In this document: positions 1-64,000 of the stretch, one piece after another
How the letters are laid out: every line of letters begins with the position of its first letter
Numbering within the stretch: the first letter of the stretch is position 1
Assembly: GCA_004369045.1 (NCBI GenBank)
Contig: ML213509.1
Span: 502,858-566,857, forward strand
DNA: 64,000 bases
Origin: Heliocybe sulcata
Taxonomy: Eukaryota > Basidiomycota > Agaricomycetes > Gloeophyllales > Gloeophyllaceae
Direction of reading: 5' to 3'
Translations under genes and position numbers: made by a program
The notes under the pieces: generated by a model
What the model saw: the letters and a program-made list of their open reading frames with translations, nothing else
Database searches by the model: none
What the model was told of the DNA's origin: nothing

Positions 1-1630
1 CTCCTCAGCATCTTTGGCCCCCTCCCATCCTTTGGCGCTCTCCCCCATCCAAGCCCCAGCCCCGTCTTATCCTTCAACAAACTCAGCCCACTCTTATCTC
101 TAGGCTTATCCGGATCCTCCACGACGTCTTTATCGACGCCGATGACGCCCCACTCAATCGCGTCCTTCTTGTGCTTGATTAGCTCCTCGTGGATGGCGTG
201 TGCGATGAGGGGAAGGGCTTCGCCGGAGAGCCCAAGCTCGGCGCAGAGGGTTTGGGCGAAGTGTTCGGGTGTGAGTGGGGAGAGGAGGTCCCATTCGATG
301 TGGTCAATGAGGTGGTACTGCCCGATCTGGACGTCGAGCTTCACGGGGCATAAAGAGATAACTGTTAATAGGGTGTTAAGCATGGGGGTGGAGGGGAGGA
401 GAGTGACTCACGCTGAGCACGACACGGCACTCAGGAATCTCCTCCACGGGCTTCTCATTATCTGCAGGCGCAAGCGCCTGTTCCTCGAGATCGATACCCA
501 GATCCATCGACGCGACGTCCCCATGGTCCTCGAGTTGCGCGCGGATCTGGTTCGAGACGGTGTCTACCCACGGGACGTGTGGGAGATCAAGGTCCGTACA
601 GAATATGCGCGCGAATGCCTCGGGCTTGATGAGGTCCTCGTGCAGGTTCCAAACAAAACAATCGCGTATGCGGTGCGTGTCTGTTTCGAACTCGACGCGA
701 ATGGGGACTAGGGATGTGCGCTTTTGGGCTTGTAATTCTAGATCGTCCTCCGCACTACGAATGCGATAGATACTCAGTTGACCGCGAACTGATAAGAGTA
801 GGAGTAGACTGACAAGTACTCATGTTTGGTAGCAGCTACGGGCTTCGCAGTAATAAATCGCGCAGGTGGGATGATTCCCAGATAGCTCTGGTCCAACTCC
901 ATCTTACCAGACGGAGCCTGCGCTGGTACGGGCGTCGACGAACCCGGCTGAAAGGTGCTCATACCTTGCATCATCCCTCTACTACCCCGGGTAGCGCGTA
1001 TCGCTGTTCTCGTCCCTCCGCTCGCAACAAAGTCAGAGTCATCACTCTCCAGCGCCCCCGCGTCTGGTATATCATCCCCTGACCCTGGATCAGCATAGTT
1101 GACCACCCCGCCCCGTCGCGTGCGCGTGGTCGTCGTTGTACCTGCTTCTCTTATGTTTTGTATGATGGGCTGCATGAGAAGGGTGGCACCCGTGCGAAGA
1201 CGAGAGGGGTATGTCGTGTGGAGAGCTTGGGTCTGAGTGGGGAGAGGCGCGGCAGAGGGGTTGGATTTCATCCCAGGAGCGGGGGGCATGGTGGATGGGA
1301 TAGTGAGAGGCTGGGGCGTATGGCTCGTTTGGCGCGCTGGAGGCTGAGACGTCGGGGCGAATGTGCTTGGCCTGAGTGCGCGAATACGAGACGGTCGTGA
1401 GCCACCCGGGACGGGAGTTTTCGGTGGCGGCGTTGTGGACGCTGTCCAATTTCGGATATTGGAGAGGTATGTGTCTAGTTTGGGACAAGGGAAATAGGAA
1501 TCAGTCTATTGCCGTGAATGAGATAGTAAATGAAATCATACTGGTCGGGTTCCCGGCATGTGCGGGTTGAGGGACTGGAGAGGCGTAGACTTGGAATTGC
1601 TGCTTGCCTTTGCCGGGCTGGTTCGACATG
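1..1630 (-). CDS. SFH1: SNF5/SMARCB1-family chromatin remodelling subunit (SFH1-like), 3' end cut by window
   Basis: This is a core subunit of a SWI/SNF- or RSC-type nucleosome remodelling complex in the nucleus. Seen: the protein starts at ATG 1630 (MSNQPGKGKQQ) and is joined through introns at about 1463-1530 and 748-816. A conserved N-terminal block reads RLRTGATLLMQPIIQ, then VNYADPGSGDD, then the pre-SNF5 segment PPARFITAKPVAATKHEY. The SNF5 domain follows, with CFVWNLHEDLIKPEAFARI in repeat 1 and VKLDVQIGQYHLIDHIEWDL opening repeat 2 after another intron near 350-410. The gene runs off the left edge after a low-complexity Gly/Lys tail. The GSGDD and PPARF blocks resemble fungal Sfh1 more than Snf5; that choice is inference. 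It is divergent from the polymerase X gene, with 457 bp between the start codons. Confidence 0.88.
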
Positions 1631-2087
1631 GCGATTGGAGTAATGACCCTGCCCTAATTCATCAGACCTAGCATTTGTCAGGCCATAACTCGACTTACAG
1701 ATTCGAGAAACTCGAGGATTCTGTGCTGCGCTTCCAAGTTTGGGCAATAGGCGAAACTCCGTCAAAATACACTCAGTTGGACAGCCGGGGCAGCCACGCT
1801 CAAGCCGTGCTAAATGGGAGCGACCTAGCTCAAGCAAGATATGGAAAGCAGATAACAACGCAGAACCTACATGAAGCAGGAGCAGTCTGCAAACTGAGCG
1901 AGTGTATCGGCGAGAGTGCAGGGAAACTGGACTTGCGCTTCGAAAGAGACGCGACGTGCACCCGGTTGACTTTGCACAGCCACCATTTTCGACTTGTCTC
2001 CGCTTAGATCAGTCTCACAACATACGCGCTGCCTGCAATTCAGCCCTAAACTTTCTGATTCTGCTCGCAGCCGGGACATATGCATAA
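1631..2087. promoter_or_regulatory. Divergent intergenic region between SFH1-like and polymerase X genes
   Basis: The 457 bp between two divergent start codons must hold both promoters. I see no clear TATA box or repeat. The short ORFs here show no recognisable protein. Confidence 0.5.
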
Positions 2088-3957
2088 ATGCTGAGGAGCA
2101 GACTCAATTTTCCGAGTCTGACGCGGTCGTCTACCTTATTTCACGCGACGCGAGCCTCCTCTTCAAGCACAACTGCCAACGCCAGGCCTTCTGCTACTAA
2201 CGAGGACATCATCGAGTTATTGCGGAAAAGTGAGTCTTCCAAATAATATCAGAATCGTGCGCTAAACAGGAAAAAATAAGACGTGGCGGACGAGGGAGCG
2301 CTCCCAGAGCCACATCCATACAAACAACTTGCCTTCATCAAAGCCATAAAAGCTATCGAGGACCTCGACTACCCTGTTGCATCTCTCAAGTCGGCGGATG
2401 CTCGAAGGACAATTATAAAGGCAAAGATTGTAAGGTCTTAATATCATTCAGATGTACTAACATCGAGCCTCTCGTTGTCCCTCAGATTGACGGCGTCGGG
2501 GATGGCATAGCGCAGCGGATAGCCACGTACTTGCACGACGGAGAGGAGAGTTCGTAAGTTTTTGTGTCTACATCCACGCCTAATATTTACCTCCTCAGAT
2601 TAGGGTCTGACGCATCAAATTCAAACGTCAGCAGCCCGCTGCAAATTACAAGCGTCAGAGACCCTTCCTTATCCTCGAGTTTTGACGGGTTGTCCTCCGA
2701 GGATGACGCCAAAAGGGCGGAAGAGGAGGCGCGGCAGAGAGTCATTGCTTCTCTCCAGGTCGTCCCTGGTATCGGGTATGTCTCCTTCACATCGCCTATC
2801 TCTACCTTCTGACGAGCTTGAATATCTTAGGAGAAAGATGGCGACAGACCTTGTAAACGAAGGTTGTCGCAACCTCGATGACCTCCAAGACCCGTATTAT
2901 AGGGACCTACTCCCTCCCACCGTCAAAATCGGCGTTGACTACTTTCGCCACATCTCGCAATATGTAACCATTGAACAAGCTGACCTTGTTTCCGCGCTAA
3001 TACGCGACATCCTCGAATCAAAGTTCGAAATCCACCCAGCCGGTGCCTAGTACGTCCCCCATCGCTTTTCTTCCCTCGCTCAATTACCTACATCAACTCC
3101 AATTTGCCAGCCGGCGCAGCCTCCCAACGTCGCCTACCCTCCCTCTTCTCTTCCTCCACCCGTACTACAACCCGCCCCTAGCCCTGCCAGCCGAGACCCC
3201 GTTCGCACCCAAATACAAGGGCAGGAGGCCCGGGCGCGTGGGCTCTCCCTTTATCAAGACAAAGTCGAGCGACACGAGGATGCATGCGAGTTTGATGTGG
3301 CGGAGGATACTGACGCCGTTGGCGAGAGAGGGTGTAGTGGTGGGTGCGATGAGTCAGAGTATAGAGAGAGCGGTGGTGGTTGTGCGCCTGCCTGGCGAGG
3401 GGGAGGGACGGGAGGAGAGGGTAAGAGGGGTGAGCGAGAGGGAGGGTGTCTTTAGGAAGGCGGAGTTGCAGTGAGTCGCAGTTCCCTTCTTTGCTATTCA
3501 ACATGAATTACAGCCTACAGTTACTGAGTATGTCTGGTTATAGTCTCGCCCCATTCAAATCCAGAATCCCGGCACTTGTCGCACTGACGGGGGATGGAGA
3601 GTTTATCAAGGACCTTCAGATCCGTGCCCGGAGCCAGCTCATGCATCTTAGTGAGTATGGGCTGTGGCGGTGGGTCTGGTCGTTCTCCCCTTCTTCTTCC
3701 TCCAATTCCACCGCTACAACTACGTCTCAACCGTCTGAGGAGATTGACTCGGACTCGATAACTGATGAACTGGACGAGGGCGTGTGGGAGTGGGTGGATG
3801 TAAAGAGGGAGGACGAATTGTTGGAGAAGCTTGGGATGGCGTGGGTTGAGCCTTCCAAGAGGAACTTTGAGTTCATTATGGGCCCGGGAAGGGGATCCAA
3901 GGGGAAAAGGTCGGGCAAGCGAAGTGGGGAGGGGAGGCGTTCGAGAAAGGTTGACTG
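2088..3957 (+). CDS. Family X DNA polymerase relative with altered catalytic residues, putative mitochondrial presequence
   Basis: The gene has seven exons and encodes about 510 residues. Seen: the start at 2088 gives an Arg/Ser-rich N-terminus (MLRSRLNFPSLTRSS...) with no acidic residue in the first ~38 positions, typical of a mitochondrial presequence. An N-terminal helix-hairpin-helix follows (LKSADARRTIIKAK, then IDGVGDGIAQRIATYL). Next is a second helix-hairpin-helix after an intron (VVPGIGRRKMATDLVNEGC). Then come the palm start (IHPAGAYRRS...LLFLHP) and the C-terminal thumb (HLAPFKSRIPALVALTGD, HLSEYGLWRW, LGMAWVEPSKRNF). This order matches Pol beta/lambda/yeast Pol4. In the family the block after Y-x-R-G holds D-x-D; here it reads T-L-P. 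The third Asp (R-x-D) reads K-A-E. The exon choice around 3050-3111 is fixed by frame and by the GAY-RR junction. The protein is therefore likely non-polymerising or strongly diverged, perhaps a structural or DNA-binding factor. Family assignment is confident; function and location are inference. Confidence 0.8.
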
Positions 3958-4298
3958 AGCTGGAGTGCTCAATTGCTCTTATTTTTGACACACTAAATAA
4001 CCTATACGTATATATATACCAGTGCCAACAGTAATATGCTGAGTGGTCGTATATGTCGGATTCCCGGCTACTGCAGCAAAGTATCGGTTTGCCAGCGTGT
4101 GGCGGCGGAGCCGCACCAATTAGGCTCACCTCTATTTGCCACCACGGCCTCTTCTAGCTGCTTTCATCTTTGCAAGGGCTCGTAGGGCTGCTGTCATTCT
4201 CTGCTGTGTATTTATTAATTGCTATATGGTCTGGAACCGTGTTGCTTAAGTGTCACCTCTCCCTCTCCTTGTAACTGGTACTTCTTCTAACTGGCAAT
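3958..4298. other. Intergenic region
   Basis: The 340 bp between the polymerase X stop and the BTB A start hold the A/T-rich 3' flank of the first gene and the promoter of the second. Nothing else is recognised. Confidence 0.4.
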
Positions 4299-5793
4299 AT
4301 GGCGACCCCACAATTCGAAGCCGAATCTGAGACGCAGCCCGCAATTGACTCTGACTCTGATACCGGTGAATCCTCTTCGAACGTACAACCACCGCGGAAA
4401 CGGGCTCGTACGGACGGGCGTGCTGCGCCTCGCGGGGTGAGGGATGAAAAGTATTACTTCGCGGACGGGAGCTGCGTCTTGCTCGTCGAAGAGACACTGT
4501 TCAACGTGAGCTATTTGCCCATCTCAATCGCCGGATGACTGTGCTGTTGGCTGAAGTGACTCGGTCAGGTCCACAAAACAATGCTGTCACGCGACTCGTC
4601 CTCCTTTGCCGCGATGTTTGATCTACCGCAGGGAGAAGGCCCTATGGAAGGCACGTCGGATGAATCTCCGATCGTCCTCTGTGGGGATAGTGTAGAGGAG
4701 TTTAGGAACTTTTTGTGGGCGATGTATGCTCTGTAAGCGTCGTGTTTCTTGGCTAGGATCTGCCAGGTGCTCCGCTGGACAGCGAAATCTGAGGAGAGTG
4801 GCGGCATTGGCAGTTCTACCATCTGTTGGCCTTCGGCTCCTCTTTAGGGATGCTATCGCCTTTCGTCTTTTAGTATCTGTATACTCATCGGCTTATAGAC
4901 CGGCGGAGCTCATGATCGTCCACACGGCCCATGCAGACCTGAGTAAGCTCATAGACATTGCTCGAGTATCCAACAAGTACTCCTTCAAGTCGCTCGAGAC
5001 GTGGGCCCTAGACGCTATCCAGGAGTATATGCATCGGCCTGAGACACCGCCTGTGCCCCTTGCTCTTCGGAATCCTCTTGAGCCACTTTACTTTGCCCCG
5101 GCCTTCAAGCCGGGCAGCGGACGTATTTCTAGTCTGCTCAGACTGGCTCATCTGTGCAACCATGCAAAGCTGTTGGGAACCATGGTCGCTCTGCTCAAGC
5201 GGCTCATGGTGGGTTCCTTGCCGTACGCATACCTCGCCATGTGCTTGGCCGATGAACTCAACATCCGCGAGCTCAGGGGCACTGCGTATCTTGAGGTCAT
5301 GCAGAAGACGGAGGTCATCGCGAGGGATCACGTCGAGATACCCATCATCACCACACCAGACGATCGCGGTGGCGAGGAGGACGAGGACAGCCCTGAGATC
5401 ACACTCGCGCCCGACGGGCGTCTGGTCGTCTCGTTCCTGCAGAAGCATCGCCTGCGGTGTGGCTACCACGGGCTCAGCCAGGCCTGGGAGCACATGCGCT
5501 TGCACCCGCCCCAGTTCGACCATACCTCCTCATGCGGGGCGACCTGGCATCAGCACGGGTGCACGCAGAGCTGGATGGAGTTCTGGAAGGAGAAATCGCG
5601 GAGCGAAGGCGTGCTCGCCCTCAGGCCGGCGGACGTGATGGGGCGGCTAAGGGCGATTGCGAAGGAGTTTGATAAATGGGGGAGTGCGACGTATATGCAC
5701 CATGATTGCAGGTTGAGTGCGAAGAGGCTCATACAGGAGAAGCTGAAGCAGGTCGAAGAGGCTTTGCCGGATTATTTCTCTGAGGAAGAATGA
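4299..5793 (+). CDS. BTB/POZ domain protein A
   Basis: The gene has three exons and encodes about 430 residues. Seen: an acidic/basic N-terminal tail with a KRAR patch leads into a BTB-like core: KYYFADGSCVLLVEETLFN, then (after an intron at about 4508-4568) VHKTMLSRDSSSFAAMFDLP, then IVLCGDSVEEFRNFLWAMYAL. A second intron at about 4734-4899 precedes the rest of the domain (LSKLIDIARVSNKYSFKSLE). The C-terminal half is alpha-helical and carries a Cys/His cluster, CGATWHQHGC, followed by QSWMEFW. BTB proteins mediate protein-protein contacts, often with cullin-3. This subgroup is common in agaricomycetes and no member's function is known to me. A paralogue with the same intron positions lies at 33831-35066. 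Confidence 0.82.
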
Positions 5794-6343
5794 AGTGTAC
5801 GTATGTGATGCGTGTCTAGTTTGATGCTTTGCGTCGCTACTACGTGGAACTTTACTTACAGCCTTTCAGGCTTGTGCGACATTTGTTACGCTGTGGGTAT
5901 TCCGGAAGTCTCGTGACATCCGGCCGCCTACGTTTTCATCTGGATTTTCGGCTTGTCAGGCACGTCGACTGATTGCCATGCGTCCCTTTATGGCATACTT
6001 CTCGCCAAATTGGGAATGAGTTCTGCGCCTTACGCTCGTTTGGTTATTCTCTTGGGTGGTTGGGCCTTCCCCGACTATCTGAATATCCTCTGTTCACGTG
6101 GAAAGCGCACTCCAGACTTGGCATTTTTCCAGCTTCACCGACGCCAGGCCTCAGATCTCAGACCTCAGGCCTCGATGGCGAGTCTCCCGCCATCAGGGTC
6201 AGCTATCTTAGGACTTCCATCTCAACACCCACTAAAGTTTGATAAATGACTGCTACCGTTGATGAACAAGTTGCATACCATATGCATGACATTCGGGCGT
6301 CGCGGGCGCTTAAGGTCGTACTCTGTAACCATCATCCCGTGTA
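5794..6343. other. Intergenic region
   Basis: These 550 bp hold the 3' flank of BTB A and the promoter of kinase-TPR A. Near 6145-6175 there is a short, locally repetitive stretch built from cctca/aggcct units. No gene is seen. Confidence 0.4.
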
Positions 6344-9312
6344 ATGTCTGGCAGTCCTCCTCTTGGTGAAAAGCTGGTGCAGCAGGTAGGTCGTCCATTA
6401 AACCCTTCCCCCCCTAAGCTTGGCTAACAACAGGCCAGATATTAAGCGCTTATGGGCACCAAGACGACGCGACAGTAGATAAACTCCTGTACACCGTCCT
6501 TTCCTCTAGGGACCACAGGAGAGCTGTGTCAGCCTTGCAAGGAAGTGATGCAGATGTTTTCTTTGAAATACTGGTGCAGGTACATTTCGTTGATTCACAC
6601 TGGTGCTTTACCTATCTCAACCCTCCGTAATCAGACTTGCAGGGATCCAAGCGGACTGGAGCGCCATGCTGCATCCAAAACTGTCGCCCTTGCACCTCTG
6701 CAGTCCGATCTCTCCCGTCTGCTTATGAGACTGGCGCTAGGATGCGGCCATGATCCACACAAGCTACTGACCAAGGGAAGCGTCGTCTTGAACTCCCGTG
6801 GTCTTACGACGGGAGGGTTTGCAGACGTATATCAAGGGACTCTGAACGGGCAACGCGTGGCCGTTAAATGTATTCGTGCTGACGAGTTCCCGGTCAGAGA
6901 TGAAATCCGATTACGAAAGGTTAGAGAGGATCTGGATACCGTGCTCGCTTAGCTCACGCTTTCCTGCTAGGCTTTAGTTCGGGAAGCTGCGACCTGGCGA
7001 CGTATTCGACACGATAACGTCCTTTCTTTTCTAGGGATTGATTGCGAAGCGTCGACATCCATGTTTTGCATTGTATCGCCTTGGGCAGAGAATGGAAGCG
7101 TTTCCAAGTTCTTGCGTAGTCAAGGTATAGGTGACCTTGACCGCCTAGTGAGTTTGGTGAACATTGCGCTAGCTCGCTATCTAACCGGATGCATCGAAGC
7201 TGCTCGAAGTAACTCTCGGTCTGGCATACTTGCACAGTCAGACCGTCGTCCATGGTGATCTGCGAGGGGTGAGGGGTACACGTCCTAGACTGCTAGGCCG
7301 TTTCTCACAATTGATATGCAGGCAAATATCCTCATCGACGACAGAGGTCACGTGCGCTTAGCCGACTACGGTTTGGCCCAAATTGCTGACCAGGCGACAT
7401 TCTCAATCGCTTCCGCAAAGCGGGAGACCTCGCTGAAATGGATAGCCCCCGAGCTCCATTTCCATGAATTGTACGGGATCGGGTGCCGCCGCACGTTTGC
7501 TACGGACGTGTATGCGTTCGGTATCGTGTGTCTCGAGGTACGATGAGCTCCCTCGGTGATGAGAAGAGCCAGTATTAAATTCATTTGGTCTAGCTATTTA
7601 CAGGAGAAGAGCCGTTTCCGGAGCTGTCTCCTGATAGCTTCCTTCTCGAGATGTGCCCTGACGGCATCACTGTCGAACGCCACGCAGTAGAAGGCCTTGT
7701 CGCACGGACGATGTCTGATTCACTCTGGGGCACGGTTTATCGCTGCTGCTCCAGTCGACCCGAAGATAGGCCCAGTGCAGCAGATCTGGTTCATTCCTTG
7801 ACAGAACTCGTTAGCGAAGGACCCTTTGCAGAGCCAGGAACGGAAGATGTGAATGGCTGGCCCGATATTATCGTTCTAGGGCCTATATCGGATGGTACAG
7901 TGGCTCGCGATGAGGTACAAGAACTGGCGCCTAATATCATGGAAACGGCAAGGGATCCTGACTTGCCGGGTGTTACTGAAGCTATCGACTTGTCTACCAT
8001 TGCTGCTGTGATAGTACCCGCCGATGGCGAGAAGGCTATTCCGGCACTCATTAAAGATCGCAGTCCTACTATTCTCCAAGGCGGCAATGATACCATTGCT
8101 ACTCCCCACGCCGATCAGACTGCATCACCCGCTAAGAAACGTTTCCGTCTTCTTCAACGCGTAGTAACAGCAGTTCGACGGAGCCGTACAGAGCAGAGCG
8201 CAAATGCAAAGAAGGATGGCCACTCAAAGCTGCCGGAAAGTCTACTGGACCGATACGACCAGACTGGACAGCAGAAAGTCTTGGACGAAGCCATCGATGC
8301 CACTCAGAAGCTCCTCCGCCTGCGACCAGCCCCTCATCCGAAACGCGCATGGACTCTCGCTGCGCTGAGCTCCTGTCTGGACAGGCAATACTTGAAGACC
8401 GGGGATCTAGAGGTGCTTGAGCAGGAGCTGACTCTCCTGCGCGAAGCGATATCGCTGTGCGAGCGGCCCAATAGCTCGCAAACTATGGACCGGGCGGTTT
8501 TGCAAGCGATTTTGGCGACCACGCTCAAGCAGCGATATGACCGTCTGGGCGAGCAGGACGACGTGGACGTCGCCCTCGCGCTGTTTGATGAAATCCTGCG
8601 GCTGCGCCCGCCCCCTCATCCCAAACGGGCCTTGGCTCTTTATCAGCTCAGCACGTGTCTGGACAGTCAATATGCCAAGGTCAAAGACCTAGACATGCTC
8701 GAGCGGTCGATCATATCAGTACGCGAAGCCATGTCCCTGGTCGAGCTCCCCGGCAATGACCAGACTCTGAAGCCGGCCGTCTTGTACGGAAGCTTGGCGA
8801 CGGCACACCGCAAGCGCTATGACCGTCTCGGACAGCAGGAAGATCTTGACATGGCGGTCACTCTCTTCGAAGAAGTGCTTGAGCTGGCCCCTGAGCGACA
8901 TCGAGCGTCGACTCTAAACGAACTTCACCGATGCCTGCGCAGTCAGTACAAGAAGTCCCGAGACCCAGGTTTGCTTGATCGGTCTATAAAACTACTGCGC
9001 GACGCTATCGTAGCGTGCCAACAGTCGGAGACTCGCCAAACCGTGGACTGCGCCCTTTTGCAAGCAAACTTGGGAAGCACGCTGATGACGAGGTATGAAC
9101 GCCTCGGCCGCCAGAAAGATCTAGACGAAGGGATCAAGCTGCTTGAGGAGGCTGCTCGCGAGCCTCCTTGGAGTGAAGGACGAAGAATTCTTCGCGATCT
9201 GCGAGATGCTCTCAAGATGCAGTACGAGAAGTCCCGGGATCCAGGAGTACGCGAGCGGCTGAGGCAGGTGGGGCTGGAACTTGTCGCTTCGCGACCTGAC
9301 ATTGCAGGGTAG
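6344..9312 (+). CDS. Protein kinase-TPR fusion protein A (TKL-like kinase)
   Basis: A multi-exon gene whose long 3' exon starts near 7600. Seen: exon 1 is 42 nt (MSGSPPLGEKLVQQ). A short conserved N-terminal region follows, containing SSRDHRRAVSALQGSDADVF. The kinase domain begins with a Gly-rich loop (LTTGGFADVYQG), then the VAVK lysine, the catalytic loop HGDLRGANIL (HRD reads HGD), DYG instead of DFG, and the APE motif (SLKWIAPEL). The C-lobe ends at RPEDRPSAADLVHSL. After a ~110-residue linker come at least four TPR-like units of about 85 residues, with recurring L-RLRPAPHPKRA and RYDRLG-Q-DLD motifs. The ATP lysine and catalytic Asp/Asn are present, so activity is plausible. HGD loops are common in agaricomycete TKL kinases. 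Substrates are unknown; the TPR array suggests a protein-binding scaffold. Copy B lies in opposite orientation at 15586-18331. Confidence 0.85.
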
Positions 9313-9582
9313 ATCTCGGTCTAGTAGTCGCCGAGACTGGGATACGAGGACTACGAAGCTATAAAGGATAATATGCTACTACTCATCATTCAGCTAGGAA
9401 TACCCGTGTTGTATCTGGTCTTACTGAATATTTATGTCAACGCTGTTTATTGTTCATTCCTACGCGAAATAGCATCAAGTAATCCTACATCTCATTGAAA
9501 CTTGCCATATCTTACAACACACAGGCTACTCTCGAGTCCATAGATTTCGAAGTCTTACAAGTCCACTCCCGCATCCCACCAC

Positions 9583-11104
9583 TCAATTCGTCGTAGCATC
9601 CGTCCACGGCGTATTCGCAATGCCGACCTGGGAGTTGGTCGTATCAAAGACCGAGTAAAACCTCTGCAAGAACGCGAATCCATCAATAAAGTCCAGCCCG
9701 CTGCCCGAGTTGCTCCCGAGGTCGCTGAGGACGAGGTAGATCTTGCCCTCCTGCCCGCCGATGCTACTGTTCAGGCTGCGCGGCCAGATCTGCGCGTTGG
9801 GCGTCAGCTCAAAGGTCGTGCCCCCGATGTTGAAGTATAGGGACTGGAGCTTGTCGAATTGGGATTCGGTGAGGCTGAGGAGGCCGGTGGACCTAACGTG
9901 GCAGGAAATCAGTATTTGAGCGAATTGAATTGAAAGGAAAGTAAGTCTTACTGATCCATGGTAGCACCGGTCGCCTTCTGGTACGCCTGGAACGCGTCCG
10001 TCGCGATCAAGAGCAACGTCGTCCCAGTGTCCACGATCCCAGGCGCGCCGCTCAACAAGCTCGTCCCCTCGCCATACGTCAGATCCTGGTCAATCCCCCA
10101 ATACTGCGAGGCCGGCGCCGTGCTCGTGATGGGCACATACGTGATATCGCCCGCGACCTTCGAGTCGTCGACGCCGCCGAACGTCATCTCGCCGTTCGCG
10201 ACGTCCGTGCCGGTGCTGGGGGAGAAGGAGATGCTGATGGACTCGGTGGCGATCGTGCCCTGCGCGTAGAGGTTGTCGGTGACGGTGGGGACCGGGGCGT
10301 TGCCGGAGACGGTGCCTTCGGTGAGGTCTACGGGACCGATACTGGGGTATGCGTGAGTAGATGCGCGCGGAATGACCGGAAGGAGGGATGGACCTACCCG
10401 AGGATGCCGTCGACGTCGCTAAAGTCTTGGGTGCTGCTAGCTACGCCTATGGACTGGTTCTGGATGACAAGGCTGGGCGCCAGAGTAACAGTGTCCGTGT
10501 CTAGCCCCACATCAGTCGAATTCAGCTTGCACAACCATAATATATGCGCATACATTCAGTGCCAGTGAAGGATCCAGTCCCGTAGCTAACAGTCTACACG
10601 AACCACATCCTGTCAACACAACTCCCTGCATATACAGAGCACATACATACCACACTCTTGCCAGTACTGTGGCTCGAGCTCGTCGGCGCGTACTTTTTCC
10701 CAGCACCAAGCCAAGTATTCGACGACCCAGTATCGATCAACAGGTTATACTGCGTCGGCGGCGTGCCCACGCCCACACTCGTCGAATACTCGACAGCTAC
10801 AACCAAGCCATCAGCGTCTCCACTTCCCATCGTACCAACTCGACCCACCGGCGTCAGTAACGTCAATACTCTTCCCAGTCCCACCAGCAGCAGCGCTCAT
10901 ATCCGACAGCGCCTGCCCATGATGCCCGTGATGGTGCCTGCGCCGCCTCCGCGCCTCATGAAAGGCAACAGGCCCGTGCGGATGCAAGCCCGCGAGGAAC
11001 TTTTGCGCGCGCGCCTGGTCGCGCGCCACAATGTCCCTCGCATGCCCGCCCTTCAGGCGCGCCGTAAACGGGAGCGAGGAGTTGATCACGACTCGCGACT
11101 GCAT
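9583..11104 (-). CDS. Aspartic protease 1 (polyporopepsin-like, A1 family)
   Basis: A pepsin-fold acid endopeptidase of about 420 residues. Seen: ATG 11104 opens a propeptide with no hydrophobic signal peptide (MQSRVVINSSLPFTARLKG, later DQARAQKFLAGLHPHG). A basic/His-rich linker, RRRRRHHHGHHG, follows. The first catalytic motif is LLIDTGSSNTWLG, the flap VSYGTGSFTGTE, and the second catalytic motif GIVDTGTTLLLIATDAF. The C-terminus includes AQIWPRSLN and GFAFLQRFYSVFDTTNSQVG. Block order and wording follow Irpex polyporopepsin closely. Introns split the His-rich linker region, the flap, the site before IGPVDLT and the site after ATGATMDQ. The tandem paralogue at 12336-13841 has the same intron plan. 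It is probably secreted or vacuolar despite the lack of a classical signal. Both catalytic Asp residues are intact. Confidence 0.92.
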
Positions 11105-12335
11105 ACTGTGTTGCTAGTTTCGAGTTGTCTGTCTAGGCAGTTAGTTAGAGAAATTGGAGAGAAGAGGGGGGGCACACAACCTTATATACACTCCCGGATC
11201 CAATCCGTGGCGCCGTGGCATCCACCACAGCACAATGCACGCCACAGCCTCCCAAATCCAAGTATACCAGTCCGAGACCCACAGAGGCAACCAATTCTGT
11301 CAGCTTCGGAAGGTTCAAGCTGTACGTCATCTTCTTCTCTTCATTCCCCACATCATTACTGCGGCACCGAGGGAACACGCCAGATCGCCCTTCCGCGTAG
11401 AGAACAAAGTCAAACCCGCGCCCGCAGAGTACGGTAACGAGCCGACTGACCACGCAAGATAGCAAGAATACACTTCAGCCCGCCCATCTCCATCAGAACG
11501 GATAGTATTATGTTGTAAGGGGCCCCAAGGGACCACTCCAGACTGCAGGACTGAGTCTTGCCAACAAAGAACAAGGCAACACGAGCACCCCCATCTCATA
11601 TAGCATAATGAATGGAGCGACAGACCCGAACAGCAAGATAACAAGAATAACACCTATCCCCGCTCTCCCCCGCATCAGTCTTCAAATCCAGGTCGACAGA
11701 TACGCCCATTGACGAGCATATGACGGTACGTGTGCACACGACCGCCAATTCCAGGCAAATTGCAGGATATAGGCAATGGGCTGTTCCGAGCAAGCATTCG
11801 AACCAATAGCTGGGATAATTAAACAAGAGATGGAGCATCCTCGTCGAGTGCTGCTCGACCGCTGCTGCCCTTGCCTTGCCTTAGCAAGGCCGACCTCGAG
11901 CGTCGAGTTCAACACCAATCCATTTTTCCCACGCCCATCACCGACGAATGCCCGAAACTCGATCGAGTCCACGATCGAGCGCGCTAGCAGCACCGCCGCC
12001 ACAGATCCCGACGCTGGCCGCATCTCTCACCTAACTGCGGGCGCCACTAGCGAACCTGTCAGACCGAGCTCACGAGACTACCCCTCTTGTCTACAGTACA
12101 ATATTCGTCGTTTATCATCTTTGCGAACAAGTCGCGGACGTACACTAGTTTACAGGAGAACATTATTCGTAACAGAGGTCCAGTCCAGTCAAGTCCATAT
12201 ATATGTTACAACAAGAAAGGGTCCACTTCACAGCTTATTCTTCAACCACCCGAAAACCTTCTGCGTCCACTTGCCACCCGCCTTCCTCTGCATACCACTC
12301 AAAGACGCAGACGGAGCAGAACTTCCCGCACCCAG
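11105..12335. other. Intergenic region between the two aspartic proteases
   Basis: This 1.2 kb holds the promoter of protease 1 (TATA-like box at 11181-11190) and the 3' flank of protease 2. The ORFs present are short, overlap on both strands and match no family I know. Confidence 0.45.
11181..11190 (-). promoter_or_regulatory. TATA-like box of aspartic protease 1
   Basis: On the minus strand the sequence reads TGTATATAAG, about 80 bp upstream of the start codon at 11104. Position and sequence fit a fungal TATA element. Confidence 0.5.
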
Positions 12336-13841
12336 TCAGTTGGTGGTAGCGTCAGTGTACTGGGTGGTGGCAAAGCCGACTTGCGAGTTGGTCGTGTCGT
12401 AGACAGAGTAGAACCTCTGGAGGAAGGCGAACCCATTAATAAAGTCCAGGCCGCTGCCGCTCTGGCTGCCAAGGTCGCTGACGACGAGGTAGATGTTGCC
12501 CTCAGTGCCGCCGATGGTGCTGTTCAAGCTTCGCGGCCAGATCTGAGCGTCCGGAGTGAGTTCGTAGGTCGTGTTACCAATCTTGAAGTACAGGGACTGG
12601 AGGTTGTTGTACTGCTGCTCAGTCAGAGTGAGGAGTCCAGTCGTTCTGAAAGAGGACTAGCGTCAGCCGGTGAACAATGCTAAGATATCAAGAGACTCAC
12701 TGGTCCATAGTCGCGCCAGTAGCCTGCTGGTACGCCTGGAAGGCGTCCGTGGCAATCATCAACAGAGTAGTACCGGTGTCGACGATACCAGCAGCACCGC
12801 TAAGGAGGCTTGAGCCATTCTGACCGTACGTCAGGTCCTGGTCGATACCCCAGTACTGGGAAGCGGGAGAAGTGCTAGTAATCGGGACGTAGGTGATGTC
12901 GCCTGTGTACTTGGACGAATCGGTGGTGCCAAAGGACATCTCGCCGTTGACGTCACTGGCAGAGGTGCTGGGCACATACGAGATACCGATAGACTCAGTG
13001 GGGATGGTGCCCTGGGCGTAGAGGTTGTCGGTAACGGTAGGAACGGAGGAGGTACCCGAAACCGTAGTAGAAGTAAGGTCGACGGGGCCAATACTGGGAG
13101 AATACATGAGTATATGCGCTGGATACACGTAGAAATAACGCCGAGTACGAACCCAAGGATACCGTCTACGCCGTTGAAGCCCTGAGCAGTGCTCGCAACG
13201 CCAATGGACTGGTTCTGAATGACAAGGTCGGGAGAAAGGGTAACAGTGTCCGTGTCTATTCAATCACATAATCAACTTTTAGGCCAAGCGTTATTCAAAA
13301 CATATTATCCTCACATTCGGTACCGGAGAAGGACCCAGAGCCGTAGCTGACGTTCACGGACTTTCCAGTGCTGTGACTGGTGCTAGTCGGGTTGTACGCC
13401 TTGTCAGCACCAACCCAGGTGTTGGAGGAGCCGGTATCAATGAGAAGAGTGTACTGGGTAGCAGGGTTGCCAACGCCAACAGAGGCGGTGTAGGTCACGC
13501 CTGTTATATGCGCACATAAGCACCTGTATTTCGTGTCAGACGACCTGACGGTACTCACCAGCATCGGTAACATCGATGGACGAGCCGCTGCCTCCAGACG
13601 GAGCGGTTCCGCTACCGCCGCCAGTACCAGTCCCGGTTCCGGAACCAGTGTTGCCACCGCCAGACCCGTGGTGGTGGTGACCCCTCCGGCGCCTCGCCTC
13701 ATGGAAGACAGCAGGCCCGTGAGGGTGCAGACCAGCGAGGAACTTCTGGGCGCGAGCCTTGTCGCGAGCGACGATTTCCTTCGCATGGCGTCCCGCAAAG
13801 CGGGTGGTGAAGGGGAGAGACCTGACGACGACGTTGGACAT
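12336..13841 (-). CDS. Aspartic protease 2 (polyporopepsin-like, A1 family)
   Basis: Tandem paralogue of protease 1, about 425 residues. Seen: start ATG 13841 (MSNVVVRSLPFTTRFAG) with no signal peptide, the propeptide motif ARDKARAQKFLAGLHPHG, and the linker RRRRGHHHHGSGGG followed by a Gly/Ser/Thr-rich stretch. The first active-site motif is LLIDTGSSNTWVGADK, the flap VSYGSGSFSGTE, and the second active site GIVDTGTTLLMIATDAF. The end reads GFAFLQRFYSVYDTTNSQVG. Introns interrupt the gene at the same places as in protease 1. The longer Gly-rich linker is the main difference. Both catalytic aspartates and the flap Tyr are present, so the enzyme should be active at acidic pH. It probably serves extracellular or vacuolar protein breakdown, by analogy with polyporopepsin. 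Confidence 0.93.
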
Positions 13842-15585
13842 GGTGGTTGGATGTAACTATGGGGAAAACTGGGGAAGGGAGGAGTCGCGTTGGAAGGGCA
13901 TTATATACGGTGGGCGCGTGATTATGCAGAGTAGTCGTCATCTGGGGTTTCTGTGAAGATGTAATGATGTGAAATGGCGCGGGCTGGGTTCTGGGTTTGC
14001 TGCGCGCAGATTCGATTCCGGTTTAGAAGATGGAAGAGGGTTTCTCGGCTGTCCCTGGATAGGCTTCTGTGCTAAAATGCAGTGCGTCATCGGAAGCAGA
14101 CTGTCTGTGTCCAAGTACCTCAGGCCTGGGTGGCGTAAGCTCCGGGATGGAGACAGTCTGGAAAGGCTCTCCTGGAGACTCCAAGGACGCACCCACTTGA
14201 GAAAATACATCTCAGATTGGAGATTGCAAGAATAGCAGGAGAACAACAGGATACCCGCGCAAGGGCGACGACGTTGTGCATGGAAGGAGTCCTGCGCGAC
14301 AAAGACACGTCCGACGGAGGAGGTGCCGTCGGGGCTAAATTCCATTGCATTCCCTGGGGCGTTCATGTTCTGCGAGTCGTCTGGTCCTTATCTCGCTGAC
14401 TGCACGCGTTGACTTTACCGAAAAGGGGAGATATGTGAAGTTGCATTGATCCACGTCCGATGGGATCTGAGCAGTGCAGTGATCGAAGCAGGCTATTTGT
14501 GGCGTTGACGTCAAATGCTGGCAACAACCGAGCGGCTCCGAGACCTCTTGCCTGCTTTCACCCACCAAACAATCGGCGCCAGGTGTCTGGAGACTGCCGT
14601 AGCTGGGTGTATGCGTTGGACAGAGGGCGGTGCGTAAGCATATGTATGGCCCACGAGTTTGTTCCCAACGCTGAATCCAATTAGTCAGTGTCTGCGCCTC
14701 GGAGGCTCTCACTGTCGTTCCCAGCTCGACAGGCTTGTCATCTGGTGCCGAAGAAGTCGTGCGTCATTTGATCCAAGGGCACACGACCTCTTGACATGGC
14801 CCTTCCACCGCCGACGCTCCACCGACAATCTTCGACTGCATCTGGCAGCCACAACGCCTTTGTGGCATCTACTGATCGCAGCACCCCTCGCTATTATCAC
14901 CCGAACTCGGAATCAAATCACGAATCTCCCCAGCCAGCGTGTCGACGTCGTAACCAGATCTCTCTCCCAGGACCCTCCTGGTTGCATTGGAGTCCTTTTT
15001 GTGATAATAGTGCAGGACCGCTGTCGACAGCTCCGGCGAATTTCAGAGTCCAGGAAGTGGTCGGATTTGGCTGTCTTCCTGCCAACCAAGCTTGGTATAT
15101 TGGAATATGTGCAATACCGGAGGATTCCTGTCTACAATCTCACGAGGTGCCATTCATGTCGTTCAAGCTCTACTGTATATGAAAATTGTCTAGAAACGAA
15201 GACTGCATGAATGGATACAATCAAGCCCAGCACCATTTATATAGGCCTCTGCCGTCCGATGCCAAACTATCGGATTACGCACGTTGTTGAGCGAATATTT
15301 GGGACTGGCGCTTTGGACTCTCTGCGCCTCCGGCCGGCCATTATGCATATGCATTAACCAACAATTCACCGATCCAGGCGCTTCGTCGGGCCCAAGTCAC
15401 GAAGGCAGCGGCTATATCATTCCAAAGGTAAATACTGTTCATGTCCACCAGACGGGTAAAGCAGCACAGTCCGTTACAGATGCTGTCCGATTCGATACTC
15501 GCAAGATGCCTAGCGGGCTCGACGCGAGGCACGAGCGGCTTGAGCGCTTGAAGCTTGAGACCGTGAACCGCCAGGACGCGCGATT
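13842..15585. other. Intergenic region
   Basis: This 1.7 kb lies between the promoter of protease 2 and the degenerate 3' end of kinase-TPR copy B. Several overlapping ORFs (for example 14659-15210 on + and 14335-14712 on -) show no motif and no convincing splice structure. I see no gene or repeat. Confidence 0.4.
13901..13908 (-). promoter_or_regulatory. TATA-like box of aspartic protease 2
   Basis: The minus strand reads TATATAA about 60 bp upstream of ATG 13841, at a spacing similar to that of protease 1. Confidence 0.5.
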
Positions 15586-18331
15586 TCAGGCCATCTTGAG
15601 CTGGCGGCTTATGGCAATCGGCATAGCAAGTGAACTCTGACTTGGACGTTTCCGCTGCCTAGCGCGGGCAGCCATCGATATCAGCGACCCAAGTGTCTCG
15701 TCCAGGTCTGTTATCCGCTGTGACACAACTAGGTTCTTGCGCCTGCGGTATTGTACTCCGACACAGGATCGTAAGAATTCGAGAACCGAGGTCCCCTCTG
15801 GATGATCCACTGGCTGTAACCGAACGCTCTCTTCCAATATACCTGGACGGCCTCGTCTAGGTCTTCCGGCCGCCCTAGGTCATCGTATCGCTTCCTGAGC
15901 ACCTTTCCCAAACTCCATCGTAGGACTACCTGGTCCATAGTTTGCTCACTATGCGGTTCCTCACATAGTGATATGGCTTCCCGTAGCAGACGGAACGACT
16001 GCTGAAGCATTTCGGGATCCGCTGATATGGTGTAGTGTACATCGAGGTACCGGTGCAGATCATGAAGTGCGTCTGCTCGTTTTGGATGAGGCTGGTCGTA
16101 AATCAATGACCTGCCGAGCCAGCGCGGTCGCCTCGACCAAGTCGTCCCGCTTGCCCAGATGATGGTAGCGCTTTCTGAGCGCAGCGGCCGAGTCGGCTAG
16201 GAGAAGGTCCTGGTCCATAGTTTGGTTACTTTCAGGATGCTGGCAGATTGATATGGCTTCCCGAAGTAAATCTATCGTATATTCGAGGAAATGCAGAGTT
16301 CGTGACCTATCGTATTGCTCTTCCAGACGGATGCGGAATTGATTCAGAGTCCATGCACGTTTGGGATGGGGAAAAGGCCTCCGACCAAGAGCTTCTCGGA
16401 ACAGTTGCATCGCCTTGTCGAGATCTTGCTGCTCGTCTGAAGTGACATAAGTTTCTACGTAGAAGCGTGCCAATGCCAGCTTGGAGGAACACGCTCCCTC
16501 CATGTCAAAAGCATCAGCTTCCTGGTAGTAGTCCGTCATGTCGGGTCTGGCGACTACTGCATTCGCCGGGCTTCTCTCGCGACCTAGGGACACTCGACGA
16601 GAATAGGCGGGAGTATGAGCCGATGACGGATCACAAAGGTCCTCGTCCGAGATTGACTCTCGACGGGCCCTCTTGTGCCCTTGCCGTACGAACGATGGAT
16701 GACTAGCATCTTTCTGAGCGATGGGACTCTCCCGCATCCTCTTCCGTGGCGCCCTGCGCCTGTTGGGAGGCCCTATAACAATTGCTGTCGGCAAATACTC
16801 TATCTCCGTGTATGCCAGTCGTGCAGTGCCATCAGAAACCTTGTTGCAGAGACCTGATAGATCACCGAGGAAATCTCCAATAGCCGGCCTGTCTTGCGGC
16901 TGACTGGACAAGCAACGACAGATGACACTCCAAAGCGCATCAGACAGGCTACGGTCTGGGTACTGATCGGTCGCCTCGCGGCTTAGCACGATCCCCTGGA
17001 TAAGTTTAACAATGAAGCTTCCAGGAGCGAGATCAGGGAATGGTTGTTTTCCAGTGAACAACTGGTGACTAATTAGGGGCGGCTCCTTGCTAGACACAGA
17101 GATCATACCTCCAGACAGACGCAGCCATAAGCGTACACATCGCTGGCCGGGGTATGCTTCAAGCTGATTCCGTATTGCGAGGGTAAATGAAGTTCTGGTG
17201 CCATCCACTTCGTTGAACCCCCTCCCCTTGAGGACGTCGTAAAGCTTGTGGTCTGGTCAATAATACGCGCCAGGCCGAAATCAGCCAAACGCGCATGGCC
17301 GCAGTCATCCACCAGAATATTAGCCTAGAACGATATCCTTGTGAGAACGTCGTGTCTCGGGACGACACTGAGGGCCTTACACCTCGTAAATCTCCGTGGA
17401 CAATACGCCGGTGATGCAAATATATCAGACCTTGCGCGATCCCCACCAGCTAGACGGACATTGGCATCTCCCCGACGTTCAGAACAGATGAACACGCACT
17501 AAACCGGCAAGCCTATCAATGCTCCAACCTTCCTTCTGCTCCTGCTTCAAGTATTCGTTGACATTTCCATTGTCCATCCATGGCGAAACAAGGTAGAACG
17601 TGGAAGCTAACGCAGCACAATGTATGCCCATGAAAGGGAGAATATTGACATGTTCAAGGTTGTGCCATATCACTGCTTCGCGGAGTATATCCTGCACCAT
17701 CCACGACTCAATATATATATTATGCATTGTTCAAATGAAGACGCGCCTTTTGCATCTGCGATTGCTCTTGAACTGGTAGGGACGCCATCCGGAGACGCTT
17801 CAGGGCGACCACCTTGCCGCTCAAGTGGTCCTGAAACACGTCTTCAAATCCTCCCGCAAAAGTGGGATCTCGAGTAGGAATCACGATCTTATGCCCCAGC
17901 AACAGCGACGGAGGACATCCTTGACACTTCAAGCACAGCCTCACCAATAAGAGAGCCATGTCGGTGTGGATGAACCGAGGTGGACTCCCTATTGAGCAGT
18001 CTGGACGGCCTGCTTCTTCAAGTACAGTGCTGTCTGTACGAGCCTGGCCATGGGATAAGGTGCAGCTCGACGGATTGTCAATCCTCCTCACCTGCAAAAG
18101 AAACTCAAGGAATGCATCCGCGGCATCGCCTCTAAGGTCGAGGACGGCCCTTTTATGCTCCTTAGAGGAGAAAATCGATGGGAGATATCTGAACGCAGAT
18201 CTAGCATTTCCTCGCTTATACTCGACCAGTATCTAACGCAAACTTAGCGAGTACCGAGATAGAGAGAAGAAACAGAGACCTACTTGTTCCACAGGTCTAT
18301 CGGTCAACACCGGGGTGGCTCTGTTGCTCAT
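15586..18331 (-). pseudogene. Protein kinase-TPR fusion copy B, reading frame disrupted in the TPR region
   Basis: Paralogue of the gene at 6344-9312 on the opposite strand. Seen: start ATG 18331 (MSNRATPVLTDRPVEQ) with the first intron exactly where copy A has it, then SSKEHKRAVLDLRGDAADAF. The kinase has a Gly-rich loop (FAGGFEDVFQ), VALK lysine, HGDLRGANIL, DFG and a STKWMAPELHLPSQYG activation segment. The C-lobe motif is QPQDRPAIGDF. TPR units follow (RRPFPHPKRAWTLNQF, RKRYHHLGKRDDL). Near 16090 the copy lacks two C residues found in copy A at the PAPHPKR motif, which shifts the frame. A second shift occurs near 15840, after DLDEAVQV. One intron also has a GC instead of GT donor where copy A has GT. 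The kinase domain itself is intact, so a shortened kinase could still be made. Sequencing error or tiny introns are alternatives. Confidence 0.75.
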
Positions 18332-18736
18332 TGCAGTCCGCGACAGGGCCAGCGATCCGTGTGGTGCGACTGGAACAGTACCTCGTAGACAGCCCTCTGC
18401 TGCGCGGCCTATTTAACGCCTTCAGCGCACAGCTCTTCCGGCGTCTGTCTTAAGATAACTCCAAGCTACTAAGCCACGTTATTAGCATTGCGAAGACGCT
18501 GAGCGTGCGCCAATATCCAGTCAGTACGGCGTCTCCGCACACGAACCGCAAACCCGGTGCGCGTCCGTTCTTATGCACATGTACGGTTTTGATCCACCAA
18601 TATTAATCACCACGTGTACGGATGGATTCGGGTTGGCCTCTGAATTCAGCACAGGAGCGAGGGGGGAGCAGGAAGAGCATGACAGCAAGGAAAGAAACAA
18701 CGAGGCTCGAGTATCAAGGAAAGAATAAAGACCGTA
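18332..18736. other. Intergenic region
   Basis: These 405 bp between the start of kinase-TPR copy B and the stop of TAF6 hold no recognisable element beyond the presumed promoter of copy B. Confidence 0.4.
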
Positions 18737-20442
18737 CTATGTCTCTGCAGCGGGCAAACCCACAACACCTCTCGCCCATGCTGCATCGCCCTGCAACTTC
18801 TCCGCGAAGAAATCACCCACGACTTCCCGTAATCGCGACGGCACCTCCTCATCCGTAAGAGGCACAGGCTCGCTGGAAGGTTCGTGCAACGTCCGGAAGG
18901 CGTCCTAGACGCCACTCTTTGTCAGAATATTGACATCCCAGGGATGCCGCGGAAGTACTGACCATCACAGCAATCACCGGCTCACTCCTCTCGTCACTCC
19001 CATACTCACTACCCACAATCCTCGCGCCCCCGCCTTCCACCAGCCCCTTCCTCACCGCCTCCTTCCCGATAGCGATCAGCCCTCGCACCGCACCCTCCCG
19101 CGCGCCCTTGCTCTTCCCTGGGGATATCAGCGCCAGCAGCAGGGCTTTCATAATACGCGGTGAGAGCGAGGGGTACGTGGTCGAGTGTGTGGTGAGGATG
19201 CGAGAGAGGATCTGCGAGGCCAACGTGCGCAGATGCGTTGCGTGTGAGGGAGGGAGGGTCGAGTTGAGGAGGATAGACAGGACAGGTGGGAGTATCTGGT
19301 GCAACTGGACCCATAAAATTAGACCCGTTATAACAGGAGAACGGAATAAATCATGTTATGCACTTACGTATGGTTCGATCAGCATCGACTGATTATCCAG
19401 CAAAGCAGCTGTGACGTCCAAGATCACCTCCAGCACCCGCCCATCCTCCTCCCTCGTCGCCCCCTCCTTCAAAGCACCCACTACACCCTCTCCAACCCAC
19501 TGCACCAGGTACGGCAGCAGCGGTTGCAGCCCCGCATCATGTCTCAGCGTCGCCAGCGCCGCAGTCTTCTTCTCCCGATCGAACTCTTCCGGTTTGGACG
19601 GTATCAACGAGCTTGTCAGGCGTGCATAGTAAAGTTGCAGCTCCCGAGACAGAACTTGCTTGACGAGCTGCTGCTGAGGTTTTCTCACCGCTGAATGTCG
19701 GCCCGGCGAGGACGGTGTGGGCGGCAGTAAAGTGGAGATGACGCCGTTTTCGAGCTTCACGGTCGGGTCCGCGTCTGTCTCTCTGGGTATTGCCGGAGGG
19801 TTTTCGGGTATACGTGGTTGCACACCCTCGACGGCCAGCCAATGCGCGTGCCAGCTGACCGGCTTGGGGAGGGTGAGCTTCTCTTCTCGGATGACGCGCT
19901 CAAAGTCGATTTCCTCGTCTTCAACGAAGTAGACTGTGCCGGACTGGGGGAGTTGAGGGAAGGGAGGGGCGCGCCGGAACGTTGGAGGGTTATAGGAGGA
20001 GTGGCCGTATAGAGGTTCGATGTTGAGGACGCGCATGGCTTGGTCGATGTCAGACGTGGTCATCGTTGTGCGGCGGGCATGTCGCATGAAGCGGGAAGCT
20101 TCCTGATAGACTCGTTGTTAATTCTGGAGTGTAGGAAGGCCTTCTCAACGGGCATAGTAGATGGTCGCATTCATTCGACTTCCCACCAGAGAACGTATAC
20201 AGTTCGCAAACAGCGATACTCACCTCCACGACCTGATGAATCCTGTATTCCACGTCGCTAGCCAGCGCCGACGCTACTGCTTCGGAAACGTTCGTAATGC
20301 CCAAAGACTCTGCCACATCCTACTGAGTCGTATGAATACAATTGAATAAGACAACGCCTGCAGGTCAACTAACTCGGATGGAGTCTGGTTTGTAGACGCC
20401 CGTCAGTTGGGTCGGAGGTGCTCTTGGTTTAGGCTTGCTCAT
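18737..20442 (-). CDS. TAF6: Transcription initiation factor TFIID subunit 6 (TAF6)
   Basis: TAF6 pairs with TAF9 through a histone fold and is a core TFIID (and often SAGA) subunit in the nucleus. Seen: start ATG 20442 (MSKPKPRAPPTQLTG) with KPDSIR, then after an intron DVAESLGITNVSEAVASALA and DVEYRIHQVVE. A further intron precedes ASRFMRHARRTTMTTSDID and MRVLNIEPLYGHSSYNPP, the end of the histone fold. The middle part has VYFVEDEEIDFE and PVSWHAHWLAVEGVQP, both typical of TAF6. The C-terminal HEAT-repeat region follows (LSRELQLYYARLTSSLI, LQPLLPYLVQWVGEGV), and the protein ends at GVVGLPAAET. About 475 residues, close to the usual fungal length. It is divergent from HMP1-like gene A, with 590 bp between starts. 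Confidence 0.93.
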
Positions 20443-21032
20443 CGTGCAGTCTACTGTGTTATATCAAGGAAAAGTAGGTATATTGAGACTGATGCGAGCA
20501 GGGTTGCGAAATTCCACAGAGGTTACACCCAGAATGTGGCCACTGGCTTGTGGCTTCGCCGCGGCCCGCTGAACGCGTTTTGATTTGACGTTATTTTGAT
20601 TGTGGCGGAATCCTCGACTTCGCCTTCGGTTCAGTGGCTCGCAATAGTAACTTGCTTGCTCAGATTGACTCTGGATTTTTCAGCACGTCTCCGAGTACCA
20701 GGTCACAAGAACATATACATCCGCTCGAGGGAACACTTGCTTTCCCTTAGCTATTGAGTCTCAATTATTATGTTCCCGGGAAGTGGACCAAATGACTTCA
20801 CTGCGCCACCACGGCGGTCGCGCAACCGTGTCCAGCGCCATAGTACTCCTTGGAAGCCCCGAAACGATTCCCATCTATGTTGCGGACCTCTTTCCTCCAT
20901 AACGTCATGGATCGTCATGCGACAAGTCATCGATTTATCTACAGGATATATAAACGCTCTGTTGTTCTCGGTACCATTCTACAATCGAATACCGATCATC
21001 ACCACACGTCTATCATAGCAATTTAATCCAAC
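20443..21032. promoter_or_regulatory. Divergent intergenic region of TAF6 and HMP1-like gene A
   Basis: These 590 bp between divergent start codons must contain both promoters. The only clear element is a TATA box at 20947-20953, serving the plus-strand gene. Confidence 0.5.
20947..20953 (+). promoter_or_regulatory. TATA box of HMP1-like gene A
   Basis: TATATAA lies about 85 bp upstream of ATG 21033. The paralogue at 27942-28727 has a TATA element at nearly the same distance, suggesting shared inducible control. Confidence 0.55.
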
Positions 21033-21604
21033 ATGTCTTTCGACAACAACACCACCCGTACGTGCCACCGTCCTGTATGTATGCGGAGATGCTGATTATA
21101 CTTGCAGGCACCACCGGTAACCCCCAGGACTTCCACCAACCCGTTGAGGGCAACCTCACTAGCTACACGGGACAACCGCCAAACGACATCGACAGCTTGG
21201 GCACGACCTCCGTCTCCGGGAACACCACCGTCGGCCACCCGCCCGCGTCCGCAGCGGAAGGTTTCAGCAACCCCGGGCAGTCATATGCTGAGGGCATGCG
21301 CAGCGCCCAGCAACAGAATACCCGCCCGGAGGACTGGGACGCCTCGCGACCCGGTGCTGAGGGAGGATTCAACCCCAGCCAACGCGAGACCGGTGACTGG
21401 CAACAGGGCCAGGACCAGGGTCGCACGCAAGAAGGCGTGTCGGTCACCGACCGGATAATGGGCAACGCTGAGAAGGTCGCTGGCCATGCTACCTTCAATG
21501 CGGGCCTCAGAGAGAAGGGAGAGGAGCGCAAGGTAAATATCTATAACCAATTTACGCGTCGATGAAAGCTCATAACTTCGCAATTGCAGACCGGCCAGCT
21601 CTAA
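21033..21604 (+). CDS. Small hydrophilic stress-type protein A (HMP1/CsbD-like)
   Basis: The gene has three exons and encodes about 150 residues. Seen: the start MSFDNNTTR is split by an intron, then a Gly/Asn/Gln/Thr-rich disordered body (RPEDWDASRPGAEGG, GDWQQGQDQG). The conserved C-terminal block is DRIMGNAEKVAGHATFNAG followed by LREKGEERK. The last intron falls directly after ERK, and the final exon encodes only TGQL. The same block and the same last-intron position occur in the gene at 27942-28727. Basidiomycete proteins with this block are usually named mismatch/cruciform DNA recognition protein (Hmp1) or CsbD-like. That name rests on weak evidence; a stress-induced hydrophilin role is equally plausible. 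There is no transmembrane segment. Confidence 0.75.
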
Positions 21605-22481
21605 ATCAAATTGTGTATCAACGTAATGCTGTATCCATACTCTTGTATAATTGCCGTTGCATTTGCCATTAGCACTCCGTAATGAATTGTGTTGGTCCTT
21701 GCCATGCAAACTGTGTGTGTTGTAGTTCCAGTCGTTATTGAAGCGTTCATTGGCAGTCCATGCAACATTGGATGCCCTCGCACGTCCGTGGGCCAGATGT
21801 TCACCAGCATTTTACGAACGGAGTAGCGTGTATTTCGCGATCTCGAAAGCATCTCCCAGAGCAGAGCGGGATGAGAGACGGGCGAGAAAGGTCGACGGAT
21901 TTTTGGACGAGTATATAAGGGTACCCATATGGCGACCGTACGGGGAGGGTCGCATCGGTCGTCTTTCGGAGCCAAGTCATTGAATAGACTATCGCGCATC
22001 TCGCACTCAACATGACATGTCGCATCGTCGGGTTCAGGCTCGTGTTCCTCCTAGTATCAGCAGGATACTGAGCGGAGGCCCGAGTCTAAGTACTGATGCT
22101 GAGGTCACTCCTGTGCCTGGGGTGGAGCCCTAGAGATGTTTCGAGAGTCTGCGGACGATAGTCAATTTTGAAGGTGAGTGAGGTGACAGGATAATCTGGA
22201 CGAGACTGTTAGCGGATGCCGAGGTTCCGCCTGTATTTGATTGAGGAATTTCGACGAGCATCATGCTCAGAATAAGAAGGAGCGATGCCATACTAGCTTG
22301 TAGAAACTCCAGTGCGTACAGTCCGTACTATGGTATTGCCAAACCCCACAGTCCGATAGGTTACGTTATGCAGATGTCTTTCTTCATTTCCTGAGACTTT
22401 AATCAGATACGACCAGAACACCATACATTCGCGATGTATCAGCGTACCTCAAAAGCGCCCTTCGCAATGGAATAGTAAAAG
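21605..22481. other. Intergenic region containing a small ORF candidate
   Basis: These 877 bp lie between converging genes. They contain a TATA-like box (21912-21919) followed by a 38-codon ORF (22017-22133), listed separately. Nothing else is recognised. Confidence 0.4.
21912..22133 (+). other. Candidate small gene: TATA box plus 38-codon ORF
   Basis: TATATAAG at 21912-21919 is followed about 100 bp later by two overlapping ATGs. The one at 22017 opens a 38-codon ORF (begins MSHRRVQARVPPSIS, ends VTPVPGVEP). The one at 22012 gives an 18-residue peptide with a hydrophobic core (VFLLVSAG). There is no CaaX motif, so it is not a pheromone precursor. The spacing resembles the TATA-driven genes nearby, but coding status is unproven. 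Confidence 0.2.
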
Positions 22482-23750
22482 TCAAGTAACGAGATTGACA
22501 CCCGCACAGAGGGGCTGCATGTAAGTCACACCGCGGGCCAGGCATAATCGCTGCACAGTCCGAGCAGCCGGTATGTACCCAGCCGTGACAGCGTCAAACC
22601 TCCCACCCAGCAACTGGAGAACTTGCAAAGACGGGAGTAGTCTGGGGTTCTCGAGGGTATCTGCGATAGGGGCAACAAGTTCATTCGTTAGGAACACGAA
22701 CCTCAGGTAGTCACTCTCCTCGACTACCAGGGATCTACTCCGGCCGGCCGGTGCCAGCCGCTCGCCCTTATCGTAGACGATCGCAAGATGTTCAAGGCGA
22801 TTGAGGCGTGAATAGTCAATGTGCTGCATAAAATCGATCGTACTCATACCCCACGGGGGCATAGACCCCGCCACTCGTAAAGTCTTCAGCGATTCATGGT
22901 ATTCGGGGCGAATGCTGCGGAGCGGATCTTGAAATGCGACATTGGACAGCTCCAGGACTTCCAAGCGAGCGGAAGGAAGGGAAGCGAGGGACGGGAAGCT
23001 CATGTTGAACAGTCGCAGTACGCGCAGGGCGGTGAATGTCGACCAGCTTGGAGACCGGCCTGGGGCACCAAGTCTGACTTGCGAGTCCCCCAATAGTAGC
23101 TCCTCCAGGACAGGAAAAGGAATTCGTGTCCCTTGAAAAGCCAACAGAGCCAGGGGACCGCTCAGGGCGAGGAACGTCAGACCCTGGACGGCTTTTGTGG
23201 GCAGGCTAGCTCCAGCCGCGTTAGACAAGAGACCTGACCGTTCTCCCTTGGGCACATCGAACAACAGCAGGCTCCGTACATGTGGGCACTTAGCCAGTAA
23301 GTCGGCCACGTTTCTAGGGGGCCATGGATAAATTTGACTCGTTCCACGCATTGTGGCCCTGTCATCAACAGCCGACACGCTCATGAGCTGTACGATGCGA
23401 CATAGGTCAGGCCGCCTTGCCAGTGTCCGTGCAAGTCGCGATAGCTGGTCGAGGCGGTTAAGTACCGGTCTCTGGTAGAGAACTGCCACTGCTAAATGGT
23501 ACCATTTCCTGCAGACGAGCAACATGCCGTACAGATATGCCTGCACTTCACGCTGAAGTTCGACGAGCTCCTTGAGTTGGGCCCTCCCGCCATAGACACC
23601 GGCGTAAGGGTCCAAATAGCGTGAATCAGGTGGGTTGAGGGCCGCGAAGATTAGCACGAGGATCTCGACGGGCAGTGGTCCACCGGGATCGTCTCGGTGA
23701 GTCTTGATAGCTTTTCTGCGGACAAAGCCATGGATCCTGGATAACATATT
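22482..23750 (-). CDS. F-box-like / leucine-rich-repeat-like protein
   Basis: A single-exon gene of 422 residues counting from ATG 23750 (MLSRIHGFVRRKAI). The frame is open a little further upstream but without an ATG. Seen: PLPVEILVLIFAALNPPDS fits the start of a fungal F-box, followed by GMLLVCRKWYHLAVAVLYQ, the end of the same motif. Leucine-rich segments follow (VRSLLLFDVPKG, VLEELLLGDSQV, ALRVLRLFNMSF, RLEVLELSNVAF, LQVLQLLGGRFD), forming irregular LRR-like repeats. Such proteins are very numerous in agaricomycetes and presumably recruit substrates to SCF ubiquitin ligases. The substrate is unknown. Confidence 0.75.
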   Translation of the reverse strand, partial: NMLSRIHGFVRRKAIKTHRDDPGGPLPVEILVLIFAALNPPDSRYLDPYAGVYGGRAQLKELVELQREVQAYLYGMLLVCRKWYHLAVAVLYQRPVLNRLDQLSRLARTLARRPDLCRIVQLMSVSAVDDRATMRGTSQIYPWPPRNVADLLAKCPHVRSLLLFDVPKGERSGLLSNAAGASLPTKAVQGLTFLALSGPLALLAFQGTRIPFPVLEELLLGDSQVRLGAPGRSPSWSTFTALRVLRLFNMSFPSLASLPSARLEVLELSNVAFQDPLRSIRPEYHESLKTLRVAGSMPPWGMSTIDFMQHIDYSRLNRLEHLAIVYDKGERLAPAGRSRSLVVEESDYLRFVFLTNELVAPIADTLENPRLLPSLQVLQLLGGRFDAVTAGYIPAARTVQRLCLARGVTYMQPLCAGVNLVT

Positions 23751-24237
23751 CCGAATTGAGCTTGTAAACAGTCTCAAGCATTTATGATCATTGTAACCCT
23801 CAGGACGACAACAACGTACCTGCTCTGTCCCTCGTACCTAAGATCGACCGGAAGTCAAGTCGACCTTGCCAGCGGTGGGCAAGGGAAGTCTTAAGCAAAG
23901 TAATATGGCCTCACCTCCTGTCCATCTCAGGTATACATTATTTCAGGTCCCACTCGCAAGCATCGAAGTTCTGTGCATCTCAAGGATTCGGAGGCAAGGT
24001 CCAGAAGGACAGAATTGATAGACTCCTCCCTGGACTTGAGAGACCCATGGACCTCACGTTACCATATTCAGCGCCCATTCAATCGGTGGCTAATAGGCTA
24101 TTGTGGGCAATGTAGCGAACGCCGAAATTCATGGAACTTGACTTCCATATGCACTCTCCTTGCGACATATAACGCGCCATTTGCTCTGGTAATCACGTAA
24201 TCGTCTCGCAGGATTAGACTCTGTAATCTGCTGGACC
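23751..24237. promoter_or_regulatory. Divergent intergenic region of F-box-like and MFS genes
   Basis: These 487 bp between divergent start codons presumably hold both promoters. No clear element is seen. Confidence 0.4.
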
Positions 24238-26889
24238 ATGGCGACACCCCGCGCATCCGGACTTTGGGAGGACGACAGGAGGATGAGCTATTTCTCTGCG
24301 CGCGGCGAGGACAATGGCGACGATATCGAGGAACAGCTGGAAGAGATGGAAGAGGGTGATGCCTTCGACGAGAGATCAAACTTGGATAGAACGATAGATC
24401 GCATTGGCATGGGTGCGTGTCTATTACAGAAGCATAATTGTGGTCGGCATACCGAAGTCTTCTTAGGCAGCTATCAGTGGGTCCTTCTATCGTTATGCGG
24501 CTTTGGTAGGTCTTAGAATTTGATTCGCATACAAAGTACTCAGACGGACTGCAATCTATGATAGGATGGCTCGCGGACAACGTAAGTATCCCCGAGCGCG
24601 CTCCCTTGGACAGACAAGACATTGTTCACTAGATGTGGATTCAAGCAGTGGCTATAATACTGCCCAGAGTTCAGGTGCATTTTTTAGGTATGTCCGCCAA
24701 ATTTGATACGTTGGTTGACCTCACGATGATTTCAGTGCCGGACAGCTACCTCGGCGCTGTCTCGTCTGCCATGTTTGCCGGCATGATGGTCGGCGCCGTC
24801 GGATGGGGAACGTGTGCGTACAACGATTGATGTACGCACAATGTGGTGCTAACCTTTCGTAGGTTCCGACATGATGGGTCGGAGTACTGCTTTCAACCTC
24901 ACACTGTTCTTCACCGCTGTATTTGGTATACTGGCGTCGTTCGCGAATTCCTTCTTTACCCTGGCGTTATCTCTATTTCTACTCGGCAGTGCCGTCGGCG
25001 TAGGCGACTCTCCACTGATATTGAAAAGCCTTGACTGATGTGTTTTCCCTGATTTCCTGCACAGGGATCGATGCCCACTGACGGTACGCTGATCCTGGAA
25101 TACATACCCAAAGGAAAGCAATACCTGGTTACGGCCTTGTCTGTCTTCTTCTCGATAGGATCTGTCCTAGCTGCAGTCGTGGCGTTGCTCGTCGTGCCAC
25201 AGCATAGCTGCAGAACGTCTGACACGCAGCTGTGCAATGTGGATGAAGATAACAAGGGCTGGAAATACCTACTGATGGCCTTAGGTTTACTCGTGAGTAG
25301 ATTTCATCCGTGCATTAATATTATGCTTACCCGGCGCTCGTACATCGATATATTTGAATTAGACGCTGAGCATGTTCATAGCTCGTATACTCTTCTTTCG
25401 ATTACACGAGTCGCCACGATATCTCGTCAATGCTGGGCGAAAACGAGAAGCTGTTCAGGCCCTCCAGATGATCTCTCAATATAACGGGGACGAACTCTCC
25501 ATAGGCATCCACGACGTCGATGATACACCCAGAGATGCACCCAGCAAGGACGACGCCGCAGCAACACCTTTCCTGTCCCAGGAATCTCCACCTGCAGCGG
25601 AGCAATCGCGGGATATCGTCTTCGATGCCGACGCCCCTGCGAGTGCAACTCTCTCCCCTGGTCGCCCAAGGTCGGCAGATCGCCAGTCGAGCAGAGCCAT
25701 TCTGCGAACCAACGACGGACCAGACTATCATTCGACTGGGTCCTCGCCTGCAACCTTAGATGCGCAAGCGTTCACTACGCCCAACGGTACGCAGGAGCTG
25801 CCTACTTCTACGTCCGGGAGTCCACCGACGTACAAAGAAGCATCGCCGCCTGCGACCCCTCCGACTTCTGCAGCACAGAGACCCCGACAACCTAGAATGC
25901 ATAGCAGGCGGCTGTCGACTTCGTCATCTATGTATGAGATGAAGAGGAAGGTGGGGTGGGCGTTACCTCGGAGTATCCGGAGGCCTATATTGGCTTGGAT
26001 AGATAGAATGGCGATGGTCCTCGAGCCAGAGTGGATAAGGACAACAGTTCTCGTATGGGCGGTATGGTGCACCATGTCATTGGGTCAGTTCGTTCAACGG
26101 ACACTTGGTCATGAGGTGCTCACTCAGCGCAGCCTACACCATGTTCAATGTCTATCTGCCGAAGCTCTTGGAAACAGGGACGGGGCCGGATGTTATCCCT
26201 AAAACTCTGGAAGAGAGCTTGTGGGATGTAGTCATCTTCACCTTGGGAGGGTGTCCCGGAGCATTGGTGAGCAGAGGTGCCTGATGTGGGCCGTATTTGG
26301 CTGATTGTTCGTAGGTGGGCGCGTGGATGATCAAGTCGTCATTAGGGAGAAAACGATCTTTGGCTCTGAGCACCTCCGTAACCGCCTTCTTTTGCATGGT
26401 GTTCATTCATGTCGAAGCAGCTTGGGCTGTGCGAGCGAGCACCGTCGGGATAAGCTTGAGTTCTACAGTAGGGTCTCCATGCATACCTGTGGCTCCGTTC
26501 GCTGACGATGACTTCTGATAGACCATGTGGGCTGTTCTATATGGGTGAGTTGTCATTCATTCATGCTCATCGTGATCTCTAATGCGACCGCATAGGTGGA
26601 CACCCGACATTTTCGATACCTCTATACGAGGGACCGCATGTGGTATTGCGTCGGCTTTGTCTCGAATGTGAGAATCAATCTTTCCTGCGAAGGGTGCTGT
26701 GATTGACGGATGTTGTTATGCTGCAGAGGTGGGATGATAGCACCGATGCTAGGGGGCGTATTGTTGATGATTGACCGATCTGTGCCGGTCTATACGAGCG
26801 TCGTTGTTTTCCTTATATCTACTGTGTGCGTTCTAATGCTGGATGGTGGAGACGGGCCTGGGGGAGGCGGTGGTGGGGTAGTACATTAG
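24238..26889 (+). CDS. MFS transporter, SVOP/SV2-like
   Basis: A 12-helix major facilitator in many exons. Seen: an acidic cytosolic N-terminus (EEQLEEMEEGDAFDERS), then TM1-6. Intron-split helices include GSYQWVLLSLCGFGWLADN, SYLGAVSSAMFAGMMVGAVG, the motif-A-like loop GTCSDMMGRSTAF, LFFTAVFGILASFANSFFTL, LFLLGSAVGGSMPTDGTL and VTALSVFFSIGSVLAAVVAL. RLHESPRYLVNAGR follows TM6, as in the sugar/SVOP branch. A ~200-residue Ser/Pro/Thr-rich loop separates the halves. TM7-12 include TTVLVWAVWCTMSLAYTMFN and a helix after RIGGMIAPMLGGVLLM. Related fungal proteins are annotated as SVOP-like or inorganic phosphate/sugar permeases; the substrate cannot be told from sequence. The stop is at 26887-26889, after a Gly-rich tail. 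Confidence 0.85.
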
Positions 26890-27941
26890 AGGAAGTATGA
26901 CTGACATGCATAGATGCTGGATCCACAAGCAGCCAGACCCCTGCGATCTGTAATATGGCTGAGGCCAAAAGTGCTGTGTAGTTACCGCGTGCTTCAAAAG
27001 CCTGCAGGGACGTAGCAGATCTCCGAGGTTAGCGTTGAAACCTATGAGAGGGCGAAGGTCCTAGTGAGGCGTCACACCGGCTTGGATTGTACGGGGACAG
27101 TCCGCATGAACCGGGTGTCCTCGAAGGAGAGACTACAAAGGAGGCTTTACGATGCCCTGGCTGATCTTATAGTAGACTATCGACGAATCTTCAACGGTTA
27201 TTGCAATGTATACCTCTTGTGGGCCACCGAACTCTTCAAACGCAGCATGGATCCTACATATTCAAGGATGATGTGAATACCGGTAGAGCGTATACCGCTG
27301 CACACACCATGACAGAGACAACGACTCTGATAGTGAGCATGGCACTACAGAAAGGATTGCATTCTGATAGCAAGGTTAGGAATAGAAGCTCAGCATCTAA
27401 AATGACTCGCCGTGTCAGGTTTCCGACCGCGAAACCCGCATCTTGAACATTTAGGAAGATCAATCACTTCGAGGTCTCTCCATTGCTGAGCTAGCAGATA
27501 CCTTATTCAGCTGCATGGAAGTCTCGACGTAGGATACATACCATATAAAAGATCGTTGTAAGCCTGAAACGAGCTGCCCGCAGCCCGAGGATATTTCGAT
27601 ATAAAAGGTGACAGTATCGCGTACTAGAATCATTGTTAGCTTGTTCTACATAAATTCTACACCGTCTGTATCTTACTGATGGGTGTTGGTCCATCGAGGT
27701 GCTGGAGGACGAGACCAGGATAGAGAGTAAGGCAAAACCAATCAGAATGGGTGGCGCAAACCGACCGGGCCGGGGTCTCAAATCTCAGAGAGTCCTCAGA
27801 GCATCCATGCTCATCCATGTCACTCAAATGGGACGATATTCATCATGGTATGGTCAATACTGTTGGATTAGCGAATCGTACAAACTAGTGTTACACTACT
27901 AAACATTCCTTAGTCCGTAGAAAGTCCGGGTTACACATTAT
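26890..27941. other. Intergenic region between convergent genes
   Basis: About 1.05 kb with only short ORFs. On the minus strand, ATG 27340 opens a 28-codon ORF that begins like a signal peptide (MLTIRVVVSVMVCAAVYALP), but no downstream exon could be attached. Otherwise nothing is recognised. Confidence 0.35.
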
Positions 27942-28727
27942 TTAGAAGTTCTCGCCAGTCTGGTGAGATATGAGCATCCGCCTGGTGTATCAAGTTAGAG
28001 AACTTCTTACCTTGCGCTCCTGACCACGCTCGACCATGCCAGGGTTCCGGGTAGTCTTGCCGGCAGCCTTCTCGAGTGATCCTACGTTCGTATCACATAC
28101 ATCAGTCTCAGTGCGTCGGTAAGCATTATCAATCGAGAGGGACTAACCCATCAACTTATCACCGAAACCAGGCTTGTTCCCAGTGTTAGACTGGTTGCCG
28201 TAGGCGCCCTCGGAAGCGTACCTCGAGTCGTCGGGGTTGGTACTGCCGCTGTAGGTATCGTTGCCGAACTGGCTGCCGGTAGTGCCCGACGAGTTGTTGC
28301 TGTCAAACTGGCCAGCACCGGCGCCAGTAGAGCCCATGTTACCGGTGTTCTGACCGGCGAAGTCGTCGTGGCGGCGCTCGTGGCGGCCCTCACCGCCAAA
28401 GCCGCTCTGGCCCATGCCGCCTTGTCCCATACCGCCTTGTCCCATGCTGTTGTCGTAGGCCGTCGTGTCGGTATTGCCACCGAACTCTGAAAACGTAGTG
28501 AGCTTGAGCCATCGAGAGCGTACACGGTCGAGAAACTTACGGCCACCCTGGTTCTGGCCGTCCCACTGACCCGGGCCGCCCTGAGTGCCGAACTGACCAC
28601 CTTGGGAGCCAAACTGGCCGCCCTGGTTCTGGTCATCGAAGCGGTCGCGGCGGTCGAACTGGCCACCCTGCATTCCCTGGTTGTCCCAGGTGTTGCCGGA
28701 GGTCTGGTTGTCGAAGTTGTTGTTCAT
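27942..28727 (-). CDS. Small hydrophilic stress-type protein B (HMP1/CsbD-like)
   Basis: The gene has four exons and encodes about 205 residues. Seen: start ATG 28727 (MNNNFDNQTSGNTWDNQG). A Gly/Gln/Asn-rich body has repeats of GGQFG-type and three near-identical MGQGG units. A His/Arg patch follows (GEGRHERRHDDFAG). The C-terminal block GDKLMGSLEKAAGKTTRN with GMVERGQERK aligns with protein A. The last intron again falls directly after ERK, and the last exon encodes TGENF. The protein is strongly hydrophilic with low complexity and no membrane helix. It probably shares its function with protein A, perhaps stress protection or DNA binding; neither is proven. A TATA box lies about 80 bp upstream of the start. 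Confidence 0.75.
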
Positions 28728-30599
28728 GATGACGATTGTGTTGAGATGAGTGTGAGTATAAGGGTAGAATAGAACTGTTGAGGGGACCCAACGTCCTTAC
28801 GAGTTCTTATATATTGTCGAATGGAGAATTGACGTCGAGGGATCATGACGTAGGTTCATAGCGAATGTGATGTTACAAACGAATGGACCCAGGGGTGGAG
28901 ACAGTGTATGAAGTGGTGGCGACCCAGCTTCAGTGCGGAACCGAGTACCGACACGTCGGTAGATTCATATCAAGCCGGACCTTGGTCAACAGCATTCCAC
29001 GGCCTGTTACGATGACGAGTCCGACCAAGGATGAGATGAGGGGTACATGCCGCAGCGAAAGGTAGAGCTTGGGCTATTTCAGGGATGAGCCACCCAAAAC
29101 AAACGAAGCCAAACAAGGCGCATTCAAGGGGCATTATCCATTTCCAAAGGATGGCTCCACAACTGACAGGAATATGGACGGTTGTATTCAGGAACTTGGA
29201 GCACGGCCGCCGAGCGCAGCAGCAGGTAAAGAAGCGGGCGGGATTGTTCTTGGTGCGTGATATCGGTGAAGATTGCTGAGTGATGCTTTAGGCAACGCTC
29301 TTCAGGTTCACGGATTTCATTCAAGGATAATAACAAGGTGTCGTACCTGACAGAAGCGCGTACTTCATTCTGACAAGTCGTAGTTGTCATTGGTCAAGAT
29401 AGTCCTATGTTTCAATGGTTTACACGACGACACCAGTCCCTGGTCGAACGTGCAGACTGCCTCCGAGTTCACCACGGACCCACGCATGCTCGCCCCATGA
29501 TCAGGCACCAGTCAGCAAGCATACACGGAAAGTCCTCACGGATCACGGATCATGGACTGGCCCTAAGCGTCGCGAGTTTTTCTGCGTCATCCATCAAGCT
29601 GTCTAGTCGCCTAAGCATGCCTTCCCTAGTCTCCGAGAGCGGCTGCGACGTGAGGTTACAGTAGCGTTTGGGAGGAAAACTGGTACGCAACATTCGTGAG
29701 GAGACACGTGGCGTGTCAGAGTAACAAGAATTCAGGAAGGTAGTCTCGCTTCATGCTTCCTACAGCGACTGGAGCGTTGACGCGGTGCTCGTGCGGTAAG
29801 ACCAGCAGGGCTCCATCTTGCGCTTTCTATCCGAGTGTAATCCATAAATCGCAGTCTTCTGCTTGCGTATTAGACACCTGAGTGGATGAGCGTAGCACGG
29901 CCAAAGCACAAGAGTCGCCATCTGTCATGGTAGAATGACGGGGATGCAGTGTGGCATTACGGTAGGGGAACCCCAACCATACGAGGGCGCAAATCCTGCC
30001 AACCAGTGTTGCGCTCCAGTTAGATGAGCAGACCGGGAGGGGTGACCCAGGATCATCTTGCCCGACAAGTGACGGTTCTCGCGTAAAGCAAGCTCGTTCC
30101 AGTTGGGCTCACGAGTGTCGGTTTTACCAGAGGTCGTCCGCGTCAGCCCATCTATCCAAGAAACCTGGAAGCCTGCTCTTATCGGTGCAATAGCAAGAAC
30201 GGAAACATGATCTATCGGACGAGACAGGCAAGGGTCCGAGTGACCGAGTCTGTGAGTTATTGAGTACGGCATCGCAGCAGGTCAAGATATAGGCGCCTAA
30301 GAAGATACTCCTGTTGCCCGTACCACATAGCGACTTCTGTAGACAATTAACGTCTGCGACGAGCTTCCCATGAGACCCAGTGCGGCGGCCAAGGAGGATT
30401 CTGCAAGAGACGTTGTTATGTTGTTGTTCTGTTTCTGGCCGCGGGAGCTGAGATAAGCAGACCGTCGGAATGGATTCTGGCAATTGACAGTGGCTTGCAT
30501 TCGCAGCATTACCTTGCTCCCTCAATCTGCTGGCCTCATTCCCTCGGCCATCGTCTATCCTTAATATTCGCTGCAGACCTGCTCTGCGCCGCCTCCGCC
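28728..30599. other. Intergenic region between divergent genes
   Basis: These 1.9 kb separate HMP1-like gene B and the GPI-tailed secreted protein. ORFs on both strands (for example 30124-30525 on -) have no recognisable motif or splice pattern. Apart from the TATA box at 28807-28814 I see nothing. Confidence 0.4.
28807..28814 (-). promoter_or_regulatory. TATA box of HMP1-like gene B
   Basis: The minus strand reads ATATATAA about 80 bp upstream of ATG 28727. Confidence 0.5.
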
Positions 30600-31994
30600 A
30601 TGTCCCTGGCGAACACTCTGTTCCTGCTCTCCTATATCCCTTCGCTATGCGCTGCTGTATCTAACGACCCGCGAGGACCACCCCCGAACCCGCTCTCACG
30701 ACGTGCCTCGAAAAACGTCCCTTCGCAAGGCTACTACGACCCTCTTGACAGTGGCGGTGGCATGTTAACAGTACGTTTGCTGCACCCTGTCGGTGTCGGA
30801 GCTGACGTTGCTCTAGCAAGTTCCGGATACATACCCCGCCGGTTTGGGCGAGCCAATAAACGTTATATTATCAGGCAATTCGGATGCTGCTGTCCTGGTA
30901 GACCAGCAGAGTGACGGAGGGCTTCGTAATTATTACCAGTCAGTCGTTCCTGCACTATATTACTTTCACATTCGAACTGGGTGTTTCAAAGGTCTCTGGG
31001 CTTCAGTTCAGAGTGCTTGGGTCAGCACTCAGGTTCTGATCAGGCCGCGAACCTAGGGGATGGCAATGGCTACAGTACGTCCGTTTACTTGCGTGAAAGG
31101 GCTGCCGTCCTCATTCGCAGCACGCCAGAGAACGAGACCGCTGTCATTCGATGGGACTACGGCGACCCGGCCTTCGGGACATGCACAGAGACAGTCGAAG
31201 GCGGCAACCACTTTCGTTACTGGGTGCAAGATGGACCCGACAAAGACAGGTCCGTATGCCCTCTTCTAGCACCTCGCCCTTAGTTGACACCTATGGATGT
31301 CACCGTCGGAACAGCGGAGCTATTTTCATGGCACTATCGTATGAGAAGCCCATTGCGCGTAAGTACGCCTGAGTCGTGTCCTCATATAGTCTAATCATGA
31401 GCATATAGTTGGTCACGACATCATCGTAAATGGGTAGGCATCTCGCCTCCTCTATTTTTCTCTCGTGCTATAACTATCATTCTTTTCCCACCAGGTATAA
31501 TTTAGCACGGTAAGCTGTACAAAAGCACTCTTAATCGCCTTGATACTGACCGATTGTCGTTCTCGAACTCCAGTGACTGGCTTATCGGCAATGCCACAGG
31601 CCAATCAATCCCCACCGCGAACCTTACCAACTCTTCTTCCTACTCAGGGTCTACGTCTGCACAAGGATACACGTATCAGACATCCGTGAATTACGTCTCT
31701 GGTCTATTGCAGAATACGAGCGACGGCATCAATCACTACCTCACGGTGGGCGTGAACGGCTCGAACGCGATTGACGGGCTGGTGGCGGTTATGGAAGTGC
31801 ACATATCTGCGAGACCTGCGGGCACAAGGTGCGCTGCCGGCATTCTTCAACCCCTATCTGTTTTCTTGCCTCATGGAATATCTTAAACTAGTGACGCGCT
31901 ATCGTGGAGACTAACATCACCCTGGTCATGGAACCTTCCAACACTACTCAACCTGGGCGTCTTGCTCATCCTCCCCCTATATGCCTTGTCATAG
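30600..31994 (+). CDS. Secreted protein with putative GPI-anchor tail, unknown function
   Basis: The gene has eight exons and encodes about 280 residues. Seen: ATG 30600 opens a signal peptide (MSLANTLFLLSYIPSLCAAV). The mature part includes GGGMLTQVPDTYPAGLGEPI, VILSGNSDAAVL, LGFSSECLGQH, DYGDPAFGTCTETVEGGNHF and FRYWVQDGPDKDSGAIF. Several N-glycosylation sequons lie near the C-terminus (NATG, NLTN, NTSD, NGSN). The last exon, joined at SDALSWR, ends in a hydrophobic stretch (LLNLGVLLILPLYALS), as expected for a GPI-anchor signal. Small introns with canonical ends support this structure. Similar GGNHFRYW-type secreted proteins are widespread in agaricomycetes. I know no function; a cell-surface role is inferred. 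Confidence 0.7.
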
Positions 31995-32341
31995 ACATTC
32001 CGCCCTCTACTTAGCTACCACTAGAAGGACGGACGACACTGATCTGGGATCGCACTTTCTCGGCAACCAACTTTACTCGCACCTGCTTTTGCATACTTAT
32101 TTACTATGAAGTTACCTCAGCGCTTTCGGCTTTGGCTTCCGAGATGTAGTTTTACGATGCGTATGTAGGCTTCACCGCCGCACGCTTTACGACGTTTCAT
32201 ACTCATCCACTGGACTCTTCTCTCTGCATGAGGCATCTACTACTTTATCGACCGCTTCGGGAAGAGGGGCTATACCGCAATGCAGCAGGGGTAGGATATG
32301 TCAAGGATAATACAGCATACAAAGCGTACGAAAGCAGATAC
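31995..32341. other. Intergenic region between convergent genes
   Basis: These 347 bp hold the two 3' flanks. Nothing specific is seen. Confidence 0.4.
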
Positions 32342-33687
32342 TCAGTCTTCGATGTCCATGTCGCCATAGGGTTTTGCTTTCCAATAGCTCTCGTCAAAGT
32401 GGTGCACGCGAACGAAACCGTCCTCGCCTCCGGAGGAATATGACGATCCGGCCGGGTGTACAGCGATCCTAATACGCCCGTCAATGTGGTCGACCATGCT
32501 AAACGGCTGGGGAGAGCACAAGAAAAAGACGTACGTGTTGATGGGACCGAAATGGCCCTTCACCCGTCCAACCTCCTCCTCGAAGAGCTTGTGCCAGAAT
32601 CGGGTCTCGAATTTTCCTTGCCGGAGGGACGTGGTAGTGACGCTCATGGCCTCTTGACCACCGCCGAGGAGAACGTACGGTCGCTTGGGAGCGATTGCTG
32701 CACTGTTCAGCGGCGTCTCGGTGGGATAGGTTTTGAGCACCATAAGTGTTTTCGTGTCGTGTAACTGCAGTAACGTATTGGGGTCAGCGTAAAAAGTGAA
32801 TATATTTAAGATACGACGGACCCGTGCGGTCTTGTCCTTGCTGCTGGTGATGAAGTACGTCCGGTCAGGGCTCATCTGCAGGTCAGTGATGGTGTCCATA
32901 TGTGCGCGCTCGTTGTTCAAGACCTCGTCGCCGGTCTTTACGTCGAACAACGCGAGTTTGCCTGATTCGTGGCCGGTGAGGATCAGGTCGTTCATGTAGG
33001 GGAAGGCGCAGACGGTCGCCTTCGAGCCGATAGGGCTGAACATGTACGTGGGCTCCTTGGACTCTGCATGGCGAGTGAGATGCCGGAGAAACGGTATACG
33101 GTGTACTTACGGGCTGTCCCGTCACCCTCCTTATTGATGTCAAATACGCGGACTGTGCTCTGGTAGCCCATGCGCTGCTCCGTGATGCAGACGATTTGAT
33201 CGTCATCCTGGCTGAACGCAACCCGCTTGATGGCGGTCGGGAACTCCCATGTGTAGAGGCATTTGCCTGTCGCGACGTTCCATAATTTCATGCAGTTGTC
33301 TGCCGACCCCGAAACAAGAAATCTTGACTCCGCTTGCAACATCAAGGACCAACATCTCAGTATTGACAACCAGAGAAAACTGGGCAACTACTCACCGTCG
33401 ACATCGATTGTCCACACTGTCCCGTTATGCCCGTCATATGTCCCTAACCGCTCTCCGTTGTGCGTGAACCAGACGTTGATGACGTGGTCTTTTGAACATG
33501 AGAAGAGAAGATCGCCCTCCTTGTTGTATTTGATCTGAGTCAAAGACCGCTCGTGGCCTGTTAAAAATGTCGGATGCTGGATTCACGACTTCAAGTGCAG
33601 CCTCGCGTCGCACCTTGTAAAAGAATGGGCCTCTGGAGAATGCATTTCAGCAGATATCGTCGAAAAGATGTAAATAGGGCGTACCAT
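32342..33687 (-). CDS. TIF34: Eukaryotic translation initiation factor 3 subunit i (eIF3i/TIF34)
   Basis: WD40 beta-propeller subunit of the eIF3 complex, acting in the cytoplasm. Seen: only the ATG lies in the first coding exon (33685-33687). It is followed at once by a ~105 nt intron, and exon 2 continues [20 protein letters not shown], the normal eIF3i N-terminus. WD repeats follow: [98 protein letters not shown] and the last blade [16 protein letters not shown], ending in DMDIED. Length about 335 residues, normal for the family. The gene is divergent from BTB protein B, with only 143 bp between the start codons. Confidence 0.95.
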
Positions 33688-33830
33688 TTTAGTGGACTGA
33701 AGGTTTTGTGGACGAGGGACGAGGAGAGAGAAGGAAGCTAAGGCTGCACCGGCAACCGCCGTACTTCGATCAGAGTGTGGCGTGTGGCGAAGCTGTCGAG
33801 TATCTCCTTCTGTCTTGCCACTGCCTGCTG

Positions 33831-35066
33831 ATGGATGCACAGACGGCCGAGGATGGCTGGGACAACCTGGGACCTGCACGGAAGCGACAACGGACTGATC
33901 ATTTGGAAGACACAAAAGAGCTTGTTATTACAGATCGCGAGACTCTTGTGCGAGACGACAAGTACTACAGAGCTGACGGTGATTGCATTATCAAGGTTGA
34001 GAATACGCTGTTCAAGGTAGATCCACAATATCTGCATGGAAGACTACTTACGCAGGCGCTAGATCCACCGATTTCTTCTGGCGAGGGACTCCTCTGCCTT
34101 CCAGAACATGTTCAGCTTCCCCACCAATGACAAAGAGGTTGTGGAAGGATCAAGCGATGAGTACCCTGTGCCACTCATAGGCGACACCGCTGAGAAGTTT
34201 CGTGTATTGCTCTCGGTCATGTACGCTCTGTGAGTCGCGCATCTCTCTTGCTTCGTTCAGATAATTTTCCTTACTCGCCCAGCCCGCTCGAGCTGCAGGC
34301 GTACAACAGCACAACCGCCGCCATTGACAGCCTCATGACGATTGCAGAGATGACGAACAAATACCACTTTACCACCATGGAGACGTGGGCAGTCGATGCG
34401 CTTCATAACGTGCTATCAGGTGCATACGGCAAGCCACAAACCGACCTGGCTACATGTAACTCCACGACCCTCGCTCGTCTCCTCGAGACAGCTATCCTAT
34501 GCAACCACACGGGCCTTCGCTCTCTCATTGTCTCAAAGTGGGCGAACCGCATCCTCCTGCGGGACATCGGCCCCGCGCTCGCGATCGTCGTCGCCGACCG
34601 GCACGCCCTGCGGTCTCTCCAGGGCATAGCCTACTACGTCCAGCTCATGGAGGTCGGCTCCGACCCGCAGAAACTACGCGCGGACACGACGCTCAACCGT
34701 GACCAGCGCGCGCGCCTGCTCTCAGGCCACTGGTCGCTCGTGAAGCTCTGGGACCGCCTGCGCATCTCCGCGCCCGCGTTCCAGCGCTCCGACGGGTGCA
34801 CGTTCCACAGCCACGGCTGCTCGAAGGTGTGGGAGGACCAGTGGCTGGAGGCGGGGAAGAACGAGAAGACGCTCGCCTACTCGTCCGCGGACGTGCTGGG
34901 GCGGCTGCGGTGCATGAAGGAGAATTTGATGATGAATGGCGAGATTGTGCTGAGGCTCACGCCGCAGTGCCGCAAGGCGGCTGTCGAGTCGCTCTGGCGG
35001 ACGATCAAGGAGGTGGAGGACGGTTTGGCGGACCATTTTAGTGACCTTACGCAGTGTCCTGAATAA
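33831..35066 (+). CDS. BTB/POZ domain protein B
   Basis: Paralogue of the protein at 4299-5793. It has three exons and about 355 residues. Seen: ATG 33831 (MDAQTAEDGWDNLG; the frame is open upstream but without an ATG) and the basic patch RKRQR. The BTB-like core reads KYYRADGDCIIKVENTLFK, then IHRFLLARDSSAFQNMFSFP after the intron, then VPLIGDTAEKFRVLLSVMYA. The second intron matches the position in protein A. Later come MTIAEMTNKYHFTTMETWAV and the Cys/His cluster GCTFHSHGCSKVWEDQW, equivalent to CGATWHQHGC in protein A. The 3' half is notably GC-rich. Function unknown; cullin-3 adaptor or transcription cofactor are possibilities. It shares a very short promoter with eIF3i. Confidence 0.82.
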
Positions 35067-37939
35067 TTTTGCGAGGAGTTGTGTATTCCAGTTGTACTAT
35101 ATATCTGCGTCGTCTCGGGATGCTGGACTTCCGGATGGACGGCGTACATAATGTGCGTGGAGTCTAGAACGCATCATGTCCACCGCTACCGATCGCTCTT
35201 GTTTGTCCGCAGCGACGTCCCAGATTTAAGCGACGTCCCAGATTTAACTCGTCTCTAGAAGGGGAAGAAAATCGCTGGTGCTGCCGTCTCTCGTCTCACA
35301 CAGTTTTATAGAAGGCTGCAGCTATGCTGCCAGAAGTTACCCGCCGAAGGGTCCCTTGATTCTTTCCCCGACGCAGGTGACAGCTGCGCCTCAGGAACCT
35401 ATACAGCTGCCTCGTGCATTGGGCGGCTCACGTCTTTGTTCTCGGCCAGGGGAGAAGAGCTCAATATGGCCTGCAGATACAAATTTATAGAAGGTTCGCG
35501 CCACCAAACTCTCGCATGGCGGTACGTACGCTTACACATCTCTGCACCGGCCTCTGAGGAGCGGATGAACGCTCCGGCGGGAGACAGCTACGGTTGTTAT
35601 ATGCATGACTGAATGAGTAGGTGGAAGACGGTAGTGCGGCACGCATTTATAGGGACGAGCGTATTCCACCTCCGTGCTCCGCGCAAGTCCACTGGCCACG
35701 TTTCATGGAGTTCATGCGCAGTTCTAGAGGGACGGCCTGCCAGTTATAAGACGAGACGCCATGTAATATCCGACCTTGGTGAAGTGGGTGGCGGTGGAGG
35801 CTCGAGCACTCGATGAATGGCGTCCGCTGGAAATAGCCAGCGGCGTTCGCAGGCCTTGAATGGAGCAGCAGTTAATCGTTATCAGATTCCGCTCCAATTC
35901 AACCAGGACTTTGTTTGGATCTGGCCTTACAATTCAACGATGGCAGTTGCCGTTCGGACCGGTATCCTCTTCAGAACCGTGTCTACCGTACCGTCACTTG
36001 ATTGCTTTATTATAAAGGTGAGACGCTCACTTGAAACGCAGGCATTGGCGATAGGCATGACCATTCTTGCAGTGGTATACAGCGTGCCACTGGTTATTTT
36101 CGCCAACGCAGTCCGCGATCGAGTGCTGCAGCGTCGTTGACAGCATCGACGATCGAGATCTTGGGTCCGCCGATCAAGGTCCTGGTCACCCAGGAGGAGC
36201 TGGCAATCAGAGTTAAGACAAAAGATATAGAGGACAAGTATACAGCCCTGGCTCATCGCAAGAGGTAGTCAGTCTGCATTGTTCAACTCACTTAAGGCGG
36301 GGGTGCATCCAGTGTCATCGAGCGTCCCGACGGAATGGCCAAGGTATGCGGGGGCGATCGCCACCGTCGGACATGCGCTGGGCCTGGACAACATCCGTGA
36401 ATCAGGTCGTTAAGTGATAGGACGTGGCTGGGGGAGGTCTTGATTACAGAGAGACCTCAGGAAAATTGATGTGGCAGTTAGCAAAAATTCGTAATAGACC
36501 CAGTAAATTTGGAAGGAGTTTTGCGACGTGATTGGCTGGGAGCGGCCATATGAATATTCTGCGTACGATTATTCACCGGCATTGTTTCTGGGGCGATGCT
36601 CGGATCCATAATTCGAATGCAAAAAATCAGGTGTCCGAGATGGCCGCTGTGGCTAGAATTCGGCCTGTCTTCGAGGGTCGGCCCTTGGATAGATACGGCT
36701 AAACGCTGCAGTCCACATTCTTCACCCGCCCCGGGAATGAGCTCGCCGAGATAACAGTCGTGGGCTGATTCGAGTTTTTGGTATTGTTGATTGGCAGTAC
36801 AGTAATTAGAGTAATGAGCACAGCTGCAGCTGGGGCTACTCCACGGCGCGCCACAGGCTGTGCAGCGCCCCACGTAGCGGCGTTGGTGGGGCAGGAATAC
36901 ACAGAAGCTTCCTCGATCGAGATCTCTGGCCAAGAACTGACCGCCCTCGGTCCCGCACAAAACAACAATTCCCGCAAATGCCTAAACAAATGCATATACC
37001 AGCGGCGAACGCTGCTGGAACATATGTTCTTCCACCGACTGAATTGTTACAAAAGCAGTTTTTGCCAAAAGCGGTAATTTGACAGATTCGTGAAGACGGC
37101 ATAGCCGACGTCATCTTTCCCATGGGAACAATTCACCGTCCCCCTTTTCGTTACTTTAAAGACCATCCGTCATGTCATCGACTCGCATAGTCTCGTTCAA
37201 ACATTGTTACCCTGCCATATTCCATTGCACCACGCTACACGCAACTCATTACCAACACCGACACTAACTCGGCCCAACTCTCGCCAGTTTTTCCCAAGGC
37301 AAGTGTCCATGCAACGCTCCCAAATCCGCTCGAGCCCTGGTTGCTGTGCTTCGCGATCCGCTGCCGGGTTTTGATGGTGTCTACAGGCCGAGCGGTGGTA
37401 GTGTCCTCAGTCCCAAGCTAAATGCCGCTTGTTTCGACTCCGCAGCGAGGCGATACTGCCACACCAACCCCCGGCGCATACAACCCCATGGTTCTCAGTG
37501 CGTGGAAGAACCAACGAGGCACTGCCGAAGGTGAGTCTCCGCCACTCGGGATTCTCCGGCCATCACCCCGAGGGACAGTCTAGTACCGTCTCACGTGACC
37601 GTGCCCATGGGCGAATTTTCGAGTCGGTGTATGTTTCGGCTGCAGAGTATTCATAGCTACATAATATTCCTCTTCGCTCTTTTATTTCGTTGGACCCGGC
37701 ATGCTCACTTCTGTCCTTTACTAGTTCCTTTCGATCCTTCCAGCTCCCTTTCCTCTTCTCCGGGCTCTTTACGCAGTGCAGGCAAGTCCCTCTCCCAAGG
37801 ATCCGCCGCCTCGCCATATTAATCTTCCCCAGGGTTTCATGATCGTATACGAACCGGTGCTCTACAGTCTGCACCCCTTGTCCCGGACGGAGCGGAGAGC
37901 TTAGATCGTGCCGGCAAAGCGATCACTAGGCCGGCTTTG
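35067..37939. other. Large intergenic region
   Basis: These 2.9 kb contain a perfect 18-bp tandem duplication at 35211-35246 and a 107-codon ORF (35817-36140, +) with one hydrophobic segment (ALAIGMTILAVVYSVPLVIF) and no recognisable family. The last ~800 bp are pyrimidine-rich and probably hold promoter and leader of the RRM-YTH gene. No convincing gene is seen. Confidence 0.4.
35211..35246. repeat. Perfect 18-bp tandem repeat (two copies)
   Basis: The unit agcgacgtcccagattta occurs at 35211-35228 and again directly at 35229-35246. It contains GACGTC, a CRE-like hexamer, in each copy. Confidence 0.7.
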
Positions 37940-40862
37940 ATGGCAGCGGATGCCAGCGGGGACGGCTCCCAGGATTTGCAGTTGGCGAATGCATCCACAC
38001 AATCCCATACCGCGGACACTGGTAGGTCGCCAGGCCCATCAAGACTGTCCTATCCCGAGTCCAGCGCTCCCTGGCGGCAGCACACTAGGCCGGCGTTCCA
38101 GACCGCGCCTGGCCATTCATATTCTCGGACATCGTCCTCTGATACCCAACAAGGCCCCTCCGGCTTGGGGTCGCGATACACTGGCGCACCCCAACCCTTC
38201 CAAACTCGTGGCGCACCCTACGCTCAGCCCAGCGGATATGGCGGACAATACACGCTCTCCCCACAGCCAGCTGGCAACCTCCAGCCACCCCCCAGCGGCG
38301 CCTTTCCTTATGGCCCCGGGTTCTCTCATCATGGCCAGTACGTACACGAGACGCCAATGATTCCGCAAAATGCACACATGGCGTACCCGTCCGCCAATAT
38401 GCCCTCGCTCATGCACCACCACAGCAGTCCGGGGCCATCATCCATGTATGTCCACTCCCAGGCCGCACCTTCTCCGCCTTCACGGTCACCCTTGTCCTCG
38501 CCCTCCTCTCAGGGCCCGCACTCCGCATCCTACTCCGGGTCGGCGTCATTCTATCCCTCCCCATTATCCGCCTCCTCGTTTCCCTACCCAGCGCAACCGT
38601 TTTCTCCATCAACGCCGATATACCAGTCCCCATACTCGTCTCCGTCCTACCCTCCCCAGTTCATTTCGCCGGGCGAGCAGGAGGGCCAGGGCACCTGGTG
38701 GTATGTCCCAAGCAATGTCCCATCGCCAAATCAGTATGACCCCATGTCTCATACGTATCAAGCGCACTACGCCGTGCCGTACGCGTCTTTGAACCGGCAA
38801 GAGTTTGAAGGGTACCGTCGACCCGGGCCGCAATCAGTGTCCTCTGCGGGGTATCCTGTGTCGTCCCCGCTCCCTCAGGCGTCTATGGGTCAACCGCATG
38901 TCTTTGGGCCGGGACACGAGTCCGCTTCGCCATCGCTCATCTACCCCACATCTCCCGGGCCTGCTAGTTCCGAGGTCAGCGCCGCCTCAGCCCGTGCCGC
39001 CTCCAACCTTTCGTCTGCTCGTCGAGCCTACCACCCCAATCCGCCGGCGCACAGGTCCGAATGGGTAATGTGGGTCGGCAACGTCCCTGGCGACGCGACG
39101 GTGGAGGAACTCTGGCGCGTCTTCAACCAACCCAGACCGCTCACGCAATCTCCAGACTCGGACTCGAAGGAGAGCGACGCGGAAGGGCAGCTGTATGGCG
39201 GGGTGGTCTCCATATACCCCATCGTGCGCTCGAACTGCGCGTTTGTGAACTTTGAGTCGGAGGCGCACCTGCATAGCGCGATTGCGCGGTTTAATGGCCA
39301 GCAGCTGCGGAGCCATGACCCGAAGTGCCCGCGTCTTGTGTGTCGTGTGCGCGCGAAGGAGGACGACTTGCGCGCGGGGGTGGGGGCGCAGAGGGGGACG
39401 GGGGTACATACGCGGTGGGTGCGGGAGAGGAGGGCAAGGGATAGGGAGCGGAAGGAGGAGGGGGAGGAGGAGCAGGGTGGGGCGGAGCGGCGGTCTGCCA
39501 GTCCTGCAGAGTCGCCTCGCGGGCTTGCGCAGAGACTTGCGTCGTTGTCGTTGGGGAGCGAGGAGGAGGGCCGGTTCCGTCGCGGGACGAAGAAATCGAG
39601 TTCGGGGTCTTATGCTTCGACTAATTCGAGCTTTCTTGCTCGCCATTTCCCCAAGCGTTACTTTATACTCAAGTCCTTGACTCAGGTTAGTTTTCCATGA
39701 GGCTGAAGAGGACGTTTCTGATCGATGCTGTTCTTAGTTTGATCTCGATCTCAGTGTGGAGAAGGGGTTGTGGGCCACCCAACGTCACAATGAAACGATC
39801 TTGGACCAGGCGTATCGAACGAGTCGAGACGTCTATCTTATCTTTGGGGTCAACAAGAGCGGCGAGTTCTATGGCTATGCTAGGTAAGTACTGTCCGAGA
39901 CTCTCGACTTCTCACGGGATTGGTAGGCCAACACATGCTCTGTCTGGAACAGGATGGCGAGTCCGATTCTGCGTGGCGAGGAGCGCATATCTTGGGCGTC
40001 AAGAACAGACGCGTCCCCTGCGTCCTTGCGGGGACAGCGGCGGTCCGAGCCCATCCTGGAAGAAGGCGGCAGTCCTACACAAGCGCGACCGACGTTCCTG
40101 CCGCTTAGCGAACACCGTCTCGTCGACGAGTCGCCTTTGCCACTGTCGCCCCCTCACAAGCAGATCTTGCCGTCTGCTGTGGCGGAGGCCCCGCGCGAAT
40201 TCCTCTCTGCTCCTGCGGAGATGAACCAGCCACACCACCGCTTTTCGTTCCAGGCGCCGGCCCCCAAGCCGAGTCTTGATGTGCCACGGGTACTGCCAGC
40301 CGCTCCGTCTTTGTTCGGTGCTGACAAGTTTGAGTTGAAGGAGGGCCCTGTCATCGCTGCACGGGCGCGCGGTAAGTCTGGGTCATCGAGCAAGTCGAGC
40401 AAAGACAGCAAGCCTGACTCTGAAGGCGTGAAACGCATGGACATGTTGATGGACGAGTACCCTGGGTCGCCTTTGCGGACCGTCGCAGAGGAGGGCTCGA
40501 AGGAGGACTTGGGGGAGGAGGAGCCGGAGGAGGAGGCGAAACCTGGCAAGTTTGAGCGGGCGGGGGAGAACTGGGGGGAGCCGTTCCGCATCGAGTGGAT
40601 CCAGACGACGCGGCTGCCGTTCTGGCGGACGCGGCACCTGCGCAACCCGTGGAACCACGAGCGGGAGGTGAAGGTGTCGCGGGACGGGACGGAGTTGGAG
40701 CCGTCGGTGGGGCAGGCGTTGTTGGACGAGTGGGAGCGGCCTGAGCCGCCGCAGTCGCCCGTGTCGTTCAAGTACCCCGGGCAGGGCCGGCGCCCGACCG
40801 GGGAGCCCAAGTCGGCGTCGACGAATACCGCGCCGACGTTGTCGCGCAAGGGGGACATGTAG
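37940..40862 (+). CDS. RRM-YTH RNA-binding protein (YTHDC1/Mmi1-type m6A reader)
   Basis: The gene has three exons and encodes about 930 residues. Seen: a ~370-residue Pro/Ser/Tyr-rich disordered N-terminus. Next is an RRM: WVMWVGNVPGDATVEELWRV (RNP2), later CAFVNFESEAHLHSAIARFN (RNP1). A YTH domain starts with RYFILKSLTQ, crosses an intron to LDLSVEKGLWATQRHN, and continues DVYLIFGVNKSGEFYGYA and ERISWASRTD. After a ~180-residue Ser/Pro/Glu-rich stretch the fold resumes: ENWGEPFRIEWIQTTRLPF, HLRNPWNHEREVKVSRDG. The PWN-x-VK-x-RDG block matches YTHDC1 rather than YTHDF. Tryptophans in GLWATQ and ISWAS fit two aromatic-cage positions. It probably binds N6-methyladenosine RNA in the nucleus. 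The start is set at ATG 37940. Confidence 0.85.
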
Positions 40863-41526
40863 ATGCGGAAGGGGCGTCCCCCGCCCCTTGGATTCATCAA
40901 CTAGGGTATGGCTGGAACATTCACGACCAACAAAACCGCAAATTTGGGGTTCACGTACGTACACGCATCGACATGCTCCACAAAATACTTGCACTCTTTA
41001 TTATCTGCTGGTTCGAACATCATTAATCACTACTCACGACGACAGTATGCTTGTCATTCACGATACAAGGATCTGTACTGTTACTCACTCTTTTGGTTGG
41101 GGTCCGCGGTGTTGGTTGTGCGTTTGTCCACTTTACTCCTTGTCACACGTGCTTCCGTATGTAGCTATAGTATATCTCTCCTTACCTGTAATCTCTCGCA
41201 TGTTTGGCAGCATACACACGCGGCGCCAGAGTGCGCTAGGTTTCTATGTCATTACACACGTCGCTATGGCTGGAATCGTACATGTCTGCTTCGACCTGTT
41301 CGTGGAGTGACAGTTTAGCTTTACCTGTTGACGAGCCTCCCCTCAAATTTCGGGTGGATCGGGGCTTATCTTCCGAGCATTTCTTCCATAGGGTCACATC
41401 CGCAGCTCTTGAATCATCAGAGCGACGTGTCTAAGACAATAACGGGACTTCATTCAAAAGCTCATAATGTACAACAGTATCCGGCAATAGTGCTTGCATG
41501 ACTATGGAGGCGTGTATAGAATGTGT
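40863..41526. other. Intergenic region between convergent genes
   Basis: These 660 bp carry the two 3' flanks, including T/C-rich stretches. No gene or element is recognised. Confidence 0.4.
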
Positions 41527-42079
41527 CTAGCAGCACATCTCGCAAGGGCAGCCTGAACATCAACAACAGTCAGCTTATTGCATCGTCGTAACTTCCAACT
41601 GGGTACTTACAGATAATATCGGCGAAGCACTCGCAGCAGTCCTGTGGGAACAGTCAGCAAAGCTTACTCAGGGAAACAACCCGACGGGAGACATCGAACC
41701 TTGCAGCATTCTGTTACGGCATTGATTAGGGTTATGTTGGCAGATATAGTCAATCATAAACTCACCAAAGCAGAGGAAACATTCGACGGCGCTGAGGAAG
41801 CAGTCCTAGGTAACGGAAAGTACGGTCTGAGCGATTTGTGAGGCAGCTCAGTCTGAATCACGCTTACCCTAGCGGCACCACCTCCGCGAAGGCGAGAGGC
41901 CTTCTGGTGTTCGCATTGCTGGTGCTGCTTGTTCGCAGGCGCACCCGCATTCATGACGGCTGCGGAAACGAAAGTCAGAGGTCGTCTCCTGCTCGTTGTC
42001 GGCGAAACCTACACATCTGGACAGCCTGCGGCTGGGCGTTGGTGGTCTTAGCGGGGGCTGGGGCAGCAGGAGCGTCCAT
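41527..42079 (-). CDS. Small cysteine-rich CYSTM-like protein
   Basis: The gene has six exons and encodes about 90 residues. Seen: ATG 42079 (MDAPAAPAPAKTTNAQPQA), an intron with a GTAGGT donor, then MNAGAPANKQHQQ and SRLRGGGAAR. After an intron the cysteine-rich tail DCFLSAVECFLCF is followed by an 11-nt exon (41700-41710) encoding ECCK. The next exon gives DCCECFADIIC and the last ends CCPCEMCC. All introns have GT-AG ends, and the frame joins exactly through the microexon. The tail pattern of clustered Cys with hydrophobic residues fits the cysteine-rich transmembrane (CYSTM) type, often stress-related and membrane-associated. Assignment to that family is by resemblance only. A TATA box lies about 65 bp upstream. 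Confidence 0.75.
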
Positions 42080-43339
42080 GGTGGCAAGTGGCAGGGTGCT
42101 GTTTGATGGGGGTGTAGGAGGAAATGGGAATTAGTGGGCGTGTATTTATACAGGACCGCAACGCCCGATCTTATGACGTCTCGCCCAACACGCAGAACAG
42201 GACCGGCAGACATGCGCCTATTTTTGGATTGGTGATTGCACGCCCAAAAATAGCGTTGCCCTATGACAGCTTCGCGCCACTTGTGCATTTCACCTCGTTG
42301 CTGTGTCTGGGTAAAGCGAACAGGCGGAGAGAGACAGGGCTGGAACAATTCCCAGCGAGAGTGTTGCCAGTCGAGTAGACGATCCGGCGTATAGAGCGGA
42401 ACTAGCTCGGTCTTGAGGCTCCATCGACGTTACCCGGCCAATGGCTCGGAGCCCACCAACGTTTTGAGTTATGGATACGCTACCTGGCTCCAAGTAGTGC
42501 GACAGGACGAGGAGTTGTGAGACATCTTGACAGTCGGCGGCGTCGGTTTCTCGTGGGAACCCGACGGAGTAGTCCCGGCCTCTTGAGTTGAGGCTCGTAA
42601 GTCGAAGGGGACCTACGAGACCAAGCTAAGTGTGATTGATACGAGCCGAGGAAATGAAATAAAATGTAAAACAAAACTCAAACAAAGCACAATGCTGAGT
42701 CCAAGTTCACTGGAGGGCTCAGGCCGACGAAGCCGGCTGCACAGCATTTGCGGCAACATCCGCGGTGGCTGAAGATGTGGCACCGAGGACGAGATGTCAT
42801 AAAATCGACGCCACTCACTCTTGTATACAATTTCGCTGGGTTGTGCTACGTAGCGTTCCCGCTAGTCGAAGCAAATCGAACCAAGTTACTAACTCGGGAG
42901 CAACTCGACTTCTTAAGGCAACTCTGTTCCACATCGTCCCTTGATGCATTCAAATATTCTCGCCAATGGAAACTGAGAAGGGAAGAACCGAGAGCAACCG
43001 GCAGTCTCCAGAAATTCCAGCAGCAAGTTCAGAGAGGTTGAAGGCTGCCCTAGCTCGCTTCGCCTCGAAACGACCAGTTTTTACGAGTTGCTAACTCAGT
43101 CGTCGAGGCCTCGAGGGCCTAGTGCGGCAACGGCCGAAGGCCATTTGTGCTGCCGAGATGCCGATGTGGCAAGCAAGTGGCAACCAATCAGAAACCGCCC
43201 AGACGCGATGGGTGACCATGGGCCAGAAAGATGTCCTTTTTGCTGCTGCATATACGACGCACCACAAGAGGTGACCCAAGCCTTGCCAATCGCGCTCAGT
43301 ATTCGTTGAAGTGGGACTGGGCCCAGTCCCAAAACGCAG
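42080..43339. promoter_or_regulatory. Divergent intergenic region of the cysteine-rich and AT-hook genes
   Basis: These 1.26 kb hold the TATA box of the minus-strand gene and, presumably, promoter and leader of the AT-hook gene. ORFs such as 42748-43041 (+) show no known motif. Confidence 0.4.
42143..42150 (-). promoter_or_regulatory. TATA box of the cysteine-rich protein gene
   Basis: The minus strand reads TATAAATA about 65 bp upstream of ATG 42079. Confidence 0.55.
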
Positions 43340-45171
43340 ATGGACACTCCGAAGCGTGGCCGGGGACGCCCAAAAGGCACCAAGAACAAGCCTACTGCTG
43401 GAAACATTGGGAGGCCTCGAAAGGATGGTAGACCGCCGCAGAAGAGAGCGCTGCACTTGCTAGGCGATAGTGCAGGAATCCAAGGTGAGTACTGACAAAT
43501 TCCGTACGAAATTGTGCTTGAAACCTCTGCAAAGTCCCTGCCCATCAGTCGTTTCCGCAGGCGTCTGTCCAGAACGGAGGTCCGCACTCGGTCATCAACG
43601 ATGCACCTAATACTCTATCGCAATCTCAGCGAGCAGTAAGCACACTCCTCGAGCCGAGCGGATCATCTGCAGAGACGCCCAAGATCAACAGACCCAGAGG
43701 CCGTCCAAGAGGTTCAGTCAACGGTCCAAACGCAGGCAATGTTGGCCGACCGCGCAAGGATGGGCAGCCCCCGCGGAAGAGACAGAAAGCGTTGGCAGAC
43801 CAGAACACCGTCCCGCTTGAAGGTGTGTCCGTGCTTCGATGACGCCACCCTGGGCGGGCTTGGCGTTATGATTTATCTACGTCCATGCATAGGATATCCT
43901 ATCGACCCTTCCTTGATCCAGAACGATGCAAACTGCTCTTCCGTTCAGGCTATCCCGTCGACCTCCACTCATGTAGATACTCCTCACGTTCCTACATCTC
44001 TGAACCCGTCCCAACAGCCTGCCGACTCTACTGATACGCCGTCGCCTACCAAACGCGCGCGCGGGCGGCCGAAAGGAACGAAGAACGGACCCAACGCGAA
44101 GAACGTCGGGCGTCCGCGCAAAGATGGACGGCCACCTCGGCGTAGAATGCATGCCGAACAAGGAGACGGCGCTGATACTGGCTCCACTGAAGGTGACCGT
44201 GTTGCTCACAAGTCAAGCGTGGCTTGCTGAAGTAAGTCGGTTGCAGTCGCTGTGGACAATCACGCAGGCGTCCGGTGGCAGCACACGAATCCGGAGAGCT
44301 ATAGCGTCTCTCTAGCCGTTCCCCAGCCGTCGGAGTTGCCGCCTCCAGGCCCAAGCCAGTTTGAAGGTGGGTTATTCTTTTCTTCTGATACGGGTGTGGA
44401 AGGAAGCTTCGAATAAACAAGTGATCACCTACAGAGGATAATGCGCAGTTGGGAGACGAGCAAGACCTATCCGCACTACAGCAAGGAACAATGCTACCTC
44501 ATATCGGAGAGAGTGCGCCTGTGCCAGAGTCGCTACACGGCAGGAACACTGCTGCTACCACACCTATCCCAAATGGCGAAGACTGGTTTTGCCTCCTTCC
44601 CGCATCCGCACTCCCACACCTCCCCACCATCGTATCTCGCATTTCCCTGCCACGCCCACCGCCGGAGTCGAGTTCGCCTTCGACTAGTACCCTGCCTTCA
44701 AGCTACGGTCCCGTTCAGATGGCTACTATACCTTCTATGCCCGTATCCGGCTTCACCATCCCTCCCGGCGCACTGCAGATGTACCTCCCGGCCTATCCCC
44801 GCCTGCATCCTGCGCCCCTCCCGCAGTCTCGGTATTATATCGTTCCACTGCGCGGACAGCCGGCTGGTCCTGGACAAGGCTCCGTTAGTGATGGGCAGCA
44901 AGAACCCAGTATCCTAGAGGCTTCGAGTTCGTCGACTGCGGGTACAGCTAATCAGCAAGCGCCGGTGTCAGGGACACAAGAGAGACCGAAGCGGGTGATA
45001 CACCGGCGAAAGTCGGCGAAACCGAGGAGCTGTATGCATTGCAGAAGTGAGCAGTGTGCGGGGAAGTGGGGGATTAGCAAGTGTCCGGTGTTGCAGGCGA
45101 AGACGCAGGTGAGTGCAGGATGACTCGCGTGACTTGAGTGATATAAAGCGATGCTCCCCTAGGCTGGGTGA
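43340..45171 (+). CDS. Triple AT-hook protein with C-terminal Cys cluster
   Basis: The gene has six exons and encodes about 485 residues. Seen: three near-identical modules, one each in exons 1, 2 and 3. Module 1 has KRGRGRPKGTKNKP and GNIGRPRKDGRPP. Module 2 has NRPRGRPRGSVNGP and GNVGRPRKDGQPP. Module 3 has KRARGRPKGTKNGP and KNVGRPRKDGRPP. Each module contains two GRP cores, the AT-hook signature that binds the minor groove of A/T-rich DNA. The introns around the modules are all phase 1. A Pro/Ser-rich middle follows, with many aromatic/Pro segments (GFTIPPGALQMYLPAYPRL). The end is basic with a cysteine cluster, SCMHCRSEQCAGKWGISKCP (C-x2-C-x4-C-x8-C), possibly zinc-binding. It is likely a nuclear chromatin or transcription factor; targets unknown. 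Confidence 0.82.
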
Positions 45172-45867
45172 GTATGATGCATCCTGCGTTGGATGCTGGG
45201 GGTGCTGGTATTGAAGTCGGTCCAGGCGAAGCGCAGAGCAGTGTCGGGGTTTAGGCCTCATAGGACCGTGGAGGGGGACTGGCCGTTATATCAGCGGAGA
45301 GGGTAAGCTTGACTTGGGGTTTTCGCTGTTGAAAGTGCTGATTGCTCCGGTTTGTCCTAGGGGTGCCGCCTGGAATCTCAGGTGTCGTAGTTTCGTCGTA
45401 CCTCTTTCCTCTCGCTTGTTCATCTCTCATTGGAATTTGAGGATGTAAGTCGTTGGTATGATATCGTCCGATCACCGTTGGACAAGCCGCTTCAACTCTG
45501 CACTCGCTTCATTATCGCGAGGACGTGCGAGTCCGACTGCAACCCCGGGATCCCACAGCTCATTTAAGGTGTGCGTGCGCCGTCTCAGATTCGAATATGA
45601 CCAATGAACTGCCCTGGTAAAGACGTGTGTGATCCCAACCGTTTTCGCAGCGACATAGCGATTAGACAGTTGCAGTTTAACCATAGCTATCGAATATTCG
45701 GAAAGACGCGTAAAAGCACCGGCAACACGTTCACTAGCAGTTGCATCTTACCCACGCTCAACGTTTCTTTGCTGCTGCTCGCCGTTGACGACGGCGAGCT
45801 CGCTGCTTCCTCTTTCTTCCTGGCTGGCATCCACGCTTGATGACAGACGCACAGGTTGCTTCGTCCG
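45172..45867. other. Intergenic region
   Basis: These 696 bp between two plus-strand genes hold a 3' flank and a promoter. Nothing else is recognised. Confidence 0.4.
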
Positions 45868-48800
45868 ATGACACCGCGTCCCTCCTTTAAGCACAAGCGT
45901 CCTTTGTCCGCCATCTTCCTCGGCTCCTCCCCGTCTTCCTCGTTTTCCGCCAGCATCCCCGATCTTCCTGAACCGCCGAGCCCTGAAGGATCCAGTGGGT
46001 CGGGGCTCCCGTCCCCGCCCGCAACCAACTCAACCGGCAGCGGCAGCACAGGCGCCAACAGTACGACTTCTGGCAGTATACGTCTACGAGCTTCTTCTTC
46101 TAATACAGACACGACTATGTTCACTGGTAATAAAGATGCATCTACATCACACGCGCGATATGGACACTCGTGGGAGGACGAGGAAGGGGGAGAGCTTGAG
46201 GAGGAGGGCGACCAGACAGCCCGGTTGTCGCGCGATCACCAGCGTCGTCCGAGCGAGAATGAGATGGCGTTAGCGCGGGTGAAAAGCTTGACTGAGCGTA
46301 ATCGTATGGTCCGTGTTTCCTGTCCTTGTCAGAATTTCATGATATTCAGAAGACCCTGTTTTTCTTGTTTCTCCATGCCTGTTTGACTTGCGAATTCGAT
46401 ATGGCTGCGCATCGCATGCCTTACCCGGCATCGTACACTTCTGCTCACACTGGATGTCGGTCCATGCCCTTGGGTATGCTCAGGCCATTAGCAAGTTATC
46501 GCGTCTAAGTACCGCTTCCCCTTCACACGCTGGCCGTACTGGCAGCTCCTCCACTCGTTCCCCCAACCCTCCTAACAGCGCTAGCAGTTTTTCCTCTACA
46601 TCCACTTCCTCCCATAGGTCGTCCGCCCATTCCAAGTCTTATTCAAGTCCCTACACCCGCGCGTCTGCTAGCTTTGAATCTGGTTCCGAAACAGAGCGCG
46701 AAGAGCATTCCCTACGTTCCTATCCGTCCTCCGAGGACCTGTCTGTTACCCCTCCCTCTACTTTTTCTGGATCGTCGCAAACGCGCCCCAGTAGTGGCCG
46801 TCCGCGCAGAGTTTCCGCACCAACATCACCTGACAGAGACACCTTCTCGCAGCCATCTTCTTCGCGACCTAGTCCCAGGAATGCATCGCCCGGTCCATCT
46901 CGGACTCCTCGCAAAAGGGTCTCCATTGCATCGTCCTCTGCGAGCTCTTCGAGTCGCTACGATGACGAGGAGAGAGACGATGTTGCAAGTGCAGCACTAG
47001 CTGCTATCGGCGTTAGACGGAGTCCTACTATTAGCAGTAGTAGTCGATCCAGGCAGCCTCTTCCTCGAGAGTTTCGGGACACCGTTACCTCGCGGAGAAG
47101 TGTCATCGGCGAGGTGAGTTCATCGCAACTGTTGCCAGTAAATGCCCTTCATTTCTGGTCGGATATAGAGCGTCACGCAGCCATCTACTCCCAATCGCAA
47201 CAGAGACCGCGGTAGCTTTCTAGAAGCAAGAGGGTCGCCTTCTCCGACATCGGCGGGTTCGACCCTCAATCTGAATGGTCTTCAACATTCACCACGTCCC
47301 CCACGAGCCTCAGCAGGTCGCTCCGTGCGGGAACTGTCTCGACGTCGTGAGTCCCGTTGGATGTCCGAAGATATATCATCGACCAGTCATCTTCCGGATA
47401 TCAATGATGGGGAAGAGAGCGATTTGAACGCTGCAATTAGTCCGAGCGGTCTCATTTATGGGAAGCGGCAGACACTTCGCGGTGGCAGTGCTGAGAGTGC
47501 TCTGGGCGGTAGGAGTCTGGTCGGCCAGGGGTTGAAGGCTGCGGGTATTGGCGCGAAGCGGAGAGAATCGTCCATGGACCTGTTTCGCGATGATAGCCTG
47601 GACAGAGAAGGTCCGGCTTCTTTGCTAAGGGCGAGGACAACAGGTTCGTGCACAGCACAATGGAAGGGAAGATCATTGTCTAAACCTTAATTTTAGGCTC
47701 TTCTGGCAGAACACTTACGTCAGGTAATGTTCCTGCCAGCGAGGGGGCAGGCCCCCTGGCCAAAACCCGCAGCCCTCTTGAAGTGCGCACCACAGCTCCT
47801 ATGGGCGAGCACCGGCACCGGATGTCAATGTCTTCAAGACCATCCACATCGATGGCAGGCTACAGCCAGGAAAACCCGCCCAGGACCGCACCTCCTACTT
47901 TGCGTACATATAGGTCGTCGGTTATTCTGCCGGAGAGGGAGAGGTCTGGGACAGAGATGCCTCTAGGCAGCAGGCACCAATCGGCTATCTTGTCCGCTCA
48001 AGACAGGATGTACTCCTCGCCTGTCACAGCACACCGCCAGACTCCCAGCGTGCTTTCGGGACAACTGACGCAGCAAAACACTGAGCACACCCGCCTCATG
48101 CTGGAGTCTTTGTCCATGTTCGAATCCAGTCTCTCGCGTCTTCCTCCGATGGGCACGACCACCACTAGCACGATACCGGATCTATTCAGGTCCGCGCAAA
48201 CGATTGTGCACTCAACAGAAAAGTTGAATGCGCTTCTACGTGCTGGAACCGCTAACGCGCTCGAAAGACAGATTGGTGCGGACGTCGACGACGACACGGA
48301 ACAAGCTGGCGTTCGCTTGTCTGAACTTTGGAGATCGGTAGGCGGTGACTTCAGGGAGAGCATGCGAATGAGCGACGAGCTCGTGCGTACTCTGACGGGT
48401 TTCCTCCTGGGCGTCGGTAAAGTTCTACGGGATTCTGCTTCTACAGCCAATGCCGGCCTTCAGCACCTGCGTACCGGTAGTGGTAGCTACGATGACGAGA
48501 CGGTGACTAGAAGGATAACACCAGAAGCCACAAGGAGGATTTCGGATGGTCGTGCTAGTGTGGATTCGCGGAGGAGTTGGGAGGATGCCCCTAGGGATAT
48601 CGGGAGGCAACCTTCCAGTCGGGCAAGCTCGTCTTTACGACGTACCAGGGAGTCCGAGGAGGCTACCGGTAAGAATTATGTATCTTACCGTTAACAGTTG
48701 TGATCGATTTTGTAACAACGCGACTATGCAGACATGATTGACCCCGAAGATGACCTTCCGGATCCTTCGCCTACTCCTGCGGCTAGGTACCAAGGCCGTC

Positions 48801-49357
48801 CTCTGCGCGCTGTACCGCCGGCATTGTCGACTGTTCCTTCCGAGTCGATCATCCAACGTCAAGCTTCTAGTGCTCCGGAGCCTAACCGGCGGAAGATATC
48901 AAATAACTCAAATGCCACCGTTCGAGCAGGCGCTATGCCGTCTACGCTCAAAACTCCCAGTGCCATAACTGCACTAACTCCTCATTCTGTCTCTAACTCG
49001 CCGGAGAAGCCTGCCGTTTCTCTGCCACGGGTTGACTCCTCAGGATCTGGTGGGTCTAGGGCGAGTGTAATCTTCTCTCGTCCGTCCAATGTGTCTCTCT
49101 CGACATTAAATGGCATGCAAGATCGAGCGAGGAAGCGGACCATTTCTGCTACATCATCGACCGCTGACGAAGCGCTGGAGGCAGTGCTAGCAGCAGACAG
49201 GGAGGCGCGGAGTCGAACCGTTGGTGCCACGGGACGCGTGGCACGGGATAGTGTTGTGAGTGCCGACAGTGGTAGGAGCGAAAACCAGAATCCAACCTTG
49301 CCTTCAGGAAAGAAGGAACGCCGGAGAAGTATAACGGCCATCTTTGGTCCTCGTTAG
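45868..49357 (+). CDS. Large serine-rich, mostly disordered protein of unknown function
   Basis: The gene has five exons and encodes about 1040 residues, with ATG at 45868 (MTPRPSFKHKRPLSAIFLG). Seen: long Ser/Thr/Pro/Arg-rich low-complexity stretches (SSASSSSRYDDEERDD, TISSSSRSRQPLPRE) and many potential phosphosites of RRxS type. A short conserved-looking motif spans an intron (ARVKSLTERNRM, then AISKLSRLSTASPSHAGR). One predicted helical segment near 48080-48450 contains LMLESLSMFESSLSRL, TEKLNALLRAGTANALERQI and LWRSVGGDFRESMRMSDELV, and could form a coiled coil. The end is KKERRRSITAIFGPR. There is no enzymatic motif and no membrane segment. Multi-site phosphorylation and a scaffold role (for example in cell polarity or division) are only a guess. 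Confidence 0.75.
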
Positions 49358-49932
49358 ACGTGTCCTGTCATTGGCATGGAGCGAGATAGAATAGTAATTT
49401 GCCTTTGTTGGTGCGTGTCCATCTTGCTTATGCCTTCCTTATGGTAACTGATGCCATTTCTACTTAGTACCTGGTCGCCGGGATTTTATAAGTTTTTATT
49501 GCAGTCAGATCACCTTTGACTGCGCTTCATATTCACATTCTAAAGCTCGCCCTCTTCTTGGACCGTCCATATCTTCGCATCTCCCCAGCTGCATCGTTAT
49601 CTGTCACTCAAGTTTGTGTCCCGTACGTGTAGCGGCTTGTGCATAGTCCCGTACTTCTCTCGTCCTCCGATATCGCATATTGACACTCCTTTACCTCCGT
49701 CTCCCTCATATGTTTAATATTAGGATCATATGCATGAATAAGATGGTCTCCATGGCGCAATTGACTGGGTCTACATCGAACACTGGATGCAGTACTGGAT
49801 ATTGAGTAAATTCTGGAGTCTGCTGTTGAGCGTAATAAGGGTTCGGTGAATGCCGAGAGCAGCGCAAGGGCTTTTTTCTCAATCACCCATCTGCAGCCTA
49901 CATGACATTCCACCGTCTGCATCTCTCAGACT
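49358..49932. other. Intergenic region
   Basis: These 575 bp between two plus-strand genes hold a T-rich 3' flank and the promoter of the helicase. No element is recognised. Confidence 0.4.
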
Positions 49933-52872
49933 ATGCCTGCCATACATTTTGGAAACGGAAATATCGCCAAAAATTCCAAGCAAGCAAGCGACCAGCATAG
50001 GCAACCTGCAAGCCCGACATCCTCTAAACCTCAGCGGACTTCTCCGGCATCTAGGGCGGACTGGAAGATAAATGGCACCCACGAGCATGGGAGGACGCAG
50101 GCGACGAATGGTTCTGGATATGGGAAGGGGGGCTCGGAAAGCAGAAAGAGAAAGCACGTTTATATGGACGCATCCGATGAAGAGCAAGATGATAGGAAGG
50201 GTCCGAAGGTGAACGGGTTAGCCGTCAACGGTGCACATGCCAATGGCTGGATTCAAAAATCTAAGAGAGGTGGGGGCGCCTCCTCTGGCAGTTCTGTTGG
50301 TGGTAGTTCCAAGCTGCGTGAATTGCAGGCACAACGGAGACGCCTACCCATTGCGCAAGGTCCGTCGCGGGCAGATTTGCAGCCTCAGCTTGTATCCCGC
50401 CCTAAATTGCGTTTCCTTAGGTCGGGAGGCCCTCATTGAGCAGATTCGCAATAACGATGTTACCGTGCTGTTGGGCGAGACTGGGTCAGGGAAGACGACT
50501 CGTGAGTTAGCGCATATTTTACCAGTCGACTGGCATTCACATCGTCTGTCGGTTTTTCAGAGGTCCCGCAGTATATTCTGGAGTCCGGAATTGCTGGTCC
50601 TGGGATCATTGCCGTCACCCAGCCTCGTCGAGTTGCTGCTACTTCGCTCGCTGCGCGTGTAGCCGCCGAACAGGGTACTACCCTTGGGGGCCTGGTTGGC
50701 TACTCCGTCCGATTTGACGAGGTCGCTGGCCCGGATACTCGCATCAAGTACATGACGGATGGTATGCTGGTCAGAGAATTGCTCTCTGATCCTCTCTTGA
50801 CGCGGTACAGTGCTATCATCGTCGACGAAGCACATGAGCGTACGCTGCGAACGGACTTGTTGATCACTAAGCTCAAAACCATACTGAAAAAGAGAAACGG
50901 AGATGGACCGCTTAAAAATAAGGACAAGGGCAAGGCCACTGCAATGAGTGGTAATCCGGTGAAGGTTATCATCATGAGTGCAACCCTAGATGCCGAGAAG
51001 TTCAGTAAGTTCTACGACGAGTAAGTTCGAGCAATACGCAGGCCATATATTACCCCGTGCTGAACCTTGGCTTGAAGCTGCAAGATTCTCTACGTCAAAG
51101 GTCGTCAGCACCCTGTCAAAATATATCACACCGCAGAGGGTCAGCCCGACTACGTGGACGCGACACTGCGCACTCTCTTCCAGATCCACGTCGATCAACC
51201 TCCCGGCGATGTCCTGATATTTCTTCCAGGTAAGTTATCGTCTTACTCGCTACCGTTTTTCCGCGCTTACACGGCTCCTTCTAGGGCAGGAGGACATCGA
51301 GTCTCTGCATAAGTCAATACAACTGTATGCAAGTCGCTTACCCCTGGATAAAATGGCTGTACGTAGGGGGACCCCAGCTCGGTGACAGGGGCTCATTCAT
51401 TGATAGGTGTTGACGTGCCCAATGTTTGCTGCCCTTCCTCCCGCTCAACAAGCCAAGATATTCCAAACCACGCCACCGAACACGAGGAAGTGCATTTTAG
51501 CGACGAATATTGCTGAAACGTCTATAACAATACCCGGGATTAAATACGTGATCGATACAGGAAAGCATAAGGAGAAACGACATCTAGCTCATGACACCGG
51601 TAGCGGTAGGTATCGCGCTTGCCGCTACGCCTGACCGAAAGCTTATCCAGTCCATGCTAGGCTTCGATGCTCTTTTGACGAGGGATATTACCAAGTCGTC
51701 TGCGATGCAACGAGCAGGTCGAGCAGGACGTGAGGTGGGTCCTACTGCCGACGTGACTTACTCTGATTGTCTAACATCATAGTAGGGCAAAGGATTCTGC
51801 TTCCGACTCTATACCGAAGAGGCGTTTGAAGCTATGGCTGTATCCTCTGAGCCGGAGATCCGCCGCACTAGTCTTACTTCGGCCGCTTTGCAGTTGAAAT
51901 GCCTTGGCGAAGATATCGAGGATCTTGACTTCTTGGATAGACCTGATTTGGAGTCTAGTGAGTGCAGCATGAACCATCATCGTATTTTTAGACGCCATGA
52001 ACATCTGTCATAACCAGTAATATCTGCGTTGAAGACCCTCTATTTCTTGAACGCTGTCGATAAGAGCAATCGCATCACAGATGCAGGGCGTAGCATGGCA
52101 GCCTTCCCACTGGAACCCAACTTGGCCTGCGCCGTCCTGGAGGCTGTGAAGAATGGCTGTGCGCTCGAGGTTATCGACATTGTGTCCGTGCTGTCGTCCA
52201 CCTCCAAGCTGTTCTTCGACATCAGCGACGAACGCGAAGTTGCAGCCGAAGTTCGTAGGAAGTTCCGGCATCGTAGTGGCGACCACATGACGATCTTGAA
52301 TGCGCTACGTTCATATCAAGATGTTGCTGCCACTGAGAGCAAGGCTGCCAGGAAGGAGTGGTGTCGGAAGCAGTATCTGAACGAGCGGACCCTTCTGGAG
52401 GCGGTCAAGATCAGGGACCAGTTACGAGCGACTTGTGAAAAGATGAGCATTGGCTGGCAGAGCTCGGCGCAGGATGATGAGAGACCGGTAACCAAGAGCC
52501 TCTTCAGGGGCCTCGTCCTTCACTCCGCCTTGCTCCAGCCTGATGGAACGACATTCAAACAAGTGTATGGTCGCTCGGTATGTATCCGCTGCCCTTGCGT
52601 TCCGACATTGCCATGCTAACCGGAGCGACTGGCGCTCGTTATCCATTGTTACAGGTGATAAAGATCCACCCAGGGTCGGCAATTGCGGACCAGAAGGTGC
52701 CAGCGATCATATATGACGAATTGGTGGGTAGGATCTGCTCTTATCTCATGGAATTGGGGCTCAGATCTTCTCGCAGGTGTATACAAACCATATTTATGCG
52801 CGTGGTGTTTCAGCCATACCGAAAGCGTTTTTGGCAGAGATCTCGACCCATATAAAAAGTCAGATTGCTTAA
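49933..52872 (+). CDS. DEAH-box RNA helicase (DHX33/Dhr2-like)
   Basis: An ATP-dependent RNA helicase, probably in ribosome biogenesis, with many exons and about 770 residues. Seen: a basic disordered N-terminus from ATG 49933, then [17 protein letters not shown]. Helicase motifs follow in order: Walker [10 protein letters not shown], motif Ia [12 protein letters not shown], motif [14 protein letters not shown], motif [13 protein letters not shown], motif IV-like LIFLPGQEDIE, motif [14 protein letters not shown] and motif [16 protein letters not shown]. Downstream are the winged-helix/ratchet region ([19 protein letters not shown]) and an OB fold with [17 protein letters not shown] and [18 protein letters not shown]. 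All catalytic motifs are intact. The RRRLPI...[19 protein letters not shown] start and the OB fold suit the DHX33/Dhr2 branch better than spliceosomal Prp2/16/22/43. That placement is inference. Confidence 0.88.
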
Positions 52873-53477
52873 TGTCGGTGCCTATCAACAGGTTCTGTTT
52901 GCATCTCTCATCAGAATGAGATTTGTGTGCCCAAGGAGATGGTAACGTCCCGTTGCGCAAGTGGAGGGCGCCGGAGACCTTCGTGGTACAAGAATTCGTC
53001 GATACTTCTCCTCTGGCAGACCTTCGTGTCGCGGCTGTCGGAATCAGAGCTGGTTACAAGGCGACAAGACCCGATGGGATACTCCCAACCTTGCACTTGC
53101 TATTCGTTGTCTACCTAGACGAGCTTCCGAAGTGGCGTTCTCAGATTGATGGGACATATGGGCTATCTCGATTCGCGGTGACTCTCGATCACTCATTATC
53201 CCACGGTACATTGAGTTGTGGCACTGAAACCAGCTCAGTTGGAATTCTCTTGCGGACTTCGAAGAGGTGCCCGCCCGTCGGTGACCTATTATCGTCCCTA
53301 TCGTCGTTGCTACGCCGCTAGATATACCTACCATGACGCGGACATACTGGGCTCGCCCTCCTTCTGCGTGTGTCGTCCTGGTTCCATTGCTGGCTGAGCG
53401 CATTTACCACTATAATCGAATAATCACAGCTGAGGGGAGAGATCCCTTAGCCAGCCTGGCTTCCAATTACTTAGGGC
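52873..53477. other. Intergenic region
   Basis: These 605 bp contain overlapping ORFs on both strands with no recognisable motif. They presumably hold the helicase 3' flank and the promoter of the receptor-like gene. Confidence 0.4.
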
Positions 53478-55098
53478 ATGCCAGCGCACCCAGGCCCATC
53501 GGATTTTGAAGCGGCAGAGAAAGAGCCTTTCACCTGGACTGAGCAGCGGCAGAGAACTACAACATGGATATGTAAGTTTGCTGCAGCTGTACACAGCCCT
53601 AGTAGCACTGACAAAGCCTTCCCAGCTGCTAGTACCGCGACTGCATCTCTGGTGGCAGTCTCCGTGGTTCTGATACTCATAGCTCTGCTCTTCCGGAAGC
53701 AGCGCACGCGTTTACTATTACGGAGGCAGAGTTTTAGGATGCTGTTCGCGGTCATTATAGCTAGCGTTCCATATGCTGGCATGTTCTTGTATGTCCTTAA
53801 TCCTTACGGCGCACTATCTTGCTGAATGTGGTATGCAAAGAATCGAGACACTTCTCACTGGGCCATCACCGTGGTGTTCAGTCTCTATCTTCTTTGGATT
53901 CCTTACTGGTGAGGGACTTCGCTCTTTGGATCAGACAGAGGCATCTAACCTCACTCGCGTGCGTGGCAGAGAATTTTATCAACTTCCTCATAATGCTGCT
54001 CTCAATCAACCTGCAACTGGTGTTAGTACATGGTCTACGCACCGAAGGGTTTCTTAAATGGTATATCGGCGGGTCATTCTGCGTTTCTGTGATTATTGTG
54101 ATTCCAGGCAGTACGTCCGTTTACGAGCTGATACTGCTGGTGTACTGACGTAACTTCGGCAGCGGCGATGAATGTTTGGGGCTGGGATCCTGTCACGGGA
54201 ATTTGCTATGTCCGTCTGACGGGTGCTGCCCGGCGTACAGCTTGGCAGGTTGGGACGGCGTACTTTTGGACACTCCTTAGTACCGTGGTTGCATTCGTGT
54301 GCACCGTCACCGTCATTGTTCACCTCATAGCCCGCCGCAGCCGCCGCGAACTTGTCTTCAGCCAAAGTGATACAAGTCGTCTGAACAACGAGAACGTCTT
54401 CCGCTCAGCTGCATGGCGGATTGTAACTTACCCTATTGTTATGAGTAGGTCCTGCCGCATTAATTCGCATTGCGATGCATTATAAACTCACCATTTGGAA
54501 TTAGTTATTTACAACGTGATATCCGCTACTGCAGATCTCAGTCTGGACCAGAGCCGCGGAATTACGACCTTCTCAGAATACGCTCTGTGGAATACGTATG
54601 GGTTCATTTATGGCTCATTGCCTCTCGCCTTCTCCTTGATTCTTATCTTCGTGGAGTAAGTTTTATTATTCGCTATTCCGCTGCCGCCTCTTACACTCCC
54701 GCAGTCCATCTTTCAACGTCGCAATACGCGAACTACTGAAGGACCCCACTACAAGCGGGGGTGACGATTCCAGCGGCCACTCGCACCTCCCCAACATTCG
54801 AATACACTTCTCATCCTCGGACGCTGGTACCGCAGAAGGCGGAGAGGAGCTCAGAGACCTGAGTACCCTCCGCCCCAAGGGAAGCCTGAGTGATGTAAAG
54901 GGTCAGGGAGACTCTCGGAAGTTTGGCAAAGAGTCTTTTCACCACGTCCACATTCCTCCGGCATCTTCCAAGGACCCGCCTGCAGCCCCGAGGATCTCGC
55001 AGGACATCACTGTAGTTCGCAGGGAATTCGAAGAGAGAAGACGACAAACCAGGCGCGATTTACGGGCTCGTTTGCAGGCACAATTGGAGCAGATGTGA
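53478..55098 (+). CDS. Seven-transmembrane receptor-like protein (fungal GPCR, cAMP-receptor/Git3-like)
   Basis: A multi-exon membrane protein of about 445 residues. Seen: a short N-terminus (MPAHPGPSDFEAAEKEP), TM1 ATASLVAVSVVLILIALLF, a basic loop, TM2 FRMLFAVIIASVPYAGMFLY, TM3 ending in a LYLLWIPYW-like segment, TM4 FINFLIMLLSINLQLVLVHG, TM5 WYIGGSFCVSVIIVIPG, the exposed loop NVWGWDPVTGICYV, TM6 LLSTVVAFVCTVTVIVHLI, then WRIVTYPIVM and TM7 YGSLPLAFSLILIFVD with SFNVAIRELL after it. A ~120-residue cytoplasmic tail ends in Arg/Gln-rich helices (FEERRRQTRRDLRARLQAQL). The WGWDP-type loop and overall layout match basidiomycete GPCR-like proteins of the Dictyostelium cAMP receptor type, not STE3 pheromone receptors. 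The ligand is unknown. Confidence 0.72.
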
Positions 55099-55686
55099 GG
55101 TTCTTCTGCATGTAACTGTACTTACCTCCGCGGAATGGACGTCCAAGCCATTGAAGCCATTCCTTAGACTTCTGACTGTATGTTACGCCTTTATGATCCA
55201 GTTGCCAGTGACCCTCTTCCTACTGCTGTAGCATACGCATATACTAGCTACTCTAGATCCGATTTATGATCCGTTATTCAATATCCAATCACCGATCAGA
55301 ACGCAGCCACAAATACTTACAAATAATCCGCCACTCTTTCGGTTATGGTGGCAGCGGGACGTCATATCACTTGTGGTACCCTGCTTGCTGCACAGATGGA
55401 TGCATGGACTTTCCCTAGCGGTCATTGTTGGTTTGCAGAACCCTCGTCGCATAAGAGTCAACAGCACTTGTCAGGCGAGGGGTCTTAGGGGTTTCAGCGA
55501 ATGAAACCGGACCGTAGTAAGTACCCATTAATTCCGAATTCCAATTCGTAGATCCTCTTACCTATTACTAGCGTCAAGCTATGTAAATTATTATGCCTAT
55601 CTGAAGCCCACACTCCCACCTCGTGCTTATAATTTTGCTCTCTTCACGAAGCTGGGCCTCACCAACCCGTGTGCATTCTCGGATCC
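55099..55686. other. Intergenic region
   Basis: These 588 bp between two plus-strand genes contain no recognisable element. Confidence 0.4.
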
Positions 55687-56467
55687 ATGCCGAACGCAAG
55701 TGCACGCGACCAACTACATGCACAGAAGCACCCTTCCCTTCATATAAGCTGGGAGCCCAGAGACACAGAAGAGTCTTCGAGGGATATGGACTCCGCCCGC
55801 TCGCCAGATCAGGCAGAAGACCAACGCCAGCAATCGCCCTGCAGTGGAGCAGTTAGTACTGTGGCTCAACCGTCTCCATCGGGAGGCGATGGCACTCCTA
55901 CTACAGCTATCGAGTCTTTGAAGTCGGAACATCGGGGACAGAAATGCAGACCACGTCTTAGGTTGCGACTGCGGGATACAATGTACAATCCGGGCCTCGA
56001 GCTTATCAACTCGGGAAGCGTAGCTCGAGACCATCTGGCGAACGAGAGGACAATCCTAGCGTATGTCAGGACTAGCTTGGCCTTGTCGTCGATGGGTGTT
56101 GGTATGGCGTCAGACATATGAACGTCGAACTTCCTCGCTGAGTTGCCACATGCAGCTCTTGTCCAATTGTTCACGTTGTCAAACTCTGCGAGCGGAACGA
56201 AAAGCGCCCTCCATGTCTACGCTCGCCCCCTAGGTGCCACAGGCGTCGTACTTGGATTGCTCGTGCTTCTGATAGGTAAGTGTCGTATATTCGCCATCTC
56301 CGTTACTCACAGCCGTCCTTGCAGGAGTAGTTCGATATTTTACTGTCCAGACAGCGTTAACACGCGGCAATTTCCCAGTGGCACGAGTGACCGTAATCGT
56401 TGTCGGCTTGGTTCTGACGGCTCTAATATGTGTCATGTTCGGTGTCCTTGTCGCTTCTAGAACATAA
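55687..56467 (+). CDS. DUF202 (YidH-like) membrane protein
   Basis: The gene has three exons and encodes about 220 residues. Seen: ATG 55687 (MPNASARDQLHAQKHPS), a hydrophilic ~100-residue N-terminus, then the DUF202 signature SGSVARDHLANERTILAYVR followed by TSLALSSMGVALVQLF (helix 1). Helix 2 is GATGVVLGLLVLLIGVVRYF and helix 3 is VTVIVVGLVLTALICVMFGV. The ARDHLANERT-x-LAY-x-R block is diagnostic for the family and is also found at the C-terminus of vacuolar VTC proteins. Membrane location (vacuole or plasma membrane) is inferred. The molecular function of stand-alone fungal DUF202 proteins is not known to me. Confidence 0.85.
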
Positions 56468-56783
56468 TACATCCCACGAATGCACTAATGGGCAGTAGCA
56501 CCCTCCTCTCTATCTCCTATCACCGTCCGCTGTTGTACGAGCTTATTTGAAGTAAAAAGTGCGTAATGGGAAATGTGCTAATAGTCCCGAGTCATCGTAC
56601 GGTGCTGGAGGGTCCATGTTCCGCGACTTCTGAAATTACAAGCGGCTGGTGGATCGCATTGGCGTCATGAGAAGTAACTCTACACCAGTTGAGTTCTCTC
56701 AATACGGGCTCGGAACGACCCTCGATTGTTCAGCCTAAGGGCGTTGGATGAGGAGAAGCAGGTTTATCCCGAGTTGCAGACGC
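56468..56783. other. Intergenic region between convergent genes
   Basis: These 316 bp hold 3' flanks only; nothing is recognised. Confidence 0.4.
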
Positions 56784-58456
56784 TCACAATGCCAGCAAGC
56801 AGTTCACTTGGACTACAGGATTCGTGAGGAGCAATTATAAGATGAGTAAGGAAACAACTCACTCTTGGTATGGACGAAATACACACCTGCATATGTCAAA
56901 TTTCCAGACGACGACCAACAAATAAACTAAGGAGAACTACCCATAACAAAATCCGATACATGGAACCCGACGTAGGACTTACACTGATCAAAGCCGCACA
57001 GGCAACCAAGCTAGATTTTCACTTGTGAAGAGCACGGGCACTAAGACCTTTTCCTATGCGCACCTTGGTAAGAGGCCAGAAGCGACGATGTGCTTGATTA
57101 AGATATTGATCATGGATCTGAAAAGAACATGCAATAGCACCATAGACGCCCTGATTGTCCCAATACAGAATCTCTTACACAGTGGAACCTGCACTTCGCA
57201 TCTGGTGCCGATACAAGTATAGACACAGCGTTGCTGCAATTGCCGTGTTGGAAACTACATAGAATGCGAACGCAGCAATGAACAGGTTCTAAACAAGCGT
57301 GAACGCCCTTCGTCGCAAGTATTTCAAGCTCCCGTGGACTCACCTTTGCTAGGGCACTCTCTTCCAGGATCGAGGGAGATACGAGACTGCGGTCTCCATC
57401 ATAAGCACCATCACCATGGTTGGTATGAACCCAGGCTGACCTTTGCGCAGCCCAAGCTATGGAAGTGGACTTGTCATTTCCTGCCATGCGAGCTGGAAGA
57501 AGGCCTACCTACAGTGCATACTATACCGACACGAGTAAAGCACAAGTTCCTGTTAGTAGAGATAAGAGCCAAGGTAAGAGGGCCATCACCTAGGCTTCCC
57601 AGGACAGGCACCATCTGCGGTAAAATGGGTACGATTCAAATGAGAAGAACAGGTTGAAGAATCACATACGAGAGTTAGACCCGACTTCCTATTGATTACT
57701 GGTGCATATTAGTCAGGCGGAGAATTGAAAAATGTGTATATCCGTACATCTCCAGCACACAGTTGTTAGGAAGCTGGTCTTCGATTCAGAAGGATAATGC
57801 CACAGAGTCTCGGACATGCCTACCTCGTGACTGCAAAAGTGGAGAGCGACTGTGAAAGGGGAAGTATGAGTAGGAACCATGAGCGAAAGTTGATCCCATA
57901 CTCCGAGCACCGGGACACACTATGGTGAGGAGTAATGAATGCCTGTAAGGCCTTAGATGCAATGTACGAACGTTAAGACTCCTAAAGCAACGGTATGCGA
58001 ATCGGTTAGACGTCCTAAACGCAACGCGGGAATCGAGATCTCACCAGACAGTGATAAGGTAGCCTAAGGGGTCTCCATAACACCTGACAACAAAATAATA
58101 CCACAGCGCGTGCGTCAGAAAACATTGTTGCATAGTGTCCAGCTAGATGATCCTCAGTCTCAGGTGTGTCGAGAATGGAAGTCAATCTGTCTGCTCTTAC
58201 TATCCACAATACGGCCACCTTCGGTATAATGTAAGATAAATCGAGGATCGTGACGGAATACATTCACCAGGCTTTTCAGATACCGGGGATCGGCTCTACT
58301 TTTGACATAATACCTAACGACTTGTCCCAATGTAATTCCGTATAGCCTACATTAACACGAGTCAGCCTCCTTAATCGAAGAGAAAAGTTGGACGTGCGCG
58401 TAGGAGATGATGCCGCCGTTGAATATGGCACCGAGCGTCAAAGCCAATGATACCAT
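56784..58456 (-). CDS. DUF6534-like multi-helix membrane protein (middle exons uncertain, possibly decayed)
   Basis: Recognised from exon-by-exon reading. Seen at the 5' end: ATG 58456 (MVSLALTLGAIFNGGIISYA), then exon 58268-58346 (LYGITLGQVVRYYVKS), then exon 58084-58218 (VAVLWIVRADRLTSIL). These match the first two helices of the agaricomycete DUF6534 family. Seen at the 3' end: exons 57179-57288 (NLFIAAFAFYVVSNTAIAAT), 57064-57117 (SMINILIKHIVASGLLP), 56983-57010 (SLVACAALIS), 56863-56926 (LTYAGVYFVHTK) and 56784-56812 (IQVNCLLAL). All have GT-AG ends and matching phases. The first intron needs a GC donor. Between 57289 and 58083 I could not find a clean solution, and the best frame for helix 4 contains a stop. 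It may be a pseudogene or have splicing I missed. Function of the family is unknown. Confidence 0.5.
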
Positions 58457-60811
58457 ACAAAACGTCCGACTTGTTCCTGCGGTCGCGAGGATCAGGTTCT
58501 ACTACATAACGCACCTATGATCAATGCACTCAACACTGTGTAAGGTGCAACATCCACTCACAGCTATTCACCGCGTACGGAACACCCAATAGTATCCACA
58601 CAGAGAAGGTGAGGAGCGGCGTATATCTCAGAAAATATACGCCAGTCACCCTTCTCGCCATTAAATACCTTCGCGAGCGCCTACACAGCTATATGGGATA
58701 CCTGGCTCATCTAGGCGGTGTTATGTCGGAAGGTCTCACGAGCTTTGTTCGAAAGCATAAGGGACTTCTGGGATCCGGATTGCCATGCAAGACCGGATAC
58801 AACTCCGTGCCTGGCTTCCCTAGACTAGTACTGCCTCAAGATCTAAGCCATGCCAACCGTGATCGACATGCTGGTGGATGGAGAGGATCCCGTGAGAGTA
58901 GACTGCCTAAGATCCTTACTTGCCGGCCAAATCCCATAGACAGCAGGTGAAGCGATGCTATACAGCTGTGCGCTCGGCCGGATCGTGATATCTGTAGAGC
59001 AGGTAGGATCAAGAAAAAACAAGTGCATTATATAAGGCGATAGATTGTACCTGGTCCAAACAGCCCTGCCCAAATATATGGGTCCTGCGAAGGTTGTTAC
59101 ATTCAGGGACAGTGGATACCCGTCGCTCATGATGTGTATCGAGCACAGTCATGACCCCGGCTTACACTATAGCATGGAAAAACAGGAAAGAGATATTCTT
59201 CTTCGGGGCAGCTGCTGCCGAGCCGTTTTCAGGACAGCAGGCGCTATGAAGGGGGCGGGGGCGGCAAGAAATCGCGACGGCTGTGCGCACTTGGGATACG
59301 ATTACCCAGGACTTCCGACATCTGATGGACACTATTGCAGTAAATGTGCGGAATTTAAGCTAGGCTGTGTGTCCGGTACAGCCTACAGCTGGACGCGAAG
59401 TAGTTCGAAGACGAGGACAGGTTGCGAGAGAATCGGACGTGTTCGGGTTCGATACAGCTCGGCTATCTCCGGACCAATCAGCTTCTGCGGCACCCTGCCA
59501 AGTGATATGTATATGTGGCAATTACTTTAGTGTGCTGGTCCTCGATGCTCGCGAGGTCCTGGCTGAGCTTGGGAGATATAAACATTACCTAGGCTGCTAC
59601 AGAATGAGGCACTGGTGGATAGTAGCGTTTTTGGATCAGCGCTGTAGACGCCTCGCTGTTACATATGTCAGCCACTACGTACACCTACGGGGATATATAT
59701 ATTACTGAATGCTCTCCGGTCTTGTATAATGTAGCTCCACCCACTGTGATACTGGTCAACGTGACCTTACATAAAATATTAGACAAATGGACCTGATGAT
59801 GCCCTGCGAACACAAGCATTTGCCTTGGAGTCCACTTCAATATTCACCAGATTTACAGCATAAAAATACGAACACGGCCAAGAACGTGATGTTAAGGCAG
59901 CTGATGGACAAATCCGAGATACATACTAATACATTGTACATACTGTTGCTATAAAATTAGTGATCAGATGCGTTCATATGCATGCAGGCATCGAGGACAG
60001 CTTGTGTGTCGTGCCTACATGATCATGTAAGAGCTTCAGCCATCGACCCCGGCGCAAATAGCGATAGGTATCCTACAGTGCATGAGCCACAGCTGGAGAG
60101 CTGCCTGCGGAGCTATTGGAGAACGGCGACCCTGCAGTATCCAGGCCCACGGGAGACAAAGTAGCTCCAGATGCAATCTACGCGGAGATCAGGCCTTGAA
60201 CTGTACGGAAAGAACGAGTCACTTACTGGTATGGCCTTCGATCCGCCTGATGGAGTACGAGATGGAGGCATCTCCATGAGCTGTACGGCAATATCCCTCT
60301 TGGTCTCTTGTGCCGGAGGTACAAAGGGCGTATTAAACATGACGGAGATGGTCTCGGTGATCGAGGTGAAGAGGCTGCTGGTCGACATTGCGGGTCTTTC
60401 AGCTGGAATTACGAGGAAATATTGATATGGAAGTCGAGAGCAGCAGAGTGCAGTGGGATGAGGGTAAGTGGGATGGAATGTTTGTTGAAGCCATGGCTGG
60501 CTGGCTTGTATGAAGGATGCAATCTGGACGGCGGTGGCTGGAATCTCGGATGATGACGATGGCAAATGCCGGGTGGCTGTGGCGGGCCGCGAAGCGCTTG
60601 GGCGCCATCCTTCCTGTGTATGCTAACTTTGCTGGTCCTGTCATGGGATGCCGCGAGGGAACGCCTGACCCAGAGATAGGACATATGAAAAGTCTGCGTT
60701 CATGGCCATATGCCTTTTATTATATCTGCACCCGTTGCGGCGACTTGCAGCATCCCGCTTCTCACATGCTCACGTTAACAGGTTAGTGGAGCACCACAGC
60801 GACTGTTGATC
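58457..60811. other. Gene-poor region with isolated exon-like fragments
   Basis: These 2.35 kb have no complete gene I can build. On the minus strand, an exon-like segment near 58943-59000 reads TIRPSAQLYSIASPAVYGIW and ends in a perfect GC donor context (GCAAGT). A possible first exon starts at ATG 60389 (MSTSSLFTSITETISVMF) and ends before a GTAAGT donor near 60229. They could be pieces of a further membrane-protein gene or remnants. Confidence 0.3.
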
Positions 60812-61847
60812 ATGGCAGAACCTACGAAGGTGGCAATCATTACTGGAGCATCGTCTGGTAAGTAGCAACTCCAACAACTTCCGCTGCGACTCCACGTCTT
60901 CTCACACCAAGTATCGCAGGCATAGGTCAGACGACGGCTATCGCTCTCTCTGCCGCAGGGTGGAGCGTTGCACTGTTCGGTCGCCGAGAGGAGCTGTTGC
61001 AGGAAACAGCAGCCAAATTCAAGAATTCGACGTTGGTGGTCAGCGGAGACGTCGCGGACGAAGAACATGTCGCAAGATTGTTCAGCGAAACCATTAACAA
61101 ATTCGGTCAGTACCCGGCTCAGTCAAGAGCCGTCCAGGAAACTCACCTGTAGATAACACAGGACGGCTTGACCTGTTGTTCAACGTTCGTCCTCAACCCC
61201 ACATGTCTGAGATGCGTCTCACTTCTGAGTTATCAAGAATGCTGGGACGGGGGCTCCTGCCATGCCTCTCGAAGACCTTCCTTTGTCTCTTTTCCAGAAG
61301 GTTATCAGTACAAACCTGATAGGCACCTTCCTCTGCACTCGCGAGGCCATCAAGATCTTTAAGAGACAGCAACCCCAGGGTGGTATGTACCATCAGGCAA
61401 CGCCTATGCATGACCCTCTTATTGACCCCTCCCAGGACGTATCATCAACAATGGCTCCATCTCCGCTCACACTCCTCGCCCACACAGCGCCCCCTACACT
61501 TCGACCAAGCACGCTGTCTCGGGCATGACCAAGTCCACGGCACTCGACGGGCGTCCATTCAATATTACTTGTACTCAGATCGACATCGGCAACGCACACA
61601 CACCCATGGCAGCCCGGCTTGCTATCGGTGCGCTCCAGCCAGACGGTACCACCAAGCCCGAAGCGATGATGGATCAGAAGCACGTCGGCGATGCCATCGT
61701 CCACATAGCGTCTCTGCCCAACGAAGTCACTGTGCTCGAGTACAATATCATGTGAGTGGTCAATACCCTGTCAATGTTCGAGCCGAGCCGACCGTGTAAT
61801 TTGTTTCGCCCAGGGCTACCGGTATGCCTTTCGTAGGAAGGGGTTAA
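60812..61847 (+). CDS. Short-chain dehydrogenase/reductase (classical SDR)
   Basis: An NAD(P)-dependent oxidoreductase in five exons, about 250 residues. Seen: start [16 protein letters not shown] at 60812, with an intron inside the TG-x3-G-x-G cofactor motif (continues [20 protein letters not shown]), then FGRREELL, where the Arg after the second strand suggests NADP. Next are [29 protein letters not shown] (NNAG motif), [37 protein letters not shown] (catalytic Ser), [14 protein letters not shown] (YxxxK) and [18 protein letters not shown]. It ends TGMPFVGRG. All catalytic residues are present. Substrate unknown; wording resembles basidiomycete glucose/ribitol- or 3-oxoacyl-reductase-like SDRs. 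Confidence 0.9.
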
Positions 61848-62307
61848 CCTCATTCAATGCTGGAAGGCTGTCCGATTACTGTATCAGCCAGAAGCGAGAG
61901 ATAAGGGGAGTTGTAGTCCGAACGGTGTATTAGACGTATAGTTTACACTGATAGACTATAAATTAGTTTCGTAAAGTAGCGTGCATAACGTGGATATCCA
62001 CTACCCGAAAATCACCTGCAGAGAGCCCGTGTATGAAACTGCTAGTGGATACAAAATGATGAGTGGTATGCTTAGAAATACATGTGAATGAACATGAGCC
62101 GTCCGCAGCTAATAAAAAATTACGCGAACCGCATGTAAGTCGTGCCTTGTGTAAACAAGCTAAGTGTAATGGGAAGCATGAAGAATAGGAGAAATGCATT
62201 ATAAATGAGCAGCCATGCGTACGCCATGTTCATACATTTGCCTAGGTCATCGCCGATCGCAGCGGAAGTTACCCTTGGATGAAATAAATGCAAGTGAATG
62301 ATGCAGG
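61848..62307. other. Intergenic region between convergent genes
   Basis: These 460 bp hold the 3' flanks of the SDR and histidine kinase genes. No element is recognised. Confidence 0.4.
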
Positions 62308-64000
62308 TCACCGTTGTTGGTGGGCTAGATCCGTCTTCGATGGCTCGCAGAGCCAGCCTCCCGTTTCCCAATCGCATCCGGGCTGATAGAGGTCAGCTGT
62401 CCGCTGCTTCAAGTCGGTGACCCCTGTCAAGATGGTCCGCAGTCGCTTGAAGTCTATAGGCTTCAAGATCCAGCCGTCGATGCCAAGTTCCGACATGTTT
62501 GATCGCTGGCTCTCCACTAGAGACGCGGATACCGCAAATATAGGTACACGTCCGTTGAGCTGGTGCGACTTCCGCCGGGAGCGTGAAGGGCGGTCGAGAG
62601 GTGAAAGACCTCGCTCAAATTCTCGGATACGTTCCGTGGCTTCAAAGCCATTCAGTATGGGCATCCTGCGTAAATGATAATGACGCGTTTTAGCTGTGCA
62701 AGACTCCACGGTGCTTATGAACCACATACTGGATGTCCATAAGAATGCAGTCAAAATCGATATCTGTTTCGATCATATCGACACACTCCTGTCCATTCGT
62801 GGTGTTGACGACGGTGTGCCCATCAAGCGTAAGGCGTTTTGCCAGGATCGTACGGTTGATATCATCATCCTATGAACAAATCAACAGGAGCTCAATAGAA
62901 CGTTCGGGTACTCACTTCAACAATGAGCACTCGTAAAGGCGGGGGAGAACCTGCGCCGCTACCACCTATCGTTGACTTGCGAGAATGAGCAGAAATCCGC
63001 GGCTTGGCAGTAGCTTCTCGATCCAATGCATCACGGTCGATCTTAGCTGGCGGCGCCGGCGCTGCCGGAGCAGTGACGTATGGAGCGCCGTCCTCCTTGG
63101 CCTCTGGCTCCTCTTCCTTAGGCGGGGGTGGAGGTGGAGAAGTCGACTCGATTCGAGAGAAGGTAGCATGAACAGAGTCGGCAGCGGCAGCGTTGCTAAT
63201 AATTTGATGGGAAGCGATAGACCCTACAACGCCATCAAGTTCCGGAGCCACTGCATCATGACTTGTCGTTCGAGACAGCATCGACTTGAGCGAAGAATGG
63301 GCCGATCCCGAAGCCCCCGAACGACCGTCTGGGTGTAGCTCGAATGGTATCAGGAAGGAAAACCGGCTTCCTTCTCCAATCTTGGAGTCCACACGAAGCT
63401 GACCGCCCAATTGTTCGACGATTCGTGCGACCACGGCTAGACCCAAGCCTGGACAAAACATGTCATTACAGAAGCCTTCCTCAGAGGGGGTGCCATGACG
63501 AACGTACCAATGCCTTGTGGTACTGGCTTGTTCGTGGATACTTCTACTTGTTCAAATTCCCGGAATAAGCTGTCCAATTTTTCGGAAGATATGCCACACC
63601 CAGTGTCGGCAACTATAATCTCGATGGCTACTTGTTTTGGGTCTCGCAGACCCTCTGGTTCCTTGAAAGCGCGACAGGTAACGGTTACCGCACCGGTATT
63701 TGTGAATTTCACTGCACGAAAGTCAGAAGTGCGAATAACCAAGGCGCTAGGAATAGGCATACGGGCGTTCGCTGTAAGATTCGCTACGGCGCTCTTGATC
63801 TTTTTCGAATCCCCGACTACCATAGTCTGATGCTTCGCCAAGTCCATCTCAAGATTGAAAGTAATGGAACGTCTGCTAGCTTCATTCCTGTACAGGCCCA
63901 CTGCTTCTTCAATGGCAGCCCGGATGTTGAAAGGCTCGCTGAAGGAAGTCTCATTGCCGCTTTCCAACCGGGTCAAGTCCTGGTCCCATTATCAGTATGG
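62308..64000 (-). CDS. Hybrid histidine kinase, C-terminal part (HATPase and receiver), 5' end cut by window
   Basis: A fungal two-component sensor; the sensory part and phosphorylated His lie beyond the right edge. Seen: the end of the dimerisation helix (SRLESG-like) and [17 protein letters not shown]. The N-box is [17 protein letters not shown], the G1 box [11 protein letters not shown], the F box [11 protein letters not shown] and the G2 box [19 protein letters not shown] ~130-residue Pro/Ser linker follows. The receiver has acid pocket LRVLIVEDDDINR, phospho-acceptor Asp in [14 protein letters not shown], the switch Ser in PIFAVSAS and the Lys in GWILKPIDF. Introns interrupt ahead of the acid-pocket DDD and inside MDIQMP. 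It signals through an Hpt protein to a response regulator such as Skn7 or Ssk1. The core resembles basidiomycete group X-like kinases; the group is inference. Confidence 0.88.

What the first reader, a model, noticed from the sequence alone, without database searches (positions are those of the whole stretch)
2088..3957. Family X polymerase relative that appears to have lost all three catalytic aspartates
The protein keeps both helix-hairpin-helix motifs, the GAYRR entry to the palm, LLFLHP after it and the LALTGD/EYGLWRW thumb. The D-x-D that binds metal in Pol X enzymes (D190/D192 in human Pol beta) aligns with T-L-P, and the third Asp (R-x-D, D256) aligns with an E in K-A-E-L-H. The frame between GAY and LLFLHP is collinear with the family and has no room for a hidden exon. 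A nuclease- or polymerase-dead Pol X with a mitochondrial-type N-terminus would be a new kind of factor.
Basis: partly seen in the sequence, partly recalled or inferred. Interest (0 to 1): 0.75.

Follow-up and report, generated by a model that had tools for sequence, protein, structure and literature searches.

The report
Fungal repair polymerase lacking its catalysts
What looks like a fungus carries, beside two normal DNA repair polymerases, a third relative whose catalytic residues have all been replaced, so it probably holds DNA (perhaps in mitochondria) rather than copying it; whether related species share it could not be checked.

Summary
Seven exons at 2088-3958 encode a 509-residue family X polymerase relative with 8-kDa domain, fingers and thumb above Pfam cut-offs, but no palm match. 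It aligns collinearly with six canonical Pol X sequences (84.9 bits; best of 500 shuffles 4.1). The metal-binding D190 and D192 of Pol beta are Thr261 and Pro263; D256 is Glu370. No splice pair tested restores D-x-D. The dRP-lyase lysine is Arg108. Each exon scores best in its own frame, which speaks against decay. New here: profile searches find two other Pol X genes in the genome, lambda-like and mu/TdT-like, both with intact triads; the window gene is no recent copy of either (21-28% identity). The N-terminus is Arg-rich and acid-free, compatible with mitochondrial import, but not amphipathic by the measure used; a basic C-terminal tail could serve nucleus or DNA binding. Best reading: a non-enzymatic, DNA-binding Pol X. 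Not settled: conservation in other fungi (no fungal collection available), location, structure, evolutionary origin. That the genome is fungal is inferred.

The parts
2088..2229 (+). exon 1: Met start; Arg-rich, acid-free residues 1-37 (possible mitochondrial presequence), then start of the 8-kDa domain
2281..2429 (+). exon 2: 8-kDa (HHH_8) domain
2486..2553 (+). exon 3: first helix-hairpin-helix IDGVGDGIAQR; Arg108 (codon 2516-2518) at the position of the dRP-lyase lysine K72 of Pol beta
2599..2775 (+). exon 4: Ser-rich linker and start of the second helix-hairpin-helix VPGIG (from 2762)
2831..3049 (+). exon 5: rest of the fingers domain (PF10391 over cut-off in the spliced protein) up to the split Tyr codon of GAYRR
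3050..3110 (+). intron 5, GTACGT...GCCAG, 61 nt; splits the Tyr codon of GAYRR; retention gives an immediate stop
3111..3470 (+). exon 6: palm; T-L-P in place of D-x-D at 3136-3144, LLFLHP from 3145, 34-residue basic Pro-rich insert, Glu370 (codon 3463-3465) in place of the third Asp
3544..3958 (+). exon 7: thumb (PF14791 over cut-off), acidic Ser-rich insert, C-terminal ELLEKLGMAWVEPSKRN matching the family, basic tail, stop

Best explanation
The gene encodes a family X polymerase pseudoenzyme: a protein that keeps the Pol X DNA-handling frame (two helix-hairpin-helix units, fingers, thumb) but should no longer bind the two catalytic metal ions, so it should not add nucleotides, and it has lost the lysine used for dRP lyase. 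Most likely it binds nicked, gapped or broken DNA and acts as a scaffold, an end-protector or a competitor of the two active Pol X enzymes of the same organism, more likely than not inside mitochondria. Shown by sequence: homology, domain order, substitutions, intact frame, two paralogues with intact triads. Inferred: loss of activity, DNA binding, cellular location and partner role.
For: Full-length collinear match to Pol X profiles (84.9 bits with six canonical sequences; 98.2 with nine). Triad T-P-E in gapless context. Further changes at active-site columns: R254->K and R283->Q, invariant in the six canonical sequences compared, and S180->A, G189->P, N279->I, which already vary among them; K68->G and K72->R (domain-1 alignment). 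Kept as in Pol beta: both glycines of the second HhH, G179, R182, R183, T273, G274, F278, E295, Y296, E316, P330, R333. Frame intact over 509 codons, each of 7 exons scoring highest in its own frame among six. Two other Pol X genes with intact D-x-D and third Asp are in the genome, so polymerase work is covered elsewhere. N-terminus without acidic residues, while the mu-like paralogue begins with a BRCT-like stretch (BRCT recognised by eye).
Against: Only one genome: no orthologue could be examined, so selection on the dead form is not shown. The helical moment of the N-terminus is below the shuffled mean, 82% of shuffles reaching it. No structure: the predictor was busy, failed, then was switched off.
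Confidence: 0.62

Rival explanations
1. A pseudogene or young relic: a Pol X copy decaying in this species only, with relatives that are normal enzymes.
For: Half of the family-invariant columns are changed (15 of 30) and no orthologue was seen.
Against: No stop or frameshift in 7 exons, all six introns GT-AG, coding score of each exon best in frame, palm exon included (0.162 against 0.090-0.282 in the eight other window frames listed, which were themselves part of the training set); 21-28% identity to the paralogues means long divergence with an open frame.
Confidence: 0.12
2. An enzyme after all: the palm uses another acid set (Glu370 and others) for weak or different nucleotidyl transfer.
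For: Glu370 keeps an acid at the third position; E-x-E strings stand in the coding frame at 3397 and 3436; PMC9226535 (passage seen) notes that activity was once reported for a Deinococcus Pol X with an A-E-E triad.
Against: Thr and Pro replace both D-x-D acids and there is no D/E in residues 247-269; the E-x-E strings lie in the linker before the third-Asp strand, not at the D-x-D position; the same paper presents noncanonical Pol X as lacking polymerase activity.
Confidence: 0.1
3. A nuclear, not mitochondrial, accessory factor, for instance a modulator of end joining by the lambda- and mu-like enzymes.
For: Basic C-terminal tail with 10 K/R in 28 residues and a bipartite-signal-like stretch at residue 477; N-terminus not amphipathic.
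Against: No BRCT match in the protein; acid-free Arg-rich N-terminus directly before the 8-kDa domain.
Confidence: 0.16

Closest known systems
Eukaryotic Pol X enzymes (Pol beta, lambda, mu/TdT, fungal Pol4)
   Same: 8-kDa HhH, fingers HhH, palm strands, thumb and C-terminal motif in the same order
   Different: metal-binding triad D-D-D is T-P-E; lyase Lys is Arg (it is also absent from mu and C10); other active-site columns changed; no BRCT match
Mitochondrial-type Pol beta of trypanosomatids (4p4m, named DNA polymerase beta; that it is from Leishmania and mitochondrial is recalled)
   Same: best hit among solved structures (E 1.5e-5); highest identity in the seven-sequence alignment (27% over 190 columns); shares EYGL in the thumb, which the three prokaryotic PolX compared show as EYGL or EYGA
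   Different: that enzyme has D-V-D and R-V-D; the grouping has only 63% support and dissolves when prokaryotic sequences are added
Noncanonical prokaryotic PolX (Prostova et al. 2022, PMC9226535; passages read)
   Same: substituted triad in conserved context, changed dNTP site, polymerase activity lost (in this protein inferred only)
   Different: those keep a C-terminal PHP exonuclease and show deletions in palm and fingers; this protein has no PHP match and has insertions instead
The organism's own lambda-like (C18) and mu/TdT-like (C10) Pol X
   Same: same polymerase domains, same genome
   Different: both have intact triads; identity to the window protein 21% over 309 aa (C18) and 28% over 108 aa (C10)

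Membership tests
Family X DNA polymerase (as an enzyme) | three catalytic Asp (D-x-D and R-x-D) | tested here: not met
   T261, P263, E370
Family X DNA polymerase (as a protein family) | 8-kDa HhH, fingers and thumb domains in order | tested here: met
   PF14716, PF10391, PF14791 all over cut-off in the spliced protein
Family X DNA polymerase (as a protein family) | palm of nucleotidyltransferase fold | tested here: inconclusive
   no PF14792 match, but the profile alignments carry on through GAYRR, LPLLFLHP, ERAVVVVRLP and FRKAELHLAP; fold not modelled
Pol X with dRP lyase (Pol beta, lambda) | Schiff-base lysine (K72 of Pol beta; role recalled) | tested here: not met
   Arg108 in the domain-1 alignment; the global alignment left this column blank
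Pol lambda / mu / TdT | N-terminal BRCT domain | tested here: not met
   HHH_8 starts at residue 37; no BRCT among the 8 families listed
Noncanonical prokaryotic PolX | C-terminal PHP exonuclease | tested here: not met
   no PHP among the 8 families listed
Noncanonical prokaryotic PolX | altered catalytic triad in conserved context | tested here: met
   definition from PMC9226535 (passages)
Noncanonical prokaryotic PolX | loss of polymerase activity | not testable with these tools
   needs an assay
Mitochondrial protein | cleavable presequence and matrix location | tested here: inconclusive
   5 Arg, 0 acids in 37 residues, R-2 type sites after 14, 23 and 34; helical moment below the shuffled mean; no dedicated predictor available

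The most novel reading that the evidence does not exclude
A third, BRCT-less Pol X lineage (of beta or mitochondrial type) survives in this group of fungi, although multicellular fungi are described as lacking Pol beta, and has been turned as a whole clade into a non-catalytic mitochondrial DNA factor: a eukaryotic counterpart of the polymerase-dead prokaryotic PolX.
Probability: 0.25. Interest if true: 0.75.

Novelty: new variant of a known kind. Interest (0 to 1): 0.5.

Why it matters
PMC12828229 (passages and section 21 read) describes multicellular fungi as lacking Pol beta and TdT and having two Pol X, precursors of mu and lambda. A third one with every catalytic position replaced would be a natural separation-of-function protein: it would show what the Pol X frame does on DNA without synthesis and, if mitochondrial, point to a DNA maintenance factor that my literature searches did not find described in fungi.

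Tried and rejected
Hidden exon or other splicing to restore D-x-D: none of the joined pairs gave it. The only D-x-D string in the forward frames of 2950-3544 (DTD at 3306) lies in another frame; the coding frame has two E-x-E strings, at 3397 and 3436, away from the D-x-D position. Recent duplication from a paralogue: set aside because of 21-28% identity. Second copy of the thumb exon in the genome: only itself at E<=10. NCBIfam: two weak matches to unrelated HhH proteins only.

Orthologues: whole protein in genome contigs (76 pattern stretches, none a relative) and viral contigs (10 stretches, none), thumb exon in viral contigs (10, none), tblastn in plasmids (none at E<=10), motif patterns (0 in viral; 10 bacterial or archaeal stretches in genome contigs, which match the protein only around the motif, apart from one stray 22-residue piece, best E 0.14; 0 in viral). 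These collections are prokaryotic, viral or plasmid, so absence says little.

Placement by tree: unresolved. Seven sequences: the protein groups with the Leishmania-type beta (63% support), AU does not reject mu (0.23) or lambda (0.17). Ten sequences: AU rejects lambda (0.016), not mu (0.41), Leishmania type (0.57), beta (0.37) or prokaryotic (0.34). It is the longest branch in both.

Fisher test of contact against other invariant columns: not significant.

Intron positions near GAYRR and in the second HhH lie within a few codons of those of paralogues but at other places or phases; read by eye and not used.

Papers. Searches: 4 papers; 0; 15 of 16 listed; 1; 0; 10 of 14; 15 of 1,179; 10 of 339; 12 of 27. 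No title or abstract start listed names a catalytically dead Pol X of fungi; the library lacks most subscription journals. Read: passages of PMC9226535 and PMC12828229 with section 21 of the latter; passages of PMC11646218, which gave nothing used here. Sakamoto et al. 2007 on Coprinus was seen only as a reference.

Full report
What is there. The window is C7:502858-566857 of a 31.6-Mb genome in 51 contigs. Joining seven exons by GT-AG introns gives one open frame of 509 codons at 2088-3958. The first two joints are supported from outside, as the HHH_8 match (residues 37-117) runs over them; fingers (173-220) and thumb (382-479) also pass their Pfam cut-offs, while no palm family is among the 8 listed at E<=10. 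Phmmer against solved structures gives 70 distinct sequences at E<=1; the 60 shown are Pol beta, lambda or mu, best 4p4m at 1.5e-5.

The active site. In phmmer alignments GAYRRSLPTSPTLPLLFLHP pairs without gaps with [20 protein letters not shown] and RKAELHLAP with RRIDIRLIP. A profile from six canonical sequences matches the protein in three collinear pieces, 84.9 bits in all, against a best of 4.1 in 500 shuffles, 196 of which were reported; adding three prokaryotic PolX raises it to 98.2 bits. The column inventory: D190->T261, D192->P263, D256->E370, R254->K and R283->Q, all invariant in the six canonical sequences; S180->A, G189->P, Y271->A, F272->L and N279->I, where the canonical sequences already differ among themselves. 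Kept as in Pol beta are G179, R182, R183, T273, G274, F278, E295, Y296, E316, P330, R333 and the glycines of the second HhH. hmmalign left the 8-kDa columns blank, so those were read from the domain-1 alignment: K68->G, K72->R. The roles given to these residues are recalled from the Pol beta literature. From any Asp codon, T261 (ACC) and P263 (CCT) need at least two changes each and E370 (GAG) one (codons); this is no single error. Counted over the 30 columns invariant in five canonical enzymes, 15 are kept, and contact residues are not lost significantly more than others (2 of 7 kept against 13 of 23, P = 0.39): the protein has drifted as a whole, not only in the active site.

Is it a living gene? 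Codon scores trained on 13 long open frames of the window (4707 codons) are highest in the proposed frame for each of the 7 exons among all six frames; the palm exon scores 0.162, against 0.090-0.282 for the eight training frames listed. The training frames are mechanical, not all proven genes, and were scored with their own data. There is no stop or frameshift. This speaks against decay but is not a test of selection.

Paralogues. Profile searches of the genome with thumb (3 matches), fingers (3), palm (4 pieces in 2 genes) and HHH_8 (2) point to three loci: this one, C10 and C18. The palm and HHH_8 searches ring at C10 and C18 only; the HHH_8 domain of the window gene is split over three exons and is seen only in the spliced protein. 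The tool calls such counts lower bounds. Hand-built models: C18, lambda-like (core of 351 aa only), with GSYRRGKADCGDIDILIT, RRIDF and the lyase lysine; C10, mu/TdT-like, 645 aa, with GGHRRGKSMSNDVDIVF and RRVDLIF. Their best solved relatives are Pol lambda (8.6e-67) and Pol mu (5.1e-43). The window protein shares 21% over 309 aa with C18 and 28% over 108 aa with C10. So it is the third Pol X of this organism. Trees leave its origin open; only sisterhood to lambda is disfavoured, and only in one of two data sets.

Where it works. Residues 1-37 hold 5 Arg and no Asp or Glu (P about 0.003 from its own composition; no other stretch but the one starting at residue 2 meets a slightly laxer rule), with R-2 type cleavage sites, but the helical moment is not above shuffled (82% of shuffles reach it). 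The last 28 residues hold 10 K/R. I lean to mitochondria without certainty.

How it most likely works. Without the metal-binding acids a Pol X should not do two-metal nucleotidyl transfer (established for the family; PMC9226535, passages read, calls the triad essential), and without the lysine not the usual dRP-lyase step. What is left is a DNA-holding frame with two HhH units, thumb and basic additions. The simplest role is binding of nicked, gapped or broken DNA, to protect it, recruit others or compete with the active enzymes. That role is inferred.

Novelty. Polymerase-dead PolX are published for prokaryotes, where a PHP exonuclease carries a function (PMC9226535, passages). For multicellular fungi PMC12828229 (passages and section 21 read) describes two Pol X, mu and lambda precursors, and names lambda and mu of Coprinus. 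My searches listed no dead fungal Pol X; this covers only an open-licence library, and only the listed titles and abstract starts. Hence: new variant of a known kind, worth following once orthologues are seen.

Noticed in passing
2080-2094: A short upstream frame (four codons plus stop: ATG CAT AAA TGC TGA) overlaps the main start at 2088; it could damp translation (read).
   Followed up: no
3-407 and 376-819, - strand: Head-to-head neighbour with SNF5/SMARCB1 matches (PF04855, E 1e-29 and 3.8e-31); the two genes may share a promoter.
   Followed up: partly
37823-40859: Open frames with a YTH1-like RRM and a YTH domain, perhaps one m6A-reader gene.
   Followed up: no
3042-3111, with L008 and L009: All three Pol X gene models have an intron within about three codons of the GxxRR motif, each at a slightly different place (read by eye).
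   Followed up: partly
protein residues 270-303 and 416-455: Two stretches without counterpart in the canonical sequences compared: a basic Pro-rich one in the palm and an acidic Ser-rich one in the thumb.
   Followed up: partly
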